Source: Tamaricihabitans halophyticus
GTDB lineage: Bacteria > Actinomycetota > Actinomycetes > Mycobacteriales > Pseudonocardiaceae
Reading direction: 5' to 3'
NCBI RefSeq assembly: GCF_004340875.1
Contig: NZ_SLXQ01000004.1
Span: 62,001 to 126,000 of the forward strand
DNA: 64,000 nucleotides
Shown here: piece after piece, positions 1 to 64,000 of the stretch
Position numbering within the stretch: position 1 is the first letter of the stretch
Layout of the letters: each line of letters begins with the position of its first letter
Position numbers and translations under genes: made by a program
Notes under the pieces: model-generated
The model's input: the letters and a program-made list of their open reading frames with translations, nothing else
Database searches by the model: none
Told to the model about the DNA's origin: nothing

Positions 1-393
1 CTCGTAGCGGATGTCCTCGCGGGTTGGTCGCTCGGTGCGCTCGACGAGCGCAAGCGCGGTCAGCATCATTCCTGGGGTACAGAAACCACATTGAGCCGCG
101 CCGGCCTGGAGAAAGCAGTCCTGGATGGGGTGTGACTCCGCGTCGGCGGCCGGCAGCCCGGTGAGCGTGGTGATCTCCCGCCCTTCTACCTGGACCGCGA
201 AAAGCAGGCAGGCGCTTACCGGTTCGCCATCCAGCAGGATCGTGCAGGTACCACAGACGCCTTCCCCGCAGCCGTAACGAACGTCGGCCATGCCGAGGTC
301 GTCGTGCAGCGCGTCAAGCAGCAACCGGTTGGTGCCTACCCACAACTCGTGCGTACGACCGTTCACCCGTAGCTGGACCTGTGTTTTCGTCAT
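1..393 (-). CDS. 2Fe-2S subunit of a CoxS/xanthine dehydrogenase-type molybdenum hydroxylase (partial)
   Basis: The gene starts at ATG 393-391 and runs off the left edge, leaving 131 residues. The plant-ferredoxin cluster is visible as C42, C47, C50 and C62 (YGCGEGVCGTC, then AC). The first half of the second 2Fe-2S cluster is C102/C105 in QCGFCTPGM. Family knowledge: this small subunit passes electrons from the molybdopterin site to the FAD subunit in the cytoplasm. The start overlaps the stop of the FAD-subunit gene as ATGA, so the two are translationally coupled. The molybdopterin subunit is not in the window and probably lies just to the left. The substrate cannot be read from this subunit. 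Confidence 0.93.
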   Translation of the reverse strand, partial: MTKTQVQLRVNGRTHELWVGTNRLLLDALHDDLGMADVRYGCGEGVCGTCTILLDGEPVSACLLFAVQVEGREITTLTGLPAADAESHPIQDCFLQAGAAQCGFCTPGMMLTALALVERTERPTREDIRYE

Positions 394-1280
394 ACGCCAG
401 CTCCCTTGCTCTCGGCGCGTCCGCGCTCGATCGCCTTCCCGAGCGCGCGATAGGTGAGGACCTCGGTGAGGCGCCGCCGATAGTCAGCGCTGGCGTGCAC
501 ATCGGACTCGGGCGACACGGTGGCGGCGGCTGCTGCCCCAACAGCCCGGAGCTCGTCATCGCGCCCGGTCCCGCCGACGGCCGCCGACAGGAGCTCATCG
601 GAGAGGATCAACGGCCGGTCAGCGACGCCCCCGACCACGACGCGCAGTGCCGTGACCGTGTGCGCATCGGAGCTCAGCGTGGCGGTCGCCGCCACTTCGA
701 CCGTGGCGAAGTCGGAGTAGCGGCGAACGGTTTCCAGAAAGGCCCAACCTTGGCCGTGCTTGCGGATCGGTAACCTGATCTCGGTCAGCAACTCGTCCTC
801 GGCGAGATCCGTGGTGAGATAGCTGCGCAGAAACCGTTCGGCATCGATCACTCGTTGGCCCCGCGGGGAGTGGGCAATCAATTGACCGTCAAGCGCAAGC
901 ACCATGCACGGGATCTCTCCACTGGGATCCGCATGGCACATGCTGCCACCAACGGTTCCTCGTGCACGTACCCGGACGTTGCCGATCTGCGCGGCCCCTT
1001 CGGCAAGTATCGGACAATGCTCACGAACTAATGGTGAACGCAGCAGATCCTGGTGCCGCGTCAGCGCAGAGAGCACCAGTCGATCGTCGGCCACTCGCGG
1101 CTCTACGGCGCCGATCGGGTTGATATCGATGAGTCCAGCCGGCTGCACCAGACGTAGATTCAACATCGGCACCAGGCTCTGTCCACCGGCGAGAATCTTG
1201 CCGTCCTCACCCCAGATGCGGTGCAGCTCGACGGCTTCCTCCCAGGAATCGGCGAGCTGGTACTCGAACGCGCCGGTCAT
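390..1280 (-). CDS. FAD-binding (medium) subunit of a CoxM/xanthine dehydrogenase-type molybdenum hydroxylase
   Basis: The protein is 296 residues, normal for CoxM/CutM subunits. The FAD pyrophosphate-binding stretch AGGQSLVPML sits near residue 32. The second FAD motif, RARGTVGGSMCHADPSGE, follows near residue 105, and a C-terminal CO_deh_flav_C-like domain ends the protein. It should carry electrons from the 2Fe-2S subunit to an acceptor. Its start overlaps the CoA-transferase B stop by four bases (ATGA) and its stop overlaps the next ATG, so it is an internal cistron of a tightly coupled operon. The pairing with a CoA-transferase suggests oxidation of an organic acid or N-heterocycle rather than CO; that is inference. 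Confidence 0.93.
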   Translation of the reverse strand: MTGAFEYQLADSWEEAVELHRIWGEDGKILAGGQSLVPMLNLRLVQPAGLIDINPIGAVEPRVADDRLVLSALTRHQDLLRSPLVREHCPILAEGAAQIGNVRVRARGTVGGSMCHADPSGEIPCMVLALDGQLIAHSPRGQRVIDAERFLRSYLTTDLAEDELLTEIRLPIRKHGQGWAFLETVRRYSDFATVEVAATATLSSDAHTVTALRVVVGGVADRPLILSDELLSAAVGGTGRDDELRAVGAAAAATVSPESDVHASADYRRRLTEVLTYRALGKAIERGRAESKGAGV

Positions 1281-2065
1281 CGCGACACCGTCGACACCTG
1301 CGTTGCCGGCTCACGATCAGCCGACTCACCAGTCAGTTCACGCAGCATTGCTAGCTCGGTCGCACTCGGCGCGGGCAACTGTGCCAGTTCGTCGTGTACC
1401 AGCAAGTCGAATCCGGTCGCGGTACGTACCTCGTCAAGCGTCACGTCCGGTTGTAGGGCGCGTACCCGCATCCGTTTGCTGGTTGGCTCGAAATCGAGCA
1501 GGGCCAGATCGGTGACGACATGGCTCGGCCCGCCGTAGACCAGTCCCGCCTCGACTCGAGCCGCGCCACCGGTGAGGTACCCGGGGCTCGTGACGAAGTC
1601 GACGCGTTCGACAAACCTGCGTGGCTCGTGGGTGGTGACGACGAGAGTCTCGTTGCACAACGAAATGATGTCGTTGGCGCCACCGCTTCCCGGTAGCCGA
1701 ACCGTCGGCCTGGTTGGCTCACCAATAACGCTGGTATTGATGTTGCCGTACGGGTCGATCTGGGCGACACCGAGGAATCCGTAGTCGAAGAACCCGCGCT
1801 GCGCGAGCAGGAAGATATCGGTGATCCCGGTGAACATCGCCGCGCCGGCCGCGGCGCGAAGTTCGTTCGTGGAACTGGGCAACATCCCAGGATGGGGGGT
1901 GGTACCAATGATCCCGCCCTCGAGAATAATCGTCAGATTTGGCGCACGATGGCGTTTCGCCAAGGTCGAGGCGACCAGCGGGAGGCCAATTCCCGCGAAC
2001 ACCACGCGATCATCCCGCAGCAGCCTGCTTGCCGCCACGGTCATCAGTTCGTCCTTCGCGTTCAT
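1277..2065 (-). CDS. CoA-transferase family, subunit B
   Basis: This 262-residue protein resembles the beta subunit of glutaconate/3-oxoacid CoA-transferases. The segment ILEGGIIGTTP places E49 where these enzymes carry their catalytic glutamate. It also has the glycine-rich RLPGSGGANDI segment. Related pairs (IpdAB) act as ring-opening hydrolases in steroid breakdown rather than as transferases, so the exact reaction is open. It overlaps both neighbours by four bases (ATGA) and must pair with the subunit A gene directly upstream. The context with a molybdenum hydroxylase and an LLM oxidoreductase suggests a catabolic step on a CoA ester. Confidence 0.88.
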   Translation of the reverse strand: MNAKDELMTVAASRLLRDDRVVFAGIGLPLVASTLAKRHRAPNLTIILEGGIIGTTPHPGMLPSSTNELRAAAGAAMFTGITDIFLLAQRGFFDYGFLGVAQIDPYGNINTSVIGEPTRPTVRLPGSGGANDIISLCNETLVVTTHEPRRFVERVDFVTSPGYLTGGAARVEAGLVYGGPSHVVTDLALLDFEPTSKRMRVRALQPDVTLDEVRTATGFDLLVHDELAQLPAPSATELAMLRELTGESADREPATQVSTVSR

Positions 2066-3021
2066 CGCGGCATCAACTCCTGCGCACGGAGCTGCTGGGC
2101 ACGCAGCCGTTCGCTACCGATATCCGCGAGAAACCCACTGAAGTCGGCGTGCTTGCCAACGTGCCGCTCGACGTACTCGCGTGCCGCGGCGACCCCGGTT
2201 TCCCGCACGGCGCGCATGTACTCGTCCACGTGTTCACTGTCTACTTCGTACTTGCCGTAACATTCGTGCGGATACGCGCCGTACGGCACTTCCACGACCG
2301 CGTCCACGGCGAAGTGTGGGATCACCGTGCTGCCCGGATCCCGGCGAATCTCTTCGGTTGTGACAATCTCCTCGGCACTGAGCACGACCCGTCGCGACGC
2401 CCGTGCCATCTCCGCGTCCATCAACGGGTAGCCATCGATCTGCGCGTTTCCGTACTGGTCGGCGCGGTGTACGTGGATCAATGCCACGTCCGGATTGAGG
2501 CTCGGGATCGCGAGCAACCGTTGTCCGGTGAACGGACAGACGACTGGTGCCGTTTCGGTGTTGTTCGCCAAGTCGGATCCGAGCATGCTTACCGTGGGCA
2601 GGAACGGGACTCCCATCGCACCCGCCTGATAGCGCATCCCCATACCGAGGTGGCTCCATTCCTCGAAGCGCGCCTGGCCGTTTTCCACACAGTGCCGGAG
2701 AATTCGTGCGAGGCCCCAGCCATGCCCGATCCCGACCCAGCTGGTCACGACCGTATCGGCCATGCCGGTGCCGAGGAACAGTTCGACCTCGTAGCAGCTC
2801 AATGGCCGGGAAAGAGTCAGTCCCGTGCGCTCCTGCCGAAGGATCTCGAACAGCAGAGCCATGGGTGTACGCGCGTAGTTTGTCCCACCTACCGCGATAT
2901 GGTCACCGGAGCGCACCAGTTCGATTGCCTCGGCCGCACTCACCCGTTTGTCGGTCACCGGACGGACCGTCGACTCCAGTTCGGCGCGCGCGGTACGGAT
3001 CGGCGATGGGGCGGTCATCAT
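2062..3021 (-). CDS. CoA-transferase family, subunit A
   Basis: The protein is 319 residues with the family I CoA-transferase alpha fold. A glycine-rich N-terminal stretch (SGDHIAVGGTNYARTP) is followed by SLNPDVALIHVHRADQYGN, a segment typical of glutaconate CoA-transferase A and IpdA-like proteins. It lies immediately upstream of subunit B with a four-base overlap, and downstream of the LLM oxidoreductase with the same kind of overlap. The length is normal and no lesion was seen. Substrate unknown; probably a dicarboxylic or keto acid made by the associated oxidoreductases. Confidence 0.88.
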   Translation of the reverse strand: MMTAPSPIRTARAELESTVRPVTDKRVSAAEAIELVRSGDHIAVGGTNYARTPMALLFEILRQERTGLTLSRPLSCYEVELFLGTGMADTVVTSWVGIGHGWGLARILRHCVENGQARFEEWSHLGMGMRYQAGAMGVPFLPTVSMLGSDLANNTETAPVVCPFTGQRLLAIPSLNPDVALIHVHRADQYGNAQIDGYPLMDAEMARASRRVVLSAEEIVTTEEIRRDPGSTVIPHFAVDAVVEVPYGAYPHECYGKYEVDSEHVDEYMRAVRETGVAAAREYVERHVGKHADFSGFLADIGSERLRAQQLRAQELMPR

Positions 3022-3980
3022 GCGCCGCCAACCCGCGCCGGAGCAACCTCCAACAGCGGTCGCACCTGCTCGGTGAATCGCTCGAGCTGCTCGAGGTCAT
3101 AGCGGTATGGCACGAGCGCGATATGCCGTGTACCCGCGTTGATGTGCGCGGCCAGTTGTTCCGCGCACTGTTCTGGCGTCCCTCGGATGGCACTTTCTGG
3201 CGTGGCATCGCTCCACTCGGGATTGTCGAAGTGCTCTGCGAGGAACGGGCCGACCTTCCTGGACGCGGATTCGAAGGAGGAGTCGATGCACAGCGGTAGC
3301 TGAGCCACGTTGGTCAGCGTGTCTGGATCCCTGCCGGCCTCCGCGGCGAAATCGCGGATCTTCGCCCAGGAGCGCGCGAACGCCTCCGCCGTATAGAAGT
3401 ACGTCAGCCAGCCGTCCCCCAGCGTCGCCACCCTGCGCAGCACTCGATCGACGTATCCACCGATCAGCACGCGGGGCCGTGGTCGTGGCTTCGGCAGCAT
3501 CCGCACCCGCCGGAACGAAAGGTCCTCCCACTCCCCTGTCACCTCGTCATCGCCCCACAGGCGGTAGCACACGTCGAGATTGCGTTCGAACCGCTTGCCA
3601 CGTCCCTTGAACGGGCTTCCGGTAGCCGCGAACTCGCGCTCGTACCAGCCAGCCGCGACCCCGAGGCACAGCCGCCCACCGGACGCGGACTGCAAGGTGG
3701 CCGCCGTCTTGGCGAGTAACGCCGGATCCCGGATCGGCAGTACCAGTACTCCGGTACCCAGCGTCATCGTGCTGGTATGACTGGCCAGCGCGGTGAGCGT
3801 GGTGAGGGCTTCAAAACACGGGAACGGCTGCTTGGAACCAAGAAACAAATGGTCCCATGCCCACAGTGAGGTGAACCCGAGCTCCTCCGCCCGAGTTGCG
3901 TAGTTGATCAGCCGGCCCATATCCGGGCTGGCTGACGCCGAGGTGAAGTTCTCGATAGCGACGCCGTACTCGACAGTCAT
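3018..3980 (-). CDS. LLM-class flavin (F420- or FMN-dependent) oxidoreductase
   Basis: This 320-residue protein has the luciferase-like TIM-barrel signature: EELGFTSLWAWDHLF near residue 33, LGTGVLVLPIRDP near residue 75, and RLCLGVAAGWYEREFAATG near residue 105. The RVLIGGYVDRVLRRVATLGDGW segment is typical of F420-dependent TIGR03619-like members. It is the first gene of the five-gene leftward operon and overlaps CoA-transferase A by four bases. Its start faces pxpA across a 189-base region with two inverted-repeat sites. Cofactor choice between F420 and FMN cannot be settled by reading. Confidence 0.9.
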   Translation of the reverse strand: MTVEYGVAIENFTSASASPDMGRLINYATRAEELGFTSLWAWDHLFLGSKQPFPCFEALTTLTALASHTSTMTLGTGVLVLPIRDPALLAKTAATLQSASGGRLCLGVAAGWYEREFAATGSPFKGRGKRFERNLDVCYRLWGDDEVTGEWEDLSFRRVRMLPKPRPRPRVLIGGYVDRVLRRVATLGDGWLTYFYTAEAFARSWAKIRDFAAEAGRDPDTLTNVAQLPLCIDSSFESASRKVGPFLAEHFDNPEWSDATPESAIRGTPEQCAEQLAAHINAGTRHIALVPYRYDLEQLERFTEQVRPLLEVAPARVGGA

Positions 3981-4015
3981 GAGCGCTCCAGTTGGGCGGT
4001 TTGGTGGCTGCGATG

Positions 4016-4072
4016 TTGTCCGACATTAGGGCCAGCCGGTCCGGCAGTCAGTGGCAAAAGTTGTCTAACAAC
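4016..4072. promoter_or_regulatory. Two TTGT-N3-ACAW operator-like sites between divergent operons
   Basis: Site 1 at 4016-4026 reads TTGTCCGACAT. Site 2 at 4060-4072 reads GTTGTCTAACAAC, a perfect 5-bp inverted repeat around CTA. Both match the general TNGT-N3-ACNA half-site pattern bound by FadR-subfamily GntR regulators. They sit in the only intergenic space serving both the LLM/CoA-transferase/molybdenum-hydroxylase operon and pxpABC, so one regulator probably controls both. No GntR gene is adjacent inside the window. Confidence 0.5.
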
Positions 4073-4169
4073 CATTCGATGTGTAGTCACCGTTCGACAT
4101 CGACGTGTCCGCAGGTACTCGGCATGATCGGCATCCAGGCAGTACGCACTGATGAGGAGGCCGTAGCCC

Positions 4170-4949
4170 ATGACTGGTCCAGCTGAGCACGCCCCTGCGA
4201 TCGCGCTGACCACCGATATCGGCGAAGGCTTCGGGATGTGGACGATCGCGGATGACGACGCCTTGCTCGACCTTGTCACGAGCGCGAACATCGCCTGCGG
4301 GTTTCACGCCGGAGATCCGGACATCATGCGTCGTACCTGCGCGCGCGCCGCACGCAACGGCGTGGCCATCGGCGCACAGGTCAGTTACCGGGACCTGGCC
4401 GGGTTCGGTCGGCGGTACGTAGCCGTGCAACCGGACACGCTCACCAATGACCTGATCTACCAGATCGGCGCGCTGGATGGTTTCGCTCGTATCGCCGGGA
4501 CCTCGGTAACCTACGTACGCGCGCACGGCGCGCTGTACAACGTCGCCGCAACGGACACCGCGCACGCAGCCGCGCTGGTCGAGGCGGTGGCCAAGTACGA
4601 TCCGAAGCTGCCGTTGCTCTGCCAGGTCGGCACCGAGACCTGGCGGCTTGCCGCCGAGGCAGGGCTGACCACGATCGCCGAGGCGTTCGTGGATCGCGCT
4701 TATACCTCCGGTGGACTGCTCGTTCCACGGACCGAAGCCAACGCGATGGTGACCGACCCGGACGCCGCGGCGAAACGGGCGGTACAGATGGTTTTCGCCG
4801 GCGAGCTGACCGCGATCACCGGAGAAACCATCGCGGTGCAAGCCCAGTCGCTCCTCGTGCACTCGGACACCTCCGGTGCGGTGGAAATCGCCCGGGCTAC
4901 CCGAGACGCGCTGGAATCGGCCGGCGCACGGTTGGTACCGCAGGCCTGA
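4170..4949 (+). CDS. pxpA: 5-oxoprolinase subunit A, LamB/YcsF family
   Basis: This 259-residue protein has the LamB/YcsF hallmarks: the N-terminal DIGEGFGMW, then ANIACGFHAGDP near residue 44, and the AIGAQVSYRDLAGFGRR segment. Normally this family reads LNEGFG and HPGYPD; QVSYRDLAGF is the equivalent. Family knowledge: PxpA with PxpB and PxpC forms an ATP-dependent 5-oxoprolinase that opens pyroglutamate to glutamate. A GAGGAGG ribosome site lies about 10 bases before the ATG. It is followed 15 bases later by pxpB. Given the neighbourhood, an alternative lactam substrate is possible. Confidence 0.92.
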   Translation: MTGPAEHAPAIALTTDIGEGFGMWTIADDDALLDLVTSANIACGFHAGDPDIMRRTCARAARNGVAIGAQVSYRDLAGFGRRYVAVQPDTLTNDLIYQIGALDGFARIAGTSVTYVRAHGALYNVAATDTAHAAALVEAVAKYDPKLPLLCQVGTETWRLAAEAGLTTIAEAFVDRAYTSGGLLVPRTEANAMVTDPDAAAKRAVQMVFAGELTAITGETIAVQAQSLLVHSDTSGAVEIARATRDALESAGARLVPQA

Positions 4950-4964
4950 TCTTGGCCAGCGGTC

Positions 4965-5582
4965 ATGCGACTACTCCGGTGCGCCGACTCCGGGCTACTC
5001 GTCGAGTTGGCGGATATCGATGCGGTACTCGCGCTCTACGACGCGCTCGTGGCGGCAACTGATCGTCCCGAATGGATCGTCGACCTGGTCCCGGCCGCAC
5101 GCACTCTACTGGTGGTGCTGGACCCGACCCGAGCCGATTTCACCGAGCTGGAACGGTTGCTCAGGAACACTCGGCCGACTCGACGGCAACCGAGCGACGT
5201 CGGCACGCTGCGTATTCCGGTGCGTTACGACGGCGCGGATCTGTCCAGCGTGGCGGAGTTGACCGGACTGACGACGGCGGAGATCGTCACCGCGCACACT
5301 GGTACTGAATGGACAGTCGCGTTCGGAGGGTTCGCACCGGGGTTCGGGTACCTGGTGAATGGCGACCCACGGCTGCGCGTCCCTCGGGCGAAAGTGCCGC
5401 GCACCAAGGTTCCCGCCGGGTCAGTCGGGCTCGCTGGCGAGTTCAGTGGGATCTACCCGCGTGAGTCGCCGGGCGGCTGGCAGCTGATCGGCCGTACGGA
5501 GCTCGAACTGTGGCGAACGGACCGACAACCACCAGCCTTGTTACGGCCCGGCGTGCGGGTGCGTTTCGAGGATGTCGGGTGA
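4965..5582 (+). CDS. pxpB: 5-oxoprolinase subunit B, KipI family
   Basis: The protein is 205 residues, the usual length for PxpB/KipI. It shows the AHSA1-like N-terminal half and the conserved cyclophilin-like motif AFGGFAPGFGYL near residue 120, followed by RVPRAKVPRTKVPAGSVGLAGEFSGIYP, split here only for description of its two halves. The PRESPGGWQLIGRT motif ends the family core. It lies between pxpA and pxpC in the standard A-B-C order. KipI itself is a kinase inhibitor in Bacillus, but the complete ABC arrangement supports the metabolic role. Confidence 0.92.
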   Translation: MRLLRCADSGLLVELADIDAVLALYDALVAATDRPEWIVDLVPAARTLLVVLDPTRADFTELERLLRNTRPTRRQPSDVGTLRIPVRYDGADLSSVAELTGLTTAEIVTAHTGTEWTVAFGGFAPGFGYLVNGDPRLRVPRAKVPRTKVPAGSVGLAGEFSGIYPRESPGGWQLIGRTELELWRTDRQPPALLRPGVRVRFEDVG

Positions 5583-5609
5583 CAGCCTTCGCGAACGGAG
5601 GACGCGGCC

Positions 5610-6476
5610 ATGTCCGAGCTCTGCATCGTCGCTACCGGCCCGCTGAGCACGGTGCAGGACCTGGGCCGTCATGGGCTTGCGGAGATCGGGGTCGGCGCTT
5701 CGGGTGCCGCCGATCAGGGTTCCTTTCGGCTGGCGAACCGCCTGCTCGGTAATCCCGAATCCGCCGCGGCCATCGAGGTAACCCTTGGTGGACTTGTCGT
5801 TCGCGCACCGTGCCCGCTGACGATCGCCATCACTGGAGCGCCGTGTCCGATCATGGTGGGCAACCGCTCCGAAGCGTTGAACACGGTGTTGCGGCTGCCC
5901 GCGGAGGTACCGCTGCGGCTCGGCCAGCCTGACCACGGTCTGCGCAGCTACCTTGGCGTGCGCGGCGGAATCGATCTGCCACCGGTGCTCGGTTCGCGCT
6001 CGACCGATCTGCTGGCAGGTATCGGCCCAGCCGCGCTTCGAGCCGGCGACACAGTTCCGGTCGGACCGGCACCATCGCGATTTCCGGTGTTGGACACCGC
6101 GCCGGTCGATGGGCCCGCGGCCGGTGACCGCACCCTGCGGGTGCGGCTGGGACCACGGCACGACTGGTTCACCGAGGAGGCGATCAACTGCTTGCTGACC
6201 GCACGATACGAGGCGACCTCGGAAAGCAACCGCGTCGGCATGCGACTGGCCGGTCCACCGCTACACAGAGCCGAACCAGCCGAGCTTCCCAGTGAAGGTG
6301 CCGTAACGGGCGCGCTACAGGTACCGCCAGCCGGACTGCCTACCCTGTTTCTCGCCGATCATCCGATCACCGGCGGATACCCAGTGATCGCGGTGGTCCG
6401 TGCCGCCGACTTGGACGCCGCGGCACAGATCCGCCCCGGTACCGGGCTGCGCTTCCGACTCGACACCATCCACTGA
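5610..6476 (+). CDS. pxpC: 5-oxoprolinase subunit C, biotin-dependent carboxyltransferase/KipA family
   Basis: This 288-residue protein begins with the diagnostic LSTVQDLGRHGLAEIGVGAS. It continues with GAADQGSFRLANRLLGNPE, and has SYLGVRGGIDLPPVLGSRST near residue 113 and the C-terminal DHPITGGYPVIAVV. These match KipA/PxpC, which forms the catalytic complex with PxpB. A GGAGGA ribosome site stands about ten bases upstream of the ATG at 5610. It is the last gene of pxpABC. A short inverted repeat follows at 6519-6534 before the convergent HAD gene. Confidence 0.93.
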   Translation: MSELCIVATGPLSTVQDLGRHGLAEIGVGASGAADQGSFRLANRLLGNPESAAAIEVTLGGLVVRAPCPLTIAITGAPCPIMVGNRSEALNTVLRLPAEVPLRLGQPDHGLRSYLGVRGGIDLPPVLGSRSTDLLAGIGPAALRAGDTVPVGPAPSRFPVLDTAPVDGPAAGDRTLRVRLGPRHDWFTEEAINCLLTARYEATSESNRVGMRLAGPPLHRAEPAELPSEGAVTGALQVPPAGLPTLFLADHPITGGYPVIAVVRAADLDAAAQIRPGTGLRFRLDTIH

Positions 6477-6531
6477 GGACAGCGAGTGGCTGGATCAAGA
6501 GTTGTTGGCAGTATCGGTTGACCGCGATCGG

Positions 6532-7029
6532 TCAGGGCCCCCGTAGCCACAGGTCGAGGACTGCGATGTCCTCGACGGTAAGACCACGGGACGGCTCAAC
6601 GCGGTGGAGCAGTGCGTGGTCGCGACAATGCGTGGACACCCATTCGCGGTCGGCATCGGTGATTTCATCGTCGACCCATGCGAAGCGGCGTCCGGCCGCC
6701 CACTCCGCGAGGGGCCGGGTCTTCCAGTGCAGACCGAACCACTGGTCTTCCCGCTCGCGTTCAGCGGTGGGTTCCGGCCAGTGCACGACGGGTAACGACG
6801 GTAGCCCTAGCCGGGGCGCCAGCTCGACATTCGCTTCCTGTTCCCAGGTCGTGGCCCAGATCAGGTCACACGGCAATGCGGCCAGCCCATGCCCCACTTG
6901 CGGGGTGAACCGGTCCAGGTACGAACCCGTCCTGGCACCGAGCCCTGCGCCGCTGGGGTCATCGCCAAAGGGCAGCAGGGTTCCGTCAACATCGAGGAAC
7001 AGCAAGGGGCGTTGCCGGTCAGGCGTCAT
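6532..7029 (-). CDS. HAD-domain protein (HAD_SAK_2-like), function unknown
   Basis: The protein is 165 residues. It opens with the HAD motif I, LLFLDVDGTLLPFG, with the nucleophile and acid/base aspartates at the DVD positions. Motif II-like ATTWEQEAN follows near residue 60. Motif IV-like FAWVDDEITDADREW near residue 116 supplies the metal aspartates. This layout is that of small standalone HAD proteins common in actinomycetes, probable phosphatases without known substrate. It lies downstream of the katG terminator and convergent with pxpC, so it is probably a single-gene unit. Confidence 0.85.
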   Translation of the reverse strand: MTPDRQRPLLFLDVDGTLLPFGDDPSGAGLGARTGSYLDRFTPQVGHGLAALPCDLIWATTWEQEANVELAPRLGLPSLPVVHWPEPTAEREREDQWFGLHWKTRPLAEWAAGRRFAWVDDEITDADREWVSTHCRDHALLHRVEPSRGLTVEDIAVLDLWLRGP

Positions 7030-7061
7030 GCCGCGGAGTCCTCAGGTACTACGGGTGCCGA

Positions 7062-7096
7062 TGGCTAGGGCCGACTCCTATAGCCGGCCCTAGCCA
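7062..7096 (-). terminator. Terminator-like hairpin after katG
   Basis: Bases 7062-7073 and 7085-7096 form a perfect 12-bp stem (TGGCTAGGGCCG with its complement) closed by an 11-base loop. It starts eight bases past the katG stop on the minus strand. No U-tract follows, as is common for actinomycete terminators. Its placement supports termination of furA-katG before the HAD gene. Confidence 0.75.
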
Positions 7097-7103
7097 GCAA
7101 CGA

Positions 7104-9347
<2,244 letters not shown>

Positions 9348-9356
9348 TCAGGGTAA

Positions 9357-9788
9357 TCAGGAACTGCGTACCGTTGCACAATCAGGGCACACGCCCCAGT
9401 AGATGACCTCAGCTTCCTCCACCGCGAAACCATGATCGTCAGCCGCGGTAAGGCAGGGCGCCTCGCCCACGGCGCAGTCGACGTCGGCGATCGCCCCACA
9501 CGACCGGCACACGAGATGGTGGTGGTTGTCGCCAGTGCGCGATTCGTACCGCGCTACGGAACCGTGCGGCTGGATACGCCGAAGGAGTCCGGCGGTGGTC
9601 AGCGCACGGAGGACGTCGTAGACGGCCTGGTGGGACACCTCACCGAGACACGCGCGTACGGCACTGATGACGGACTCCGTATCCGCGTGCGGACGATCAT
9701 GGACAGCGGCGAGCACCGCGACACGAGGGCGCGTTACGCGTAGCGCCGCCTCGCGCAACATATGCTCAAAGTCCGAGGTCGTTGGCAC
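9357..9788 (-). CDS. furA: Fur-family repressor FurA
   Basis: This 143-residue regulator has the winged helix (RVTRPRVAVLAAVHDRPHAD, then VSHQAVYDVLRALTTAGLL), the dimerisation histidines in DNHHHLVCRSCG, and a second CPDC pair near the C-terminus, so both structural cysteine pairs are intact. It starts at GTG 9788. Directly downstream is katG, so it is the peroxide-sensing FurA type rather than iron-uptake Fur. A promoter/operator lies at 9806-9834 and leaves only a very short leader. Confidence 0.95.
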   Translation of the reverse strand: MPTTSDFEHMLREAALRVTRPRVAVLAAVHDRPHADTESVISAVRACLGEVSHQAVYDVLRALTTAGLLRRIQPHGSVARYESRTGDNHHHLVCRSCGAIADVDCAVGEAPCLTAADDHGFAVEEAEVIYWGVCPDCATVRSS

Positions 9789-9805
9789 GGGCGCCAGTCT
9801 GCCGG

Positions 9806-9834
9806 ATTATCTGGAATGATTCAAGAATAAGTCA
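9806..9834 (-). promoter_or_regulatory. furA-katG promoter with FurA-box-like spacer
   Basis: On the minus strand a -35-like TGACTT (9834-9829) and a -10-like GATAAT (9811-9806) are separated by exactly 17 bases. The spacer and -10 contain TTGAATCATTCCAGATAA, which closely resembles the TTGA/ATTCCAGA sequence described at mycobacterial furA promoters. Expected start of transcription falls within about ten bases of the GTG codon. This fits autoregulation by FurA. Confidence 0.65.
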
Positions 9835-9861
9835 CCCAGGCGGGTCGTCTCTCGAGATCAG

Positions 9862-10377
9862 CTACGGTGCCTCGGTAGCGGCCCGTTCCGGCACCGGACG
9901 GTGTAGCTGAACGGCCTCGACATCCGGGATCACTACCACCGGGCAGTCCGTATGCCGGATGCAGTACCCGCTGACCGTGCCATGTACCGCTTCAACCAGC
10001 CGGCCGACGCCGTGGTGTCCGAGAACCAGTAATGCAGCCTCCGCCGCGGCGGAGCTCAACACCTCGGGCGGCCAGCCTTCGACGAGCTCGGAGCGGAAAC
10101 TGACGTCTGGGTAAGCGCCGGAAACCTCAGCGACGGCGCCGGCCAACACCTTCTCGTTCGCGTCCCGCATCCCTTCGTACGTGCGGATTGGCGGCGGAAC
10201 AGCCGCGGTCCAGCCCGCGATCCCCGGGTCGTATCGCCAGACGGTCACGACGTGCACCGAACAACCCCGCAGTCGCGCCTCGGCTGCCGCCCAGTGCAGC
10301 GCCACCCTGCTCAGTTCGGAACCATCGACGCCAACGACGATGGCCCGCGAGTCGCTACCGCCCTGTTGCGCGTTCAT
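9862..10377 (-). CDS. Universal stress protein, single domain
   Basis: The 171-residue protein has one USP domain. It begins IVVGVDGSELSRVALHWAA and ends with the ATP-binding pattern G-2x-G-9x-G-T in GHHGVGRLVEAVHGTVS, followed by CPVVVIPD. Family members bind ATP and are linked to dormancy or hypoxia responses. It faces a second, two-domain USP gene across about 200 bases that contain a DosR-like box. It is followed by the furA promoter region. Confidence 0.93.
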   Translation of the reverse strand: MNAQQGGSDSRAIVVGVDGSELSRVALHWAAAEARLRGCSVHVVTVWRYDPGIAGWTAAVPPPIRTYEGMRDANEKVLAGAVAEVSGAYPDVSFRSELVEGWPPEVLSSAAAEAALLVLGHHGVGRLVEAVHGTVSGYCIRHTDCPVVVIPDVEAVQLHRPVPERAATEAP

Positions 10378-10488
10378 CCCGGTCGCCTCCAGTCATGGTT
10401 GGTCGCGCGGCGCGTAGCCACGCCTTCGCCGAAGCAAGCGTCCTCCGGTCCGGTTCAGCCTGGCCACGACGTGAAGTCCTTCGCGCGC

Positions 10489-10502
10489 GAGCCGGAAGTC
10501 CC
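10489..10502 (-). promoter_or_regulatory. DosR/DevR-like box between divergent USP genes
   Basis: The minus strand reads GGGACTTCCGGCTC, one mismatch from the DosR half-palindrome pattern GGGACTT-NN-G-N-CCC. A second partial copy, GGACTTC, lies at about 10473-10479 in the same orientation. The box is about 80 bases before the tandem USP gene and about 110 before the other USP gene. The downstream gene set (USPs and an Acg-type nitroreductase) is what DosR controls in mycobacteria. Confidence 0.45.
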
Positions 10503-10582
10503 TGCTTATCGGTGACCAATGCCCGCTGCACTAGCACCTCACTCGCCATAACGTCGAGGTGAATGAGACCCCATGAACGCCT

Positions 10583-11476
10583 TTGGAGCGCGCCATGCAC
10601 ACGAAACGCCTACCGATCACCGTCGGAATTGGCGGGGCTACGGATCAGACATCCCTGCTGCACTGGGTCGCCCAGGAAGCCGCCCGGCTGGCAGCACCCG
10701 TTCGCCTGGCGCGTGCGGTAGTTGTTCCCGCCGTCTACTCGGACCTACCGCTTCCCAAGGAAGTTGTGGACGACCTGATCCAGGAGGGCGAGCGTGCCGT
10801 CCAGGCAGCAGCCGATGAGCTGGCACAGATCAGCGCCGACCTGGAAATCGACACCCTGGTCCAGAGCGCACATCCGGCAGCGCTGCTGATCGAGCTGTCC
10901 GCGGAGTCGCGCCTGATCGCGATTGGCGCGGGTGGCCGAGCACGCGGTCCGTTTACCGACTCGGTAGCGGTCGCCCTAGCCGCACGCGCGCAGTGTCCGG
11001 TGGCCGTAGTCCGGTCGAACGATCAGACGGCAATTTCCGCTGAGGGCACCGTTGTACTCGGTATGGACGGCTCGACGAGCGCCCAGGACACGATAGAGGC
11101 CGCCTTCACGGAAGCCTCGTTGCGCGGTGCGCAGCTCGTCGCCGTGCACGCCTGGAACGACGCCGAGGTCAGCTGGGATGTCGTCGAGCGGTTTTACCCA
11201 GGCTCGGAATCGCTCGCTGACGTCGCGGAACGCGCGCTCGCCGAAATGCTCGCGGGGTGGCGGGAGAAGTTTCCAGAGGTCGAGGTCCGCCGTGTGGTGG
11301 CACACGACAAACCGAAGCACCAGCTGCTGGAACTCGCGAAGACCGCCCAGCTCGTCGTGGTCGGCAGCAGAGGACGTGGCGGGTTCACCGGCCTACTGCT
11401 TGGTTCGACCAGTCAAGCGCTGATTCATCATTCACCCTGCCCGGTGCTCATCGTCCGACCGCGCGAGGAACGCTAA
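10583..11476 (+). CDS. Tandem universal stress protein
   Basis: The protein is 297 residues with two USP domains, about 1-145 and 150-297. The first ends in a degenerate GAGGRARGPFTDSVAVALA nucleotide loop. The second has an intact VVGSRGRGGFTGLLLGSTS (G-2x-G-9x-GS) and ends CPVLIVRPRE. Two-domain USPs of this size are typical of actinomycete hypoxia/dormancy regulons. The next gene, an Acg-like nitroreductase, starts nine bases after its stop, so the two are probably one transcript. Confidence 0.94.
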   Translation: MERAMHTKRLPITVGIGGATDQTSLLHWVAQEAARLAAPVRLARAVVVPAVYSDLPLPKEVVDDLIQEGERAVQAAADELAQISADLEIDTLVQSAHPAALLIELSAESRLIAIGAGGRARGPFTDSVAVALAARAQCPVAVVRSNDQTAISAEGTVVLGMDGSTSAQDTIEAAFTEASLRGAQLVAVHAWNDAEVSWDVVERFYPGSESLADVAERALAEMLAGWREKFPEVEVRRVVAHDKPKHQLLELAKTAQLVVVGSRGRGGFTGLLLGSTSQALIHHSPCPVLIVRPREER

Positions 11477-11485
11477 CCAGCCACC

Positions 11486-12475
11486 ATGGACGGGCTTACC
11501 GAAGCACAAGTGGACATCCTGCTGCGCGCGGTCAGCAATGCGCCTTCCGTGCACAACACACAACCGTGGGAAATCGATGTCACCGAGCGAACCATCGGGC
11601 TCTTCCAACGCAAGGTGGACCTGCCCAGCCATGACCCGGTCGGGCGCGATCGAATGATCTCCTGCGGTGCGGCACTCGCCAATCTGGAGCTCGCCGTCCG
11701 CCACCTCGGCTTCGACTCCAACGTGGACATACTGCCGGGATCGGCTGACCGCGATGCGATCGGTCTGGTTACCGCGGGCCGACCGCGCCCGGCTACCGAG
11801 GAGGAAGACCAGCTTTACCAAGCGATCGCGCGACGGCGTAGCTACCGGTACCAGTTCGAGCCGAAACCGGTACCGAATACTCTGGCGGCGGCGATAGCAG
11901 GCCTCGCTCGCCAGCCTGGCGTCGAGTCACACCTGCTGACCGCGCCGGCCCAGATCGCCACGCTGGCAAGCATGCTCGGCAGCGCTGCACGCGCGCTGCG
12001 CGCCGATCGGATATATCAGCGGGAGCTCACGGCCTGGCTGGCTTCGCCAAGCGAACCGGCTCCTGAACACGGCGACGGGATCCCAACCGGTGCACTGGGC
12101 AACGGTTGGCTACCCGCCGGGCTCGTACGAACGAATACCCCTATGCCCGATGACTACGTACTCGCGGAACGGATCGCCGCGGAAACACTGCTGATCGTCA
12201 CGACATCCGCGAACACGGTGGCCGACCAGGTCGCGGCCGGCCGCGTGCTGCAACGCGCTTGGCTCTCGGTGACCGCGGCTGGTATGGCGGCTTCGGTCAT
12301 CACCCAGCCACTACACCTCAGCGGTTTCCCGGAGGAACTGCGAGATCGACTGGCACTACCCGGGTTGCCGCGCGCACTGTTCAGGTTCGGTTATCCGGTA
12401 CGGGTACTTCCAGCGGTGCCACGGAAACCGTATCGTGCGTTGCTTCGCCACCATCGGCGGCTTGACGCGCGTTAA
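11486..12475 (+). CDS. Acg-family FMN-binding nitroreductase-like protein
   Basis: The protein is 329 residues with the Acg/Rv2032 signatures SNAPSVHNTQPWEIDV near residue 15, ISCGAALANLELAVRHLG near residue 56 and RRRSYRYQFEPKPVP near residue 115. A second nitroreductase-like half ends in TAAGMAASVITQPL. Family knowledge: Acg proteins hold FMN under a lid and are thought to sequester it rather than reduce nitro compounds. In mycobacteria acg belongs to the DosR dormancy regulon. The position directly after a tandem USP gene fits that here. Confidence 0.9.
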   Translation: MDGLTEAQVDILLRAVSNAPSVHNTQPWEIDVTERTIGLFQRKVDLPSHDPVGRDRMISCGAALANLELAVRHLGFDSNVDILPGSADRDAIGLVTAGRPRPATEEEDQLYQAIARRRSYRYQFEPKPVPNTLAAAIAGLARQPGVESHLLTAPAQIATLASMLGSAARALRADRIYQRELTAWLASPSEPAPEHGDGIPTGALGNGWLPAGLVRTNTPMPDDYVLAERIAAETLLIVTTSANTVADQVAAGRVLQRAWLSVTAAGMAASVITQPLHLSGFPEELRDRLALPGLPRALFRFGYPVRVLPAVPRKPYRALLRHHRRLDAR

Positions 12476-12665
12476 CACGCAGCGATTAACTCATTACGGG
12501 TTGACGTCGGGGCTGACGACGAAGCCACGGTGCGCGACAGCCGAACCATGCCGAAGTCGAACACCTGACCGCAGATCCTGCCGCGCCACTTCTCGGCATC
12601 CTCTCGTCCACTGTGGAAGCTATCTGTCCGCATAGGACCGACTGGAGTTCGTACTGGAGGTAAGC

Positions 12666-13550
12666 ATCGCCTGCACGCCTCAATCGACCGAACTACCCAA
12701 GTTCCCCATCCGACGGGTGGCCGACCGCCCGTTCGACCCGCCCCATGAAATACGGGCCGAGCAGGTCCAGGGCCGACTCACGCGGGTACGGATCCGGGAT
12801 CTGCGAGCTACTCGGCGTGCCTATGCCGATCGAGGCTTCTTCCAGGCGCGAAGCACGGTCATGGTCAGCATGACGCTGTCCGCGGAACAGCGCGACTCGG
12901 CGGTCCAGGAACTCAACGAGTACCTGGACGAACTGGCCAACAAAGAGATCGCTGATCCATCCGACGACCTGATCTCCAGCCTGGTGAACCGGATCACCGC
13001 CGGTGAGCTGACCCGAACGGAGGCAGCCCAGCTGGGTGTGCTGTTGCTTGTCGGTGGACACGAAACCACCGCGAACATGATCGTGCTGGGCACACTCGCC
13101 CTGTTCGAGCATCCGGAACAGCTTGCGACCTTGCGTCACGCCTAGGACCGGGAGACGATCGCCGCGGCGGTGGAGGAACTGCTTCGCTACCTCACCGTCA
13201 CGCACACTGGTGGCCGCAGGGTGGCACTCGAAGACATCCACATCGCCGGCCAGACCATCCGCGCCGGCGAGGGCATCATCCTGCCGAACGAGAGCGCCAA
13301 TCGCGATCCCGAGGTCTTCGCCCATCCCAACCAGCTTGACCTCAAGCGGGAGGGAAGGTCGCATGTCGCGTTCGGCTTCGGGGTGCACCTGTGTCTCGGG
13401 CAGTCGTTGGCCCGGTTGAAACTGCAGGTCGTGTACGGCACGCTGTACCGGCGTATCCCGGCTCCGCGGGCGGCCGTCGAGCTGAACCAGATCTCATTCA
13501 AGCACGACGGTACCGTTTACGGAGTACACGAGCTTCCGGTGACCTGGTAG
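12666..13550 (+). pseudogene. Decayed cytochrome P450
   Basis: One reading frame carries recognisable P450 parts. These are the N-terminal KFPIRRVADRPFDPP, an I-helix VGGHETTANM, an ExxR helix VEELLRYL and the haem loop FGFGVHLCLGQSLAR. Three lesions are visible. First, a GGAGG ribosome site (12656-12660) is followed after five bases by ATC where ATG is expected. Second, the region between the N-terminus and helix G is far too short, so roughly 100 residues are missing. Third, an in-frame TAG stands at 13143-13145 just before the ExxR helix. The C-terminal motifs are intact, so inactivation looks recent. The next GTG in frame is at 12717. Confidence 0.85.
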
Positions 13551-13754
13551 GCGCCCTCGGTTCTCGTCGACAGGTCTCCCGAAGAGCGGGGCCAGGTGAT
13601 CGATTGACCACATCGGCGGCAGGTCGTTCCGCCACCCGCCAGGGTCAGTCGGTACGCTGCCCTACGGTGCGGTGCTGGTGAGACGAATCCGGCTACTGCG
13701 TGAGCCCGCGGCACCGCGGACCTGGCGCGCACCACGATTCGGGAGAACGACTCT

Positions 13755-15812
13755 GTGACTGCAGCTGAGAGCCCGCTGTACGGGGCTGACGACCTAACCC
13801 ATCTGGAAGGACTGGAAGCGGTCCGCAAACGGCCCGGTATGTACATCGGGTCGACGGACAGCCGCGGTGTTACCCATCTGTTCACTGAGGTCGTGGACAA
13901 CTCGACCGACGAAGGTGTCGCCGGCCACGCCAGCCGGGTGGTGGTAACCCTGCACGCGGACGGCAGCGTCCAGGTCGACGACGACGGTCGCGGCATTCCG
14001 ACCGGGGTACACGCCAAGTCCGGGCTGTCCGGGGTGGAGCTCGTACTCACCCGACTGCATGCGGGCGGCAAGTTCGGCGGCTCCGGCTACAAGGCTTCCG
14101 GTGGTCTGCACGGGGTGGGTGCCTCGGCGGTCAACGCTCTTTCGCACCGGTTTGACGTGACCGTGAAGAACGACCGCAAGGTCCATCAGATGTCCTTCGC
14201 GCAGGGCGTGCCGGGAATATTCGACGGGCAGGGACCGAAAGCCAAATTCACCCCGCAGCCGGGCCTTCAGGTCACGGGCAAGATGAAGCGCGGCGAGTCA
14301 ACCGGAACGTCCATCAGGTACTGGCACGACGCTCGGTACTTTGAGCCCGGAGCGGAGCTCGCCATCGAGCAGGTCCGCCAGAAGCTCCGTAGTACGGCAT
14401 TCCTCGTACCGAGCGTCACCTACGTGCTCAGGGTCGCGACCGAAGGCGCGATCGAAGAGGAGACCTTCCACTATCCCCATGGTCTTGCGGATATGGTCGA
14501 CTACCTCACACCGAGCGCGGACAAGCCGGTCACCGGCACTCTGTTGATCTCCGGAACCGGGACCTACCGGGAAAACGCCGCCGACGAGAACGGCGTCATG
14601 CGGTCCAAAGTGGAACGGCATGCCGAGGTCGACGTTGCCTTGCGCTGGTCGACAGGCTATGAGCGGGTTGTTGAGTGCTTCACGAACACGATCAGCAACG
14701 CACACGGCGGCACGCACCGCAAAGGTTTCGACCGCGCCGTGCTGAAGGCTATCCAGGAAGCGATCTCGAAGACGCGCGGCCTCCTCAAGACCAAAGAGGA
14801 CATGCCGACCCTCGATGACGTTCTGGAGGGCATGACCGCCGTCATTCACGTTCGGGTGCCGGAACCACAGTTCACCTCGCAGACCAAGGACGAGCTCTCC
14901 ACCGCGGGCATCACCAAGGTGATCCAGGGCATTGTGGAACAGCAGCTGAAAAGCTGGGCCGAAGCCAGGAAAACCAAGGCCGAGGCGAAGACCGTACTGC
15001 AGAAGGTCGTCGACGCGGCCAGGGTCCGACTCACCCAGAAACAGCAAAAGGATGCCGCGCGCCGCAAAACGGCCCTGGAAGGCGCGGCGATGCCACCGAA
15101 GCTGGTGGACTGCCGCGCCACCGGGGTATCCCGCAGCGAACTGTTCCTCGTCGAGGGCGACAGTGCTCTCGGCTCCGCCAGGATGGCCCGCGCTTCCGAG
15201 TATCAGGCGCTGCTCCCATTGCGCGGCAAGATCCTCAACGTGCAGAAGGCAAGTATCGCCGACACGCTGAAGAACGCCGAGATAGCTTCGATCGTGCAGG
15301 TGCTCGGCGCGGGTACCGGGCGAACCTTCGATCTGGGCACGATGCGCTACGGCCGGGTGATCCTGATGGCCGATGCGGATGTTGACGGCTCGCATATCCG
15401 TACTCTGCTGATCACCTTGTTCGCGAAGTACATGCGACCGGTTATCGAGGACGGGCGGCTATACGCCGCGATGCCACCGCTGCACAAGGTCGTCACCAAG
15501 GGGCGCAACGGGCAGACCCAGTTCACCTTTACCCAACGCGAGATGGAACGGGTCGTCGCCGACCTGGAGAAGGCCGGCAAACAGGTCCAGACACCGGTGC
15601 CCAGGTTCAAGGGCCTCGGCGAGATGGACGCGGACGAACTGTGGGAGACCACGATGAACCCGTCGACCAGATCGGTCCGGCGAATCACGCTCGAGGATGC
15701 CGACGCCGCGGAGGCTGCCCTCGAGCTGTTGATGGGTGAGAAGGTCGAGCCACGACGCAACTGGTTGGTCGCGTCGGCCGAGCGGGTCGACAAGGAAGCA
15801 ATCGACATCTGA
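13755..15812 (+). CDS. Type IIA topoisomerase subunit B (ParE/GyrB2 type)
   Basis: The protein is 685 residues. The GHKL ATPase shows EAVRKRPGMYIGST and EVVDNSTDEG (N49), followed by the DDDGRGIP and GGLHGVGASAVNALS motifs. The TOPRIM domain carries FLVEGDSALGSARMARASEY and DADVDGSHIRTLLITLF. The length and the SALGSARM variant are those of the second, topoisomerase IV-like set found in some actinomycetes beside ordinary gyrase. It starts at GTG 13755 with a GGGAGAA ribosome site. The partner subunit A gene follows after 70 bases. Confidence 0.93.
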   Translation: MTAAESPLYGADDLTHLEGLEAVRKRPGMYIGSTDSRGVTHLFTEVVDNSTDEGVAGHASRVVVTLHADGSVQVDDDGRGIPTGVHAKSGLSGVELVLTRLHAGGKFGGSGYKASGGLHGVGASAVNALSHRFDVTVKNDRKVHQMSFAQGVPGIFDGQGPKAKFTPQPGLQVTGKMKRGESTGTSIRYWHDARYFEPGAELAIEQVRQKLRSTAFLVPSVTYVLRVATEGAIEEETFHYPHGLADMVDYLTPSADKPVTGTLLISGTGTYRENAADENGVMRSKVERHAEVDVALRWSTGYERVVECFTNTISNAHGGTHRKGFDRAVLKAIQEAISKTRGLLKTKEDMPTLDDVLEGMTAVIHVRVPEPQFTSQTKDELSTAGITKVIQGIVEQQLKSWAEARKTKAEAKTVLQKVVDAARVRLTQKQQKDAARRKTALEGAAMPPKLVDCRATGVSRSELFLVEGDSALGSARMARASEYQALLPLRGKILNVQKASIADTLKNAEIASIVQVLGAGTGRTFDLGTMRYGRVILMADADVDGSHIRTLLITLFAKYMRPVIEDGRLYAAMPPLHKVVTKGRNGQTQFTFTQREMERVVADLEKAGKQVQTPVPRFKGLGEMDADELWETTMNPSTRSVRRITLEDADAAEAALELLMGEKVEPRRNWLVASAERVDKEAIDI

Positions 15813-15882
15813 TTTCCCCCGATGATTCCCTGGGATAGCTTCCCTTGGGGGGCCACGAGAGCAGTCGAGGAGACACGGAGTA

Positions 15883-18375
15883 ATGGCACGCCGCAAAGGT
15901 TCGGTGACCAGGGTTGACCCCACCGCGTTCGACCAGCCGGGCGCGCAGGTTTTCGAGACGTCGGTGAAATCCGAGATCGAGGACTCGTACCTGGAATACG
16001 CCTACTCGGTTATCCATTCAAGGGCGCTGCCGGACGCGCGGGACGGACTCAAGCCGGTACACCGCCGGATCCTGTTCTCCATGAACGAGAACGGCTATCG
16101 GCCGAACAGCGCCTACGTGAAGTCCTCCCGCGTCGTCGGTGATGTCATGGGTCGCTACCACCCGCACGGGGACACCGCTATCTATGACGCGATGGTGCGG
16201 CTCGCCCAGGACTTCTCGATGAATGCGCCACTGATCGACGGGCATGGCAACTTCGGTAGTCCGGACGATGGCCCAGCCGCGAGCAGGTACACCGAGGCAA
16301 GGATGTCGCCCGAAGCGATGCTCCTGGTCGGTGAACTCGGCGAGGATACGGTCGATTTCCGGCCCAACTACGACGGCTCGCTCGAGGAACCGTCGGTACT
16401 TCCGGCCGCATACCCGAACCTGCTGGTGAACGGGACCTCCGGGATCGCGGTCGGGATGGCCACCAACATGATCCCGCACAATATGGGCGAAGTGATCGCC
16501 GCGGCGCGCTGGCTGATCAACCACCCGGGCGCGAGCCTGGACAAGCTCATGGAGTTCATCCCCGGCCCGGACCTGCCCACCGGCGGTCAGCTACTTGGCC
16601 TGGACGAGGTGCGCAAGGCATACGAAACCGGCCGCGGCGTGGTCCGGATGCGCGCGAAGGTGGAAACCGGACCGTTGGAAGGAAGCCGCGGACGACAGGC
16701 CATCACGGTCACTGAGCTGCCCTACGGCGTCGGTCCGGAAAAGATCATCGAGAAGATCACCGACGAGGTGAACAAATCCAAGCGGCTGACCGGAATCGCC
16801 GACGTCAAGGACCTCACCGACCGGGAGAACGGCACCCGACTGGTCATCGAGTGCAAGGTGGGGGTGAACCCACAGGCGCTGCTCGCCGACCTGTACCGGC
16901 TTACGCCGCTCGAGCAGTCATTCGGCATCAACAATCTGGTGCTTGTGGACGGTCAGCCACGCACACTTGGCCTCAAGGCGCTACTCGAAGTGTTTCTGGC
17001 GCATCGGTACGAGGTGGTCACCCGGCGCACCAAGTACCGTCGACGCAAGCGCGAGGAGCGGCTGCACCTGGTCGAGGGCTTGCTCAAGGCGCTCCTCGAT
17101 ATCGACAAGGTGATCAAGCTCATTCGCGGCAGCGAGAACGCGCAGGCCGCGAAGGACGGTCTGATGAAGCGGTTCGCGCTCTCCGAGATACAGGCCAGTT
17201 ATATCCTGGACACTCCGCTGCGCAGGCTCACCAAGTACGACAAGATCGAGCTGGAAGCCGAACAGGACAAGCTACGCAACGAGATCGCCGAGCTGACCAA
17301 GATCCTCGACGACGAGTCGGTGTTGAAGAAGGTCGTCGCCCAAGAGCTCGCGAAGATCGCAAAGGACTTTCCCGCGGAGCGACGCACATCGCTGATCGAC
17401 GGCGAACTGAAGGAGGTCCTCGCCGCTTCGAAGCCCGCTGGCCCGCTCGAAGTAGCCGATGATCCGTGCCAGATCATCCTCTCCGCGACCGGCCTCGTCG
17501 CTCGTACCGCCGCGGAGTCCGAGGAGGCCTCCGAAGCACGCCGACGCAACGGCCGTGTCAAACACGACGCGGTGATGGCCATTGTGCATTCCACGGCCAG
17601 AGGGCAGATCCTGCTCGTCACGAACCGCGGACGGGCCTTCAAGACCGACGTCTTGCCGCTACCGGTGCTGCCCGAACAGGTGGGCACGGTCTCGCTGCGC
17701 GGCGGGATGGCCGCCAAGGAACTCGCGCCACTTGACCGCGGCGAGAAGGTTGTTGGTATCGCACCACTTGGCGCGCAGGCGGGAGGATCACCAGGACTCG
17801 CCATCGGCACGAAACGGGGTGTCGTGAAGATATGCATGCCCGAATGGCCGGTTCGCTCCGACGAGTTCGAGATCATCAGCCTCAAGGACGATGACGAGGT
17901 CGTCGGCGCGGTCTGGTTGACCGACGGTTCGGAAACGCTGGTCTTCCTGTCCAGCGATGCCGCCTTGCTGCGCTACTCCGCCTCGCTTGTGCGTCCGCAG
18001 GGCTTGAAGAGTGGTGGTATGGCCGGAATCAAGCTCGGTGCCGATGCCCACACTGTCTTCTTCGGCACGGTGCGCACCGAAGAAGACGAGGCTGAGCACG
18101 GTGCCGCCATGGTGGTTACCGCCACGGGTCAGAGTGTGAAGGTGACCCCGTTCGCCGAGTATCCAGCCAAGGGACGCGCCACCGGTGGCGTCCGCGCACA
18201 GCGCTTCCTCAAAGGGGAAACCGAGCTCACCGCGGCGTGGGTCGGCCCGCGGCCGGCGGGTTCGGCGAACAACGGGAGCCCCGTCGAACTTCCGGAGACG
18301 GTGATGCGCAGGGACGCGTCCGGGAGCGCGCATCCGGGGCCGGACGTGATCGGTCATCTGATCGAGCGAAGCTAA
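15883..18375 (+). CDS. Type IIA topoisomerase subunit A (ParC/GyrA2 type)
   Basis: This 830-residue protein has the winged-helix/tower core with catalytic Y136 in [10 protein letters not shown]. The quinolone-region [10 protein letters not shown] has threonine (T98) at the gyrase Ser83 position and D102 at the Asp87 position. A C-terminal beta-pinwheel is present (about residue 540 on) but I do not see a canonical GyrA box QRRGGKG; the nearest is [10 protein letters not shown]. That favours decatenating topoisomerase IV over supercoiling gyrase; this is inference. It pairs with the subunit B gene 70 bases upstream. Confidence 0.93.
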
Positions 18376-18424
18376 CGGGTCACCGACGTATCAGCGGCTG
18401 TTCAGTCGGCACGAAAGGAAACGT

Positions 18425-19432
18425 ATGGCACTCGCGGACTTTCCTCGGCATCCGCTGACCTTCGGGCCAAGTCCGGTTCACCCGCTGAACCGATTGACCG
18501 AACACCTTGGTGGCGCGCGAGTGTGGATGAAGCGTGAGGACGTCAACTCTGGACTCGCTTATGGTGGCAACAAGACTCGCAAGCTCGAGTACCTGATTCC
18601 GGATGCGCTCGCTTCTGGAGCCGACACCCTGGTGTCGATCGGCGGATACCAGTCGAACCACACCCGTCAGGTCGCCGCGGTGGCCGCACACCTCGGGCTA
18701 CGTGCGGTGTTGGTCCAGGAGAACTGGGTGGATTGGCCGGACCCAGTGAACGATCGAGTCGGAAACATCCTGCTGTCCAGGGTTATGGGCGCCGATGTCC
18801 GGCTCGACCCCGCGGGGTTCGGCATCGAGGTCAAACCAAGCTGGGAGGCGGCACTCGACGATGTCCGCCAGGCCGGCGGGACCCCGTACGCCATCCCGGC
18901 GGGGGCTTCTGATCATCCACTGGGTGGGCTGGGCTTCGCGAACTGGGCACACGAGGTCGAGCGTCAGGAACGCGAACTGGACACGTTCTTCGATACCGTC
19001 GTCGTCTGCGCGGTGACGGGATCCACGCAGGCAGGCATGGTCGCCGGCTTCGCCGAGCAATCCCATGCCCGGCGAGTCGTCGGGATTGACGCCTCTGCCA
19101 AGATTGACGCGACTCGCGCGCAGGTCACCAGGATCGCGGCGGCCACGGCACAACGCATTGGTCTCGGCAGGGATCTATCCAGTGCGGACATTGAACTGCT
19201 CGCTGGCTGGGCGGGCGAACGCTATGGTGTTCCCGTCGAATCGACGCTGGAGGCGATCCGCCTCGTCGGCCGGCTGGAAGGGATCATCCTCGATCCGGTC
19301 TACGAGGGAAAATCAATGGCTGGCCTGATCGACCTGGTGACCAGCGGAGACATCGACAAGGACAGCAACGTGCTCTTCGCGCACCTGGGCGGGCAGCCTG
19401 CGCTGAACGCCTACAGCGCGCTGTTCCGCTGA
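18425..19432 (+). CDS. acdS: 1-Aminocyclopropane-1-carboxylate deaminase
   Basis: The 335-residue PLP enzyme is close to Pseudomonas AcdS through its whole length. The Schiff-base lysine K50 lies in [11 protein letters not shown], and S77/N78 in [10 protein letters not shown]. The residues that separate true ACC deaminases from D-cysteine desulfhydrases are kept: Y293 and E294 in DPVYEGKSM, and L321 in FAHLGGQP. It converts the ethylene precursor ACC to 2-oxobutanoate and ammonia. An AAAGGAAA ribosome site precedes ATG 18425. It lies 49 bases after the topoisomerase A gene and may share its transcript. It suggests contact with plants or fungi. Confidence 0.93.
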
Positions 19433-19543
19433 GCCGTTCCCACAAGCCGACGAAACCGCGTTCCTTGAGGATATTGCGGCGAGCGGATCGACCAGCGGCA
19501 CCCGGTGATGCACGTGAGCTGGTTGTCGGTGGGATAGGCGAGA

Positions 19544-19894
19544 ATGGCGAGCATGGCTGTCACGGACGCGGGATTTCACCGGATCGTCGACCAGCTCGCC
19601 GATGTCGAGCGGGCAAAAGCGCGGGACTACACCTCGTTCAGCGTACGTGGCAAACGCTTCGGCTACTTCTGGCCGCGGACCAGCACGGTGGGTCTCAAAC
19701 AGCTGCTCTCCGAGCAGGTCGCGCTGGTTTCCGAGCGCCCAGACGTCTTTGAGGTCCAGTTCACCGCTGGCGGCTTTGGCTGGGTCGTCGTCCAGTTGAC
19801 CGGGGTTGATCGAACAGAGCTCACCGAACTGGTCTACGAGGCGTGGCGGCTGTCCGCACCGGAAGCCTTGGTCGAGGAACATCCGATGCCCTGA
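19544..19894 (+). CDS. MmcQ/YjbR-family protein
   Basis: The protein is 116 residues, single domain. FSVRGKRFGYFWP, VGLKQLLSEQ and GFGWVVVQL match the MmcQ/YjbR fold (double-wing DNA-binding-like). Family members are small, cytoplasmic and poorly characterised. A second ATG at 19553 could be the start. About 110 bases without a gene separate it from acdS. It converges with the ROK regulator 12 bases downstream. Confidence 0.85.
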   Translation: MASMAVTDAGFHRIVDQLADVERAKARDYTSFSVRGKRFGYFWPRTSTVGLKQLLSEQVALVSERPDVFEVQFTAGGFGWVVVQLTGVDRTELTELVYEAWRLSAPEALVEEHPMP

Positions 19895-19906
19895 CCGCAA
19901 CAAACG

Positions 19907-21088
19907 TCACCCATCAATCCACGCCAGCGGATCGGCGATCACCGCGCCGATAACCTTCGCGGCGGCACCGCGCAGCGCGGCATCCGGTCCGAGTTTGGCC
20001 TGCCGGAGGGTGATTCCATCGGGTAGTCGGGCGTGCAGCCGATTCCAGAACACCTCCCCGAGGCTGGCTAGCCGACCGCCAAGCACGATCACCTCTGGCG
20101 CGAGCAGCGCCCGCACCGGGACAAGTCCACTCGCCACCGCGTCGGCGGCCTGGTGCACGGCACGGACCGCGGCCGGCTCCGCCGCGCGCAGCTGACCGAT
20201 CAACGGTTCATCACCGCCAAGTAGTCGCGAGCCGGACCGCTCAGGCAACCCAGCCGATCGCGCGATGGCCGCAGGTTCGGCATAGAGCCGCAGGCAGCCG
20301 CGCTCCCCGCAGAAACATCGCGGCCCACGCGGGCGCACCGGCACGTGTCCGAACTCGCCGGCAAGGACACTGCCTGGGGAAACCGGCACCAGGCCAAGTG
20401 ACTCCTCCCCTCCCAGGTAGTACCAGTCACCACCAGCGCCTGCCCGATACTCGGCGTGTGCGGCACATGCCACTTCGCTGTCCAGCCGGACGTCCAAGCC
20501 ATGTAGACCGAGCGCGTGCAACTCGGCGTTCACCAGTGCGCGAGCATCCACCTCCGACCAGCCGAGCGCGGGCGAATACGCCACCGTGCCCGCGCTGTCC
20601 GAACGCGCGGACACCGTGCCACTGACCGCCAGCCCGACCCCGGCGACCAAGCGACCAGCCGTCGTCGCCTCATCGAAAAGCCGTCGAAGCACCGGCCTGG
20701 CGGCATGCACCCCGTCGGTGGGAGAAACCGTGTCGAGTCCGAAGCGCCGTAGATCGCGCGCGATCTGCCGACCAGACAGATCCAGCAGTATGCCGGCGAT
20801 GTGGTCGGGCGCGAACTGCAATCCGATTGCCACCGGACCATACGGATCGAGCATCAACCGACCAGCTGGGCGCCCCGGCGCCCCGCCGGGCTCCGGGCCA
20901 AGATCGCGCACGAGTTCAGCCTGGATCAGCTCAGCAACCAGGCTGGAGACGGTCGCCTTGGTGAGCCCGGCGCGGCGAGCCAGTTCGACCCGCGATATCG
21001 GCGCCGAGCGGGCGATCATCTCCATGAGCAGCGCGACATTATGCCGGCGCATCGCTTGCGCGCCCGCTCCAACACCCTGGTTCGCCAT
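19907..21088 (-). CDS. ROK-family transcriptional repressor
   Basis: The product is 393 residues if it starts at ATG 21088 (MANQGVGAG); a longer frame exists upstream but lacks family similarity. The N-terminal winged helix reads ISRVELARRAGLTKATVSSLVAEL. The ROK kinase-like domain has the zinc motif RCFCGERGCLRLYAE and GLAVSGTV. It should repress sugar-uptake genes and respond to a sugar ligand. It diverges from an MsiK-like ATPase gene, with an AGTT-N5-AACT operator just upstream of its own start. Confidence 0.9.
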   Translation of the reverse strand: MANQGVGAGAQAMRRHNVALLMEMIARSAPISRVELARRAGLTKATVSSLVAELIQAELVRDLGPEPGGAPGRPAGRLMLDPYGPVAIGLQFAPDHIAGILLDLSGRQIARDLRRFGLDTVSPTDGVHAARPVLRRLFDEATTAGRLVAGVGLAVSGTVSARSDSAGTVAYSPALGWSEVDARALVNAELHALGLHGLDVRLDSEVACAAHAEYRAGAGGDWYYLGGEESLGLVPVSPGSVLAGEFGHVPVRPRGPRCFCGERGCLRLYAEPAAIARSAGLPERSGSRLLGGDEPLIGQLRAAEPAAVRAVHQAADAVASGLVPVRALLAPEVIVLGGRLASLGEVFWNRLHARLPDGITLRQAKLGPDAALRGAAAKVIGAVIADPLAWIDG

Positions 21089-21093
21089 ATTAG

Positions 21094-21110
21094 TTAGTTT
21101 ATTGAACTGA
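21094..21110. promoter_or_regulatory. ROK/XylR-type operator
   Basis: AGTT (21096-21099) and AACT (21105-21108) form an inverted repeat with a 5-base spacer, within TTAGTTTATTGAACTGA. ROK repressors of the XylR/NagC type bind similar TTAGTT-N5-AACTAA sites. It lies 6 bases before the repressor start and about 70 bases before the divergent ATPase gene, so it can serve both. Confidence 0.6.
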
Positions 21111-21181
21111 CAAATCCTAGCCAAGGGCGGTGGCGCCCAGATAGACATTGCCCACGGTTTCCAGCGAAAGGCGGTTCATCC

Positions 21182-22282
21182 ATGGCGGAGGTCAGCTATC
21201 AGCAGGCGAGCAGGCTGTATCCGGGTTCCCCGCCGGTGCGAGCGGTGGACAGCCTTGATCTCGATATCGCCGACGGCGAGTTCCTGGTTCTGGTAGGGCC
21301 GTCCGGGTCGGGCAAGTCAACCGCGCTGCGCATGCTTGCCGGGCTCGAAGACGTTGATGAGGGCGCGATTCACATCGACGGTAAGGACATCACCAGCACC
21401 CCGCCGAAGGACCGGGATATCGCTATGGTCTTCCAGTCATATGCGCTCTATCCGCATATGACGGTCGCGGAGAACATGGGCTTCGCGTTGAAACTGAAGC
21501 GCGTCGCGAAGTCCACCATCGCCGAACGCGTCAAGGAAGCCGCGGAACTACTGGATCTCACGCCGTACCTCGATCGTAAGCCGAAGGCACTCTCCGGTGG
21601 TCAACGGCAACGTGTCGCGATGGGCCGCGCCATTGTGCGCGAACCAGCGGTGTTCCTGATGGACGAGCCACTGTCCAATCTCGACGCGAAGCTCAGGGTC
21701 GAGACCCGAGCCAATATCGCGGCGCTGCAAAAGCGACTCGGCACCACCACCGTCTATGTCACGCACGACCAGGTTGAAGCCATGACCATGGGGCATCGCG
21801 TCGCCCTACTCAAGGACGGCAAGCTGCAGCAATGCGATACGCCGCGCAATCTGTATGAACGCCCGAAGAACGCGTTCGTCGCCGGCTTCATAGGTTCACC
21901 AGCTATGAACCTGAAATCAGTCACCGTCACCTCGCAGGGTGCGCAGCTGGACGGGATTACCGTGCCGCTGCCCCGGGCGACGCTCAGCGCTGCCGAGCAG
22001 TCCGGAGCGCGGACGCTCACCCTCGGACTACGTCCCGAATCGCTTCGGATCGCCGGCGCCGAAGAACAGGGTGCGAAGATGACCGTCGAGCTCGTCGAGG
22101 AACTTGGTGCCGACGCCTATGTGCACGGCGGTATCCAGGTAGGCGAGCAGACTGAACGATTCGTCGTCCGTGCCGACGGTCGCAAACCACCGCGGCTCGG
22201 CGAAACCGTGACGGTGGTCGTCGCTAATGACAACGAGGTGCATGCCTTCCATCCGGAAACCGGGGAACGCCTCGCCGAATAG
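21182..22282 (+). CDS. Sugar ABC transporter ATPase, MalK/UgpC/MsiK type
   Basis: This 366-residue ATPase has Walker A GPSGSGKST, the Q-loop VFQSYALYPHMTV, the signature LSGGQRQRVAMGRA, Walker B VFLMDEPLSNLDAKL and the H-loop VTHDQ. A C-terminal TOBE/regulatory domain of about 120 residues follows. No permease or sugar-binding protein gene is near. In Streptomyces the lone MsiK ATPase powers several separate sugar importers, and this gene has the same orphan placement. Regulation by the divergent ROK repressor is likely. Confidence 0.92.
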   Translation: MAEVSYQQASRLYPGSPPVRAVDSLDLDIADGEFLVLVGPSGSGKSTALRMLAGLEDVDEGAIHIDGKDITSTPPKDRDIAMVFQSYALYPHMTVAENMGFALKLKRVAKSTIAERVKEAAELLDLTPYLDRKPKALSGGQRQRVAMGRAIVREPAVFLMDEPLSNLDAKLRVETRANIAALQKRLGTTTVYVTHDQVEAMTMGHRVALLKDGKLQQCDTPRNLYERPKNAFVAGFIGSPAMNLKSVTVTSQGAQLDGITVPLPRATLSAAEQSGARTLTLGLRPESLRIAGAEEQGAKMTVELVEELGADAYVHGGIQVGEQTERFVVRADGRKPPRLGETVTVVVANDNEVHAFHPETGERLAE

Positions 22283-22315
22283 CAGCGCCCGGCGCCGACC
22301 AGGTCGCTCACGGGA

Positions 22316-23263
22316 TCAGGTTTCGAGTAGCAGCGCGAACCCGTCCAGGTGGCGGGCAAGCGCGTACTCGAACAGTCCGTCCAGGTCACCGATCCAGTCA
22401 CCACTGGTCGCCGCCAGATACGGAAACCGGCCGGAAGCCAGTAGCTCGTCCGCCCGCCCTTCTCGGTCGCGCCACCAGTGCGCCATCGTTTCGCCGCGTT
22501 CCTGCCGTGCCTCGAACTCGGCCGCCGCCGAGGTACCGTAGGTCACCACGATCGAAACCAGACAGATCACCTCGCGGAGTTTCATCTCCAGCGGGAGATC
22601 AACGTCCTCGAGCGCGGCTAGGAACCATTCCGTATGGCTCATCGCTTGCGGCATCAGCAGCGGCCGAGTGAACGAAACGACCCTCGGCAGCCATGGGTGT
22701 TGACCGCACATGGCCCATTGCTGGCGTGCCCCGAACTCCAGTTTCGCGCGCCACCCAACCAGTCCCAACTCCGGTAGCTGATGAGCCCCAAAGGCCATAT
22801 CGGCCATCTGCTCGACGAGATCTTCCTTGTTCGCCACATACCGGTACAGCGACATCACCGCGATACCGAGTTCGGCGGCAAGTCGGCGCATGGTGACAGC
22901 CTCGAGCCCTTCCACGTCGGCGATCCCGATCGCCGTCCGCAGCACCAGTTCGCGGTCGATCGGCGCCTTGACCCGAACCGGTAGCCCAGCGTGCTTGTCG
23001 TCGTCCGGTTCGGACGGTCCCGCGCTACCCGCCGCGCGCACGACGGTCCCGGCGCCGACACGCGGTTCGATCAAACCTTCGTCGCGCAGCGCGGCCATCG
23101 CCTTGGTAGCGGTGGCCAGCGCGACACGCCAGTCCTGGGCCACCTGGCGGATGGACGGCAATCGGGCCCCGTTCGGGAGCTCGCCTGCGGTGATCCGAGA
23201 TCGGAAATCATCAACGATTTGGCGGTATCGACCTCGTCCAGCGGCACTCCCCGGCGAATTCAT
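22316..23263 (-). CDS. GntR-TetR fusion transcriptional regulator
   Basis: Starting at ATG 23263 the product is 315 residues; the frame stays open upstream without recognisable sequence. Residues about 10-75 form a GntR winged helix (YRQIVDDFRSRITAGELP, then LPSIRQVAQDW). A linker follows, then a TetR helix-turn-helix at about 105-155 (MRRLAAELGIAVMSLYRYV) and a TetR_C-like ligand domain. Proteins with two DNA-binding domains of different families are unusual but recur in actinomycetes. It diverges from the GNAT gene over TGTAC-type palindromes. Confidence 0.88.
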   Translation of the reverse strand: MNSPGSAAGRGRYRQIVDDFRSRITAGELPNGARLPSIRQVAQDWRVALATATKAMAALRDEGLIEPRVGAGTVVRAAGSAGPSEPDDDKHAGLPVRVKAPIDRELVLRTAIGIADVEGLEAVTMRRLAAELGIAVMSLYRYVANKEDLVEQMADMAFGAHQLPELGLVGWRAKLEFGARQQWAMCGQHPWLPRVVSFTRPLLMPQAMSHTEWFLAALEDVDLPLEMKLREVICLVSIVVTYGTSAAAEFEARQERGETMAHWWRDREGRADELLASGRFPYLAATSGDWIGDLDGLFEYALARHLDGFALLLET

Positions 23264-23284
23264 GCACCATCCCCAATCCAGATT

Positions 23285-23296
23285 TGTACTAGTACA
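23285..23296. promoter_or_regulatory. Perfect 12-bp palindrome TGTACTAGTACA
   Basis: The 12 bases are fully self-complementary and lie 22 bases upstream of the fusion-regulator start. Further TGTAC or GTACA units follow toward the GNAT gene, so this is probably the regulator's own operator. Confidence 0.6.
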
Positions 23297-23347
23297 CGTC
23301 GTCAGCGATAGTACATTGATAGAACACTTATTGCACGTCAAAACACG

Positions 23348-23360
23348 TGTACGGTGTACA
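23348..23360. promoter_or_regulatory. Second TGTAC-N3-GTACA palindrome
   Basis: TGTAC (23348-23352) and GTACA (23356-23360) flank GGT. The site overlaps the 5' end of the GNAT frame, just ahead of ATG 23377. A further TGTAC half-site lies at 23378-23382. With the 23285 palindrome it marks a shared divergent control region. Confidence 0.55.
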
Positions 23361-23376
23361 TGTGAACAGAAATACG

Positions 23377-23967
23377 ATGTACGAAAAGACATCCACGGCT
23401 GGCTACCAAGACCGAGCCGACACCGTGCGCTTACTCACCGCCGCCTTCTCCGCCGACCCACTGATCCGGTGGCTCTTCCCATCCGAATCATCACGGCAGC
23501 GTTTCCTCCCTGACTACTTCAGCGCCATATTCGATCACCCGAAGGCCACGGCATACCTCGGCGGCGAACGGGTCGCCGCGTCCATCTGGCTCACGCTGCG
23601 GCCAGGTGAATCTCCCTTCCCCGAAAGGGATGCGGAGTCCGCGGACCTCCAGTTGCCAAGCAGCACGCGGCTGCTGTCGTTGGGCGAGGAGCTTGCTCAA
23701 CGGCACCCGACAGGCCACGCCCATCAGTACCTCGCCTGCCTGGGCGTATCGCCATATGCCCAGGGCACCGGTATCGGCTCTGCCTTGTTGCGCCATGGCG
23801 GCGCCCGTACTGACGCCCTGGGTATCGGCACCTATCTGGAGGCAAGCTCCGCCCGCAGTCGCGCGCTGTACCTGCGGCACGGCTTCGCTGATCTAGGACC
23901 ACCCATCGAGCTCGACCACGACGGGCCAACGCTGTGGCCCATGTGGCGCGCACCCCACACACCGTGA
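23377..23967 (+). CDS. GNAT-family N-acetyltransferase
   Basis: From ATG 23377 the protein is 196 residues; an upstream GTG at 23347 would add ten and would put the operator inside the gene. The acetyl-CoA motif A is LACLGVSPYAQGTGIGSALL (about residue 115), and the C-terminal YLEASSARSRALYLRHGF is a typical GNAT motif B. No clear ribosome site is present, so initiation may be leaderless. It is followed 30 bases later by the C45 hydrolase gene. Substrate unknown. Confidence 0.85.
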   Translation: MYEKTSTAGYQDRADTVRLLTAAFSADPLIRWLFPSESSRQRFLPDYFSAIFDHPKATAYLGGERVAASIWLTLRPGESPFPERDAESADLQLPSSTRLLSLGEELAQRHPTGHAHQYLACLGVSPYAQGTGIGSALLRHGGARTDALGIGTYLEASSARSRALYLRHGFADLGPPIELDHDGPTLWPMWRAPHTP

Positions 23968-23997
23968 ACACATCCGGAACTATTCGAGGAGCCACAA

Positions 23998-25161
23998 ATG
24001 CCCGTTACCACCGACGTGATCGCCGGCGGCCCCGACGACTTCATGACCGTCCGACATCTCAGTCTCAGCGGCAGCCAGCACGAAATCGGCAAGGCGTTGG
24101 CGCACGAGGCCACCGAGCGATCGGGGTGGCGGCCGCGGCCAGCTGATCCGGTCAAGAGCCGGGCCCGGCACGCCTGGTTCGCCAGAAACTGGCCAGCGCA
24201 GTACGCGCGCAACAGCGGCGCGGCTGAGGTTGCCGGCGTCCAGCCCGATGCCGCCGTCCATTTCGACGACCTCAGCACGATTCCGCCAGGATCCGGCTGC
24301 TCGGCCGTGTGGTACTCGCCAGCCGCGACGAGCGAAGGGCACGGGTTCCTCGGCCGCAACTACGACTTCTTCACCGTTGGTTGGCAGCAGATGCTCGCCC
24401 TGATGTCAGATGAACCCGGCCCCACCACCGAATGCCCCATCGCCTCGCGGCCATATGTCATCACGAGCGTTCCGGACGACGGCCCCGCGACCACGATCAT
24501 CACCATGAATGAGCTCGACGGTTGTATGGACGGGATCAACGAACACGGTCTCGCCGTCGTATTGCTGATCGCCGATGCGGGAGGGGCGAACCTGCCCGTC
24601 GACGGGGGCCCACAGGTCGGCCTGGCGACCACCCAGCTCCCCCGCTTCCTCCTGGATACCTGCGCGAACGTCGAGGAGGCGCAGCAAGCCCTGTTGCTTG
24701 CGAAGCAATACGACCTCGGCGCGCCGCTGCACTACCTCATCGCCGACCGCGCGGGCAACGCCTTTGTCTGGGAAGTGGGCGCCGGTGGCGTCGAGCACAT
24801 CGTGCCCGCTGAAGGGCTCGCCCAATGCGTGACAAATCATCCGCTCCATCGGCCGACGGATCCGGCGAAGCCGCCGGTGGATACCGAGGAAACGATGTAC
24901 TCCTACGCCCGGTTGGACACGCTACGCGCCCGCGCGGAATCCGCGCCGCTTTCCGCGAATGAGTTGCGAACCAGCCTGGACTCGGTAGCGCTGACCAGTG
25001 AACCCACCGCCAAATATCCACTGCGGACGCTCTGGCGGACGGTGTTCAACCTCGACGAACGCACCATGACGACACGGTTTTACCTTGGCGATGACTCAAG
25101 GTCGGTACCGGCCTACAGCCCGGAGTTCACCTTTCGACCGGAGCTAACGAGCACTTCATAG
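23998..25161 (+). CDS. C45-family autoproteolytic acyltransferase/amide hydrolase
   Basis: The protein is 387 residues. The predicted processing site and nucleophile is C101 in GSGCSAVW, followed by FLGRNYDFF (R120, N121, D123), as in the Ntn-hydrolase family of isopenicillin N acyltransferase, choloylglycine hydrolase and C45 peptidases. LDGCMDGINEHGLAV is a second family motif. Such proteins cut themselves before the cysteine and then hydrolyse linear amides. There is no signal peptide. It probably shares a transcript with the GNAT gene, so acetylation and deacylation may act on one class of amine. Substrate not readable. Confidence 0.85.
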   Translation: MPVTTDVIAGGPDDFMTVRHLSLSGSQHEIGKALAHEATERSGWRPRPADPVKSRARHAWFARNWPAQYARNSGAAEVAGVQPDAAVHFDDLSTIPPGSGCSAVWYSPAATSEGHGFLGRNYDFFTVGWQQMLALMSDEPGPTTECPIASRPYVITSVPDDGPATTIITMNELDGCMDGINEHGLAVVLLIADAGGANLPVDGGPQVGLATTQLPRFLLDTCANVEEAQQALLLAKQYDLGAPLHYLIADRAGNAFVWEVGAGGVEHIVPAEGLAQCVTNHPLHRPTDPAKPPVDTEETMYSYARLDTLRARAESAPLSANELRTSLDSVALTSEPTAKYPLRTLWRTVFNLDERTMTTRFYLGDDSRSVPAYSPEFTFRPELTSTS

Positions 25162-25206
25162 CGTGACGCTGGCCACCCAGTGGGCACTGTCCGAATAGTG
25201 TCACCT

Positions 25207-25232
25207 CGCCCGATGGGTCATCCAGTCGGGCG
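25207..25232 (+). terminator. Hairpin after the C45 hydrolase gene
   Basis: CGCCCGA (25207-25213) pairs with TCGGGCG (25226-25232) around a 12-base loop, about 45 bases past the hydrolase stop. No T-tract follows. It may end the upstream transcript before the TerC leader. Confidence 0.4.
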
Positions 25233-25285
25233 GCTAACGGACGAATGGCTTGCCGTGGGGCAAATGCTCCCGCATACTCTCCCGC

Positions 25286-25357
25286 GAGGGGAGTACTTCG
25301 GACAGTGCCACTCCGGTCAATACGGACATCCCACGATGTCCTCGGAGCGCCGCCCTT
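25286..25357 (+). promoter_or_regulatory. yybP-ykoY-like manganese riboswitch aptamer upstream of terC
   Basis: GGGGAGTA at 25288-25295 matches the conserved first loop of the yybP-ykoY motif. CCGGTCAATACGG at 25113+200 equivalents, that is 25313-25325, resembles the second conserved loop, and CCCTT at 25353-25357 can close the basal stem with GAGGG at 25286-25290. An alternative hairpin pairs TACTCTCC (25275-25282) with the whole GGGGAGTA element. TerC/Alx genes are known targets of this Mn2+-sensing RNA. Recognised by eye; no covariance model was run. Confidence 0.55.
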
Positions 25358-25371
25358 AGTGGGTGAAGGAG

Positions 25372-25397
25372 ACCTCAAACGATTACCCGTTTGAGGT
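25372..25397 (+). promoter_or_regulatory. 10-bp hairpin hiding the terC ribosome-binding site
   Basis: ACCTCAAACG (25372-25381) pairs perfectly with CGTTTGAGGT (25388-25397) around a six-base loop. The 3' arm holds GAGG (25393-25396), seven bases before GTG 25404. No U-tract follows, so translational control is more likely than termination. It sits directly after the riboswitch-like aptamer. Confidence 0.7.
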
Positions 25398-25403
25398 GTG
25401 TCC

Positions 25404-26438
25404 GTGTCCAGTACCGCACAGCCGCTTGCCGCCGCCACCGAGCGGATCGGTGATCCGGCAATGTGGATTATCAGCATCGTCGTGCTACTCGCGTTGCTGA
25501 CCATCGACTTCATCGTCACCAGAAAGCCGCATACCGTGTCGATGCGGGAAGCGGTCGGCTGGTCAGTCTTCTACCTGGCCCTACCATTCGTGTTCGCCGC
25601 CTACCTGTGGGTCGACTACAGCGGCACGCAGGCACTGGAGTTCACCACCGGCTTCGTCGTGGAGAAGTCGCTGTCGGTGGACAACCTGTTCGTGTTCATG
25701 TTGCTGCTCGCGGCCTTCGCCGTCCCCGCGCAGCTACAGCAGCGAGTGCTGCTCTACGGAATCGTGGGCGCACTGGTACTGCGTGGCATCTTCATCGCGG
25801 CCGGCGCCGCCCTGCTCAGCGCGGGGACCTGGGCCTTCCTGGTGTTCGGGGCGATCCTGTTCATTACCGCGGTCAAGATCCTGCGCGACGCGCTGAAGGG
25901 TTCCGGATTCGAGACGGACGTGTCGCAAATGCGCTCGGTCCGGCTACTCCGCAGGTTCATGCCGGTGACCGACGACTACCGGGGCACCAAGATGAGCATC
26001 CGCGAAGGCGGACGGCGCGCATTGACCCCGCTCGCGGTCGTTGTCGTCGCGGTGTTCGCGACCGACGTCGTTTTCGCCGTCGACTCGGTTCCCGCCGTCT
26101 ACGGCATCACCGATGATCCGTACCTGGTCTTCACGACCAATGCCTTCGCGCTGCTTGGGCTGCGTGCGCTGTACTTCGTGCTGCATCGCGTACTCACCAA
26201 GCTCGCGCACCTCAACCACGGCCTCGCGATCATTCTCGCGTTCATCGGCATCAAGCTCGTCCTGCACTGGGCCCACGGCATCTGGCCCGCCATTCCGGAA
26301 GTACCAACCCCACTGTCCCTTGTGGTGATCGTGGTGGTGCTCGCGACGGTCACCATGACAAGTTTGCGCGCCAACCGGCGTGCGGAGGAAGCGAAAGAAA
26401 CGGAAGAAACAGAAGCAGAGGAACGCCAAACTAAGTAG
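25404..26438 (+). CDS. TerC/Alx-family membrane protein
   Basis: From GTG 25404 the protein is 344 residues; an in-frame GTG at 25398 is too close to the GAGG site. It has eight or nine membrane segments and the TerC core EFTTGFVVEKSLSVDNLFVF near residue 75. A second acidic membrane motif, FATDVVFAVDSVPAVYGI, follows near residue 215. The C-terminus ends in a highly charged glutamate-rich tail. Family members Alx and MntP-like TerC proteins export or handle manganese. The leader RNA supports a manganese-responsive role. Confidence 0.93.
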   Translation: MSSTAQPLAAATERIGDPAMWIISIVVLLALLTIDFIVTRKPHTVSMREAVGWSVFYLALPFVFAAYLWVDYSGTQALEFTTGFVVEKSLSVDNLFVFMLLLAAFAVPAQLQQRVLLYGIVGALVLRGIFIAAGAALLSAGTWAFLVFGAILFITAVKILRDALKGSGFETDVSQMRSVRLLRRFMPVTDDYRGTKMSIREGGRRALTPLAVVVVAVFATDVVFAVDSVPAVYGITDDPYLVFTTNAFALLGLRALYFVLHRVLTKLAHLNHGLAIILAFIGIKLVLHWAHGIWPAIPEVPTPLSLVVIVVVLATVTMTSLRANRRAEEAKETEETEAEERQTK

Positions 26439-26443
26439 AGCTC

Positions 26444-26557
26444 ATGGTTATCGACATCCTCATCGAAGCGGGTGTCCTGATCCTGGTGCTCACCGCCCTG
26501 GCCCTGACGTGTCTCGTGTTGGCCAATGCGAGGCCGCCGAGGGGACCAGGCCGCTGA
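26444..26557 (+). CDS. 37-residue single-span membrane miniprotein
   Basis: ATG 26444 starts six bases after the terC stop and runs to TGA 26555-26557. Residues 3-29 (IDILIEAGVLILVLTALALT onward) form one hydrophobic helix with an acidic start and a basic RPPRGPGR tail, so it should lie N-out/C-in. Codon third positions are G/C-rich like real genes here. No family was recognised. Its position suggests a small accessory to TerC. The ribosome site (GTAGAG) is weak. Confidence 0.5.
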   Translation: MVIDILIEAGVLILVLTALALTCLVLANARPPRGPGR

Positions 26558-26599
26558 CGCAGGCCGGCACCGGCAACACGGCTGACTAGACTGGCGCCA

Positions 26600-27382
26600 A
26601 TGTCAATGGTGACCAGTCACGGTGACGCGGGTCTGGTGCGCGGCCTGCAGGAACGGGTAGCGGCAGCACAGCCGGCTGAACAGGTGCGGCGCCTCGGCGA
26701 CTGGTGGTTGCGATATACCGAGACATCGTCATGGTGGGTGGGCACCGTACTGCCGCACGGCACGGCGGACCGTGCGGAGTTGCCGGAGCTGATCTCCGCG
26801 GCAGAGCACTTCTACGTAAGCCGCGGAGCAGTACCCCGGTTCCAACTCAGTCCCGGTGCCTGTCCCGCTGAGTTGGATGACATGCTGGCAGCTCGCGGGT
26901 ACCGGCGAAGCGGCCCGGTATCCCTCCGCACCGCGCATACCGCGGAGATCCTGGCGCGAGCTCGGCCGACTGGACTCGATGCCCAGTTGGCCGAGTTTCC
27001 GAGCCAGGAGTGGTTCGCGGTCGGACGGGCGATACATGGCAACGATCCGGCCGCCGAACAACCTTTGCTCGCGCGGAACACCCAGCAGAGTGCCTTTGTG
27101 AGTGTCCGGTATGACGACGAGGTCATCGCCGTTGGACGAGCGGCTGTCGATACCGGATGGGCCGGCGTCTTCGGTATGGCCACACTCCCCCGTGCGCGGG
27201 GCATGGGCGCCGCCAGCGCGGCACTCGGCGCACTCGCGTCCTGGGCCGAAGCGCGCGCAACCGGTTCGATGTACCTCCAGGTCGAAGCCGAGAACGAGAC
27301 CGCGGTTCGGCTGTATACCCGCATGGGTTTCACCGAACTGTGCGAGTACCACTACCGGACGGCCCCTGCTGCCGACCGCTAG
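26600..27382 (+). CDS. GNAT-family N-acetyltransferase
   Basis: The protein is 260 residues. The C-terminal GNAT domain shows VFGMATLPRARGMGAASAAL (acetyl-CoA loop, about residue 190) and LQVEAENETAVRLYTRMGF. The N-terminal half (about 1-130) has a degenerate GNAT-like fold with WWLRYTETSSWWVGTVLPHG, as in two-domain actinomycete GNATs. Its 3' end overlaps the convergent LysR gene by four bases. Substrate unknown. Confidence 0.87.
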   Translation: MSMVTSHGDAGLVRGLQERVAAAQPAEQVRRLGDWWLRYTETSSWWVGTVLPHGTADRAELPELISAAEHFYVSRGAVPRFQLSPGACPAELDDMLAARGYRRSGPVSLRTAHTAEILARARPTGLDAQLAEFPSQEWFAVGRAIHGNDPAAEQPLLARNTQQSAFVSVRYDDEVIAVGRAAVDTGWAGVFGMATLPRARGMGAASAALGALASWAEARATGSMYLQVEAENETAVRLYTRMGFTELCEYHYRTAPAADR

Positions 27383-28332
27383 GCGACGGCATCGGGTGAG
27401 CGCACCAACCGAGGGCGGCCGCCAACGCGTTCACTGGCGATCTCGGTCAACTCCGCAAGTACCGCGGCAATCGCCGGGTCCGCCGCACTCCCCTTTCGGG
27501 TCACCGTGAGCAATCGCCGCGTCGGAGAGTCCACAATAGACATCGGGGTGCGCACCACCGCAGGTTCCATCGGCAGGGGCGCCAACCGGGGAAGTAGCGC
27601 GATACCCAGCCCGTGACCCACCATTGTGGCCACCGCCGCCCATTCGAGCGCTTCGTGGACGATCGTTGGCGTGAACCCTGCTGTCGCGCACATCGCGACG
27701 ATCTCGGAACGACATGCCGTGCCGACCATGCTCACGATCCAGTCCTCCTCGGCGAGGTTGGCCAAGGTCAGATCGGTCCGGCCAGCAAGCGGATGATCCG
27801 GCGGAGTGAGCAGGTCGTAGGGGTCGTCGAGCAGCGGCCGCTGATCGAATCGAGCATCGCCCGCCGGTGGCCCTTCCGGGACCAGCATCGTGACCACCAG
27901 GTCGACCGAGCCAGAAAAGAGTAGGTCGAAGGACTCCGGCGGTTCCGACTCGCGGAGTCGTAGCCGCAACCCTGGCCACCGCTTGGCCAGTCGGACCACG
28001 GCCGGGACGAACAGCGCCGAGACGGCGGTGGTAATTCCGCTGAGCCACAGCTCCCCTACCGGTTCCGCGGAATCGGCGGTGCGCAGCTCGGCCTCGGCGC
28101 GCTGCCAGCGCTCCACGATCGCGTCGGCATGCTCGAGCAGCTTCCGAGCGGCCATGGTCAACCGGACGTTGCGCCCATGCGGTTCCAGCAGTACGACACC
28201 GAGCTCTCTGCCCAGCTGCCTTACCTGCTGAGAGGCGGCCGACGGGGTCAAATGAAGTGCCTCCGCCGCGGCGGTCACCGTCCCGTAGTAGGCAACCGCT
28301 CGGAGAACCCGGAGGCGGCGGAGGTCGATCAT
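27379..28332 (-). CDS. LysR-family transcriptional regulator
   Basis: Starting at ATG 28332 (MIDLRRLRVLRAV) the product is 317 residues. The helix-turn-helix is GTVTAAAEALHLTPSAASQQVRQL. A periplasmic-binding-like effector domain follows, with GHGLGIALLPRL near residue 230. An extended upstream frame adds 31 residues without similarity. No obvious divergent target gene is adjacent; the DUF6463 gene lies behind it in the same orientation. Target unknown. Confidence 0.88.
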   Translation of the reverse strand: MIDLRRLRVLRAVAYYGTVTAAAEALHLTPSAASQQVRQLGRELGVVLLEPHGRNVRLTMAARKLLEHADAIVERWQRAEAELRTADSAEPVGELWLSGITTAVSALFVPAVVRLAKRWPGLRLRLRESEPPESFDLLFSGSVDLVVTMLVPEGPPAGDARFDQRPLLDDPYDLLTPPDHPLAGRTDLTLANLAEEDWIVSMVGTACRSEIVAMCATAGFTPTIVHEALEWAAVATMVGHGLGIALLPRLAPLPMEPAVVRTPMSIVDSPTRRLLTVTRKGSAADPAIAAVLAELTEIASERVGGRPRLVRSPDAVA

Positions 28333-28388
28333 TGTTGGTGATTCTAACAATTCACGAGCAAACCTTAACCAGAAACATGGACGCTGAG

Positions 28389-28760
28389 CTATCTCTCCCG
28401 GATTGCTGACCTGCCGCGCCGCCATGCGGCCGCGCCAATCGCGGCAACCGCCCAGAACCCACTCGCTGGCATCGCCGCGCTGCCGAACAAGCCCGCGGTG
28501 ACCAAGGTGCGCCCCGCGGTGCGCTGCGCGGCCGCATCACCCGCGGACTCGGCGGAACGCAGCAATCGACCCGCCGTCCACAACGCAGGAGCGGCGGTGA
28601 GAAACCAGAACGCGGTGGCCCGGTCACCCCGCTCCGGAACCGCGTTGACGTACTTCCTCGCCGCGATCTCCGCCACCGCATCGCGGTACAGCGCGACGCC
28701 AACCCCGGCATGCGCGGCGGACACTGCTTGCAGCCACCACCCTGGCGTACGTCGAAACAT
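28389..28760 (-). CDS. DUF6463-like small membrane protein
   Basis: This 123-residue protein has about four hydrophobic helices. It has the pattern AVSAAHAGVGVALYRDAVAE, then RATAFWFLTAAPALWTAGRL, and finally FGSAAMPASGFWAVAAIG. The FWF and MP-SGFW motifs are those I associate with DUF6463 proteins. Function unknown. It diverges from a TetR regulator gene across about 160 bases, so it may be a TetR target. Confidence 0.7.
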   Translation of the reverse strand: MFRRTPGWWLQAVSAAHAGVGVALYRDAVAEIAARKYVNAVPERGDRATAFWFLTAAPALWTAGRLLRSAESAGDAAAQRTAGRTLVTAGLFGSAAMPASGFWAVAAIGAAAWRRGRSAIRER

Positions 28761-28885
28761 TCCCGCACCTCATTTCCTCGCCCGATCTCGAACGTAGATC
28801 CCCAGTCGATCCTGCCGCCGGCGACCACGCGGCTCAACACCGTCCAATGCCGACACGACCGCTCCACCATGCTATCTTGGGCATA

Positions 28886-28908
28886 TGACCAATTGGGCAG
28901 TTGACCAA
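28886..28908. promoter_or_regulatory. TGACCAA direct repeats before a TetR gene
   Basis: TGACCAA occurs at 28886-28892 and 28902-28908, 16 bases apart, and the first overlaps the palindrome CCAATTGG (28889-28896). They lie within 36 bases of the TetR start and in the region shared with the divergent membrane-protein gene. A likely binding site for the regulator. Confidence 0.4.
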
Positions 28909-28921
28909 GACAAGTTTGACG

Positions 28922-29515
28922 ATGACTAGCCCGCCGCCTTCGGCCGTGAAGCGCGGCGATGCGGTGCGTGGCAAGCTGCTGCGCGCCGCCGTCGAGTTGA
29001 TCGGCGAACGAGGCTGGACGGCCGTCAGTACGCGTACCGTCGCCGAGCGGGCCCAGGTCACCTCCGGCCTCGTGCACTACCACTTCGCCTCCCTGCAGGC
29101 ACTGCTCAGGGAAGCGGCGGTGGACACCATGCGCGCGACGCTCGGCGCGATGCGACCTGTCCTGACCGATGCGTCCGATCCCGTGGCCGGACTGCACGCA
29201 CTGTTCGCTGGGTTGGATCAACACACCGATGACGTGGTCTGGCTCGCGGTCACCGAGTCATATCTGGCCGCTACCCGAGACCCGGAACTGCGCAGCGCAT
29301 TGGCCGCGCTCATCGTCGAGTTCCGCGAAGAAGTAGCCAACCAACTGGACGACTGCGGTCACCGTCATCCCGCCGAGACCGCCGTGGTTCTCGCCGCCTT
29401 GATCGATGGCTTACTACTACATCGCATCTTCGACCCAAGGTTGTCCGCGGACACGACCCGGCCAGCCGTTGATCGCCTCCTCGATAGCCGCGGCAGGGGG
29501 ACAGCATGCGAGTAG
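28922..29515 (+). CDS. TetR-family transcriptional regulator
   Basis: From ATG 28922 the product is 197 residues; an in-frame TTG at 28901 lies inside a repeat element and is less likely. The helix-turn-helix is VSTRTVAERAQVTSGLVHYHFAS, with a normal TetR ligand domain after it. Its stop overlaps the start of the flavin monooxygenase gene by ten bases, so the two are co-translated. This suggests the monooxygenase is under its control. Confidence 0.9.
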   Translation: MTSPPPSAVKRGDAVRGKLLRAAVELIGERGWTAVSTRTVAERAQVTSGLVHYHFASLQALLREAAVDTMRATLGAMRPVLTDASDPVAGLHALFAGLDQHTDDVVWLAVTESYLAATRDPELRSALAALIVEFREEVANQLDDCGHRHPAETAVVLAALIDGLLLHRIFDPRLSADTTRPAVDRLLDSRGRGTACE

Positions 29516-30690
29516 TGATCTGCGGTGCCGGTATCGCCGGTCTCGCGGCGGCACGCTGGCTCGCCACGTTCGGCTGGGAGGTCACTGTCGTGGACCGAGC
29601 GGCCGGCTTACGTGACCAAGGATTCTCCCTGGATTTCTGGGGACTCGGCTACCAGGCTGCCGAACGTATGGGGATCCTGGCCGAACTCGAAGCGCGTAGC
29701 CACACGGTCAGCGAGTGGTGCTATCTGGACAGAAACGGCCACCCGACGGCCCACCTGGATCGAAGGCCGTTCCAGCAGGCCCAGGGTGGCGAACTGCTGA
29801 GTATTCGCCGTCCGGATATCGAACGGGTGCTGTATGACGCACTCGGCGACACCGTGGATCTCCGCTATCGCCATACGATTGACGCGATCGAGAATGGACC
29901 GGAGAAAGTCTGGGTGACGCTATCGGACGGTACGACGATCACCGCGGACCTGCTGATCGGCGCGGACGGCATCCATTCGGCCGTACGAAGGTTCGTCTTC
30001 GGCCCCGAGGAACGTTTCCTGCGTTACCTCGGCTTGCAGATGGCGGTATGGCAGTTCACCGATCGAGAGATCCATCGCAAGCTTCGCGATCGGTTCTGTT
30101 TTACCGATTCCTCCGACCAGCAGGTCGGCCTCTATGGTCAGGCCAGCGACCTCGTGGTCGCCTTCGCGGCGCACCGCACGCCCGATCCGGCGAGCCCGCC
30201 GGACGCCCAGGAAGCCATCCGCCAGGTCTACGGCGAACTAGGCTGGATCGTTCCGCGTGCGGTAGCGGCCTGCCCGCCATCGTCGGATGTCTACTACGAC
30301 CAGATGTCGCAGGTCGAGCTGCCGCGGTGGAGCAGCGGACGCGTGGGCCTACTCGGCGATGCCTGCGGCGCCGTCACTCCGCTAGCCAGCCAGGGCGCTT
30401 CGCTGGCCATGGCCGGCGCCTACCTGCTTACCGAGCTGCTGAGTCGGACCCGGTCGATCGATGCGGCGCTTTCCCACTACCAGCGGATCTGGCAACCGAT
30501 CGTCGCGGCGCGCCAGCGCGGCGCCCGTCGAGGCATCCGGTGGTTCCTACCCGAGTCAGCAAGGGACGTGCGGATTCGCCGGGCAGGCGCGCGGCTCGCC
30601 GGACTGCCCGGCGCCAGCACACTGATCAGGAACCTCGTCGCTGGGTGGCGCGCACCGCGTATCGATGACCTGGTTACCAGTCCACAATGA
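29506..30690 (+). CDS. FAD-dependent monooxygenase (PHBH/tetracycline hydroxylase-like)
   Basis: The protein is 394 residues. The FAD Rossmann motif is VVICGAGIAGLAAARWLATFG. The DG-like motif is LLIGADGIHSAVRRFVFG near residue 150, and GDACGAVTPLASQGASLAMAG near residue 285 binds the flavin ribityl chain. Such enzymes hydroxylate aromatic or polyketide compounds with NAD(P)H. Translationally coupled to the TetR gene upstream, it could be a xenobiotic- or antibiotic-modifying enzyme. It converges with lysE. Confidence 0.9.
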   Translation: MRVVICGAGIAGLAAARWLATFGWEVTVVDRAAGLRDQGFSLDFWGLGYQAAERMGILAELEARSHTVSEWCYLDRNGHPTAHLDRRPFQQAQGGELLSIRRPDIERVLYDALGDTVDLRYRHTIDAIENGPEKVWVTLSDGTTITADLLIGADGIHSAVRRFVFGPEERFLRYLGLQMAVWQFTDREIHRKLRDRFCFTDSSDQQVGLYGQASDLVVAFAAHRTPDPASPPDAQEAIRQVYGELGWIVPRAVAACPPSSDVYYDQMSQVELPRWSSGRVGLLGDACGAVTPLASQGASLAMAGAYLLTELLSRTRSIDAALSHYQRIWQPIVAARQRGARRGIRWFLPESARDVRIRRAGARLAGLPGASTLIRNLVAGWRAPRIDDLVTSPQ

Positions 30691-30717
30691 ACCGACACCG
30701 CGGCCACGGGCCACGTG

Positions 30718-31329
30718 TCAGGCGCGCGCGATCAACAGCGCGCCAAGCGTCAACATGGTCGCGGCGACGAAACCGTCCACGATGCGCCAGGCTAATGGTT
30801 TGCGGAAGACGTTGCTCAACAGGCGGGCACCGAAGCCGAGCGCGAGAAACCAACTGAGGCTGGCCAGTACCGCTCCCAACCCGAACATCCAGCGCAGCTC
30901 GCCGCGTGCGGCCGCTACCGAACCGAGCAGCAGCACGGTGTCCAGATAGACGTGCGGGTTCAGCCAGGTCATCGCCAGGCAGGCAGCGACAGCCCGACGC
31001 CGCGAGCGCACCGAACCGCCGTCAACTTCCAGTGCGGCCGAACGGAAAACCCGCCGTCCGGCAAGTAAGCCGTAGCAGATCAGGAAGCCGCCGCCGACGA
31101 TCGCGACGGCGGTCAACGCGGCGGGCCACGCCGCCACCACCGCGCCAACCCCGGCGACACCCAGGATGATCAGCACCGCGTCGGAAAGCGCGCAGATCGT
31201 CACCACCGCGACCACCGCTTCACGGCGGATGCCCTGACGTAGCACGAAGGCGTTCTGCGCGCCGATGGCAACGATCAGCGAAAGTCCCGCCCCAAAGCCA
31301 GCCCCTACCGCGAGCACCGTGGGTCCCAT
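30718..31329 (-). CDS. LysE/ArgO-family amino-acid exporter
   Basis: From ATG 31329 the protein is 203 residues; a TTG at 31350 is an alternative. Family motifs are GLSLIVAIGAQNAFVLRQG at the N-terminus and AMTWLNPHVYLDTVLLLG near residue 125, with six predicted membrane helices. LysE exports lysine or arginine when they accumulate. It diverges from a LysG/ArgP-type regulator gene, the classical arrangement. The substrate is inferred from that pairing. Confidence 0.92.
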   Translation of the reverse strand: MGPTVLAVGAGFGAGLSLIVAIGAQNAFVLRQGIRREAVVAVVTICALSDAVLIILGVAGVGAVVAAWPAALTAVAIVGGGFLICYGLLAGRRVFRSAALEVDGGSVRSRRRAVAACLAMTWLNPHVYLDTVLLLGSVAAARGELRWMFGLGAVLASLSWFLALGFGARLLSNVFRKPLAWRIVDGFVAATMLTLGALLIARA

Positions 31330-31395
31330 TCGCGCAAGGCTAAGAAGCAACTGGGCACCAGTACAGCTAAAGATTCTTACGTATCATTAGCGACT

Positions 31396-32298
31396 GTGAT
31401 GTCAGAGCTGGCCCCCGACCAACTGCGCACCCTGCTCGCGGTCGTCGAACACGGTACCTTCGACGCGGCCGCCCACGCGCTACACGTGACTCCCTCCGCG
31501 GTAAGTCAACGACTCAAAGCGCTCGAACACGGCACCGGGCGAGTGCTGGTGCGGCGCAGCAAGCCAGTGCGGCTCACCGAATCCGGCCAGATCCTTGTTC
31601 GCTATGCCCGTCAGCTCGCCCAACTCGAGCACGACGCACGCGCTGAACTCGGGCTGACCAGGCAGCACGGTCCGGCTCGGCTCCCCATCGCGGTCAACGC
31701 GGACTCGCTAGCCACCTGGTTCCTGCCCGCGATCACGAACATGCCTGCCGAATCGGGGTTCTGCGTTGAACTACATCGCGAAGACCAGAGCACCACCACC
31801 GAGTTGTTGCGGGCCGGACTGGTACTTGCCGCCGTCACCTCAGCGGTGGAACCGGTCACCGGCTGCACGGTGCGGCGGCTCGGCCGGATGCGCTACCTGC
31901 CGACGGCCAGTCCAGGACTCATTGCTCGCTGGCTCCCCGACTGGCCGGCGGTACCGCTCACGACAACGTTGCCGGCCACGCCACTGGTCGCATTCGACCG
32001 CAACGACGACCTGCAGGACCAGTTCCTGCGCGAGCTCGGACATACCGGGACCACGATGCGACATCTCGTACCGTCCTCCGAGGGCTTCGTTGAGGCCATC
32101 GCGTCCGGCATGGGCTGGGGAATGGTGCCCGAACCGCAGGCGCTACCCCACCTGGCCACCGGCGCGCTGATCAACCTCGACACCGAGCGGGCGATCGATG
32201 TACCGCTGTTCTGGCAGCAGTGGAAACTTGATTCACCACCGCTCACTGCGACCGCCCGGGCCGTGGCCAACGCCGCAAGCCGGGCGTTACGCGACTAG
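31396..32298 (+). CDS. lysG: LysG/ArgP-type LysR regulator of lysE
   Basis: The 300-residue regulator has the helix-turn-helix TFDAAAHALHVTPSAVSQRLKALE and the ArgP/LysG-type ADSLATWFLPAITNM segment near residue 100. In Corynebacterium LysG activates lysE with lysine, arginine or histidine as co-inducer. The 66-base space to lysE contains AT-rich sequence suited to a LysG site. A second ATG (31399) could also be the start. Confidence 0.92.
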   Translation: MMSELAPDQLRTLLAVVEHGTFDAAAHALHVTPSAVSQRLKALEHGTGRVLVRRSKPVRLTESGQILVRYARQLAQLEHDARAELGLTRQHGPARLPIAVNADSLATWFLPAITNMPAESGFCVELHREDQSTTTELLRAGLVLAAVTSAVEPVTGCTVRRLGRMRYLPTASPGLIARWLPDWPAVPLTTTLPATPLVAFDRNDDLQDQFLRELGHTGTTMRHLVPSSEGFVEAIASGMGWGMVPEPQALPHLATGALINLDTERAIDVPLFWQQWKLDSPPLTATARAVANAASRALRD

Positions 32299-32324
32299 CG
32301 AGCGATGACGGACCCTGGCCCGTT

Positions 32325-33032
32325 TCAGCCGTCGACCTGAGTCAGCGCCTCGACGATCGTCGAACTGAGCTCCGCGGGTTTCGTGAACTGCGGCCAATGT
32401 CCGGTTGGCAGGTGCACGAAGGTGGCATCGCGCACTCTGGCGAGTTCCGCGACGAACGGGTCTCCGCTTTCGATCAACTCCCGAATCACGTCTACGGAAA
32501 ACTCGCAGGCGATCACGGTAATCGGCACATCGTAACGGCGAGAATCGCGGAGTACCTGCGGATCGGTGGCTACCCTCGCCGGAGTTGGCACCGCTTTCGC
32601 CCGGAACTCGGCGCGGATCTCGTCGTCCATGTCAACGAGATCCTCATCCCCGAAAAACGACCAATCGGGCAGCGGTATCTCGCCATCCACAACGGGCAGT
32701 TCCTCGTTGATCGCGACACCCGCACCGAGCGGCAGCGAGTCCACGTAGATCACCCTGGCGACGGCATCCGGCCGTGCGTCCACGACGGAATGCGCGACCG
32801 CGCCCCCGCCACTGTGACCCACGAGCACGACGGGTTTCCCGAGCCGATCGATGAGCGCCACGACGGCGGCAACGTGGTCAGCGAGACCGATATCGGACCG
32901 GTCATCGTCGACGGCGTCGAGGCCGGGAGGCGTCACCGGGTGCGTACGGTGGCCAGCGGCCTCGATCGCCGGCACGATCGCGTTCCAGGATTCACCCCGT
33001 AACCAGAAACCGGGAATCATGATTACGTCCAT
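32325..33032 (-). CDS. Alpha/beta hydrolase
   Basis: Starting at ATG 33032 (MDVIMIPGFWLRGESW) the protein is 235 residues. The nucleophile elbow is VLVGHSGGGAVAHSV near residue 78; PTGHWPQFTKP near the end supplies the catalytic histidine. The short, lid-poor form resembles small esterases of the AB_hydrolase_6 group. No signal peptide. The frame upstream contains tandem repeats and is not part of the protein. It converges with lysG. Confidence 0.88.
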   Translation of the reverse strand: MDVIMIPGFWLRGESWNAIVPAIEAAGHRTHPVTPPGLDAVDDDRSDIGLADHVAAVVALIDRLGKPVVLVGHSGGGAVAHSVVDARPDAVARVIYVDSLPLGAGVAINEELPVVDGEIPLPDWSFFGDEDLVDMDDEIRAEFRAKAVPTPARVATDPQVLRDSRRYDVPITVIACEFSVDVIRELIESGDPFVAELARVRDATFVHLPTGHWPQFTKPAELSSTIVEALTQVDG

Positions 33033-33109
33033 GGCTCGCGACGGTACTCCCGGCCACGGACAAAAACCCCGGGTTTCGCCTACCGCGACCACACGCCCGC
33101 GGTAACCGT

Positions 33110-33141
33110 GTTTCCTGTGGACATCGTTTCCTGGGGACATC
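33110..33141. repeat. Tandem 16-bp repeat upstream of a hydrolase gene
   Basis: GTTTCCTGTGGACATC (33110-33125) is followed at once by GTTTCCTGGGGACATC (33126-33141), one mismatch, and a third partial TTTCCTGG at 33151-33158. The array lies about 80 bases before the hydrolase start. It could be a regulator-binding array or simple slippage. Confidence 0.6.
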
Positions 33142-33259
33142 GTGGAGACCTTTCCTGGCTGTCACGAAGTGGCCGCCGGTCCCGTCCTAGGGGTGCGGGG
33201 AAGCCACAGCGTCCGAGGCGAACCGCCGACCGGGTTATGGGCAGAGGAGTGCGTTTATC

Positions 33260-33613
33260 GTGATCGATCCGTGGTGGCCGCTCGCCGCGCTGGCGTTCGT
33301 GCAGCTGGGTGACGGCGTGTTGTGTATCCAGCCGGTCAGCTTCATCCGCAAGTGCCTCGTCGATGTTCGTTTCCCGCAGCGCTTCTGGTGGCTACTTCCG
33401 GTGCTGAAGTTCGCCGCTGCCGCCGGGCTCGTAGTCGGCATCTGGTTCACACCGCTGGCGATTCTCACCAGCGCGGCACTTACCTGCTATTTCGTCATCG
33501 CGCTCGCCGCGCATGTCCACGCGCGCGATTTCGGCCGCAACCTGTTCGTCAACTGCACCGGCATGCTGTTGGCATCCGCGGCCACCCTCACCTTTGTGCT
33601 CATCGCTGGTTGA
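33260..33613 (+). CDS. DoxX-like membrane protein
   Basis: The 117-residue protein starts at GTG 33260 after AGAGGAG. It has four hydrophobic helices. It begins LAALAFVQLGDGVLC, continues RFPQRFWWLLPVLKFAAAAGL, and has CYFVIALAAHVHARDF followed by a last helix. The FWW-PVLKFAAA pattern is typical of the DoxX-like PF13564 group. Function not established. Isolated between the hydrolase and the aldehyde dehydrogenase. Confidence 0.8.
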   Translation: MIDPWWPLAALAFVQLGDGVLCIQPVSFIRKCLVDVRFPQRFWWLLPVLKFAAAAGLVVGIWFTPLAILTSAALTCYFVIALAAHVHARDFGRNLFVNCTGMLLASAATLTFVLIAG

Positions 33614-33659
33614 CCGAGCGCACACCGCGCTTGCTCGCCGGGCCATCGCCGGCCTAGCC

Positions 33660-33676
33660 TACTGGTCGGACCAGTA
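33660..33676. promoter_or_regulatory. Perfect FadR/GntR-type palindrome before the aldehyde dehydrogenase gene
   Basis: TACTGGTC-G-GACCAGTA is a perfect 8-bp inverted repeat around one base, 28 bases upstream of ATG 33704. It closely resembles the E. coli FadR operator core CTGGTCNGACC. It overlaps where the promoter or leader should be. A GntR/FCD regulator is encoded at 37877, but is not adjacent. Confidence 0.65.
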
Positions 33677-33703
33677 ATCCAGATCGACGAGGAAGCGGTG
33701 CGC

Positions 33704-35170
33704 ATGGTCGTTCAGCCGGGCCCTACGGTCACTCTCCCCTGTCCGCCGGGGTTGCCCATCGGTACCGAGTGGCGACACGTCCAGGCAGGCGCACCAGTCC
33801 GCTTCCCGTACAACGGTCATCAGGTCGCCACCGCCCCCGTGGGCACCGCGACCGAGGCCGCCGCCGCGCTGGATGCCGGCGCCACGGCCGTACGCCCCTT
33901 CGGCAAGCTCAGTTCCGGGGCCAGGCGCGCGATCTGCCTCGATGTCCGTGCCGAGTTGGCCGCCCACCAGGACGACTTCATCGACGTGCTGATCGCCGAG
34001 ACCGGAAAGCCGCGCAAGGACTGCGCCACCGAAGTGACACGCGCGCTGTTCACCTGGGACGCCGCCGCCGAAGAAGTCGCCAGGCTGCACGGGGAAACCG
34101 TGCCGCTGGACAGCCAGCCGGCCGGCGAAGGACTGTTCGGGTTCTGGACCCGCCGGCCGATCGGCTTGGTCGTCGGCATCGCGGGTTTCAACTATCCGCT
34201 GCTGCTCGCCTCGCACAAGGTCGCACCGGCGATCGCGGCCGGCTGCCCGGTGATCTGCAAACCAGCGCCGGCGACGCCGCTCGCGACGCTCTGGTTGACG
34301 GATATCGCGCGGCGCGCGGCACAGCGGCACGGCGCGCCGGTTTCCGCGATACAGGTGGTCACCGGGGATGCCGCCGTTGGCAACCAGCTGGTCAGTGATC
34401 AACGAGTGGGCGCCGTTTCGTTCACCGGCTCGGCCTCCGTAGGACACCGGATCGCCAGGGATGCCGCGCCCCGCAAGACCTTGCTGGAACTCGGTTCCAA
34501 TGCGGCGCTGGTGGTCGCCTCGGACGGCGATCTCGATCGGGCGGCCGATGCGGTGCTTCGTGGCGGTTTCTACGGCAACGGTCAGGCATGCATTTCCGTG
34601 CAGCGGGTCCTCGTCTGCGCCTCGATCCGCGACGAGTTCCTCGCGAAGCTGACCGAACGGATCGGCGACCTCGTGGTCGGCGATCCCCGCGCGCCGGAGA
34701 CGGATGTCGCCGCTCTCATCGATGCCGCGGCCACCGAGCGGGTGCTGGACTGGATCGACGCCGCACAGCGGTCCGGCGGCACGCTGTTGCATGGCGGCGC
34801 GGTTCGCGATGGCGCCGTCGAGCCCACGGTTCTCGTGGACGTCCCGGAAACGGCATTGGCCTGGTGCGAGGAGGTTTTCGGGCCGGTCGTCTGCGTCCGA
34901 ACGGTCGCGGATGTGGATGCTGCGTTAGCGTCGGTCAACCGTTCCCGCTATGGCCTGCACGCCAGCATCTTCACCCGCTCGCTCGCTACCGCGTTCCGGG
35001 CGATCGACGAACTCGACGTGGGCGGTGTGGTCGTCAACGAGGTGCCAGGTTTCCGCTCGGACATCATGCCGTACGGCGGCGTGAAGGATTCCGGGATTGG
35101 CAGGGAGGGGCCGCGCTTCGCGATCGAGGAACTCACGGTGACCAGGATGGCCGTCCTGCGAACCGAATGA
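33704..35170 (+). CDS. Aldehyde dehydrogenase family protein
   Basis: From ATG 33704 the protein is 488 residues; GTG 33698 is too close to the GAGGAAG ribosome site. Family landmarks are GIAGFNYPLLLASHKVAPA near residue 160, SFTGSASVGHRIA near 240, the glutamate loop LLELGSNAALVV near 262 and the catalytic cysteine in YGNGQACISVQR near 293. ELGSNAA replaces the usual ELGGNAP. It oxidises an aldehyde to an acid with NAD(P); the substrate is not clear. The C-terminal YGGVKDSGIGREGP is standard. It converges with the hydrolase gene downstream. Confidence 0.92.
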   Translation: MVVQPGPTVTLPCPPGLPIGTEWRHVQAGAPVRFPYNGHQVATAPVGTATEAAAALDAGATAVRPFGKLSSGARRAICLDVRAELAAHQDDFIDVLIAETGKPRKDCATEVTRALFTWDAAAEEVARLHGETVPLDSQPAGEGLFGFWTRRPIGLVVGIAGFNYPLLLASHKVAPAIAAGCPVICKPAPATPLATLWLTDIARRAAQRHGAPVSAIQVVTGDAAVGNQLVSDQRVGAVSFTGSASVGHRIARDAAPRKTLLELGSNAALVVASDGDLDRAADAVLRGGFYGNGQACISVQRVLVCASIRDEFLAKLTERIGDLVVGDPRAPETDVAALIDAAATERVLDWIDAAQRSGGTLLHGGAVRDGAVEPTVLVDVPETALAWCEEVFGPVVCVRTVADVDAALASVNRSRYGLHASIFTRSLATAFRAIDELDVGGVVVNEVPGFRSDIMPYGGVKDSGIGREGPRFAIEELTVTRMAVLRTE

Positions 35171-35175
35171 ACTGG

Positions 35176-36327
35176 CTACAGGTCACGCAGCAACGGTCCT
35201 AGCTGACCAACCGCGTCAGCGAGCCATTGCGCCGGACGCTCCGCCGGCCACAGCGCGTGGTGCAACCACGCTAGCGCCGCCGGGAGAACCACCGGGAGTC
35301 GTTCCGTCGCGCAATGACCCGCGTCCGCAACCAGCCACGCGGCCGCGTTGGGGAGTCCAGCGAACACCGTGGTGTCCCGTTCGGACACATACGGATCGGC
35401 TGCACCGTTGACCGCCAGCAACGCTCCCCGCGGAGCACTGTCGAGCAGTCCTTGCCGACGCAACGAAAAGTCCTCGGCGAATCGTGCCGCGTCGAGCGAT
35501 GTGGGCAGACCGGACAGGCCAAGGACGTTGCCGAGGATGCCGGGCATGCCGTTCGGCAGTGCGCTGATATCCATCGGGGAACCGGTCGCGCCCACCGGGC
35601 CACCGAGATCAACCGCGGCGTCGATACGACCGGTGAATGCCAGTTTCACCGCCCAGTGCCCGCCGAAACTCACGCCAAGGGACCCAGTACGCGTCACCCC
35701 GAATCGGTGGGCAAGATCGGCCACGACCTCCGCAAGGATCTCGTCGACGGCTGGAGCGAGCGGAACCTCCGATTCGCCGGTTCCCGGCATATCCACCACG
35801 GCGACCACCGTCCCGGGAAACTTCGCGGCCGCCATGGCCATCCGGTGCAGTTCGACTTTCCAGGTGTCCACCCCGCCACAGATCAGCACCAGCGAACGCG
35901 GGCTTTCGTCCGCATCCCGCCAGATGTGTACTGGGACCGTGGTGGTCTCCGCCCGGTAGGTGACGTCAAGTGTCAACCGTTCGAAGCTGGCCGTGCACTG
36001 CGCCGCCGCTCGCTGGTAGCAACTGAGCTGTCGCTGATACGCCGCGCGGCGTTCCGGCGTGACGATAGTGGGGAATCTCGCCGCCCCCCAACACATCGCC
36101 GCGGTCAGCCACTCTTCGGTAGCTTCGGCCGCGCGTGCCTGCTCGGACCAGACCGAGACCCAGCCAGCTGGACCCGCGTCCCACATATCCGCGATGCGTT
36201 CACGTGCCCGGGTTATCACCTCAGCGGGAACTCCCCACCCAGCGAACTGCCTGGCGCGTTCGCCGAAAAACTCCGACAGCTCGACGGGGAACTCAAACTT
36301 GTTCGGCACGGGGTTCAATATAGGCAA
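35176..36327 (-). CDS. FrsA-like alpha/beta hydrolase
   Basis: The 383-residue protein has an N-terminal helical cap region (about 1-140) followed by an alpha/beta hydrolase core with VLICGGVDTWK, the VDMPGTGES loop, the nucleophile GVSFGGHWAVKLA near residue 220 and DAGHCATERL near 345. The two-part build matches FrsA/2,6-dihydropseudooxynicotine hydrolase-like enzymes (DUF1100). Some of these cut C-C bonds in aromatic-derived diketones. No partner gene is evident. Confidence 0.85.
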   Translation of the reverse strand: MPILNPVPNKFEFPVELSEFFGERARQFAGWGVPAEVITRARERIADMWDAGPAGWVSVWSEQARAAEATEEWLTAAMCWGAARFPTIVTPERRAAYQRQLSCYQRAAAQCTASFERLTLDVTYRAETTTVPVHIWRDADESPRSLVLICGGVDTWKVELHRMAMAAAKFPGTVVAVVDMPGTGESEVPLAPAVDEILAEVVADLAHRFGVTRTGSLGVSFGGHWAVKLAFTGRIDAAVDLGGPVGATGSPMDISALPNGMPGILGNVLGLSGLPTSLDAARFAEDFSLRRQGLLDSAPRGALLAVNGAADPYVSERDTTVFAGLPNAAAWLVADAGHCATERLPVVLPAALAWLHHALWPAERPAQWLADAVGQLGPLLRDL

Positions 36328-36367
36328 CTCGCGCCCGAGGGGCAGCCGAATACTCGCGATACTGGCG

Positions 36368-37738
36368 TCAACACTCGATCACGTTCACGGCGAGCCCGCC
36401 GCGCGCCGTTTCCTTGTACTTGATCTTCATGTCCGCCCCGGTCTCCCGCATCGTCTTGATCGCGCGATCGAGCGAGACCTTGTGTGTCCCGTCCCCGACC
36501 CTGGCCAGCCGTGCGGCGTTGATCGCCTTGACACTGGCGATGGCGTTGCGCTCGATACACGGAATCTGCACGAGGCCACCAACAGGATCGCAGGTGAGCC
36601 CGAGGTTGTGCTCGATACCAACCTCCGCCGCGTTTTCGACCTGGGAAGGTGTACCGCCGAGCGCTTCGCACAGTGCCCCGGCCGCCATCGCGCAGGCGGA
36701 ACCGACCTCGCCCTGGCACCCGACCTCCGCACCGGAGATCGACGCGTTCTCCTTGAACAGGATGCCGATCGCCGCCGCGGTGAGCAAGAACCGGACCACG
36801 CCCTCATCCGAGGCGCCCGGTACGAACTTCACGTAATAGTGCAGTACGGCCGGAATGATCCCGGCCGCACCATTGGTCGGTGCGGTTACCACCCTGCCAC
36901 CCGCGGCGTTTTCCTCGTTCACCGCCAGCGCGAACAGGTTCACCCAGTCCATCACCCGCATCGGGTCGGTGTCGTCACCGGAAGACAGCTCCTGATACAG
37001 CGCGGGGGCGCGCCGCGGCACTCGCAGACCACCCGGCAGCACACCCTGCTGGGTGCAGCCGCGCGTCACGCAAGCCCGCATGACCGACCACAACTCGAGC
37101 AGTCCCGTGCGAATATCTGGTTCGCTGCGCCAGGACAGCTCGTTGGCCAGCATGACGTCGCTGATCGCCAACCCATGCGTCGAGCACTGGTCGAGCAACG
37201 CGGCTCCGGTACTGAATGGGTAGCGGACCTGGGTGGCGTCCACGACAACCCGATCGGCTCCGGTGGCACCTTCGTCCACGACGAAGCCCCCACCTACTGA
37301 ATAATAGGTTCGCGTCCGAATCGACGCGCCGGTCTGATCGAATGCGGTGAAGGTCATCCCGTTCGGATGCGCGGGCAGACTCTTTCGCCGGTGCAGCACC
37401 AGATCCCGATCTGCGTCGAACCGGATCGGGTGCGCGCCGCCAAGCAACAGCTTGCCGGCGGTACGGACCTCGCCCATCCGGCCATCCGTACCGTCTGGAT
37501 CCACGGTTTCCGGCGCGTGCCCCTCGAGGCCGAGCACTACCGCCTTTTCCGACCCGTGACCGTGTCCGGTCGCACCGAGGGAACCGAAGAGTTCGGCCTT
37601 AACCCTGGCCACCTCGCCGAGCAGCCCGTCGTCGGTCAGGCCGGCGACGAACTGGCCCGCCGCCCGCATCGGGCCCACCGTATGCGACGACGAGGGGCCG
37701 ATGCCGATGGAGTAGAGATCGAACGCGCTCAGCGCCAT
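36368..37738 (-). CDS. sdaA: L-serine ammonia-lyase, single-chain
   Basis: The 456-residue enzyme begins with the classic [19 protein letters not shown]. The iron-sulfur cysteines are visible in [14 protein letters not shown] and [19 protein letters not shown]. The C-terminus has the family cysteine in [20 protein letters not shown]. It deaminates L-serine to pyruvate and ammonia using an oxygen-sensitive [4Fe-4S] cluster. It diverges from a GntR/FCD regulator, with a palindromic site at 37841-37858 between them. Confidence 0.96.
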
Positions 37739-37840
37739 CTGGCTCCCTCACGATCACCGTCGTTGTGCTCGCGTACCGCGTCCACTAGCCACCTTCCGGT
37801 TGCCGAGCCATATCACCCAGCTGGCCACATTCCTGACAGT

Positions 37841-37858
37841 CAATTGATATATCAGTTG
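37841..37858. promoter_or_regulatory. GntR/FCD operator between sdaA and its divergent regulator
   Basis: CAATTGATATATCAGTTG is an 18-bp palindrome with one mismatched pair around TGATATATCA. It ends 18 bases before the regulator start and lies about 100 bases from sdaA. FCD-type GntR regulators favour this form of site. Confidence 0.7.
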
Positions 37859-37876
37859 TGGTGTAGAGTATGCCGC

Positions 37877-38551
37877 ATGCGCAGCACGGTCAACAAGGTG
37901 GGCAGCACGCACGCAACCGAGGACATCTCGCTGGCCGAGCGCGCATTTCGGACGATCCGAGACCGGCTGGTACTGCTCGATATTCCACCCGGCGCGGCGA
38001 TCAACGATGTCCTGCTCGCCAACGAGTTGCACCTCGGCCGTACCCCGGTACGTGAAGCCCTCAAACGCCTCGAATCCGAGCGCCTGGTCGTCGCCTATCC
38101 TCGCCGTGGCACCTTCGCGACCGACGTAAACATCACCGACCTCGCGCATATCTCCGAGGTACGCCTGCAACTCGAACCGGTCGCCGCGGCCGCCGCGGCG
38201 ACGCGGCTACGGGCCGATGACCGGGTGGCACTCACCGACCTACTTGCGGAACTGGACTCCCACGCCCCGCAGCCACCCGCGGAGGCCATGCTTCGACTCG
38301 ACCTCCGGATTCATCGCGCCATGTACGCGGCCACGCACAACCCATATCTGGAAGACACCCTTGTCCGGTACGACAATCTGGCGACCCGGATCTGGTGTCT
38401 TTTCCTCGACCGGCTCTCCGGAGTCGCCGGACATATCAACGAGCACGGCCCACTGTTGCGCGCCATCCTGGCTGGCGACGAATCGGGCGCGCGCGACCTC
38501 GCGGCAATCCACGTCAAGGGATTCGAGCGAGCCGTACACGAAGCGATCTGA
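37877..38551 (+). CDS. GntR-family regulator with FCD domain
   Basis: From ATG 37877 the product is 224 residues; a long upstream open stretch is antisense to sdaA and has no similarity. The N-terminal winged helix has LLANELHLGRTPVREALKRLESERLVV. The FCD domain follows, with DLRIHRAMYAATHNPYLEDTL providing metal-binding D/H positions. It probably controls sdaA, and perhaps the aldolase operon that it faces downstream. Ligand unknown. Confidence 0.92.
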   Translation: MRSTVNKVGSTHATEDISLAERAFRTIRDRLVLLDIPPGAAINDVLLANELHLGRTPVREALKRLESERLVVAYPRRGTFATDVNITDLAHISEVRLQLEPVAAAAAATRLRADDRVALTDLLAELDSHAPQPPAEAMLRLDLRIHRAMYAATHNPYLEDTLVRYDNLATRIWCLFLDRLSGVAGHINEHGPLLRAILAGDESGARDLAAIHVKGFERAVHEAI

Positions 38552-38596
38552 CCAAGCGATCGTCGACGCGCTGGCCGCAACCTCAGTCGCGCGCCC

Positions 38597-39646
38597 TCAC
38601 CTGAACGACGTGCTTCCTTCGCGCTCGGCGGCCAGCTGCAGGGCGATGTCGATGATCATGTCCTCCTGGCCGCCGACATACTTGTTCGCACCTACCCGAT
38701 AGAGGATTTCGTGGGCAGGAACCTGATAACGCTCGGCGGCGCGTTCGGCGTGCAACAGGAACGAGGAGTACACCCCCGCGTAGCCCTGCACGATCGACGA
38801 CCGATCCATCACCGGTAGCCGCGTGATGTACGGCTTCACGATGTTCTCGCAGGCGTCCATGAGCACATCGGCATCAACACCCGTGCGGATACCGAGACGG
38901 TCGAAAGTTGCCGCCAGCACCTCGGTCGGCGAGTTGCCCGCACCGGCCCCGAGCGCGACCAGGGAGCCGTCGATCTGCCGCGCACCGGCGCGGTAGGCGA
39001 GCACCGAGTTCGCCACGCCGAAGCTCAGATTCTGATGTCCGTGGTAGCCGACTTGTGCGGTATCGCCGACCTCGGCGACCAGCGCGGCGATCCGGTCGCC
39101 GGCTTCCTCGAGAATCAGGGCTCCAGCGGAGTCAACCACGTAAACACATTGGCAACCCGCGTCAACCATGATCCGCGCTTGTTTGGCAAGTGCCCCCGGC
39201 TCCGACATATGGGAGAGCATCAGGAAACCGACCGTTTCCAATCCGAGCTTGCGAGCTTCGGTGAAATGCTGCGTCGAGACGTCCGCCTCGGTGCAGTGCG
39301 TGGCAATCCGAACGGCGCCAGCACCGAGATCGGCCGCTGCCCGCAGATCGGTCACGGTGCCAAGGCCGGGTAGCAGTAGTACGGCGATGGTCGCGTTTCG
39401 TGCTTCCTCCGCCGCCGCCTTGATCAGTACCCGTTCGTCCACAAGGGAGAATCCGTAGTTGAAGGTCGAGCCACCCAGGCCATCACCATGGGTCACCTCG
39501 ATCAATGAGATTCCCGCGGTGTCCAGTGCCCGCACGGTATCCCGTACGTTCGCCTCGGTGAACTGATGCGCCATGGCATGGCTGCCGTCGCGCAGGGTGG
39601 TGTCCACCAGCCGCAGGTCGCGAGCCGATCCGTCACCGGTTGTCAT
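38597..39646 (-). CDS. 4-Hydroxy-2-oxovalerate aldolase
   Basis: The 349-residue protein begins [19 protein letters not shown], giving R19, D20 and H23, equivalent to the active-site Arg-Asp-His of BphI/DmpG. The metal-binding HGH lies in [12 protein letters not shown] near residue 200. It splits 4-hydroxy-2-oxoacids to pyruvate and an aldehyde. In this family the aldehyde is channelled to the acylating dehydrogenase encoded directly upstream; the genes overlap by four bases. The order equals hsaE-hsaG-hsaF. Confidence 0.95.
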
Positions 39647-40566
39647 ACCGACATCTCCCCCGTTCGCTCGGTACGGAGCCGGTTTGCCATCAGTTCGCCG
39701 ACCCGCGCGGCGGCGGCCGTCATGATGTCCAGGTTGCCCGCGTATCTAGGCAGGTAGTCGCCGTTACCGGCTACCTCGAGGAAGATCGCCACCCTCGCTG
39801 ACCCATCCCATTCCGGACGCGGATCGTCGAACTGGGGCTCGGCCTTGAGCGTGTAGCCCGGCACGTACCGCTGCACCGCGCGCTCCATGTGGTGGATGGA
39901 TTCGGTGATCGCGGCACGGTCGGCGTCGGGATCGATGGCGCAGAACACCGTGTCCCGCATCATCATCGGCGGCTCAACCGGGTTGATGATGATGATCGCC
40001 TTGCCCCGCCGCGCGCCACCGACCGATTCGATACCGTTCGCGGTGGTTTCAGTGAACTCGTCGATGTTCGCACGGGTTCCCGGACCTGCCGAACGAGACG
40101 ACACGGACGCCACGATCTCCGCGTAGGACACCGGGGTAACCCGGGAAACCGCGAACACCATCGGAATCGTCGCCTGACCACCGCAGGTGATCAGGTTGAC
40201 ATTCGGCAGATCGAGCTGCTCTGGGGCACTGACGGCAGGACAGATGAACGGGCCGACCGCGGCCGGTGTCAGGTCGATTGCCGGAATCCCGGCCTCAGCG
40301 AACCGTGGCGCGTTCGCCAGATGCGCTCCCGCCGACGTGGACTCGAAAACCAGATCCGGCAACGGAGACTGATCCAGTAGCCAATCGACTCCCCCAGCCG
40401 AGGCAGTCACGCCCAGTTCCGCCGCGCGCCGCAGGCCGTCCGAGTCCGGATCAACACCAACCATGTAGCGCACGTCAAGCACGTCGCTACGTCGAAGCTT
40501 CGCCAGCAGATCCGTCCCGATATTGCCCGGACCCAGAATCGCGGCGATCGCCGCGTTCTCACCCAT
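39643..40566 (-). CDS. Acetaldehyde/propanal dehydrogenase (acylating)
   Basis: The protein is 307 residues, normal for DmpF/BphJ/HsaG. NAD binding is at [14 protein letters not shown]. The catalytic cysteine is C128 in [13 protein letters not shown]. It turns the aldehyde from the aldolase into acetyl- or propanoyl-CoA. It overlaps the aldolase gene by four bases and shares one base with the hydratase stop (TAATG), so the three proteins are made together. Confidence 0.95.
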
Positions 40567-41402
40567 TACGCGTCCTTTCCGTCGTCGGCGAACACGGCGG
40601 TCACCGTGCCGAGTCCAGCGACAGTCGCGGTCGCGACATCACCAGGTCGAATCGGGATCGCTCTGGTCATTGAACCCGGCAGCACCACATGGCCAGCTTC
40701 CAGCGAGACGCCGAGCGGGCCCAAGGTGTTCGCCAGCCACGCGAGGCTGTTGAGTGGGGAGCCCAGTACCGCGCCACCGGCACCTGTTTCCACGATTCGT
40801 CCGTTCACGCCAAGTAGGCAGCCGGCCAGTTGTAGATCGACTCGGTCAAGTCGGGTCGGTTTGCTGCCCAGCACGACCCCACCCGAGGAAGCGTTGTCCG
40901 CGATCGTATCCACAATGGAGATACGCCAGTCCGCGATGCGCGAATCGATGATTTCCAGTGCCGGCAACACGAAGTCGACCGCGGCCGCGGCATCGGCAGC
41001 CGTGACACCCGGGCCAGACAGCGATGTGCGCAGCACGAACGCGACCTCCGGCTCCACTCGCGGCTGCAGGTAGCCGGCAGCCGCGATCGGCTGGTGCTCG
41101 GGGAAGAACATCGTGTCCAGGAGATGCCCGTAATCGGGCTGATCGACGCCCATCTGGCGCTGCATGACGAACGAGGACAGCCCGACCTTGTGTCCCCGAA
41201 TCGACGCCCCCGCCGCTTCCCAAGCACCGACCTGATGCTGTTGGATCGCATACGAATCGGCAACGGTCAGCCCGGGGTGTTGCTCGATGAGCGGAACGAT
41301 CGGTACCCGGCTCGCATAAGCCGCGAGAAGCAGCTGCGCCAGCTCCGCGCGATCCGGCGCGGCTATATCGGGACCGTTGACCCTGTCGCGAGACTCGCCC
41401 AT
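40566..41402 (-). CDS. 2-Hydroxypenta-2,4-dienoate hydratase family protein
   Basis: From ATG 41402 the protein is 278 residues; a frame open ten codons further upstream is less likely. The fumarylacetoacetase-like fold shows [20 protein letters not shown] near residue 70, [12 protein letters not shown] near 115 and [19 protein letters not shown] near 212. It hydrates the dienoate released by meta-cleavage hydrolases. First gene of the three-gene lower pathway; it diverges from an IclR regulator. No ring-cleavage dioxygenase or hydrolase gene lies nearby. Confidence 0.93.
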
Positions 41403-41466
41403 ACGCCACCCAACTCCCCTTCTCGGATACATCCAACTTCGCCGGTAGAGATGAAATACTCAAGCG

Positions 41467-42216
41467 ATGCGTCCCGATCAGCGGAACACGGAGCCGTCGG
41501 CGACAGGACGGGTTGCGCTGCTGCTCGGCGCGTTCTCCGCGGGCGATCACGCGCTCGGTGTTTCCGAGCTTGCCCGCCGAACCGGGCTGCCCAAATCAAG
41601 CGTGCACCGACTCACTGAGCAGCTACTCACGCACGGTTTTCTCGAACGGACCGAAAACGGACTGCTACTCGGTTTCAAGCTGTTCGAAATCGGCCAGCTC
41701 GCCGTCCGGCAACGTGGCTTGGTCGACCTGGCCCGACCGCATCTGGCGGACCTGCGCGCGGCAAGTCAGAACACCGTGCATCTCGCGGTCCTGGAAGGTA
41801 CCGAGGTCGTCTACCTTGATGTACTGCCATGGCGGGACGGCCCTCGGCTGCCGTCCCGGATCGGCGGCCGGTTCCCCGCACACGCAACCGCCGTGGGCAA
41901 AGCCCTGCTCGCCTACGCCAGTTCCGAACTGGTGGATGCCGTGCTGCGCCCCGGCCTGTCCAGGGTCAGCGAACGCACGATCACCTCGGCCGCGGTGTTC
42001 CGTAAGCAACTCCGCCGCGCGCGCGAAGAGGGCATGGCCTATGAACGCGAGGAGTCCGGGGCTGGCGTTGTCTGTGCCGCGAGCCCGATCCTCGATCACG
42101 CGGGGCAGGCAATCGCGGCCATCTCGGTATCCGGCTGGAGCAACCGAGTACGGCTCAACCACGTCGCCCCGGCGGTGCGCACTACCGCGCTCGCACTGTC
42201 CCGAGCTCTGCGATAG
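41467..42216 (+). CDS. IclR-family transcriptional regulator
   Basis: The 249-residue regulator has the winged helix LGVSELARRTGLPKSSVHRLTEQL and an IclR effector domain with FPAHATAVGKALLAYAS near residue 138 and ISVSGWSNRV near the end. It sits 64 bases from the divergent lower meta-pathway operon, so it is its likely regulator. IclR members of such operons respond to aromatic acids or their breakdown products. Confidence 0.93.
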   Translation: MRPDQRNTEPSATGRVALLLGAFSAGDHALGVSELARRTGLPKSSVHRLTEQLLTHGFLERTENGLLLGFKLFEIGQLAVRQRGLVDLARPHLADLRAASQNTVHLAVLEGTEVVYLDVLPWRDGPRLPSRIGGRFPAHATAVGKALLAYASSELVDAVLRPGLSRVSERTITSAAVFRKQLRRAREEGMAYEREESGAGVVCAASPILDHAGQAIAAISVSGWSNRVRLNHVAPAVRTTALALSRALR

Positions 42217-42237
42217 CGCGCACCGTGCCGAACGGCG

Positions 42238-42429
42238 TCAGCTCGACGAGAGCGGCAACACTTGCCGCCCGTTGTACTGCCCGCAACCGGGGCAAGCGAT
42301 CTGCCGAGGCTTCAACTTACGACAGGACCGGTTCGGGCAGGGCGTCAGCCGCGGCGCCACTGCTTTCCACTGGGACCGGCGAGCACGGGTGTTGGCCCGA
42401 GACTTGCGCCGGAATCCGGACGAGGCCAT
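42238..42429 (-). CDS. rpmF: 50S ribosomal protein L32 (paralogue type)
   Basis: The protein is 63 residues from ATG 42429, preceded by GAAGGAG about ten bases upstream. The L32 core SRANTRARRSQWKAV and the zinc ribbon CPNRSCRKLK...CPGCG (four cysteines) are clear. The usual N-terminus MAVPKRKMS is replaced by MASSGFRRK, and the first pair is Cx4C rather than CxxC. So it is a cysteine-containing form but divergent. It lies alone behind an IclR gene; whether another L32 exists cannot be seen. Confidence 0.88.
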   Translation of the reverse strand: MASSGFRRKSRANTRARRSQWKAVAPRLTPCPNRSCRKLKPRQIACPGCGQYNGRQVLPLSSS

Positions 42430-42794
42430 AACGGTTGTTCTCCTTCGTCTGCTGTTCTGATTCAGCCGATGCGCTACCGCGCGACACGCGGGGTAGGCGG
42501 ACGAAGGAGGTCGGCGGGTCCGGCACCGTCTCCGATCGGACAATCAAGCCGATGTGTACGGAGCCGGGAGCCCCGCTGGGAGCATTCGCAAGTAGACGAA
42601 AAGAATAGACGGCAGGCAACAGAAATCCCGATACTGTGGCGCGAGCAAGACAGGCGGAATGAGGTCACCGGAGGAGCACCGGTGACCTCATCGCGGAAAG
42701 CTAAGACGCACAGGGCGAGGTTGCCACGGGCGGAACCGTAGCAACACTCGCACCGCCTCGGATACGGGTTTTTGACCTGCGGTGATACTCCCGT
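42430..42794. other. 365-base gap between rpmF and the endonuclease gene
   Basis: I found no convincing gene here. It holds the rpmF leader with its GAAGGAG site, a strong hairpin at 42659-42691, and otherwise no repeat or RNA gene that I recognise. Confidence 0.6.
42659..42691. terminator. 13-bp hairpin between the endonuclease gene and rpmF
   Basis: ATGAGGTCACCGG (42659-42671) pairs perfectly with CCGGTGACCTCAT (42679-42691) around a seven-base loop. It lies about 105 bases after the endonuclease stop on the minus strand. There is no T-tract on either strand. It is probably a terminator or the 5' border of the rpmF transcript. Confidence 0.55.
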
Positions 42795-43613
42795 TCAGGA
42801 CACCGTCGCACCCAGTACCAGGTGATCGGACGCCTCGCTGGGCAGCCGGCTGGTCCCCGGTGGGGTAAATCCCTTGAGCAGGATGTGGTCGATCCGCGTG
42901 CCCTTCGAATGGGTGGGCTTGCACGTCTGCTGATCCGGCGGGGACTTCTCGCAACCCGGCTCGGCATCCCGGAAGCCAGCAGCCGCCGCGTACTCCCGCA
43001 GCTTCTTGTTGTCCGGTTCGGTGTTCAGATCACCGAGCACGATGGCGTTCGATCCGCTGCCGGCGTCGGCGAACAGTTGCTTCAACTGGGCGGGTAGCAC
43101 CTCGCCGAGATAGTCCGTATGCGTATTGAAAACGCGCGTCGGCTTGCCGGCTACCTCGGTCCGGACCACCTGGTAACCGCGCCGCTCATTCGGGCCGGTC
43201 TTGGTGTATTCGACGGTACGGGCCGCCGTGAACGGTTTCGTGGAAAGCAGCCCCTGGCCGTATTTCTTGCCCTTGCCGCAACCGTTGAACGCTTGATCCT
43301 TCTCGTGGACCGGCCCTGCCTGCTGGTAGTAGCTCAGACCGTGCTTGTCCTTGAGCTCTTTGGCCAGTTTGACGAGTTGCCAGTTGCAGACTTCCTGTAC
43401 CCCGAGCACATCCGGCTGCACCCGGGCGATCGTCGCCGCCCAGTCGGCGATCTTCTTGTTGCCATCGATGCCCCAGTCGGAAAGCAGATTCCAGGTGACG
43501 ACCTTCGTGCCAGCCGCTTTCGGCTGCGCGCCGCCGACGCCAGTGCTCGCCAACACGCCAACCAGCAGCACCGCGACGACCCCGGCAGCTCGTCGCGGTC
43601 GAGATCTCCCCAT
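42795..43613 (-). CDS. Secreted endonuclease/exonuclease/phosphatase-family protein
   Basis: From ATG 43613 the protein is 272 residues. An RR-containing signal peptide (RSRPRRAAGVVAVLLVGVL) precedes the mature domain at about residue 30. Fold motifs are VVTWNLLSDWG, the catalytic glutamate in VLGVQEVCNW, NTHTDYLG, LGDLNTEP and the final SDHLVLGA. Such proteins cut nucleic acids or phosphodiesters outside the cell. Two near-identical ACATGTyACA repeats lie just upstream. Confidence 0.9.
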   Translation of the reverse strand: MGRSRPRRAAGVVAVLLVGVLASTGVGGAQPKAAGTKVVTWNLLSDWGIDGNKKIADWAATIARVQPDVLGVQEVCNWQLVKLAKELKDKHGLSYYQQAGPVHEKDQAFNGCGKGKKYGQGLLSTKPFTAARTVEYTKTGPNERRGYQVVRTEVAGKPTRVFNTHTDYLGEVLPAQLKQLFADAGSGSNAIVLGDLNTEPDNKKLREYAAAAGFRDAEPGCEKSPPDQQTCKPTHSKGTRIDHILLKGFTPPGTSRLPSEASDHLVLGATVS

Positions 43614-43645
43614 GTCATATCTTCCCTCAGTGTGAACCAAGGACC

Positions 43646-43675
43646 ACATGTTACACTATTAATTCACATGTCACA
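43646..43675. promoter_or_regulatory. Direct repeats ACATGT(T/C)ACA upstream of the secreted nuclease gene
   Basis: ACATGTTACA (43646-43655) and ACATGTCACA (43666-43675) are 20 bases apart, two helical turns, so they face the same side of the DNA. They lie 33-62 bases before the nuclease start in an AT-rich stretch. A regulator site is likely; no family match is proposed. Confidence 0.45.
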
Positions 43676-43700
43676 TTAGGGGATGCGTCGACGCGCGGAG

Positions 43701-46499
43701 CTAGGCACGCGGCTCCCGTCCACCACCGGCAACCACTCCACCGTTCGCCCGGTCCAAGCCTGTGCGCGCCCTGACCTCACCCCGAACATAGGAACGTTCG
43801 GTGGCCAACCGTCGCGCCCGGTCGTAATACGCCGTAGCGCCGGCAAGCTCGCCTTGCGCGAGCGCCGCATCGCCAAGCCAGCACAGGGTCTCCACCGCCT
43901 CCGACCACAGTGCGAGCTCCTCTGCGATCTCGAGGGCCGCTTCGTGTAGGCGAACCGCCTCGGTCCGGTCACCCACCGACTCGGCAGCCAACGCGAGCGA
44001 GCGCAATCCGCGTAACCTGCCCCACCGGTCAGCGCTCTCGGCGAAGTATGCGGCGCCCTGCCGCGCGTCAGCCAACCTAGCGACCGGATCCGGGACCAAC
44101 TCTGGATGACTGGCACGTTCGACGAGCAGCACGGCCTCTCCCCAACGATCCCCAGCCTGCGCGGCGAGCGCCAGACCAGCGCTGAACAATCGTTCCCCCG
44201 CCGCCAGTTGGCCATTCGCCGATAGCGCCGATCCGATGAACCAGCAGAGTCGACCATGCAGTGATACGTCGGCAACCTCGGTCACGGCGACCTCCGCGGC
44301 CGTTCGATCCACTGCCAGAGCGGGCATCCGCAACTCGAAGCCACGCAGCCAAGCACCAGCCACGACCCGGTCCGCGGATGCCCCACCACCCAGTGACAAC
44401 ACCGAATCGAACGACCGGCGCGCTTCGGCGATGCGCCCACGCAGCAACCAGTACCAGGACAGCGCGTTCACCAAGCGCAGCGCCTTGCCCACGGCACCGT
44501 CCAAGAGCGCGGCATCCAGCGCCCGTCGCAGGTTCACCGTCTCGGTGTCCAACCTGGTCAGGTACTCGATCTGGCCAGCTCCCCGCAGCTGGTCATCGGC
44601 CAGCTCCGCCAGCTCGACGTAGCAGTCCACGAACCTCGCGTGCACACAGTCGAGCTCACCCACTTCGCGCATCCGCTCAGTGCAGTACGCGGCGACGGAT
44701 TCGAGTAACCGGAACCGACCACGCTCGGCAACCACCAGTGATTTGTCCACCAGCCGGGCGAGCAACGGCAGAACGTCGTCAGCGGCGATATCCACATCGG
44801 CGCAGACCGCCTCGGCCGCCGCCTGAGTACAGCCGTCCGCATGAACCGCGAGCCTACGCAGCACTATTCGCTCCGGCTCAGTCAGCAGATCCCAACTCCA
44901 GTCGATCATCGCGCGCAGGGTTTGCTGCCTGCCGGCGCGACCACGCGCGCGTCCGCCGGGCAGACTGAATCGATTGTCCAGGCTGGCCGCCAGCTGTGTC
45001 GGCGCCAACACCCGCAGCCGGGAAGCCACCAGTTCCAGGGCCAGTGGAATCCCGTCCAGCCTCCGGCAGATCTCCCGGATTGCCTTGGCATTCTGACCGT
45101 CCATGTGAAATCCAGGAGCCGCCGCCGTAGCCCTGGCAACGAACAGCTCGACCGCACTCGATGCGGCGCAGGCTGTTTCCGGATCATCGCCCTCCGCCGG
45201 CTCAGCGGCAGGCGGCAACTCCAGCGGCGGTACCAGGTGGACCGTCTCGCCGGCGGTATCCAGTACTTCCTGGCTGGTTACGATCAAGCGCACGCCAGCG
45301 GCAGCGGCCAGGGCGGCATCCGCGAGTCGTGCCACCGGACCGATCACATGCTCGCAGTTGTCCAACACCAGCAGCAGGCTCTTGTCCACCATGGACTGAC
45401 AGAGCCAGGCAAGCAGGTCGATCGGATCTGACTCCGCGGAGGTTGTATCGCACAGACCCAATGTGGCGATCACCCGCTCCGCGATATCGTCCACGGTGGA
45501 CGATCCACTCACACCAGCCAGCTCCACGAGCCACACCCCGTCAGCAAACCGGCCGAGAAGGCGCTCGGCGACCGCGACAGCGAGCCGTGTCTTGCCAACG
45601 CCGCCGGGGCCGGTCAGCGTCACCAGCCGCGTGTTCGGGTCGTCGCCGAGTAGCTCACTCACCGCACCGACCGCGGTTTTCCTGCCGATGAGCGAGGTGG
45701 CCGGGGACGGCAGGTTATCCGTTCGGCGCCGTGGCCAGGTCGGCACGCACTGGCTGGCGGCTTGGCTGCCCAGTTCGGCATCCTGGCGCAGGATCGACTC
45801 GTGCAACGCGGTCACCTCCGGACCAGGGTCAAGACCCAGCTCCGCTGCGAGGTAGCGCCGCAATTCCTGGAACGCGGCCAGGGCGTCACCCTGCCGACCC
45901 GCAAGGTACAGCGCCCGCAGCTGCACCATCCGCAACCGCTCCCTGGCTGGGTACTCGGCCACCAGCGCGGTCAACTCGGCGGCCAGCGCCGCGTGCTCGC
46001 CGAGGTCGAGGCGCGCCTGCACATGATCTTCCACCACGGTGAGCCGTAACTCGGTCAGCCGGGCGATCTCCGCGCTGGTGACCAGGGAGTCGGCCACATC
46101 GCTGTAGGCGGCACCACGCCACAGCCCCAGCGCCTCAGCACCTAACGCGGCGCGCGCGCCAGCCTCGGCAACCGAACGGATCCGGCTCGCCAATCGTTCG
46201 AAACGGCTGGCGTCGATATCGTCTTCGGCCAGCACCAGCCGGTAGCCGGCCGCCTCGTGCACCAGACGGTCCCGCCCGAGCACTCTGCGCAACTGCGAAA
46301 TCTTGGTCTGCAAAGCATTGCGCGGCTCGCGCGGCGGCATATCGTGCCACAGATCCGCAATCAACCGGTCGGCAGGGACCGGTGCACCGCCATGCACGAG
46401 CAGATTCGCCAACAGTGCGCGAACCTTCGGTTCCCGGATCTCAAGCGGATGGCCGTCCTTATCCCATACGGCCAGTGGCCCAAGCACCCCGAAACGCAT
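43701..46499 (-). CDS. BTAD/AfsR-like regulator with NB-ARC ATPase
   Basis: The 932-residue protein has four parts. An OmpR-type winged helix fills about 1-90 (NALQTKISQLRRVLG). A bacterial transcriptional activation domain spans about 95-245 (LLAGRQGDALAAFQELRRYL pattern). An NB-ARC/STAND ATPase spans about 270-560, with TGPGGVGKTRLAVAVAERLL and LLLVLDNCEHV. TPR-like helices fill the C-terminal third. AfsR/SARP family members activate antibiotic or export genes. It diverges from an MFS exporter gene by 87 bases, its probable target. It is not linked to a biosynthetic cluster here. Confidence 0.93.
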   Translation of the reverse strand: MRFGVLGPLAVWDKDGHPLEIREPKVRALLANLLVHGGAPVPADRLIADLWHDMPPREPRNALQTKISQLRRVLGRDRLVHEAAGYRLVLAEDDIDASRFERLASRIRSVAEAGARAALGAEALGLWRGAAYSDVADSLVTSAEIARLTELRLTVVEDHVQARLDLGEHAALAAELTALVAEYPARERLRMVQLRALYLAGRQGDALAAFQELRRYLAAELGLDPGPEVTALHESILRQDAELGSQAASQCVPTWPRRRTDNLPSPATSLIGRKTAVGAVSELLGDDPNTRLVTLTGPGGVGKTRLAVAVAERLLGRFADGVWLVELAGVSGSSTVDDIAERVIATLGLCDTTSAESDPIDLLAWLCQSMVDKSLLLVLDNCEHVIGPVARLADAALAAAAGVRLIVTSQEVLDTAGETVHLVPPLELPPAAEPAEGDDPETACAASSAVELFVARATAAAPGFHMDGQNAKAIREICRRLDGIPLALELVASRLRVLAPTQLAASLDNRFSLPGGRARGRAGRQQTLRAMIDWSWDLLTEPERIVLRRLAVHADGCTQAAAEAVCADVDIAADDVLPLLARLVDKSLVVAERGRFRLLESVAAYCTERMREVGELDCVHARFVDCYVELAELADDQLRGAGQIEYLTRLDTETVNLRRALDAALLDGAVGKALRLVNALSWYWLLRGRIAEARRSFDSVLSLGGGASADRVVAGAWLRGFELRMPALAVDRTAAEVAVTEVADVSLHGRLCWFIGSALSANGQLAAGERLFSAGLALAAQAGDRWGEAVLLVERASHPELVPDPVARLADARQGAAYFAESADRWGRLRGLRSLALAAESVGDRTEAVRLHEAALEIAEELALWSEAVETLCWLGDAALAQGELAGATAYYDRARRLATERSYVRGEVRARTGLDRANGGVVAGGGREPRA

Positions 46500-46586
46500 G
46501 TCCTCAGCTTATCGCCAGCGAATCGTCAGCATTTCGTACGCGCCGACACACAAGGTGAGTAGTGGAGTCGAACGTGAAGGAGCGAT

Positions 46587-48149
46587 ATGCGCAACACCAC
46601 GAGCGCGGCGGGCATCCGGGAATGGAGCGGTCTCGCGGTACTCGCCCTGCCCACCGCGCTGCTCGGGCTGGACGTCACCGTGCTCTACCTGGCACTACCC
46701 GCGCTCGCCGAGGATCTACGGCCAAGCGCCACCGAAACACTCTGGATCATGGACGCCTACGGCTTCCTCATCGCTGGATTACTGATCACCATGGGTAACG
46801 TTGGCGATCGGATCGGCCGGCGCAAGCTACTCCTCATCGGCGCCACGGCATTTGGCGTGGCCTCGGTACTCGCCGCGTACGCACCAAACGCCGAACTATT
46901 GATCACCGCGCGCGCGGCACTCGGCGTGGCCGGCGCCACGCTGATGCCAGCGACGCTTTCGCTGATCACCAATCTGTTTCACAACCTACGCCAACGAGCT
47001 CTCGCGATTGGCATCTGGGCGATGATGTTCGCACTCGGTATGGCCGCGGGACCGCTGGTCGGGGGTGTGCTGCTGGAGCGATTCTGGTGGGGATCGGCGT
47101 TTCTCGTCGCGATACCACTCATACTGGTTCTCCTGGTGACCGCGCCGTTCCTGCTGCCGGAGTACCGCGCGCCCAGGGCTGGCCGGTTCGATCTCCTCAG
47201 CGTCGCGCTGTCCATGCTCGCGATACTGCCGGTGATCTACGCGGTGAAAAGGGCGGCCAAGGACGGCTTCCAGCTGCCAACCGTCCTAGCGGCATTGCTC
47301 GGAGTGGCCATGGCAGTGGTGTTCGTCCGGCGGCAGCGCAGGCTCACGGACCCGCTCCTCGACGTCCGACTGTTCGCCAGCCGCACGTTCAGCGCAGCGC
47401 TCGGACTGCTGCTGATCGGGCTCGTCGGCGTCGGCGGGGTGATGTTCCTGGTCACCCAGCACCTCCAGCTCGTCGAAGAGCTCTCGCCATTCCACGCGGG
47501 CCTCTGGATGGGCCCGCCCGCTCTGGCGACGCTGGTCGCGTCGATCGTGGCTCCCCTGCTGGCGAGGCGATTTCGACCTGGGTATGTGGTGACCGGCACG
47601 CTCGGCCTTTCCACGGTCGGCTATCTACTCCTCACCCAGGTGTCCGGGGCGGGCAACATCCCGCTGGTGGTGGCCGGTTTCGCGTTCGTCTACCTCGGAT
47701 TGGGCGCCATCGCCGCACTGGGTACGGATCTGGTCGTCGGCTCCGCGCCCCCAGCCAGGGCCGGCTCGGCCTCGGCGCTATCCGAAACGGTCCAGGAGCT
47801 CGGACTCGCGATCGGCGTAGCCGTGCTCGGCAGTCTCGCCACCGTTGTCTACCGAACACAGCTGCACGCCCAACTACCCGGGGACCTGCCCGCCGAAACG
47901 ACCGAGACGGCCACCGAGAACCTGTCCGGTGCCACAGCCGTCGCCGACCAGCTGCCGGAGGACGCGCGCCAGGCGGCCGCGGACGCGTTCACTTCCGGTT
48001 TGAATGTGACCGCGCTGGTCGCTGGTATCGGCATCCTGCTGCTTGCGGTGCTGTCCGGTTTCACCTTGCGCGGCACCGGAGCAACCAAGGACACCCCACC
48101 CGAGGAACCCTCGTCAGACCCGGCGCGCGCTGGCCAGCCATGCGGGTAG
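46587..48149 (+). CDS. MFS drug exporter, DHA2 (14-TMS) family
   Basis: The 520-residue protein has about 14 membrane helices. The N-terminal LPTALLGLDVTVLYLALP carries the D-V-T motif of DHA2 exporters. GDRIGRRKLLLIG is motif A, and LGVAGATLMPATLSLI plus GPLVGGVLLERFWW are motif C-like. It resembles SmvA/LfrA-type quaternary-compound pumps. It diverges from the BTAD/AfsR-like regulator. Its last 36 bases overlap the convergent methyltransferase gene. Confidence 0.92.
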   Translation: MRNTTSAAGIREWSGLAVLALPTALLGLDVTVLYLALPALAEDLRPSATETLWIMDAYGFLIAGLLITMGNVGDRIGRRKLLLIGATAFGVASVLAAYAPNAELLITARAALGVAGATLMPATLSLITNLFHNLRQRALAIGIWAMMFALGMAAGPLVGGVLLERFWWGSAFLVAIPLILVLLVTAPFLLPEYRAPRAGRFDLLSVALSMLAILPVIYAVKRAAKDGFQLPTVLAALLGVAMAVVFVRRQRRLTDPLLDVRLFASRTFSAALGLLLIGLVGVGGVMFLVTQHLQLVEELSPFHAGLWMGPPALATLVASIVAPLLARRFRPGYVVTGTLGLSTVGYLLLTQVSGAGNIPLVVAGFAFVYLGLGAIAALGTDLVVGSAPPARAGSASALSETVQELGLAIGVAVLGSLATVVYRTQLHAQLPGDLPAETTETATENLSGATAVADQLPEDARQAAADAFTSGLNVTALVAGIGILLLAVLSGFTLRGTGATKDTPPEEPSSDPARAGQPCG

Positions 48150-48746
48150 GGCTACCCGTGTTCCCGATGCCACACCGAGTTCCGCGGCCTGCTCGTCATA
48201 AGCCATCGCGTAGTAGTGCGAGGGCTCAATATCCGTCAACTCCCAACCATCCTGGAAGGCTTCCTCGATGACCTCGGCCCGAATCCGGGGACCAAACCCC
48301 CGCTCATCTGTCTCGGCCAGGGCGAGTACAAATACCTGGCCGTCCGGCCGACATACCGCGTGTAGCGACTTCGCGTACGCGTGGCGATCCGCGGCACCAA
48401 AAACATGGAACAACGCACTGTCCACTATGGTGTCGTAGCTGTGGTCGCGCCCCAGACGCAGTGCGTCGGCCACCGCGAAGCGGGCAGGGACACCCTTGTC
48501 CGCCGCGTTGCGTTCCGCGAGTTCGATCGCACGTGCCGCGGAATCGATACCAAGCACGTCGTATCCGAGCTTGGCCAGGTGGATCGTATGCTCGCCTAGT
48601 CCGCATCCCGGATCGAGCACGGCTCCGCGAATCCGACCCTGGCGCTCGAGTTCCACCACGGCGGGCTGCGGTTCGCCGATCACCCAACCGGGCAGATCGG
48701 CCGCGTAGATCTCGTCAAACGTGCTCTTGGCTACGGTCTGGTCCAT
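48114..48746 (-). CDS. Class I SAM-dependent methyltransferase
   Basis: The protein is 210 residues. Motif I is VLDPGCGLGEHTIHLAKLG near residue 41, motif II VLGIDSAARAIELAE, and YDTIVDSALFHVFG is the acceptor-side motif. The fold is that of small methyltransferase_25 members. The substrate is unknown. The gene tail overlaps the MFS gene tail by 36 bases. A CTTGTC/GACAAG inverted repeat lies upstream at 48757-48779. Confidence 0.88.
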   Translation of the reverse strand: MDQTVAKSTFDEIYAADLPGWVIGEPQPAVVELERQGRIRGAVLDPGCGLGEHTIHLAKLGYDVLGIDSAARAIELAERNAADKGVPARFAVADALRLGRDHSYDTIVDSALFHVFGAADRHAYAKSLHAVCRPDGQVFVLALAETDERGFGPRIRAEVIEEAFQDGWELTDIEPSHYYAMAYDEQAAELGVASGTRVALPAWLASARRV

Positions 48747-48841
48747 TCGTTCACTCCTTGTCCGCTGCTACGCGACAAGTGTGAAACCTCGAGCAAACTT
48801 GATGTCAACCATCGGTGGACACGCCGGCGATCCGGTCCCCG

Positions 48842-49684
48842 CTAACTGGTGGCCGGGCCGCGTGGCCGCCAGCGACCGAACCCACCCTCTGTGTTGATCA
48901 CCTGGCCGACGATCCAGCGCGCTTCGTCGGTGATCAGCCACGCGATCAACCGGGCCGGGTCGTCGGGTTCGCCGTATCTGCCGGACGGAAACATCGGTCG
49001 CACGTACTCGAACATCTCCTCGGTCAGATAGCCGGTGTCCACTGGCCCCGGATTGACCGTGTTCAGTCGAATACCGCGATCGGCCAGCTGATCAGCGAGC
49101 GTCGTGGTGATGCCGGCGAGACCAGCTTTGGCGGTGGCGTAGGCGACTTCACCTGGCATCGGCCCGAGATCCTGGCCGGAGGTCATGAAGATCACCGCAC
49201 CTGGCCTTCCGAATTGATGCTGCGCGGCGAATGCTTGCGCCAACAGGATGGTCGACCTGGTGTTCACCGCCCAGTGCCGGTCGAGTTCAACCGCGCTCAA
49301 CGCGCCAAGCGGACCGTCCGACCCGCTGAGGGCGTGATTACACACCAGTGCGTCGATGTGTCCGAACTCCTGGACGGCCAGGTCCATCAGCTGCCGCGGC
49401 GCATCCGGTTCGGCGAGATCCGTGTGCGCGTCCGCCAGCCGTGCCGATGGCACCAACTGCTTGCGTATGCCGGCGAGTACCACCTCGAGATCATCGGCAC
49501 CCCAGTCCTGCTCCCGATCATGCGGCAGATAGTGCTGCGCGAACACGCTTGCGCCGTAGCTAGCCAGGCGTCGCGCGATCGCGTATCCGATCCCCTGCCG
49601 CCGGCTCACGCCAGTGACCAACACCCTCCTGCCAAGCAGTGGCAACGGCGCCCTGGCCAGTTCGTCAACTGGGTACTCAGTCAT
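48842..49684 (-). CDS. SDR-family oxidoreductase
   Basis: The 280-residue SDR has the cofactor loop VLVTGVSRRQGIGYAIARRL, CNHALSGSDG in place of the usual NNAG, and the catalytic S/Y/K with FMTSGQ and YATAKAGL. It ends with the usual QVINTEGGFG. It follows the flavin monooxygenase gene by 11 bases and is probably in its operon under the divergent TetR regulator. Substrate unknown. Confidence 0.88.
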   Translation of the reverse strand: MTEYPVDELARAPLPLLGRRVLVTGVSRRQGIGYAIARRLASYGASVFAQHYLPHDREQDWGADDLEVVLAGIRKQLVPSARLADAHTDLAEPDAPRQLMDLAVQEFGHIDALVCNHALSGSDGPLGALSAVELDRHWAVNTRSTILLAQAFAAQHQFGRPGAVIFMTSGQDLGPMPGEVAYATAKAGLAGITTTLADQLADRGIRLNTVNPGPVDTGYLTEEMFEYVRPMFPSGRYGEPDDPARLIAWLITDEARWIVGQVINTEGGFGRWRPRGPATS

Positions 49685-49695
49685 CAGCCGGCACT

Positions 49696-50769
49696 CTACC
49701 CACCACCGCCTGAGCGGAGCACTCGAGAGCCCATACGCAACGCGGTATCCCGCAGCACGACCCGGCGGGTGTTCGTCATACCCGCGGCCAGGCGGGCCAG
49801 GCTGGCGATCCGCTGCGCGGGAGCCCGCCGAGACCGGTCATAGCTAGCGAGCGCCTCAGTCACCGAGGAAGCCCGGCCAAGGCAACGCGCCAGTTCGGTC
49901 GCGTCCACCAACGCCTGTCCCGCCCCTTGGCCCAGATCCGGGGTCATCGCGTGCGCCGCGTCCCCGACAAGGGCCACTGATCCCGAAACGAATGAGCGCA
50001 ACCTCGGCGCAAGGTCGTATACCTCGTGCCGGAGTACCCGCGAAGAGTCAATGGCCTCGACAAGTCCGGGCACGGGATGGTGCCAGCTGGCCAGTAGCCG
50101 CCGGATATCGTCAACACCGTCTAGTTTGTTCCGTCCAGATAGGACAGACACGAAGAAGTTGGTGCGGCCAGGTTCGACCGGCGTGTAACCGATCTTCACC
50201 CCGTTTCCCCAGGTCTCTCCGTACCGGTCCAGTTCGAGATCCACGCAACCACGCCATGCCACCGTGCCCGACCATCGTGGACGCGTGAGATCACCGAAGC
50301 TCGCGAGCCGGACCACACTGCGCAACCCATCCGCGCCGATGACGACGTCGTACTTGCCGCACAGCGCGGCAATATCTGACACGGCTGGCTCGACGCCGGT
50401 GTGGATCGTGAGGTCTGGCCAGCCCCGCACCGCGTCCAGCAGCATGTCAATGAGCGCGGCCCGAGACAGCAGCAGCACAGGGGCACCACGACGCTCGATC
50501 CGCGCCAGCGGCAGTTCCATGAGCCGTCGACCGGACGGTGCACTGATCACCCCGGAGCGGTACGGCACGGCAGCGTCCCGCAGCGCTACGTCGAGACCTA
50601 GCCAACGCAGGGCTCGTTGCGCCTCCGACCACATGCCTAACGCCGTGCCGACATCCACAATCGACGGTTCGCGTTCCAGGACGGTGACCCGCCACCCCAC
50701 GCGGGCAAGTCCGAGCGCACCGGACAGGCCGCTGATCCCAGCACCCACGATGACGGCGGTTCCACGCAT
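49696..50769 (-). CDS. FAD-dependent monooxygenase
   Basis: The 357-residue protein has the FAD loop VIVGAGISGLSGALGLARVG, the YDVVIGADGLRSVVR motif near residue 140 and VALVGDAAHAMTPDLGQGAGQ near residue 268. It is of the aromatic-ring hydroxylase type. Its start faces the TetR gene across 56 bases holding two operator copies. With the SDR it may modify an aromatic or antibiotic-like compound sensed by the TetR protein. Confidence 0.91.
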   Translation of the reverse strand: MRGTAVIVGAGISGLSGALGLARVGWRVTVLEREPSIVDVGTALGMWSEAQRALRWLGLDVALRDAAVPYRSGVISAPSGRRLMELPLARIERRGAPVLLLSRAALIDMLLDAVRGWPDLTIHTGVEPAVSDIAALCGKYDVVIGADGLRSVVRLASFGDLTRPRWSGTVAWRGCVDLELDRYGETWGNGVKIGYTPVEPGRTNFFVSVLSGRNKLDGVDDIRRLLASWHHPVPGLVEAIDSSRVLRHEVYDLAPRLRSFVSGSVALVGDAAHAMTPDLGQGAGQALVDATELARCLGRASSVTEALASYDRSRRAPAQRIASLARLAAGMTNTRRVVLRDTALRMGSRVLRSGGGG

Positions 50770-50779
50770 AGAAACACGA

Positions 50780-50815
50780 TACTACGTTTGTAGTAGATAT
50801 ACAACGCCTGTAGTA
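50780..50815. promoter_or_regulatory. Tandem TetR operators between the monooxygenase and TetR genes
   Basis: TACTAC-GTTT-GTAGTA (50780-50795) is perfect. TACAAC-GCCT-GTAGTA (50800-50815) has one mismatch and the same four-base spacer. The centres are 20 bases apart. The pair fills most of the 56-base divergent gap, so binding would shut both directions. Confidence 0.75.
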
Positions 50816-50825
50816 CGCTCGCTCT

Positions 50826-51401
50826 ATGGGGCGACGCGAGCAGGCATTGGATGCGGCCATTCAGGTCCTCGGCAACCACGGACCCCGGACGCTGACCCAC
50901 CGGGCGGTCGACACCGCCGGCGACCTACCGGAAGGCACGACGTCGAACTACTTCCGCAGCCGCGACCAACTGATCGGCGGAATTCTCGAGCACGTTCGCG
51001 CCAGGGAGAACGAACGCTACGCGGTGGTCGCCGCGTCGCCGACGCCGCGCGATGCGGCGGGTATCGCCGAGGATGCGGTTGCCATGCTTCACTTCCTCCG
51101 CACCGAAGGTCGCGACCTCGCACTGGCAAGACATGCCCTGTTTCTCGAGGCAGCCAATCGCCCCGAGCTCGGTCCCGCCCTACGCGAGGGCGCCACCCAA
51201 TGGCATGCGCTCACCGCTGAACGACTACGCCTCGCCGGCTCGGTGACACCAGAGACGCACGCCCGCGCCCTGCTCGCCTGCCTCGATGGACTACTGATCG
51301 CGACCCTTGCCTACAGTCAACAACCCGACAACACGACTGAGGCGATCCACTCGCTGGTACACGCGATGCTGCCGGCTCAGCAGGCCAGCGCGCCACGGTA
51401 G
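50826..51401 (+). CDS. TetR-family transcriptional regulator
   Basis: The 191-residue regulator begins directly with the DNA-binding domain: RREQALDAAIQVLGNHGPRTLTHRAV, then AGDLPEGTTSNYFRSRDQL. The remainder is a TetR_C_6-like ligand domain. There is no ribosome site before ATG 50826, which suggests leaderless translation. Its own operator pair lies 11-46 bases upstream. It should repress itself and the divergent monooxygenase-SDR operon. Confidence 0.92.
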   Translation: MGRREQALDAAIQVLGNHGPRTLTHRAVDTAGDLPEGTTSNYFRSRDQLIGGILEHVRARENERYAVVAASPTPRDAAGIAEDAVAMLHFLRTEGRDLALARHALFLEAANRPELGPALREGATQWHALTAERLRLAGSVTPETHARALLACLDGLLIATLAYSQQPDNTTEAIHSLVHAMLPAQQASAPR

Positions 51402-51648
51402 ACAGAACAACACAAACACGACACTCGCTACTAATCGTTGTCATGTGCGAATTATCGTTCCAAATGGCCGCACGACTGTCCTTTCATCCGATTTTTGATC
51501 ACGGGCAGGTTAAGAATGTTCGCCGCGGTTCGGTAGATCGTTGCCGAAACTCGGCGTGACGTGCAGTCTCTTGTGGCTGGGATGCCGTTCACCACACCAA
51601 GGAACGGACATTTCGCCTTTTACGGAATGGATCGGATCACGAGAGCAG
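51402..51648. other. Long leader before the BCCT transporter gene
   Basis: These 247 bases are less GC-rich than the surroundings and hold no convincing gene. In-frame codons upstream of ATG 51649 stay open to about 51541 but lack similarity. No promoter or hairpin stands out clearly. The length is compatible with regulated transcription of an osmolyte transporter. Confidence 0.4.
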
Positions 51649-53439
51649 ATGTCGACACAGAATCAAATTGATGAGGATGGGGCGGATTCCGACAATCACG
51701 CCTTAACCGGTACTGGACATGCCGGCGAAGCCGAGAGCAAGGCACGTACCGACTGGATCGTGTATGGCGTCACCGCCGCCGTCGCCCTCGCATTCGTCAC
51801 CTGGGGTTTCGTGTCCACCGACACGCTCAGCACGGCTGCGCAAGGCGCCCTTGACTGGTTGATGGCGAACCTTGGCTGGACGTTTGTCCTTGCCTCGACC
51901 GGGTTCGTGGTGTTCTCACTATGGCTGGCGTTCAGCCGTTTCGGGAAGATCCCGCTCGGCAAGGACGACGAGAAACCAGAGTTCCGCACGGTTTCCTGGA
52001 TCGCGATGATGTTCAGCGCGGGCATGGGGATCGGCCTGATGTTCTTCGGCATGGCCGAACCGCTCACGCACTTCATGGATCCGCCGCCTGGGGTCACCCA
52101 GGCACAAACCGAGGACGCCATCGAGAGTGCGATGGCGACCTCGCTTTTCCACTGGACCCTGCACCCGTGGGCGATCTACGCGGTGCTCGGCCTTGCGATC
52201 GCCTACGGCTGTTTCCGCCGCGGCCGTAAGCAGCTGATCAGCTCCGCGTTCGCGCCACTGATCGGAAAACGTCGTTCCGAAGGACCGATCGGCAAGTTCA
52301 TCGATATTCTCGCGCTGTTCGCCACGCTGTTTGGCTCCGCGGCCTCACTGGGTATCGGTGCACTCCAGATTCAGACCGGTATGAAAGAAGCGGGGTGGAT
52401 CAGCAGCCTTGGCACCACCGTGCTCGTGCTGATCATCGTCGTGCTGACGATCTGCTTCATCGTCTCAGCGGTCTCGGGTGTGGCCCGAGGGATCCAGTGG
52501 CTCTCGAACATCAACATGGTGCTGGCCGCGTTGCTGGCGTTCTTCCTGTTCATCGTCGGCCCCACGGTTTTCGTGCTGAAGTTGCTGCCCACCTCGATCG
52601 GTTCCTACATCAGGGACTTTGGCGAGATGGCGTCCTGGTCCGGCGCGACCGGCGGTGCCGCGATGAACGAGTTCCTCTCCGGCTGGACGATCTTCTACTG
52701 GGCGTGGTGGATCTCCTGGACCCCGTTCGTCGGCATGTTCCTCGCCAGGATCAGCAGGGGGCGCACCATCCGCCAGTTCGTCGCAGGCGTGATCCTGGTA
52801 CCAAGTTTGGTCAGCCTCGTATGGTTTGCCATCTTCGGTGGTACCGCGATCACCGAGCAACGCAATGGCGGCAATCCATTCGGCACTGGCGCCGAAGAAG
52901 AGATCACCTTCAATGTGCTCCAGGAATTGCCGTGGACCGGGATCACCTCGGTCATCGTGATGGTCCTGGTGGCGATCTTCTTCGTATCCGGCGCGGATGC
53001 GGCATCGATCGTGATGGGCACGCTGTCCCAACGAGGTTCGATCGAGCCAAAACGCTGGATCGTCATATTCTGGGGTGCCGCGACCGGCGCGGTCGCCGCG
53101 ATCATGCTCGTCATCGGCGGCGACAAAGCCTTGACCGGTATCCAGAATCTGACCTTCATCGGTGCGCTGCCGTTCACCATCGTCCTTGTCCTGCTGTGTT
53201 TCTCGCTCACCAAGGACTTGCGCGCCGATCCGATGATGCAACGCGACATCAAGGGCGCCGAGGTGCTGGAAACCGCCGTGCTGCAAGGAGTGAACCAACA
53301 CCACGGCGACTTCCAGCTGGAGATCAAGCCCACCGAACCCGATTCGTCGGAGGACGAAAGCTCGGCGGGGCGACACGCCTCGGGCACGACCAGCGGATCT
53401 ACCGACGGCAAGGTAGGCACACCCGAAACCCTGACCTGA
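51649..53439 (+). CDS. BCCT-family betaine/choline/carnitine transporter
   Basis: From ATG 51649 the protein is 596 residues with twelve membrane helices. The glycine-rich MMFSAGMGIGLMFFGMAEPL near residue 118 and the tryptophan-rich signature YWAWWISWTPFVGMFLARIS near residue 348 are diagnostic. The acidic N-terminal tail and the 60-residue charged C-terminal tail are probable osmosensing parts. It imports glycine betaine or related solutes, which fits a salt- or drought-exposed actinomycete. Confidence 0.94.
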   Translation: MSTQNQIDEDGADSDNHALTGTGHAGEAESKARTDWIVYGVTAAVALAFVTWGFVSTDTLSTAAQGALDWLMANLGWTFVLASTGFVVFSLWLAFSRFGKIPLGKDDEKPEFRTVSWIAMMFSAGMGIGLMFFGMAEPLTHFMDPPPGVTQAQTEDAIESAMATSLFHWTLHPWAIYAVLGLAIAYGCFRRGRKQLISSAFAPLIGKRRSEGPIGKFIDILALFATLFGSAASLGIGALQIQTGMKEAGWISSLGTTVLVLIIVVLTICFIVSAVSGVARGIQWLSNINMVLAALLAFFLFIVGPTVFVLKLLPTSIGSYIRDFGEMASWSGATGGAAMNEFLSGWTIFYWAWWISWTPFVGMFLARISRGRTIRQFVAGVILVPSLVSLVWFAIFGGTAITEQRNGGNPFGTGAEEEITFNVLQELPWTGITSVIVMVLVAIFFVSGADAASIVMGTLSQRGSIEPKRWIVIFWGAATGAVAAIMLVIGGDKALTGIQNLTFIGALPFTIVLVLLCFSLTKDLRADPMMQRDIKGAEVLETAVLQGVNQHHGDFQLEIKPTEPDSSEDESSAGRHASGTTSGSTDGKVGTPETLT

Positions 53440-53452
53440 CGAACAGAACGCC

Positions 53453-53836
53453 ATAGGCAGCTCGTTCGTACAGAACATCGCGATCGACTGCGCCGACCCG
53501 TATGCGCTTGCGACCTTCTGGAGCGCTGTGGCCGGCCAGCCGGTGTCGGATGAGGACGGTCCAGGAGACCCCGAGGCCGTGGTGTCACTGCCAAACGGTG
53601 TCGATCTCATGTTCCTGCGCGTTCCGGAGCCGAAGATCGTCAAGAACCGGGTACACATCTGTCTCCGGCCCGAGCAACAGCGCCGCGACGCTGAAGTCGC
53701 CCGCATTATCGAGCTGGGCGCTACCCTGCTTGACGATCAACGGAATGAAGACGGCAGCGGTTGGGCCGTGCTTGGCGACCCGGAAGGCAACGAGTTCTGC
53801 GTGCTTCGCAGCCTTGCCGAGTTGCCGGCTTCGTGA
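53453..53836 (+). CDS. VOC/glyoxalase-like protein without a canonical start codon
   Basis: The conserved N-terminus (GSSFVQNIAIDCADPYALAT, followed by FW) is encoded from 53456, but the frame has no ATG, GTG, TTG or CTG between its upstream TGA (53432) and GTG 53528. The codon at 53453, where ATG would fall, is ATA. Read from there the product is 127 residues, the usual size for this VOC subgroup, with VVSLPNGVDLMFLRVPEPK and the end motif VLGDPEGNEFCVL. Starting at GTG 53528 would remove the first beta strand. It is either an AUA-started gene or one that has lost its start. It follows the BCCT gene by 13 bases. Confidence 0.7.
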   Translation: MGSSFVQNIAIDCADPYALATFWSAVAGQPVSDEDGPGDPEAVVSLPNGVDLMFLRVPEPKIVKNRVHICLRPEQQRRDAEVARIIELGATLLDDQRNEDGSGWAVLGDPEGNEFCVLRSLAELPAS

Positions 53837-53848
53837 TGAGCGAGCCAG

Positions 53849-54652
53849 CTAGCCGCAGCGCATGGTCAGACCGCCGTCAACCGGTAGGCACACGCCATTG
53901 ACATAGGCCGCTTCATTGGAGGCCAGGAACAGGCAGGCGTTGGCTACGTCCCACGGCGAACCCATTCGACCCGTTGGGCTCAACGCGTGCCGCGCGGCAA
54001 GCAGATCCTCGACCGTATCCGCCTGGCTGGACAACTGCTGGCGGACCAGCGGAGTGTCGATGAAACCAGGCGCGACCGCGTTGGCCCGAATTCCCTGGGC
54101 GGCATGGGATACGGCGAGCGATACCGTCACCTGATTCACGGCTGCCTTGCTCGCCATGTATGCGGGGTACTCGTATCCGACGTGCCGGAGACCCGCGATG
54201 GAGGATACGTTCACGATCGCGCCACGACCGCGACCGAGCATGCCAGGCAGTACGTACTTACAGGTCAGGAATACACTGTCCACGTTGACGGCAAAAGTGC
54301 GTTGCCACTGCTCGTAGGAAAGCTCCACGGGGCCACCGAGTGCCGTCACGCCAACGTTGTTGTGGAGCACGTCAATCTGGCCGAACTCGGCCAGTGTTCG
54401 CTCGACCGCCGCCGCGACGTTCTGTTCATCGGTCACGTCCGCGGTAACTCCGATGGCCGCCCCGCCGGTGTCGGTGATCCGCTCCACGGTACGTGTCGCC
54501 GCCGCCGAGTCCACATCAACCACCGCCACTCGCGCGCCCTCGCGCGCGTAGCTGACAGCGGCGGCGTGACCGTTGCTGATGCCGTACTCCGTGGCACCCG
54601 TACCGCCGCCGAAGACGATCGCCACCGTATCCCGCATCCGGTCATCCACCAT
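53849..54652 (-). CDS. SDR-family oxidoreductase (last gene of the thiolase operon)
   Basis: The 267-residue SDR has NNVG, the catalytic YMASK and a C-terminal VNGVCLPVDGGLTMR. The cofactor loop is unusual: FGGGTGATEYGISNGHAAA has an insertion relative to TGxxxGIG. Its start overlaps the tandem-PPC gene stop by 11 bases, so it is co-translated. It probably oxidises or reduces a hydroxyl on the CoA-linked intermediate of this pathway; that is inference. Confidence 0.89.
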   Translation of the reverse strand: MVDDRMRDTVAIVFGGGTGATEYGISNGHAAAVSYAREGARVAVVDVDSAAATRTVERITDTGGAAIGVTADVTDEQNVAAAVERTLAEFGQIDVLHNNVGVTALGGPVELSYEQWQRTFAVNVDSVFLTCKYVLPGMLGRGRGAIVNVSSIAGLRHVGYEYPAYMASKAAVNQVTVSLAVSHAAQGIRANAVAPGFIDTPLVRQQLSSQADTVEDLLAARHALSPTGRMGSPWDVANACLFLASNEAAYVNGVCLPVDGGLTMRCG

Positions 54653-55541
54653 CCGCGGCAGCCTCCTCCAGGTAGAGTTCGAATGTCACCGCGACCGGGT
54701 TCTGCCCGGGAATCAACAATCCCGAGTGGACATCGCCATTCCGGTCCACCGCGGTTCCGGCGAGTATGACCTCCGGCGAGCCGGTTTCCGCATAGCGCAC
54801 CGTTCCAGTGAGTTCGGTGAACTCGGTCGCCGGCCAATCGGCCTCGACCACCCTGCCAGCGCCAGTACGCAACCTGGCCCCAACAACGCTTCCCAAGCTA
54901 GCGCAGATTGTCGCGGATGCGAACTCGCCTTTCCGGCAGGCGAACAGCACGGCTTCATGCAGATCGACCCCAGGGCGCACCCGCGAAATGACTCCTCGCC
55001 GCTGGCCCAACGCATCGGCCGGTCGCCTCGCCGGCGTGAAGGCCGGCAGCCCGGTCTCCAGGTCGGTTTCGCTGTACTGGTTTACCTCGTGTAAGGCGCG
55101 CACGACCGCATGGACAGGTACCGCGCCTACGGTGGCACCTGGCAACAGGTGCCCACCCCGAAGCTGACCATCACTACCCCGCCAGCTGGCGTGCAGATGT
55201 GCGAACCGGTCGCCATCGCGTAGTCCCAACGTCGCCGACCCGCTCGAGAGGAAGGCGGGCTCGGTGACCGCGATGGTATCGCTGAAGGTCGCCTGCCGTT
55301 GTCCACTGTGGTCAATCGCCGGATGCACATACGACAGGGCACCAAGAGTCCCCGCGCAGAGCTGGATACTCGCCGCGGCGCAGCCGGCGTCGGCAACAAC
55401 CGACCACAGTTCGTCGGTGAGCACCGAGCCAGGAGAAAGTTCGGCATGGCGCACGCTGATCGTCGTCGGCACCGCCACCACACGCTCCGCCTGTCGTGGC
55501 CCGGCATGTACCAGCGGCTCACCCGCTCGCTGACCGGGCAT
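54642..55541 (-). CDS. Tandem PPC (DUF296) domain protein
   Basis: The 299-residue protein has two PPC/DUF296-like halves. The first, about 25-155, keeps the possible metal histidines H115, H117 and H131 in FAHLHASW and RGGHLLPGATVG. The second, about 185-295, has the PPC outline (FACRKGEFASATICASLGSV, then HSGLLIPGQNPVAV) but only one of these histidines (H272). It overlaps the ligase gene by 23 bases and the SDR gene by 11, so it is a fixed part of this catabolic operon. PPC is best known from plant AT-hook proteins; a catalytic role is possible but unproved. Confidence 0.75.
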   Translation of the reverse strand: MPGQRAGEPLVHAGPRQAERVVAVPTTISVRHAELSPGSVLTDELWSVVADAGCAAASIQLCAGTLGALSYVHPAIDHSGQRQATFSDTIAVTEPAFLSSGSATLGLRDGDRFAHLHASWRGSDGQLRGGHLLPGATVGAVPVHAVVRALHEVNQYSETDLETGLPAFTPARRPADALGQRRGVISRVRPGVDLHEAVLFACRKGEFASATICASLGSVVGARLRTGAGRVVEADWPATEFTELTGTVRYAETGSPEVILAGTAVDRNGDVHSGLLIPGQNPVAVTFELYLEEAAADGG

Positions 55542-57141
55542 CTCCCGCTCCGTTCTCGCGCAGCAGGGCGTCGCGGATCGTCCGCTTGACGATCTTCCCG
55601 TAGCCCGACTTCGGAATCGACTCCCACCGAACGAATCGTTTCGGCACCTTGTATCTGGCTACCCGTTCGTGCAACCAGGCCCGCAGCTCCGCTTCGTCCA
55701 GCTCCTGGCCGGAGTCGGTGACGAGCACCGCGACGCCGACTTCACCCCACCGCGCGTCCGGCATGCCCACCACCGCGACTTCGGAGATGGCCGGGTGACG
55801 CAGCAGCTTCTCCTCGATTTCCCTCGGATAGATGTTGCTGCCGCCGGAAATGAACATATCCGAGGCACGTCCGGTCACATACAGGTAGCCACCGTCGTCC
55901 ACCAGACCAAGATCACCGGTTCGGAACCATCCATCCCGGAAGGCACCCTCGTTCGCCGCCTGGTTGTTCAGGTAGCCGGCGAACACGGCTGGACCGGCTA
56001 CGCAGATCTCACCTTGCACGCCTGGGCCGCATTCGACGCCGTCCTCCTGCTGGACGCTGATCTGGATACCCGTTCGCGGCCGGCCGCAGGTACCGAACTC
56101 GATGCCGGCGGGAACGTGGCGACCGTGCTCGCTGGGCGGCAGCACAGTGATATTGCCGGTCACCTCGCCAAGCCCGTAGTACTGCACCAGCACATCGCCC
56201 AGCGCCGCACGGGCGCGCTCCTGATCCGCACGGTACATCGGGGCTCCCGCGTAGATCACGTACCGCAGCGAGCTGAGGTCGTACTCGGTCGTTTCCGGTG
56301 CCTCAGCGAGCCTCTTCAAGATCGTCGGCACGGTGAACATGTTCGTCACACGTTCCGTCTGGACGAGCCGCCAGATCTCGGCGGGATCGAGGCTCGCCGC
56401 TTCGGGCAGCACGGTTTTGGCACCACGGGCCACCTGTGGCAGCAGATGTATGCCGGCACCGTGGGACAGGGGCGCCACCACAACTTGCGCGTCCAGTTCG
56501 GACAGGGCGGGTAGCAGATCGCAAAGATGGTTGGTGACGACGAAGCCCATCTGGTCATGGGTCAACACCGCCGCCTTGGAACGGCCGCTTGTGCCCGAAG
56601 TAAAGAAGTACCATGCGTGGTCGCCGGTTCGCACCGGTTCGTTCGGCTGCGCTTCGGCCGGTGGCAGAGTCCAGAGTCCGCTCCGCGCATCGGACCCAGC
56701 TCCGGTCCACCAGATACCAGCTCTGGGTTGCCCGGCCGTGCCAGCCGCATCGGCATGCGCGGGATAGTCCACATGACAGATAACGGCAGCTGGTCGGATC
56801 AACTCGGCGAGCTCGGCGGTTTCCGGTGGCGCCAACCGGTAGTTGGTCGGCGCGAACACCGCACCAACCCGCCAGATCGCGAACATCGCCTGGATCAGCT
56901 CGATCTGGTTCGGCGAGTGCACCAGCACGGGATCGCCGTGACCTATGCCCTGCGCGCGCAGGGCACCTGCCGCCGCGTCGACGCGTTCGTCCAGTTCCCG
57001 CCAGGTGATCCGTACCCTGCCGGAAACGATCGCTTCGGCATCGGGCAGGCGGCGCGCCGTCTGCGACAACAGCTCCGCGAGGTTCACCGCCCGGAGCTCG
57101 GGGCGAAGCGTGGCCGTCGGGGTAGCTGGCATCGGGCTCAT
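55519..57141 (-). CDS. AMP-forming acyl-CoA synthetase
   Basis: The 540-residue protein has the P-loop WYFFTSGTSGRSKAAVLTHD near residue 178, the GEICVAGPAVFAGYLNN motif near 388, the adenylate motif GWFRTGDLGLVDDGGYLYVTGR near 408 (given here in its conserved outline) and the C-terminal catalytic lysine in PKSGYGKIVKR. It activates a carboxylic acid to its CoA ester with ATP. It overlaps the thiolase gene by four bases and the PPC gene by 23. The substrate is likely the acid brought in by the divergent TRAP system. Confidence 0.93.
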   Translation of the reverse strand: MSPMPATPTATLRPELRAVNLAELLSQTARRLPDAEAIVSGRVRITWRELDERVDAAAGALRAQGIGHGDPVLVHSPNQIELIQAMFAIWRVGAVFAPTNYRLAPPETAELAELIRPAAVICHVDYPAHADAAGTAGQPRAGIWWTGAGSDARSGLWTLPPAEAQPNEPVRTGDHAWYFFTSGTSGRSKAAVLTHDQMGFVVTNHLCDLLPALSELDAQVVVAPLSHGAGIHLLPQVARGAKTVLPEAASLDPAEIWRLVQTERVTNMFTVPTILKRLAEAPETTEYDLSSLRYVIYAGAPMYRADQERARAALGDVLVQYYGLGEVTGNITVLPPSEHGRHVPAGIEFGTCGRPRTGIQISVQQEDGVECGPGVQGEICVAGPAVFAGYLNNQAANEGAFRDGWFRTGDLGLVDDGGYLYVTGRASDMFISGGSNIYPREIEEKLLRHPAISEVAVVGMPDARWGEVGVAVLVTDSGQELDEAELRAWLHERVARYKVPKRFVRWESIPKSGYGKIVKRTIRDALLRENGAGDARSASG

Positions 57142-58310
57142 TTCACGCGCTCCAGCACGGAGAAGTAGTTCGCCACGGCCACTCCACCCATGTTGAAGAC
57201 CCCAGCCAACTCCGCGCCCGGGACCTGCATACCACCCGCGGACTCGGTGAGCTGTAGCGCGGCCATGATGTGCTGGGATACCCCGGTCGCGCCGATCGGG
57301 TGACCTTTCGCCTTCAACCCACCCGAAGGGTTGACCGGGAACCGACCCTCCCGCGTCGTGGTGCCGTCGTCCACGATGGTCGCCGCCTTGCCCGGTTCCG
57401 CCAGCCCAAAGGCCTCGTACTGGAGCAGTTCGGCGATGGTGAAACAGTCGTGGGTCTCGAGCAGGTCGAGATCGGCCATGTCAACGCCGGCTTCGGCGAG
57501 CGCTGCCCGCTGTGCTGCCCGTGGTCCGGCGAATTCGAGCACATCGGACCGCCGGCTCAGCGGCAGATGGTCATTCCGCTGGGCTCGACCGCGCCAGCCA
57601 ATCGCACGGGATGCCCGCATCGCGATATCGCGACGTGCCAGCACGATCGCCGCGGCGCCGTCGGAGACCAGTGAGCAGTCGGTGCGCCGCAACGGCTCGG
57701 CCACCAGCGGGTTGCGCTCCGACGGAGTCCTGCAGAATTCGAAGCCGACGTCCTTACGGAGATGAGCGTACGGGTTGGCCACACCGTTGAAGTGGTTCTT
57801 CGCCGCAATCCGCGCCAGCGTGTCGCCATGGTCCCCGTAACGGTCGAAGTAGCTACCGGCGATATCCGCGAACACCCCGGCGAAACTGCCTGCCTGCTCC
57901 TCTTCCTTGCGGTAGGCAGCGGTCAGCAGCGCGTCGTTGAGCACGGCGGGTTCGGCATGCGTCATCTTCTCGGCGCCGACCACGAGCGCAATTCCGCCGC
58001 GGCCCGAGGCTAGGAAATCCAGTGCCGCGTACAGCGCGGCCGAACCAGTCGCACAGGCGTTCTGTACCTGCACGGCGGGCACCGCCGCCAGCTCCGGCTG
58101 CGCCACGCCGGCAAGCGCCCCGGCGAAACCCTGGCTGGACAGTCCGCCGTTGAACACCCCGACAAACAGGCCGTCCACCTGAGCCGCGGTGACGTCGGCG
58201 TCTTGTAACGCGGCTTCGGTTATGGTGGCAAGCAGCGACTCCACGTCCGGTTCGGTCGCCTTCCCGAAGTTCGAGTGTGCCCAGCCGATCATGCAGGGCG
58301 ACTCAGTCAT
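57138..58310 (-). CDS. Thiolase-family protein (SCP2-thiolase/lipid-transfer type)
   Basis: From ATG 58310, preceded by AGGAGCAAAG, the protein is 390 residues. The nucleophilic cysteine is in VQNACATGSAALYAA near residue 85, and the C-terminal GGLKAKGHPIGATGVSQH carries the catalytic histidine. The second catalytic cysteine of classical thiolases near the C-terminus is replaced in FNMGGVAVANYF, as in SCP2-type thiolases. It should cut a 3-ketoacyl-CoA. Its start overlaps the IclR stop by eight bases and its stop overlaps the ligase start (ATGA). Confidence 0.92.
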   Translation of the reverse strand: MTESPCMIGWAHSNFGKATEPDVESLLATITEAALQDADVTAAQVDGLFVGVFNGGLSSQGFAGALAGVAQPELAAVPAVQVQNACATGSAALYAALDFLASGRGGIALVVGAEKMTHAEPAVLNDALLTAAYRKEEEQAGSFAGVFADIAGSYFDRYGDHGDTLARIAAKNHFNGVANPYAHLRKDVGFEFCRTPSERNPLVAEPLRRTDCSLVSDGAAAIVLARRDIAMRASRAIGWRGRAQRNDHLPLSRRSDVLEFAGPRAAQRAALAEAGVDMADLDLLETHDCFTIAELLQYEAFGLAEPGKAATIVDDGTTTREGRFPVNPSGGLKAKGHPIGATGVSQHIMAALQLTESAGGMQVPGAELAGVFNMGGVAVANYFSVLERVK

Positions 58311-59214
58311 CTTTGCTCCTCTCCGCTGGGACTCGCGCCATTCCAACTTTGGCCACATTGGACTCGGTGAACGCGGCCTCACGTTGGAGATCCAGGGCAA
58401 GTTCAGCCCTGCGCTGCTCGCCCAGCCGTTGCTCGATACTCGCGATGCTGAGTGCGGCTACCGGCTGGTCAGCCGTATCTCGCACGACGACCCCCATCGC
58501 CCATGAGCCAGGTACGAAGAGACCGTCATTGAGCGCATAGCCATCCGCCCGGGTGCGTCGAACCAGCCGCCACAAGGTGTCATCGTCGTATCGTGGATAG
58601 CGTTGCCGGATTCCGGCATGCGCGGCAAGGACATCCGCGATCTCCTGATCCGGTAAGGCACTCAGGATCGCGAGACTGCCGGCGCCAACGCCAAGTGGAT
58701 GCCGATCGCCCACGGCGAGCGCGTTGTTCCGGATTGGCCCCGGGCCTTCCTGTCGACGGGTACACACCGCGTAACTGCCGTGGCGAACGGTGAGAAAGGT
58801 CGTGTCGGCCGACAGATCGGACAGCCGGATCAGACTGTCCGTCGCCGCCGTACCGAACCGATCGGCGCTCTGTCCGGCCAGTTCGCCAAGCACCGTGGCC
58901 TGGAAACCGAGCCGGTAGCAGCTCGTATCCGCATCCTGCGCCACGTACCCCGCCTGACTCAACGCCATCAGCATGCGATGCACGCTCGCCTTCGGCCTCC
59001 CACTGGTCCGAGCCAGCTCCGCGAGTGAAACCCCGCCCGGCCGGTCGCGTGCCATCACCGCGACGAGATTCAGCAACGTGAACGCTCGCTGGATACTCTG
59101 CGCGCCCTGCGGATCACTACCCGATTCCACCGCGTGGACAATGTTCCATGACGCGGACCGCCGGGCCAGCTGCCCTCGCTCGTCAACCTGGTACCGATCG
59201 GCATCTACGCCCAT
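58303..59214 (-). CDS. IclR-family regulator, first gene of the thiolase operon
   Basis: The 303-residue protein has an N-terminal extension of about 40 residues, then the IclR winged helix VSLAELARTSGRPKASVHRMLMALSQAG and an effector domain. It overlaps the thiolase gene by eight bases, so the regulator is encoded inside the operon it probably controls. It diverges from dctPQM over about 200 bases that hold the palindrome TCCATATTATGGA. Confidence 0.92.
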   Translation of the reverse strand: MGVDADRYQVDERGQLARRSASWNIVHAVESGSDPQGAQSIQRAFTLLNLVAVMARDRPGGVSLAELARTSGRPKASVHRMLMALSQAGYVAQDADTSCYRLGFQATVLGELAGQSADRFGTAATDSLIRLSDLSADTTFLTVRHGSYAVCTRRQEGPGPIRNNALAVGDRHPLGVGAGSLAILSALPDQEIADVLAAHAGIRQRYPRYDDDTLWRLVRRTRADGYALNDGLFVPGSWAMGVVVRDTADQPVAALSIASIEQRLGEQRRAELALDLQREAAFTESNVAKVGMARVPAERSKDD

Positions 59215-59254
59215 GAACGTTATGGATACGCGACTTCACCACCCAGCGCAATGG

Positions 59255-59267
59255 TCCATATTATGGA
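59255..59267. promoter_or_regulatory. IclR-type palindrome in the thiolase/TRAP divergent region
   Basis: TCCATA-T-TATGGA is a perfect 6-bp inverted repeat around one base, 41 bases upstream of the IclR start. A further half-site TATGGAT is at 59221-59227. A second palindrome, TTTTCGAAAA, lies at 59272-59281. IclR proteins bind similar TTCCATA-type sites. Confidence 0.6.
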
Positions 59268-59297
59268 ACGCTTTTCGAAAACGATCACTCGAAAGAA

Positions 59298-59327
59298 TTG
59301 ACAACGTTCAGCTGCCTCTCCGAGTAT
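59298..59327 (+). promoter_or_regulatory. Likely dctPQM promoter
   Basis: TTGACA (59298-59303), a consensus -35, is followed after 18 bases by GAGTAT (59322-59327), an acceptable -10. The start of dctP is 90 bases downstream. The IclR-type palindrome lies just upstream, in activator position. Confidence 0.55.
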
Positions 59328-59416
59328 TCGACGGTGCCCGCCGTCTCGCGATCACGCGCCGAGGGCCCTACCGAGAACGTCCGCCGTCCACCCTGGACGG
59401 CACCAAGGAGCCGACA

Positions 59417-60424
59417 ATGAGGTCAAAACGCGTTGCTCCGGGCATAGCCCTGCTGGCGTGCCTCGCCCTAGCCGCCTGTGGCACCAGCGAGGCCGACGGC
59501 GGCCAGCGAACCTACACCTGGGACATGACGGTTACCGTCAGCAATGCCTCAACCTGGTATCACGCCGCAGAGCAGTTCGCGGACAAGCTCGCGGAGGACT
59601 CAAACGGCCGGATTCAGGTTCGGTTGTTCCCCAATGAGCAGCTCTCCGCCGGCGATCCGGCTGCCGGCGTCGAACAGCTGATGAGCGGAACCAAGGATCT
59701 ATCGTACAACTCGACGATCATCTACGCGGGCATCGATCCTCGATTTGGTGCGATCAACGCGCCGTTCCGCTATACGGACTACGCCGAGGCCGAAGCGGCC
59801 ATCGAGGGCGGCGCCCTGGACGCCTACCGCCAGCTTTCCGCCGAGTTTGGTGTTGAGCTCCTTGGCTTCGGCGAAAGCGGCTTCCGCCAGATCACCAATA
59901 ACGTTCGGCCGATCCAGAGCCCGGAGGATCTGGCCGGCATCAAGATCAGGATTCCCGGTATCGGGCTGTTCACCGACGTGTTCCGCGGCATGGACGCGAA
60001 CCCCACCACGATGAACTTCGCTGAGGTCTTCACGTCCCTGCAGCAGGGCACGATCGAAGGCCAGGAGAACCCGATGGACGTGATCTCCTCGGCGGGGCTC
60101 GCCGAGGTCCAGGAATACATGACGGTCTGGAACTTCGTCTACGACCCGCTGATCCTCGGCATGAACAAGGAACTGTTCGATTCGCTCGATCCAGCTGATC
60201 AGCAGATCGTGCGCGATGCGGCTGCGGAAGCGAACCGGAAGCAGATCCGTGAGAATCGCTCCCTCGAAGACAGCCAGATCAAGGAACAGTCGAAGCTCAT
60301 GAATGTCACAGTGCTCGACCGCGATCAACTCGCGGAGTTCCAACGGGCGATGCGGCCGGTATATCGCGACTACGAATCCGTCTGGGGCTCTGAGCTCACC
60401 GCCGCCGTGGATCCCAAGGACTGA
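59417..60424 (+). CDS. dctP: TRAP transporter solute-binding lipoprotein
   Basis: From ATG 59417, after AAGGAG, the protein is 335 residues. The signal peptide ends in a lipobox LAAC with C21 (MRSKRVAPGIALLACLALAAC in outline), so it is tethered outside the membrane. DctP features are FADKLAEDSNGRIQVRLFPN, GFGESGFRQITNNVRPIQSP, the ligand arginine region IKIRIPG and the FTSLQQGTIEGQENP motif. It captures an organic acid. It is followed four bases later by dctQ. Substrate not readable, but the divergent operon suggests an acid degraded through CoA. Confidence 0.93.
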   Translation: MRSKRVAPGIALLACLALAACGTSEADGGQRTYTWDMTVTVSNASTWYHAAEQFADKLAEDSNGRIQVRLFPNEQLSAGDPAAGVEQLMSGTKDLSYNSTIIYAGIDPRFGAINAPFRYTDYAEAEAAIEGGALDAYRQLSAEFGVELLGFGESGFRQITNNVRPIQSPEDLAGIKIRIPGIGLFTDVFRGMDANPTTMNFAEVFTSLQQGTIEGQENPMDVISSAGLAEVQEYMTVWNFVYDPLILGMNKELFDSLDPADQQIVRDAAAEANRKQIRENRSLEDSQIKEQSKLMNVTVLDRDQLAEFQRAMRPVYRDYESVWGSELTAAVDPKD

Positions 60425-60428
60425 ACCA

Positions 60429-60932
60429 ATGGCCAACCGAATACTTTCCGGCATCGAGAACACGCTGGCAGCGCTGCCGTTCGCGGTCGTGGCCGCGGTC
60501 GCCTTCGTAAACGTGATCAGCCGGTACTTCTTCAACGCCTCTCTTGCCTTCACCACCGAGATCACCGTCAACCTTGTTGCCTGGACGGTGATGATGGGCG
60601 CTGTCATCGGCATCAGGGAGGGCGCGCATCTGGGCTTCAGCGCCCTTTATGACCGCATGCGGGGAACCACCAGGCTGGTCATGACCGTGCTCAGCACGGC
60701 GGCAGTCCTCGCGTTCCTCGCCGTATTGCTGGTCTTCGGGATCGAGCTGGCAGCCGAACAGGCACAGCGCGGGCGTGGCACGCCCGCCATCGACGTTCCA
60801 CAGTGGTTGTTCACGATCGCGCTGCCGGTAGGCGCGCTACTCGGCGCCCACCGGGCGATCCAGGCCTGCCACGCCCAGCTCCGCGGTCTACGGGGCGCGG
60901 GGCCGGCGGCTCAGGAAGGTGCCGGCTCATGA
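60429..60932 (+). CDS. dctQ: TRAP transporter small permease
   Basis: The 167-residue protein from ATG 60429 has four membrane helices and the DctQ motifs VISRYFFNASLAFTTEI and REGAHLGFSALYDRM. It forms the membrane complex with the large permease. Its stop overlaps the dctM start by four bases (ATGA). Separate Q and M subunits are the classical arrangement. Confidence 0.92.
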   Translation: MANRILSGIENTLAALPFAVVAAVAFVNVISRYFFNASLAFTTEITVNLVAWTVMMGAVIGIREGAHLGFSALYDRMRGTTRLVMTVLSTAAVLAFLAVLLVFGIELAAEQAQRGRGTPAIDVPQWLFTIALPVGALLGAHRAIQACHAQLRGLRGAGPAAQEGAGS

Positions 60933-62290
60933 TCGAGTTGATCCTCTTTGGCACGTTCTTCGTGTTGCTGCTGCTCGGCGTGCCGGTTGCCTTTGCTCTG
61001 GGTTTGGCCGCGGTGTTCGCGTTGTTGAGCACCGGCGGCTTCGCCGACCTGTCCGTCGTGCCGAGCGTGTTCACCGCCTCCATCGCCTCCGAGACGCTAC
61101 TGGCGATCCCGTTTTTCATCCTGGCTGGCGTCATCATGGAGTACGCGGGGATCTCCCGACGTCTGGTTGACTTCGCGAACGCCTGTGTCGGACACCGCAA
61201 ACATGGCCTGGCGATAGTGGTGATCGTCGCGGCGTTCTTCTTCTCGGCGATCTCGGGATCTGGTCCAGCCACGGTCGCCGCGATCGGCACGATCCTGATT
61301 CCCGCGCTGATTCGCCAGGGCTACACCAAACGACATTCCGCGTCGATGGTGGCCAGCGCGGGCTCGATGGGCATTATCATCCCGCCGAGTATCGCTTTCA
61401 TTGTTTTCGCGGTCGTGGTGAGTGATTTCGCTGGCGTGTCCATCGCCCGGCTGTTCGTCGCTGGGGTGGTGCCTGGCATTCTGCTCGCGATCGCGCTGCT
61501 GATCGCCTGTTTCTTCCTTCCTCGGGCGGCTCCCGTTCGACAACGCGTGGGCGCGCTGGTCGGTGGCGGGGGCGGGCAGGAGTCCGCCGAGGACGGTGCC
61601 GAGCAGCTCGGCACCCGTGCTTCGTGGGGTGCGGTCGGTACCGCTTTCACGAAGGCGCTGCCGGGCCTGTTGGTTCCGGTACTGATCCTCGGCGGTATCT
61701 ACGGAGGGATCGTCACCCCTACCGAGTCGGCGGTGGTCGCGGCTGGCTATGCGTTGCTTGTCGGCTTGTTCGTGTATCGGGAGCTGCGGCCCAGTTCGCT
61801 GTTCCGGGTCTTCGTGACCGCGGCGGGCCAATCCGCGGTGATCATGCTCATCGTCGGTGCCGCTTCGGTGTTCGCATACGTTGTCACGGCGAATCGAATC
61901 GCGGACAAGCTCGCCGACTGGCTGCTCGGTATCACCACGAACCGATTGTTGATCCTGCTGCTGGCCGTGGTGCTACTGTTGATCATCGGAGCGTTTATCG
62001 ACGCGGTTTCCGCGTTGTATCTGTTCGTTCCCATTGTGGCACCGGTGCTGCTCGAAGTCGGCGTAGATGTCACCACGATCGGCGTGATGATGACGGTCGG
62101 TCTAGCACTTGGGCTGATCACGCCACCGGTCGGCGTGAACCTGTTTGTCGCCGCGGGCATCGCGAAAACATCGCTCACCGACGCCGTCAAGGGAATCGCG
62201 CCGTTCTTCACCGCGGGACTGGTGGTGTTACTGCTCGTCACCTACGTGCCGGGAATCTCCAACTGGCTACCGGATCTGTTCGGCTTCTAG
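60929..62290 (+). CDS. dctM: TRAP transporter large permease
   Basis: From ATG 60929 the protein is 453 residues with about 12 membrane helices. Motifs include GVPVAFALGLAAV at the start, AAFFFSAISGSGPATVAAIG near residue 105, SMGIIIPPSIAFIVFA near 145 and LGLITPPVGVNLFVAAGIAK near 392. A longer glycine-rich cytoplasmic loop (GGGGGQESAEDGAEQLG) lies near 210. It uses a sodium or proton gradient to import the dctP ligand. Confidence 0.94.
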   Translation: MIELILFGTFFVLLLLGVPVAFALGLAAVFALLSTGGFADLSVVPSVFTASIASETLLAIPFFILAGVIMEYAGISRRLVDFANACVGHRKHGLAIVVIVAAFFFSAISGSGPATVAAIGTILIPALIRQGYTKRHSASMVASAGSMGIIIPPSIAFIVFAVVVSDFAGVSIARLFVAGVVPGILLAIALLIACFFLPRAAPVRQRVGALVGGGGGQESAEDGAEQLGTRASWGAVGTAFTKALPGLLVPVLILGGIYGGIVTPTESAVVAAGYALLVGLFVYRELRPSSLFRVFVTAAGQSAVIMLIVGAASVFAYVVTANRIADKLADWLLGITTNRLLILLLAVVLLLIIGAFIDAVSALYLFVPIVAPVLLEVGVDVTTIGVMMTVGLALGLITPPVGVNLFVAAGIAKTSLTDAVKGIAPFFTAGLVVLLLVTYVPGISNWLPDLFGF

Positions 62291-62308
62291 ACGCATGGAG
62301 GAGCACGC

Positions 62309-63076
62309 ATGGACGTATTCAGTCTCACTGGACAAGTCGCGCTGGTTACCGGCGGAGCACGCGGGATCGGTCGCGCCATCGCCACGTTACTCGCCACTCA
62401 GGGCGCCAATGTCGTCATCGTCGACTACGCCGATGCCCGCGAAACCGTGGCCCAGCTCGAGCACGAGGTGCCCGGCGGGACGTTCGCCTGCCAATACGTC
62501 GATGTCCGCGATCCGGAGCAGGTTCGGCGGTCAGTCCGGGACGTGGTCGATTCCTTTGGCCAACTTACTATCCTGGTGAACAATGCGGGTACCGCAAGCC
62601 GGTCCAGTTTGGACTCCATCACCGAGGACGAGTGGGACCGGGATATCGATACCAACACTCGGGGTGCCTTCCGCTACATCCAGGCAGCCGTTTACCCCTA
62701 TATGCGGGACCAGGGCACGGGCCGGATCATCAATGTCAGTTCGATATCCGGCTTTATGGGCGGACCTCTGTCCGGAGGTAGCGGGATTGGCCGCTCCGGC
62801 CCGTCTTACGCGGCGTCGAAAGGCGGCATCATCGCGCTCACCAAGTGGGTGGCCAAGGAGGTTGGCGAACTGGGTATCACCTGTAATTCCGTGGCGCCAG
62901 GACCGGTAGCCACCGAGATGACCAGATCCGCGAACTACGCGCTCGACCACCAGGTCATCAAACGAATGGGTAAACCAGAGGAGATCGCCGCCGCGGTGGG
63001 CTATCTCGCCTCGCCGGGCGCCGCCTACGTCACCGGGCAAGTGCTGTCCGTCTGCGGCGGTGCGGCCATCGGCTGA
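62309..63076 (+). CDS. SDR-family oxidoreductase downstream of dctM
   Basis: The 255-residue SDR has VTGGARGIGRAIATLLA, LVNNAGTAS, the catalytic serine in INVSSISGFMG, YAASKGGII and an end like FabG dehydrogenases. It starts 18 bases after dctM behind a GGAGGA site, so it is part of the transporter operon. It probably acts on the imported acid or its CoA ester. Confidence 0.92.
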   Translation: MDVFSLTGQVALVTGGARGIGRAIATLLATQGANVVIVDYADARETVAQLEHEVPGGTFACQYVDVRDPEQVRRSVRDVVDSFGQLTILVNNAGTASRSSLDSITEDEWDRDIDTNTRGAFRYIQAAVYPYMRDQGTGRIINVSSISGFMGGPLSGGSGIGRSGPSYAASKGGIIALTKWVAKEVGELGITCNSVAPGPVATEMTRSANYALDHQVIKRMGKPEEIAAAVGYLASPGAAYVTGQVLSVCGGAAIG

Positions 63077-63088
63077 CCTACGATGCGC

Positions 63089-64000
63089 TCAGCTCACCGC
63101 GGTACCGGGTTGGGCAGGCAAACCCGCCCATCCCGCCAGTCTGCTGATCGAATCGAGCTGATCCGCTGCCGCGAACGTACTAGCGGTGACCAGCACCTCG
63201 TCGGCGCCCATCTCGGCAACGAGTTGGGTCAACCGCGGGCCAACGTCGTCCACGGTGCCGTAGATCCGGCCCTCCATCGATTCGGCGAGCAGGTCCTGCT
63301 CCCGCGTGGACAGCGACCTGCTCAGGATCTCCTGAGCAGGTGCCAGCCCGGGAAATTCGCCGTGCACCCGCGAGTAAGCCATCGACCACGCCTCGGAGAC
63401 CGCGCGGTCCCGTGCCCGATCAGTGGTCTCCGCGACCGCTACTGGTACCGAAACCATGACATAAGGACTAGCTCCCCTTTCGGATCCTGGACGAAATTCC
63501 GCGCGATACCGCTCGACCGCGGCGCGCATCTCCCGCTCACCGCGCACCGCGGCGATGACCAGCGGGAGTCCGAACACGGCGGCCCGCTGTGCACCGGCTG
63601 CCCCAGTAGCCAGGAGAAAGGTCGGTGGCTGCCGGCCTTCGGCCGGCACGGCGTGCACTCCGGATACCGTGGCGCGGTCGCCGGAGAAGTAGCCAAGCAA
63701 CTCCTCCAGCTGTCCGTCAAATGCCTCGGCATCCTCGCGATGGGCGCCGAGCGCGGTGCGGATTCCGCCGGTGAAACCCAGCGAGCGCCCGAGACCCATA
63801 TCAATCCGGCCGGGATACAACGACTCCAGCACGCCGAATTGCTCCGCCACGACAAGCGGGCGATGGTTCGGCAACATCACCCCACCAGTACCAATCCGAA
63901 CACGGCTGGTCGATGCGGCGATGGCGGCGGCGAGCACGGTCGGGGCGGATCCCGCGACACCAGGCACACCGTGGTGTTCGGACACCCAGAAGCGGTGATA
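63089..64000 (-). CDS. LLM-class flavin-dependent oxidoreductase (partial)
   Basis: The gene runs off the right edge; 303 residues are visible. The first visible residues are YHRFWVSEHHG, the typical N-terminal active-site segment of MsnO8/bacterial-luciferase-like LLM proteins, so roughly 40 residues with the start are missing. VRIGTGGVMLPNHRPLVVAE and RIDMGLGRSLGF are further family motifs. GTG 63985 is inside the conserved segment and is not the true start. It converges with the SDR gene. FMN is the likely cofactor. Confidence 0.92.
   Translation of the reverse strand, partial: YHRFWVSEHHGVPGVAGSAPTVLAAAIAASTSRVRIGTGGVMLPNHRPLVVAEQFGVLESLYPGRIDMGLGRSLGFTGGIRTALGAHREDAEAFDGQLEELLGYFSGDRATVSGVHAVPAEGRQPPTFLLATGAAGAQRAAVFGLPLVIAAVRGEREMRAAVERYRAEFRPGSERGASPYVMVSVPVAVAETTDRARDRAVSEAWSMAYSRVHGEFPGLAPAQEILSRSLSTREQDLLAESMEGRIYGTVDDVGPRLTQLVAEMGADEVLVTASTFAAADQLDSISRLAGWAGLPAQPGTAVS

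Follow-up and report, generated by a model that had tools for sequence, protein, structure and literature searches.

The molybdenum hydroxylase operon at the left end of the 64,000-nucleotide stretch of Tamaricihabitans halophyticus DNA that was analysed (the window) and the divergently transcribed pxpABC genes are parts of a single, conserved bacterial gene cluster. As judged from its sequence, this cluster would serve the breakdown of an N-heteroaromatic carboxylic acid by a reductive, F420-dependent route, a tentative reading to which we give slightly less than even weight. The features within the window are the following.

1 to 393, minus strand: [2Fe-2S] subunit of the molybdenum hydroxylase, truncated by the window edge (PF01799 and PF00111); the gene is complete in L006 (L006:6902-7393, 163 aa)
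390 to 1280, minus strand: FAD subunit of the molybdenum hydroxylase (PF00941 and PF03450)
1277 to 2065, minus strand: GctB, beta subunit of the CoA-transferase, catalytic Glu retained (PF01144; 1poi_B 144 bits)
2062 to 3021, minus strand: GctA, CoA-transferase alpha subunit (PF01144; 1poi_A 137 bits, 5mzw_A 98 bits, 6con_A, of the IpdA type, 81 bits)
3018 to 3980, minus strand: LLM-class reductase, probably F420-dependent (TIGR03619 194.9 bits, cut-off 166.9)
3981 to 4169, no strand: gap of 189 bases between the divergent operons, presumed to hold the promoters; no operator kept in relatives
4170 to 4949, plus strand: pxpA, cluster type (NF003814 327 bits, cut-off 226)
4965 to 5582, plus strand: pxpB, ATPase-side subunit (TIGR00370 136.8 bits, cut-off 145.55)
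5610 to 6476, plus strand: pxpC, ATPase-side subunit (TIGR00724 276 bits, cut-off 230.2; NF045499 195.8 bits, cut-off 500)

PxpA, PxpB and PxpC are encoded together (4170-6476), and the role of the latter two as the ATPase side follows the available text of PMC8453981. The leftward operon extends past the window edge (contig C4; L005, L006) with the Mo subunit (780 aa), CoxG and a PALP (379 aa) of the diaminopropionate-ammonia-lyase (DAL) type, beyond which lie a PucR regulator and then an MHS transporter. The gene order is LLM, GctA, GctB, FAD, FeS, Mo subunit, CoxG and PALP. The initial annotation had described the leftward genes as overlapping by ATGA; this is the case at all four junctions inside the window, and the junctions to the left overlap as well (ATGACTGA, ATGA, ATGA), giving seven overlaps along a run of eight genes. 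With its Mo, FAD and [2Fe-2S] subunits, the xanthine oxidase family molybdenum hydroxylase is complete. The same annotation had pointed to the left of the window for the molybdopterin subunit and for amidases: the former is present, and no amidase was found among the annotated left-hand genes, which are a subset of the open reading frames. The same genome has two acyl-CoA ligase genes at 5-8 kb past the MHS gene (L005:6174-7829 and L005:4504-5979).

The view that the two operons form one unit is supported by their arrangement in 22 actinobacterial relatives. The separation of the two operons in relatives that would have spoken against the link made in the initial annotation was not found: 19 of the 22 have a same-clade pxpA within the cluster, and the joint pathway proposed in that annotation is well supported by this linkage. 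All three pxp subunits are in the cluster in 16 relatives, and a pxp gene directly precedes LLM on the same strand in 17 of the 19 that carry pxpA. LLM adjoins GctA in every relative (22/22), the FAD, FeS and Mo subunits occur together in 19 of 21 testable ones, and 20 of 22 have PALP within the cluster, the remaining two carrying it elsewhere in the genome. Several arrangements exist, with varying gene order and strand, and the P. acaciae cluster is without pxpC. Two relatives (L029 and L037) keep PxpA-LLM-GctAB without a cluster pxpB and pxpC; a search of their genomes at E <= 1e-100 returned no Mo match exceeding 40%, and the core can therefore do without the Mo hydroxylation step. In the three relatives that lack pxpA there are genes for a DUF6282 protein and an arylmalonate-decarboxylase (AMDase)-like protein, neither of which occurs in the fetched stretches of the 19 pxpA-bearing relatives. 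One ring-opening set may thus replace another. DUF6282 found no match better than E 0.27 among solved structures, and a search of the open-licence literature on it yielded no description of the joint pathway. NCS1-type permeases lie near 8 of the 22 clusters and npdG-like genes near 6; branched-chain/urea-type ABC importers adjoin three (L034, L035, L036).

The PxpA of the cluster forms a clade of its own (100/97), apart from the ordinary PxpA of the same genomes. It lacks the ordinary-member motifs LN.D.(G/A)E and VKPHGA(L/F)Y; in the window PxpA, LTTDIGE replaces the former and VRAHGALY replaces VKPHGALY. LTTD(I/V)GE and RAHGAL are present in 21 of 21 cluster-type rows, and LN and KPHGA in all 15 other PxpA rows, none of which has the cluster-type changes. 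The fixed changes (N14 to T, K117 to R and P118 to A) lie near D16 and H119, two invariant residues at the ends of strands in the predicted model. The cluster PxpABC is unlikely to be a plain 5-oxoprolinase. Compared with the 5-oxoprolinase encoded by C. glutamicum pxpTABC, as described in the accessible part of PMC13274462, the cluster has three subunits of the same families, and ATP-dependent lactam opening would be the expected chemistry here too. However, the C. glutamicum primers, translated here, give N-S-D-L-G-E where the cluster reads T-T-D-I-G-E, and the companions there are an NRAMP-type PxpT and a GntR-type PxpR rather than LLM, GctAB, Mo hydroxylase and PALP. If this view is correct, the family labelled 5-oxoprolinase includes a clade with another substrate, which can be told by two short motifs.

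An ordinary 5-oxoprolinase role for pxpABC, with the adjacent Mo-hydroxylase operon being unrelated or with pxpABC merely returning glutamate, is highly improbable. It is already disfavoured by the association with the cluster in 19 of the 22 relatives, by the distinct PxpA clade with its fixed motif changes, and by the ordinary PxpA that most of the searched genomes hold elsewhere. Such a role would agree with the assignment of PxpA and PxpC to their families by the family models, and with PxpB and PxpC scores no different from those of ordinary copies. Indeed, NF003814 and TIGR00724 are passed and TIGR00370 and NF045499 are missed, and the use of these scores as proof of divergent PxpB and PxpC was dropped because ordinary copies miss the same cut-offs (NF045499 by both of two PxpC, TIGR00370 by one of two PxpB).

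The control region that the two operons had been thought to share stands as a shared gap of 189 bases, without a common operator having been found. A short palindrome, TTGTCTAACAA, lies in this gap at about position 4061 of the window. It was absent from 19 of 19 other loci scanned, and inverted repeats with perfect arms of at least 6 were not seen to be shared among 13 further stretches between cluster genes.

GctA and GctB are both class I CoA-transferase subunits. Glutaconate CoA-transferase (1POI) and the IpdAB ring hydrolase (6CON, 6CO6) have the same two-subunit fold family, and GctAB is nearer to 1POI, with 5MZW of the same family intermediate in score. The Glu of LEGG/FEGG in GctB, which we take to be the catalytic one after alignment with 1POI, is present in 19 of 19 rows. 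The closer match to 1POI together with the retained Glu leads us to expect a transferase and not an IpdAB-type hydrolase; an IpdAB-like ring hydrolase was rejected as the weaker match. LLM passes the curated TIGR03619 cut-off. Its fold search matched F420 and FMN enzymes at similar scores and the pLDDT of the model is only 77, so the model by itself does not separate the two. LLM is nevertheless probably an F420-dependent reductase, because a related rhizobial operon carries F420 biosynthesis genes. For the Mo subunit, the best NCBIfam model is pucD (560 bits, below the equivalog cut-off of 783.65), and nicotinate dehydrogenase is matched at 295 and 198 bits (3hrd chains A and B). PALP passes NF006058, diaminopropionate ammonia-lyase (357.2 against a cut-off of 276), and stays under two other cut-offs (TIGR03528, 288.4 against 532.25; TIGR01747, 271.5 against 274). 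The window PALP retains FK, TDGNHG and DTSWPGY, the motifs of the PLP Lys and two active-site Asp. Of 20 rows, in which two genes appear twice, 17 have both Asp; the PALP of G001 is without the first, and one of two S. shandongensis PALPs is without both.

The rhizobial operon is located on symbiotic plasmids, with identities of 48 and 51% for GctAB, 43% for LLM, 28% for the Mo hydroxylase and 40% for DAL, and its DAL scores 515 bits on NF006058. Its LLM counterpart shares an operon with npdG and cofE, and cofD, cofC, fbiC and pntAB are also present, as are branched-chain/urea-type ABC importers. Where PxpABC would be, there are a dihydroorotase-type gene and an M20 deacylase. In S. meliloti, an association study tied the F420/GctAB/DAL gene set to nodule competitiveness (PMC8407117); the available text names the genes and gives no pathway for them. 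From that text, GctAB, LLM, the Mo hydroxylase with CoxG, and DAL are common to both, whereas the S. meliloti set has its own F420 biosynthesis genes, pntAB, the M20 deacylase and the dihydroorotase-type gene, and no PxpABC. A shared pathway, if true, would provide a chemical reason for this link with nodule competitiveness.

From the computed gene content, linkage, PxpA clade and motifs, rhizobial F420 genes and kept catalytic residues, we infer every reaction, the reaction order, a CoA loop and the substrate as follows. The acid would be taken up by the MHS symporter, or in some relatives by NCS1 or ABC importers near the cluster. The Mo hydroxylase would then oxygenate the ring carbon beside a nitrogen to give a ring lactam or cyclic urea, CoxG acting in its maturation or in electron transfer for it. 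GctAB would transfer CoA onto the ring carboxylate, and LLM with F420H2 would place a hydride on the ring C=C, made electrophilic through the thioester, after which GctAB would recover the CoA for the next substrate molecule. The saturated ring would be opened by the specialised PxpABC at the expense of ATP, and the DAL-type PALP would convert the resulting amino acid into a 2-oxo acid. The two acyl-CoA ligase genes in the left flank mean that a ligase could supply the CoA, so the loop is not forced. Breakdown of an N-heterocycle through a lactam, as in the initial annotation, would remain the presumed chemistry, which fits better with the F420 reductase, the NCS1-type permeases and the interchangeable ring-opening genes considered; a DAL-type enzyme and a true CoA-transferase must also find a place in it. 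In the open-licence papers covered, we found no description of the joint pathway or its reductive route, which, if true, would give F420 a catabolic role in N-heterocycle opening.

The inferred substrate that fits best, in that it employs every enzyme, is an imidazole-4-carboxylate-type acid. It would yield 2-oxo-imidazole-carboxylate and 2-oxoimidazolidine-4-carboxylate, the latter being 5-oxoproline with NH replacing one CH2, then 2,3-diaminopropionate and CO2, and finally pyruvate and two NH3. A strong natural source of imidazole-4-carboxylate is not known to us, and the rhizobial dihydroorotase-type and M20 set is a better match for a cyclic ureide than for a cyclic urea, which speaks against this explanation.

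Another variant of reductive purine or urate degradation, ending in 2,3-diaminopropionate, is distinctly improbable. According to the accessible part of PMC12507026, E. coli and C. difficile have a proven reductive route for urate that proceeds through a Mo enzyme, reductive dearomatisation, hydrolysis and DAL to pyruvate, a logic that the cluster shares, and Chloroflexota urate clusters have a luciferase-family F420 candidate where YgfK would be. The XDH-type Mo subunit, the DAL-type PALP and PucR would also fit. However, LLM, the CoA-transferase and PxpABC are present here instead, the pucD score is below its cut-off, the CoA-transferase would have no role, and none of the 13 window-cluster genes is related to SsnA, HyuA, YgeW, YgeY or YgfK/UacX.

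A substrate with one ring nitrogen (nicotinate-, picolinate- or pyrrole-2-carboxylate-like) is unlikely. Mo hydroxylation and F420H2 reduction would here give a six- or five-ring lactam, pyrrole-2-carboxylate giving 5-oxoproline itself; PxpABC would release a dicarboxylic amino acid, and GctAB would activate a dicarboxylate for beta-oxidation. The match of the Mo subunit to nicotinate dehydrogenase and of GctAB to glutaconate CoA-transferase as its nearest relative are consistent with this. In the available text of PMC3511419, the reductive nicotinate pathway of E. barkeri and Azorhizobium likewise reduces a hydroxylated N-ring, 6-hydroxynicotinate in Azorhizobium, before opening it and proceeds via glutarate, but with another reductase, also in the known rhizobial nicotinate cluster. 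Relatives of 6-hydroxynicotinate reductase and enamidase were absent, all 13 window-cluster genes belonging to other families, and family searches of 30 selected neighbour proteins revealed no beta-oxidation gene. Moreover, such a scheme offers no obvious step for a DAL-type PALP that retains its Lys/Asp/Asp set, and to our knowledge the reductive nicotinate pathway involves neither PxpABC nor DAL.

It is also improbable that PALP acts first, on a mimosine- or willardiine-like beta-(N-heterocyclyl)alanine, to release pyruvate, ammonia and a free heterocycle that the other enzymes would degrade. The DAL type of the PALP, the branched-chain/urea-type ABC importers at L034, L035 and L036 and in the rhizobial operon, and the presence of rhizobia among the carriers would agree with this. 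The CoA-transferase, however, would be unexplained, because the freed ring need not carry a carboxylate, and the NCS1-type permeases near 8 of 22 clusters are better suited to a free base or ring.

In the reductive route that we prefer, LLM-GctA-GctB could represent a portable dearomatising module of actinobacteria and rhizobial symbiotic plasmids, in which CoA primes the ring, F420H2 provides the hydride and CoA is recycled. It would be combined with a DAL-type lyase and with exchangeable ring-opening sets (neofunctionalised PxpABC, DUF6282 plus AMDase-like, or dihydroorotase plus M20), and in the window it would lead from an imidazole-4-carboxylate-type acid via 2-oxoimidazolidine-4-carboxylate and 2,3-diaminopropionate to pyruvate. 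We regard this fuller proposal as possible but doubtful.

Lastly, the tally excludes L017/L018 (40%) and L031 (22%) together with remoter GctA/GctB relatives (about 37-46%) on other plasmids, the settings of which differ. These settings include an Azospirillum 3-oxoadipate cluster, a Streptomyces plasmid and haloarchaeal plasmids.

The gene cluster at the left edge of the window may, at somewhat less than even chances, serve the reductive, F420-dependent catabolism of an N-heteroaromatic carboxylic acid, which would be hydroxylated by a molybdenum enzyme, primed with CoA, reduced with F420H2, opened by PxpABC and deaminated by a PALP lyase. The source genome (6.39 Mb; the window is 62001-126000 of contig C4) belongs to the Pseudonocardiaceae, as do Pseudonocardia acaciae and Saccharopolyspora shandongensis. 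The five genes running leftward and the three pxp genes running rightward lie where the initial annotation had placed them, with pxpABC directly divergent from the LLM operon. Past the window edge (loci L005 and L006) this operon reads LLM, GctA, GctB, FAD, FeS, Mo, CoxG and PALP, and so includes the molybdopterin subunit that had been sought there; an amidase, also sought, was absent among the annotated left-hand genes. Each of the seven junctions between the eight genes is an overlap: ATGA at six of them and ATGACTGA at the other. On the same strand, PALP is followed by a PucR-type regulator gene and, after a gap of 205 bases, by an MHS-family symporter gene. Two acyl-CoA ligase family genes, which are not known to be part of the cluster, are found 5-8 kb past the latter (L005:4504-7829).

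The score of the LLM protein exceeds the cut-off set for TIGR03619, an F420 subfamily. The nearest solved structure to GctAB is glutaconate CoA-transferase (137 and 144 bits), compared with 81 and 53 bits for IpdAB; 5MZW falls in between for GctA (98 bits). All 19 of the 19 rows retain the Glu aligned with the catalytic Glu of 1POI. The Mo subunit is a member of the xanthine-oxidase family, where no listed equivalog model reaches its cut-off. Among its relatives of solved structure, 4-hydroxybenzoyl-CoA reductase scores 325 bits and the halves of nicotinate dehydrogenase score 295 and 198 bits. PALP scores above the cut-off of NF006058 (diaminopropionate ammonia-lyase, DAL), below that of the stricter TIGR03528 and narrowly below that of TIGR01747. 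It retains the PLP lysine and two aspartates, which we take to be catalytic; an aspartate is lost in some relatives' copies.

The strongest sign that LLM uses F420 comes from a related operon on symbiotic plasmids of Sinorhizobium meliloti and S. fredii, because F420 biosynthesis genes adjoin its LLM gene. Twelve records, all Sinorhizobium, had an LLM match at E≤1e-30.

The rhizobial operon was read in L046 (L046:6974-32510, S. meliloti RMO17 pSymA), and L047 has a similar gene order.

This operon contains cofD, cofC and fbiC (npdG and cofE are annotated in strain R11) together with GctA (48%), GctB (51%), LLM (43%), Mo (28%), FAD, an FeS-CoxG fusion, pntA, pntB, a binding protein and a DAL (515 bits on NF006058). 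The accessible text of one study ties the same genes by association to nodule competitiveness and gives no pathway (PMC8407117), and that of another describes Chloroflexota urate clusters in which a luciferase-family F420 candidate replaces YgfK (PMC12507026).

Matches were found in 10 of 390 family genomes at E≤1e-55 (eight at 61% or more, including the window's own; two at 40% were excluded), in 4 of 397 order genomes, all already known, in 2 of 396 phylum genomes, including the window's own, and in 10 of 297 genomes from the genus of M. brisbanense. A scan of genome contigs yielded 12 loci that matched at 59-71%; a locus at 22% was excluded. The cluster is therefore rare and patchy. Removal of duplicates left 22 relatives, in all of which LLM adjoins GctA. 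Cluster-type pxpA lies inside the cluster in 19 of them, and pxpB and pxpC do so in 16; P. acaciae has only pxpA and pxpB there, and in L029 and L037 pxpA is the only pxp gene of cluster type. Of the 19 relatives with cluster pxpA, 17 have a pxp gene immediately ahead of LLM in the same orientation. The order is pxpABC-LLM-GctAB-Mo in Mycolicibacterium, Mo genes-pxpABC-LLM-GctAB in Nocardioides, and pxpA-LLM-GctAB with pxpB divergent in P. acaciae and genome G280. In S. shandongensis pxpABC is directed away, with npdG-like and PucR genes in between, and in its congener G001 (L079) the three genes neighbour LysR and PALP at a distance of about 9 kb from LLM. Of the 21 relatives that could be tested (L030 is cut short), 19 have Mo genes; in the L029 and L037 genomes, no Mo match at E≤1e-100 exceeded 40%. 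The cluster includes PALP in 20 of 22 relatives, if L022 is counted, where a 43% PALP lies immediately outside the locus; the other two have a PALP at another site of the genome (51 and 48%). Within the stretches fetched, LysR was near the cluster in 17 of 22, an XdhC-type maturation factor in 9, an NCS1-type permease in 8 (with no more than 27-28% identity in three of them) and an npdG-like gene in 6 (with 35% in one).

In a PxpA tree of 31 rows, the window and other cluster proteins (16 rows) form one clade with an extra P. acaciae copy, L084 (support 100/97), separate from the ordinary PxpA of the same genomes. L084 makes the cluster/non-cluster labels require two changes on this tree; together with PxpC, it is encoded next to an NCS1-type permease outside the main cluster (L084:8656-11972). 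The nearest row outside the clade is the window genome's second PxpA (L066, contig C30), with a long branch and ordinary motifs; its pxpABC stands behind an MHS-family symporter (L086:8260-11975). Members of the clade have T instead of N14 in LN.D.(G/A)E and R-A instead of K117-P118 in VKPHGA, in 17 of 17 rows versus none of 15 others (two of which are one gene fetched twice), and likewise in 4 of 4 further loci; C229 is L in the same 17 rows. Ordinary motifs are found in the solved homologue 2DFA, and the printed primers for the proven C. glutamicum PxpA, translated here, encode N-S-D-L-G-E (PMC13274462). The predicted model (pLDDT 87) has the fold of 2DFA (Z 34.5), the next matches including ChbG-like and polysaccharide-deacetylase-type proteins, and places T14 in the first strand and R117-A118 at the end of a strand, close to D16 and H119, which are invariant. 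In Segeticoccus (L029), roughly 7 kb separates cluster PxpA from an ordinary pxpABC. The latter, with an NRAMP-type transporter, a GntR gene and D-glutamate cyclase (L029:11752-17948), closely resembles the C. glutamicum 5-oxoproline operon (pxpTABC). We infer that cluster PxpA acts on a substrate other than 5-oxoproline.

Three relatives lack pxpA (L034, L035 and L092), and DUF6282 and arylmalonate-decarboxylase/EutA-like genes occur in all three versus none of the 19 with pxpA, in the stretches fetched. In the two of these three genomes that were searched, PxpA elsewhere was only of ordinary type. DUF6282 (L034:2259-3245), a family of unknown function, stands where PxpABC is missing and is a candidate ring-opening enzyme. 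The rhizobial operon has an M20 deacylase, and a dihydroorotase-type gene precedes its transporter genes. That the hydrolytic sets vary around one shared core suggests that their function is the same. A Halomicrococcus plasmid has an M20 deacylase, a GctAB-related CoA-transferase pair and an aminotransferase in a row (L090:5621-10255).

CoA priming is plausible on chemical grounds, because a thioester of the ring carboxylate would open the neighbouring C=C to hydride, because the Glu-bearing CoA-transferase always adjoins the reductase, and because the cluster itself lacks acyl-CoA ligase and beta-oxidation genes. The two acyl-CoA ligase genes beyond the MHS gene speak against it; none was detected among 30 selected neighbour proteins of relatives put through family searches. 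Similarly, a ring with two nitrogens may be proposed since the lyase is DAL-type, an enzyme that takes a group off the carbon adjoining the amino acid carbon. 2-Oxoimidazolidine-4-carboxylate differs from 5-oxoproline by an NH in place of a CH2; on hydrolysis it would yield a carbamate and then 2,3-diaminopropionate. That an imidazole-4-carboxylate-type acid, the best fit to the enzyme set, is the actual substrate is less probable than the general pathway and rather unlikely. Against the reductive pathway as a whole stand the missing Mo subunit in two clusters, the missing pxpB/C in some, the aspartate loss in some PALP copies, the rhizobial dihydroorotase-type gene, which suits a cyclic ureide, and the lack of a shared operator, none having been found in the relatives scanned. 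The gap between the divergent operons contains a palindrome, TTGTCTAACAA (window about 4061-4071), which is absent from the 19 other loci scanned. Beside pxpABC (window 7104-12475), open reading frames for a KatG-like catalase-peroxidase, a Fur-type protein, two universal-stress-like proteins and a nitroreductase-like protein were recognized by eye.

Follow-up and report, generated by a model that had tools for sequence, protein, structure and literature searches.

The alx and mntP genes of E. coli are both responsive to Mn2+, and for mntP the reported logic is translational, with expression ON at high Mn2+ (PMC9603457). In the yybP-ykoY RNA of L. lactis, loop L3 reads UCA41AUUC and A41 is the Mn2+-sensing base (PMC6754395). 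We compared these systems with a leader in a 64-kb window from Tamaricihabitans halophyticus, the window being the whole stretch of DNA analysed; unless stated otherwise, coordinates refer to it and features lie on its plus strand. We consider it very probable that this leader is a compact alx-type Mn2+-sensing yybP-ykoY riboswitch at the 5' end of the terC mRNA, operating as a translational ON switch.

The reading frame 3' of the leader (terC/alx, 25404-26438, GTG start) encodes an Alx-type TerC, a metal-handling membrane protein, matching Pfam PF03741 (E 7.9e-47) and NCBIfam TIGR03718, R_switched_Alx (E 4.2e-106). A sequence-only reading had proposed a yybP-ykoY-like riboswitch and a hairpin over the ribosome site at this place, and what it stated of motifs, hairpin and GAGG was confirmed in the window: GGGGAGTA (25288-25295) and CCGGTCAATACGG (25313-25325) each occur once in the 64 kb when both strands are counted, TACTCTCC lies at 25275-25282, and ACCTCAAACG (25372-25381) and CGTTTGAGGT (25388-25397) form a perfect 10-bp stem. 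The 3' arm of this stem contains the Shine-Dalgarno motif GAGG (25393-25396), 7 nt 5' of the GTG at 25404 and at the same position as the GAGGAGG of homologs. The fold of the leader beats all 200 of 200 shuffles (z -3.2).

Conservation and architecture of the aptamer

Relatives of terC were taken from 100 Pseudonocardiaceae genomes, and 29 of the 30 loci inspected bear the same leader. A covariance model built from 28 leaders (R1) has a match before 78 of the 80 named relatives of terC, which fall in groups that we take to be Pseudonocardiaceae, Streptosporangiaceae, Micromonosporaceae, Jiangella, Microlunatus, Cellulomonas and Promicromonospora; across 314 kb it has no further match besides 11 divergent second copies (see below). 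This recurrence of one leader, together with covariation in each of its helices, lies far beyond chance. Common to the aligned leaders is the pattern GAGG-GGAGUA-CUUC ... CCGG-UCANNAC-GG ... GAAG-GAGA-CCUC.

In the window the aptamer domain spans 25286-25376 (R1 score 81.6 bits) and is predicted to form a three-way junction of P1, P3 and P4. The switch helix P1 pairs GAGG (25286-25289) with CCUC (25373-25376); a compensatory change from A-U to G-C is present in 3 of the 28 leaders, and double changes occur at 4 of 5 P1 pairs in a second alignment of 45 leaders, which was fitted to the structure. Between P1 and P1.2 (CUUC 25296-25299 with GAAG 25365-25368), both of which covary, sits the conserved loop L1 (GGGGAGUA), with GGAGUA at 25290-25295 opposite GAGA at 25369-25372 and invariant across the 28 leaders. 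The P3 arm (25311-25347) covaries in both alignments and comprises P3.1 (25311-25316/25342-25347), loop L3 (UCAAUAC, 25317-25323) and P3.2 (25324-25330/25335-25341); compared with its relatives, the window has some mismatches in the outer part of P3. The domain also contains the covarying P4 hairpin (25352-25364, pairing 25352-25355 with 25361-25364).

Support for this structure comes from two alignments that differ in how they were made. For the 28 leaders, whose alignment was not fitted to the structure, a hand-drawn model of P1, P1.2, P3 and P4 leaves 94.3% of cells paired, with double changes at 13 pairs, a result above both shuffled and slid controls. For the 45 leaders, drawn from several families, double changes occur at 27 of 31 pairs and in 257 cells versus 76 in shuffles, in an alignment that leans towards the structure because it was fitted to it; sliding the strands abolishes the signal. 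Five helices covary in both alignments. P2 is absent from the consensus of each, making the junction three-way rather than four-way. The four-way junction with P2, seen in the members with crystal structures, is not required for membership of the class, as alx is also matched without P2.

Class membership, distribution and ligand

A search with RF00080, the check that the sequence-only reading had suggested, found no match in the window or its leader (Rfam 15, cmscan at the gathering score and at E up to 10), yet the alx-type identification stands through our own models. The negative says little about the leader, and is not valid as a refutation, because the same model also misses the experimentally validated alx leader of E. 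coli K-12 (L183 677-799, nothing found with E as high as 1). It gives E. coli mntP 41.6 bits, short of the cut-off of 45, and exceeds that cut-off in 0 of 149 genomes. Its gathering score is a database threshold and not a biological defining feature, and the absence of a match is a weakness of the model.

Since a genome search with R1 alone underestimates the spread of the element (it missed L001), we built a second model, R2, from 45 actinobacterial leaders, with no Mn2+ riboswitch from outside Actinomycetota included. R2 nevertheless recognises E. coli alx with 57.3 bits (E 2.6e-15) and E. coli mntP with 23.9 bits (E 1.1e-4). From the other side, R1 puts the RF00080-like loci L001, L059 and L061 top, at the RF00080 positions, and matches the RF00080-like loci L057 and L060 weakly, again at the RF00080 positions. 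The links that R2 draws to alx and mntP, the covariation and the conservation of the leader together bear out the proposal of a yybP-ykoY riboswitch with a ribosome-site hairpin before terC. The lack of an RF00080 match might instead be read as the mark of some other conserved cis element, for instance a protein-binding leader; we rate this as highly improbable, given that RF00080 fails on alx as well, that R2 finds both alx and mntP, and that the L1 and L3 motifs and the gene contexts agree with an Mn2+ riboswitch. The element belongs to the known riboswitch class, in a branch undetected by the current Rfam model.

This branch is common in the genomes searched: R2 matches in 100 of 100 Pseudonocardiaceae genomes and in at least 92 of 396 sampled actinobacterial species, the latter figure being a lower bound under the strict filters applied. 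The T. halophyticus genome holds four copies in total, namely the terC copy of the window, one before a UPF0016 gene (L001, G000:C3:319619-319710), one before a second TerC gene (L179, G000:C19:75330-75430) and one on contig C20 (L178, G000:C20:4580-4706); none of the latter three comes up to the RF00080 cut-off. Mn2+ riboswitches are therefore widespread in Actinomycetota and almost none are visible to the present Rfam model, the same blind spot that keeps the validated alx switch of E. coli from view, and a better RF00080 model would correct many annotations.

The UPF0016 and TerC families are both tied to Mn2+, and copies placed before their genes favour an Mn2+ riboswitch. In other actinobacteria, copies of the element at L047 and L048 precede genes for P-type cation ATPases, which suggests a wider regulon; members of the class head genes of Mn2+ homeostasis (TerC/Alx, UPF0016/MneA, MntP and P-type ATPases), and the genes downstream of the copies described here, for TerC/Alx, UPF0016, another TerC and cation ATPases, fit that context.

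The sequence of L3 bears most directly on the ligand. Its consensus is UCANNAC, and UCANN[A/C]C is found in 78 of 78 counted leaders; A25319 of the window is the counterpart of A41, the Mn2+-sensing base in L. lactis, and this A is invariant in the leaders. A variant ligand, considered because L3 seemed shorter than in the Rfam consensus, was dropped, as the L. lactis L3 is equally long. The same aptamer fold could still answer to a signal other than Mn2+ alone, whether Ca2+, another divalent ion, or Mn2+ in combination with alkaline pH. There are reports of this kind for alx of E. coli and mgtA of S. pneumoniae: alx is responsive to both alkaline pH and Mn2+ (PMC9603457), the three-way-junction yybP-ykoY RNA of mgtA is reported to bind Ca2+ and Mn2+ (PMC9495176), and the copies at L047 and L048 head cation ATPase genes. 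Against this, the adenosine that confers Mn2+ selectivity is invariant and L3 has the length of its L. lactis counterpart, and we regard such an alternative signal as unlikely, if deserving of some weight.

Transcript start, expression platform and switching

A sigma-70-type promoter is predicted immediately 5' of the aptamer, with a -35 box TTGCCG (25250-25255), a 17-nt spacer and a -10 box CATACT (25273-25278), together spanning 25250-25278. The predicted transcript start is G25286, with which P1 begins: the -10 box, with its -35 box, stands at the right distance from it, and such boxes are enriched in homologs. A -10-like hexamer, mostly GATACT, occurs 6-9 nt 5' of GAGG in 20 of 28 homologs, and 29 of 79 leaders carry NATA[CA]T at this distance, compared with 0.4% of shuffles. 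In the terC leader of C. glutamicum, RNA-seq places a transcription start site at the equivalent position (PMC3890552).

One further proposal was that TACTCTCC (25275-25282) acts upstream as an anti-aptamer by capturing GGGGAGTA. The two can pair at 8 of 8 positions, and the predicted fold contains this pairing when the transcript is begun further upstream. TACTCTCC, however, overlaps the -10 box, which ends seven bases before G25286, and should therefore be absent from the transcript; only 4 of 79 leaders show the full 8/8 pairing near that box, and the best pairing of GGGGAGTA with a stretch of 40 nt upstream does not surpass that of shuffles. The role was rejected, and we assign it a very small residual probability. 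The mutually exclusive fold that the sequence-only reading had attached to it does exist, by way of CCUC 25373-25376, which is common to P1 and the Shine-Dalgarno hairpin, and not by way of TACTCTCC.

A separate feature of the region is a perfect 13-bp complement between 25184-25196 and 25298-25310, which prevails when a longer piece of sequence is folded. Its first arm lies just 3' of the upstream gene and before the predicted start, and interference of the complement with the aptamer would be possible only in transcripts that read through.

The expression platform (25372-25397) is the 10-bp hairpin over the Shine-Dalgarno sequence. CCUC 25373-25376 either pairs with GAGG 25286-25289 to form P1 or begins the hairpin that hides GAGG 25393-25396, such that the 3' strand of P1 is common to aptamer and platform and the two helices exclude each other. 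CCUC can start a hairpin with at least 6 bp in 60 of the 79 leaders, a share that drops to 10.6% when the downstream sequence is shuffled; covariation within the Shine-Dalgarno hairpin is modest, at 3 double changes. Comparison thus shows three things to be conserved in actinobacterial terC leaders, the aptamer (P1 with L1, P3 with L3, and P4), the common CCUC strand and the Shine-Dalgarno hairpin, and it shows that the aptamer matches the one of E. coli alx.

An alternative to masking of the ribosome site would be attenuation of transcription, through Rho or pausing. Other yybP-ykoY members place the 3' strand of P1 in a terminator, and L057 and L060 end in a T-run. In the window no T-run follows the hairpin, and here as in clear homologs the 3' arm of the hairpin is the Shine-Dalgarno sequence itself, which leaves attenuation improbable and masking of the ribosome site as our preferred platform.

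The balance between the two states is strongly uneven in predicted folds. P1 is present in 55 of 79 leaders when the aptamer is folded alone and in 0 of 79 when the full leader is folded, and forcing P1 has a median cost of 10.2 kcal/mol over the 79 leaders; in the window the OFF hairpin is favoured over the P1 state by about 12-14 kcal/mol. As the hairpin state is so much more stable, the decision must be kinetic and taken during transcription, not at equilibrium. In the absence of Mn2+, CCUC would leave P1 and pair with the Shine-Dalgarno GAGG to give the OFF hairpin. Mn2+ would dock L1 against L3 in the nascent aptamer and hold P1, and if P1 were held long enough, GAGG would stay free, ribosomes could load and TerC would be made. 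The protein would then handle the excess Mn2+, by export or by metalation of secreted enzymes, both of which are functions of the TerC family. In this scheme we infer both Mn2+ as ligand and the ON direction of control. As a short bistable leader in which one CCUC strand is common to two helices, the element offers a convenient test case.

A membrane ORF beside terC, and comparison with known systems

Five nucleotides after terC lies an unannotated ORF of 37 aa (26444-26557) with one hydrophobic, likely transmembrane, stretch, MVIDILIEAGVLILVLTALALTCLVLANARPPRGPGR; it matches no Pfam or NCBIfam family. Relatives lie within a few bases of the terC stop, or overlap it, at most Pseudonocardiaceae loci and also in Jiangella and Microlunatus, and the small ORFs that follow terC share the pattern L..E/D....L..A..ITCAVL...RPPRGP. 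Their substitutions are ordered 3 > 1 > 2 by codon position, a bias that suggests coding without proving it. No such ORF was found 3' of terC at the Streptosporangiaceae loci. The second riboswitch copies mentioned above occur at 11 loci (L097, L092, L116, L138, L101, L095, L105, L118, L082, L108 and L109), at about 1100-1313 on the minus strand, divergent from the terC copy and ~100 nt from it, and at Streptosporangiaceae loci they mostly head a similar small membrane ORF (MSITVFLEILLGVLLV...). Homology between the terC-following and the divergent small ORFs would be one of pattern, not of score.

One tentative reading, to which we would give slightly less than an even chance, is that the riboswitch controls a two-gene unit of terC and a conserved single-pass membrane microprotein of ~37 aa, and that the microprotein is an Mn2+-induced partner of TerC, as the divergent Streptosporangiaceae gene has a riboswitch copy of its own. 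The linked microprotein is a candidate, open to experimental test, for a so far unrecognised component of manganese homeostasis.

The leader can be set beside several described members of the class. The yybP-ykoY element of S. pneumoniae resembles it in being described as a three-way junction, and differs in heading mgtA and in the Ca2+ binding reported there (PMC9495176). The L. lactis RNA, known from a crystal structure, has the same sensing adenosine (UCA41AUUC against UCAAUAC in the window), whereas its junction is four-way and its platform transcriptional (PMC6754395, PMC11087558). E. coli mntP has L1, the L3 core and P1/P4 in common with the window, and translational control is reported for it (PMC9603457); it is a distant match only, in which an additional segment (P2) separates L1 from P3 and L3 is longer than in the window (GUCAACAUAC). 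The leader of C. glutamicum cg2157 is likewise that of an actinobacterial terC with an Mn2+ riboswitch, and its transcript begins at the 5' strand of P1 (PMC3890552); it was found with an older Rfam model. Finally, E. coli alx (the PRE element) has a longer leader with an extended P4, in contrast to the short P4 and short platform, ending at the Shine-Dalgarno sequence, of the window, and it shares with the window an aptamer without P2, the GGGGAGUA L1, the seven-nucleotide UCANNAC pattern of L3 (UCAUUAC in alx) and an Alx-type TerC encoded downstream.
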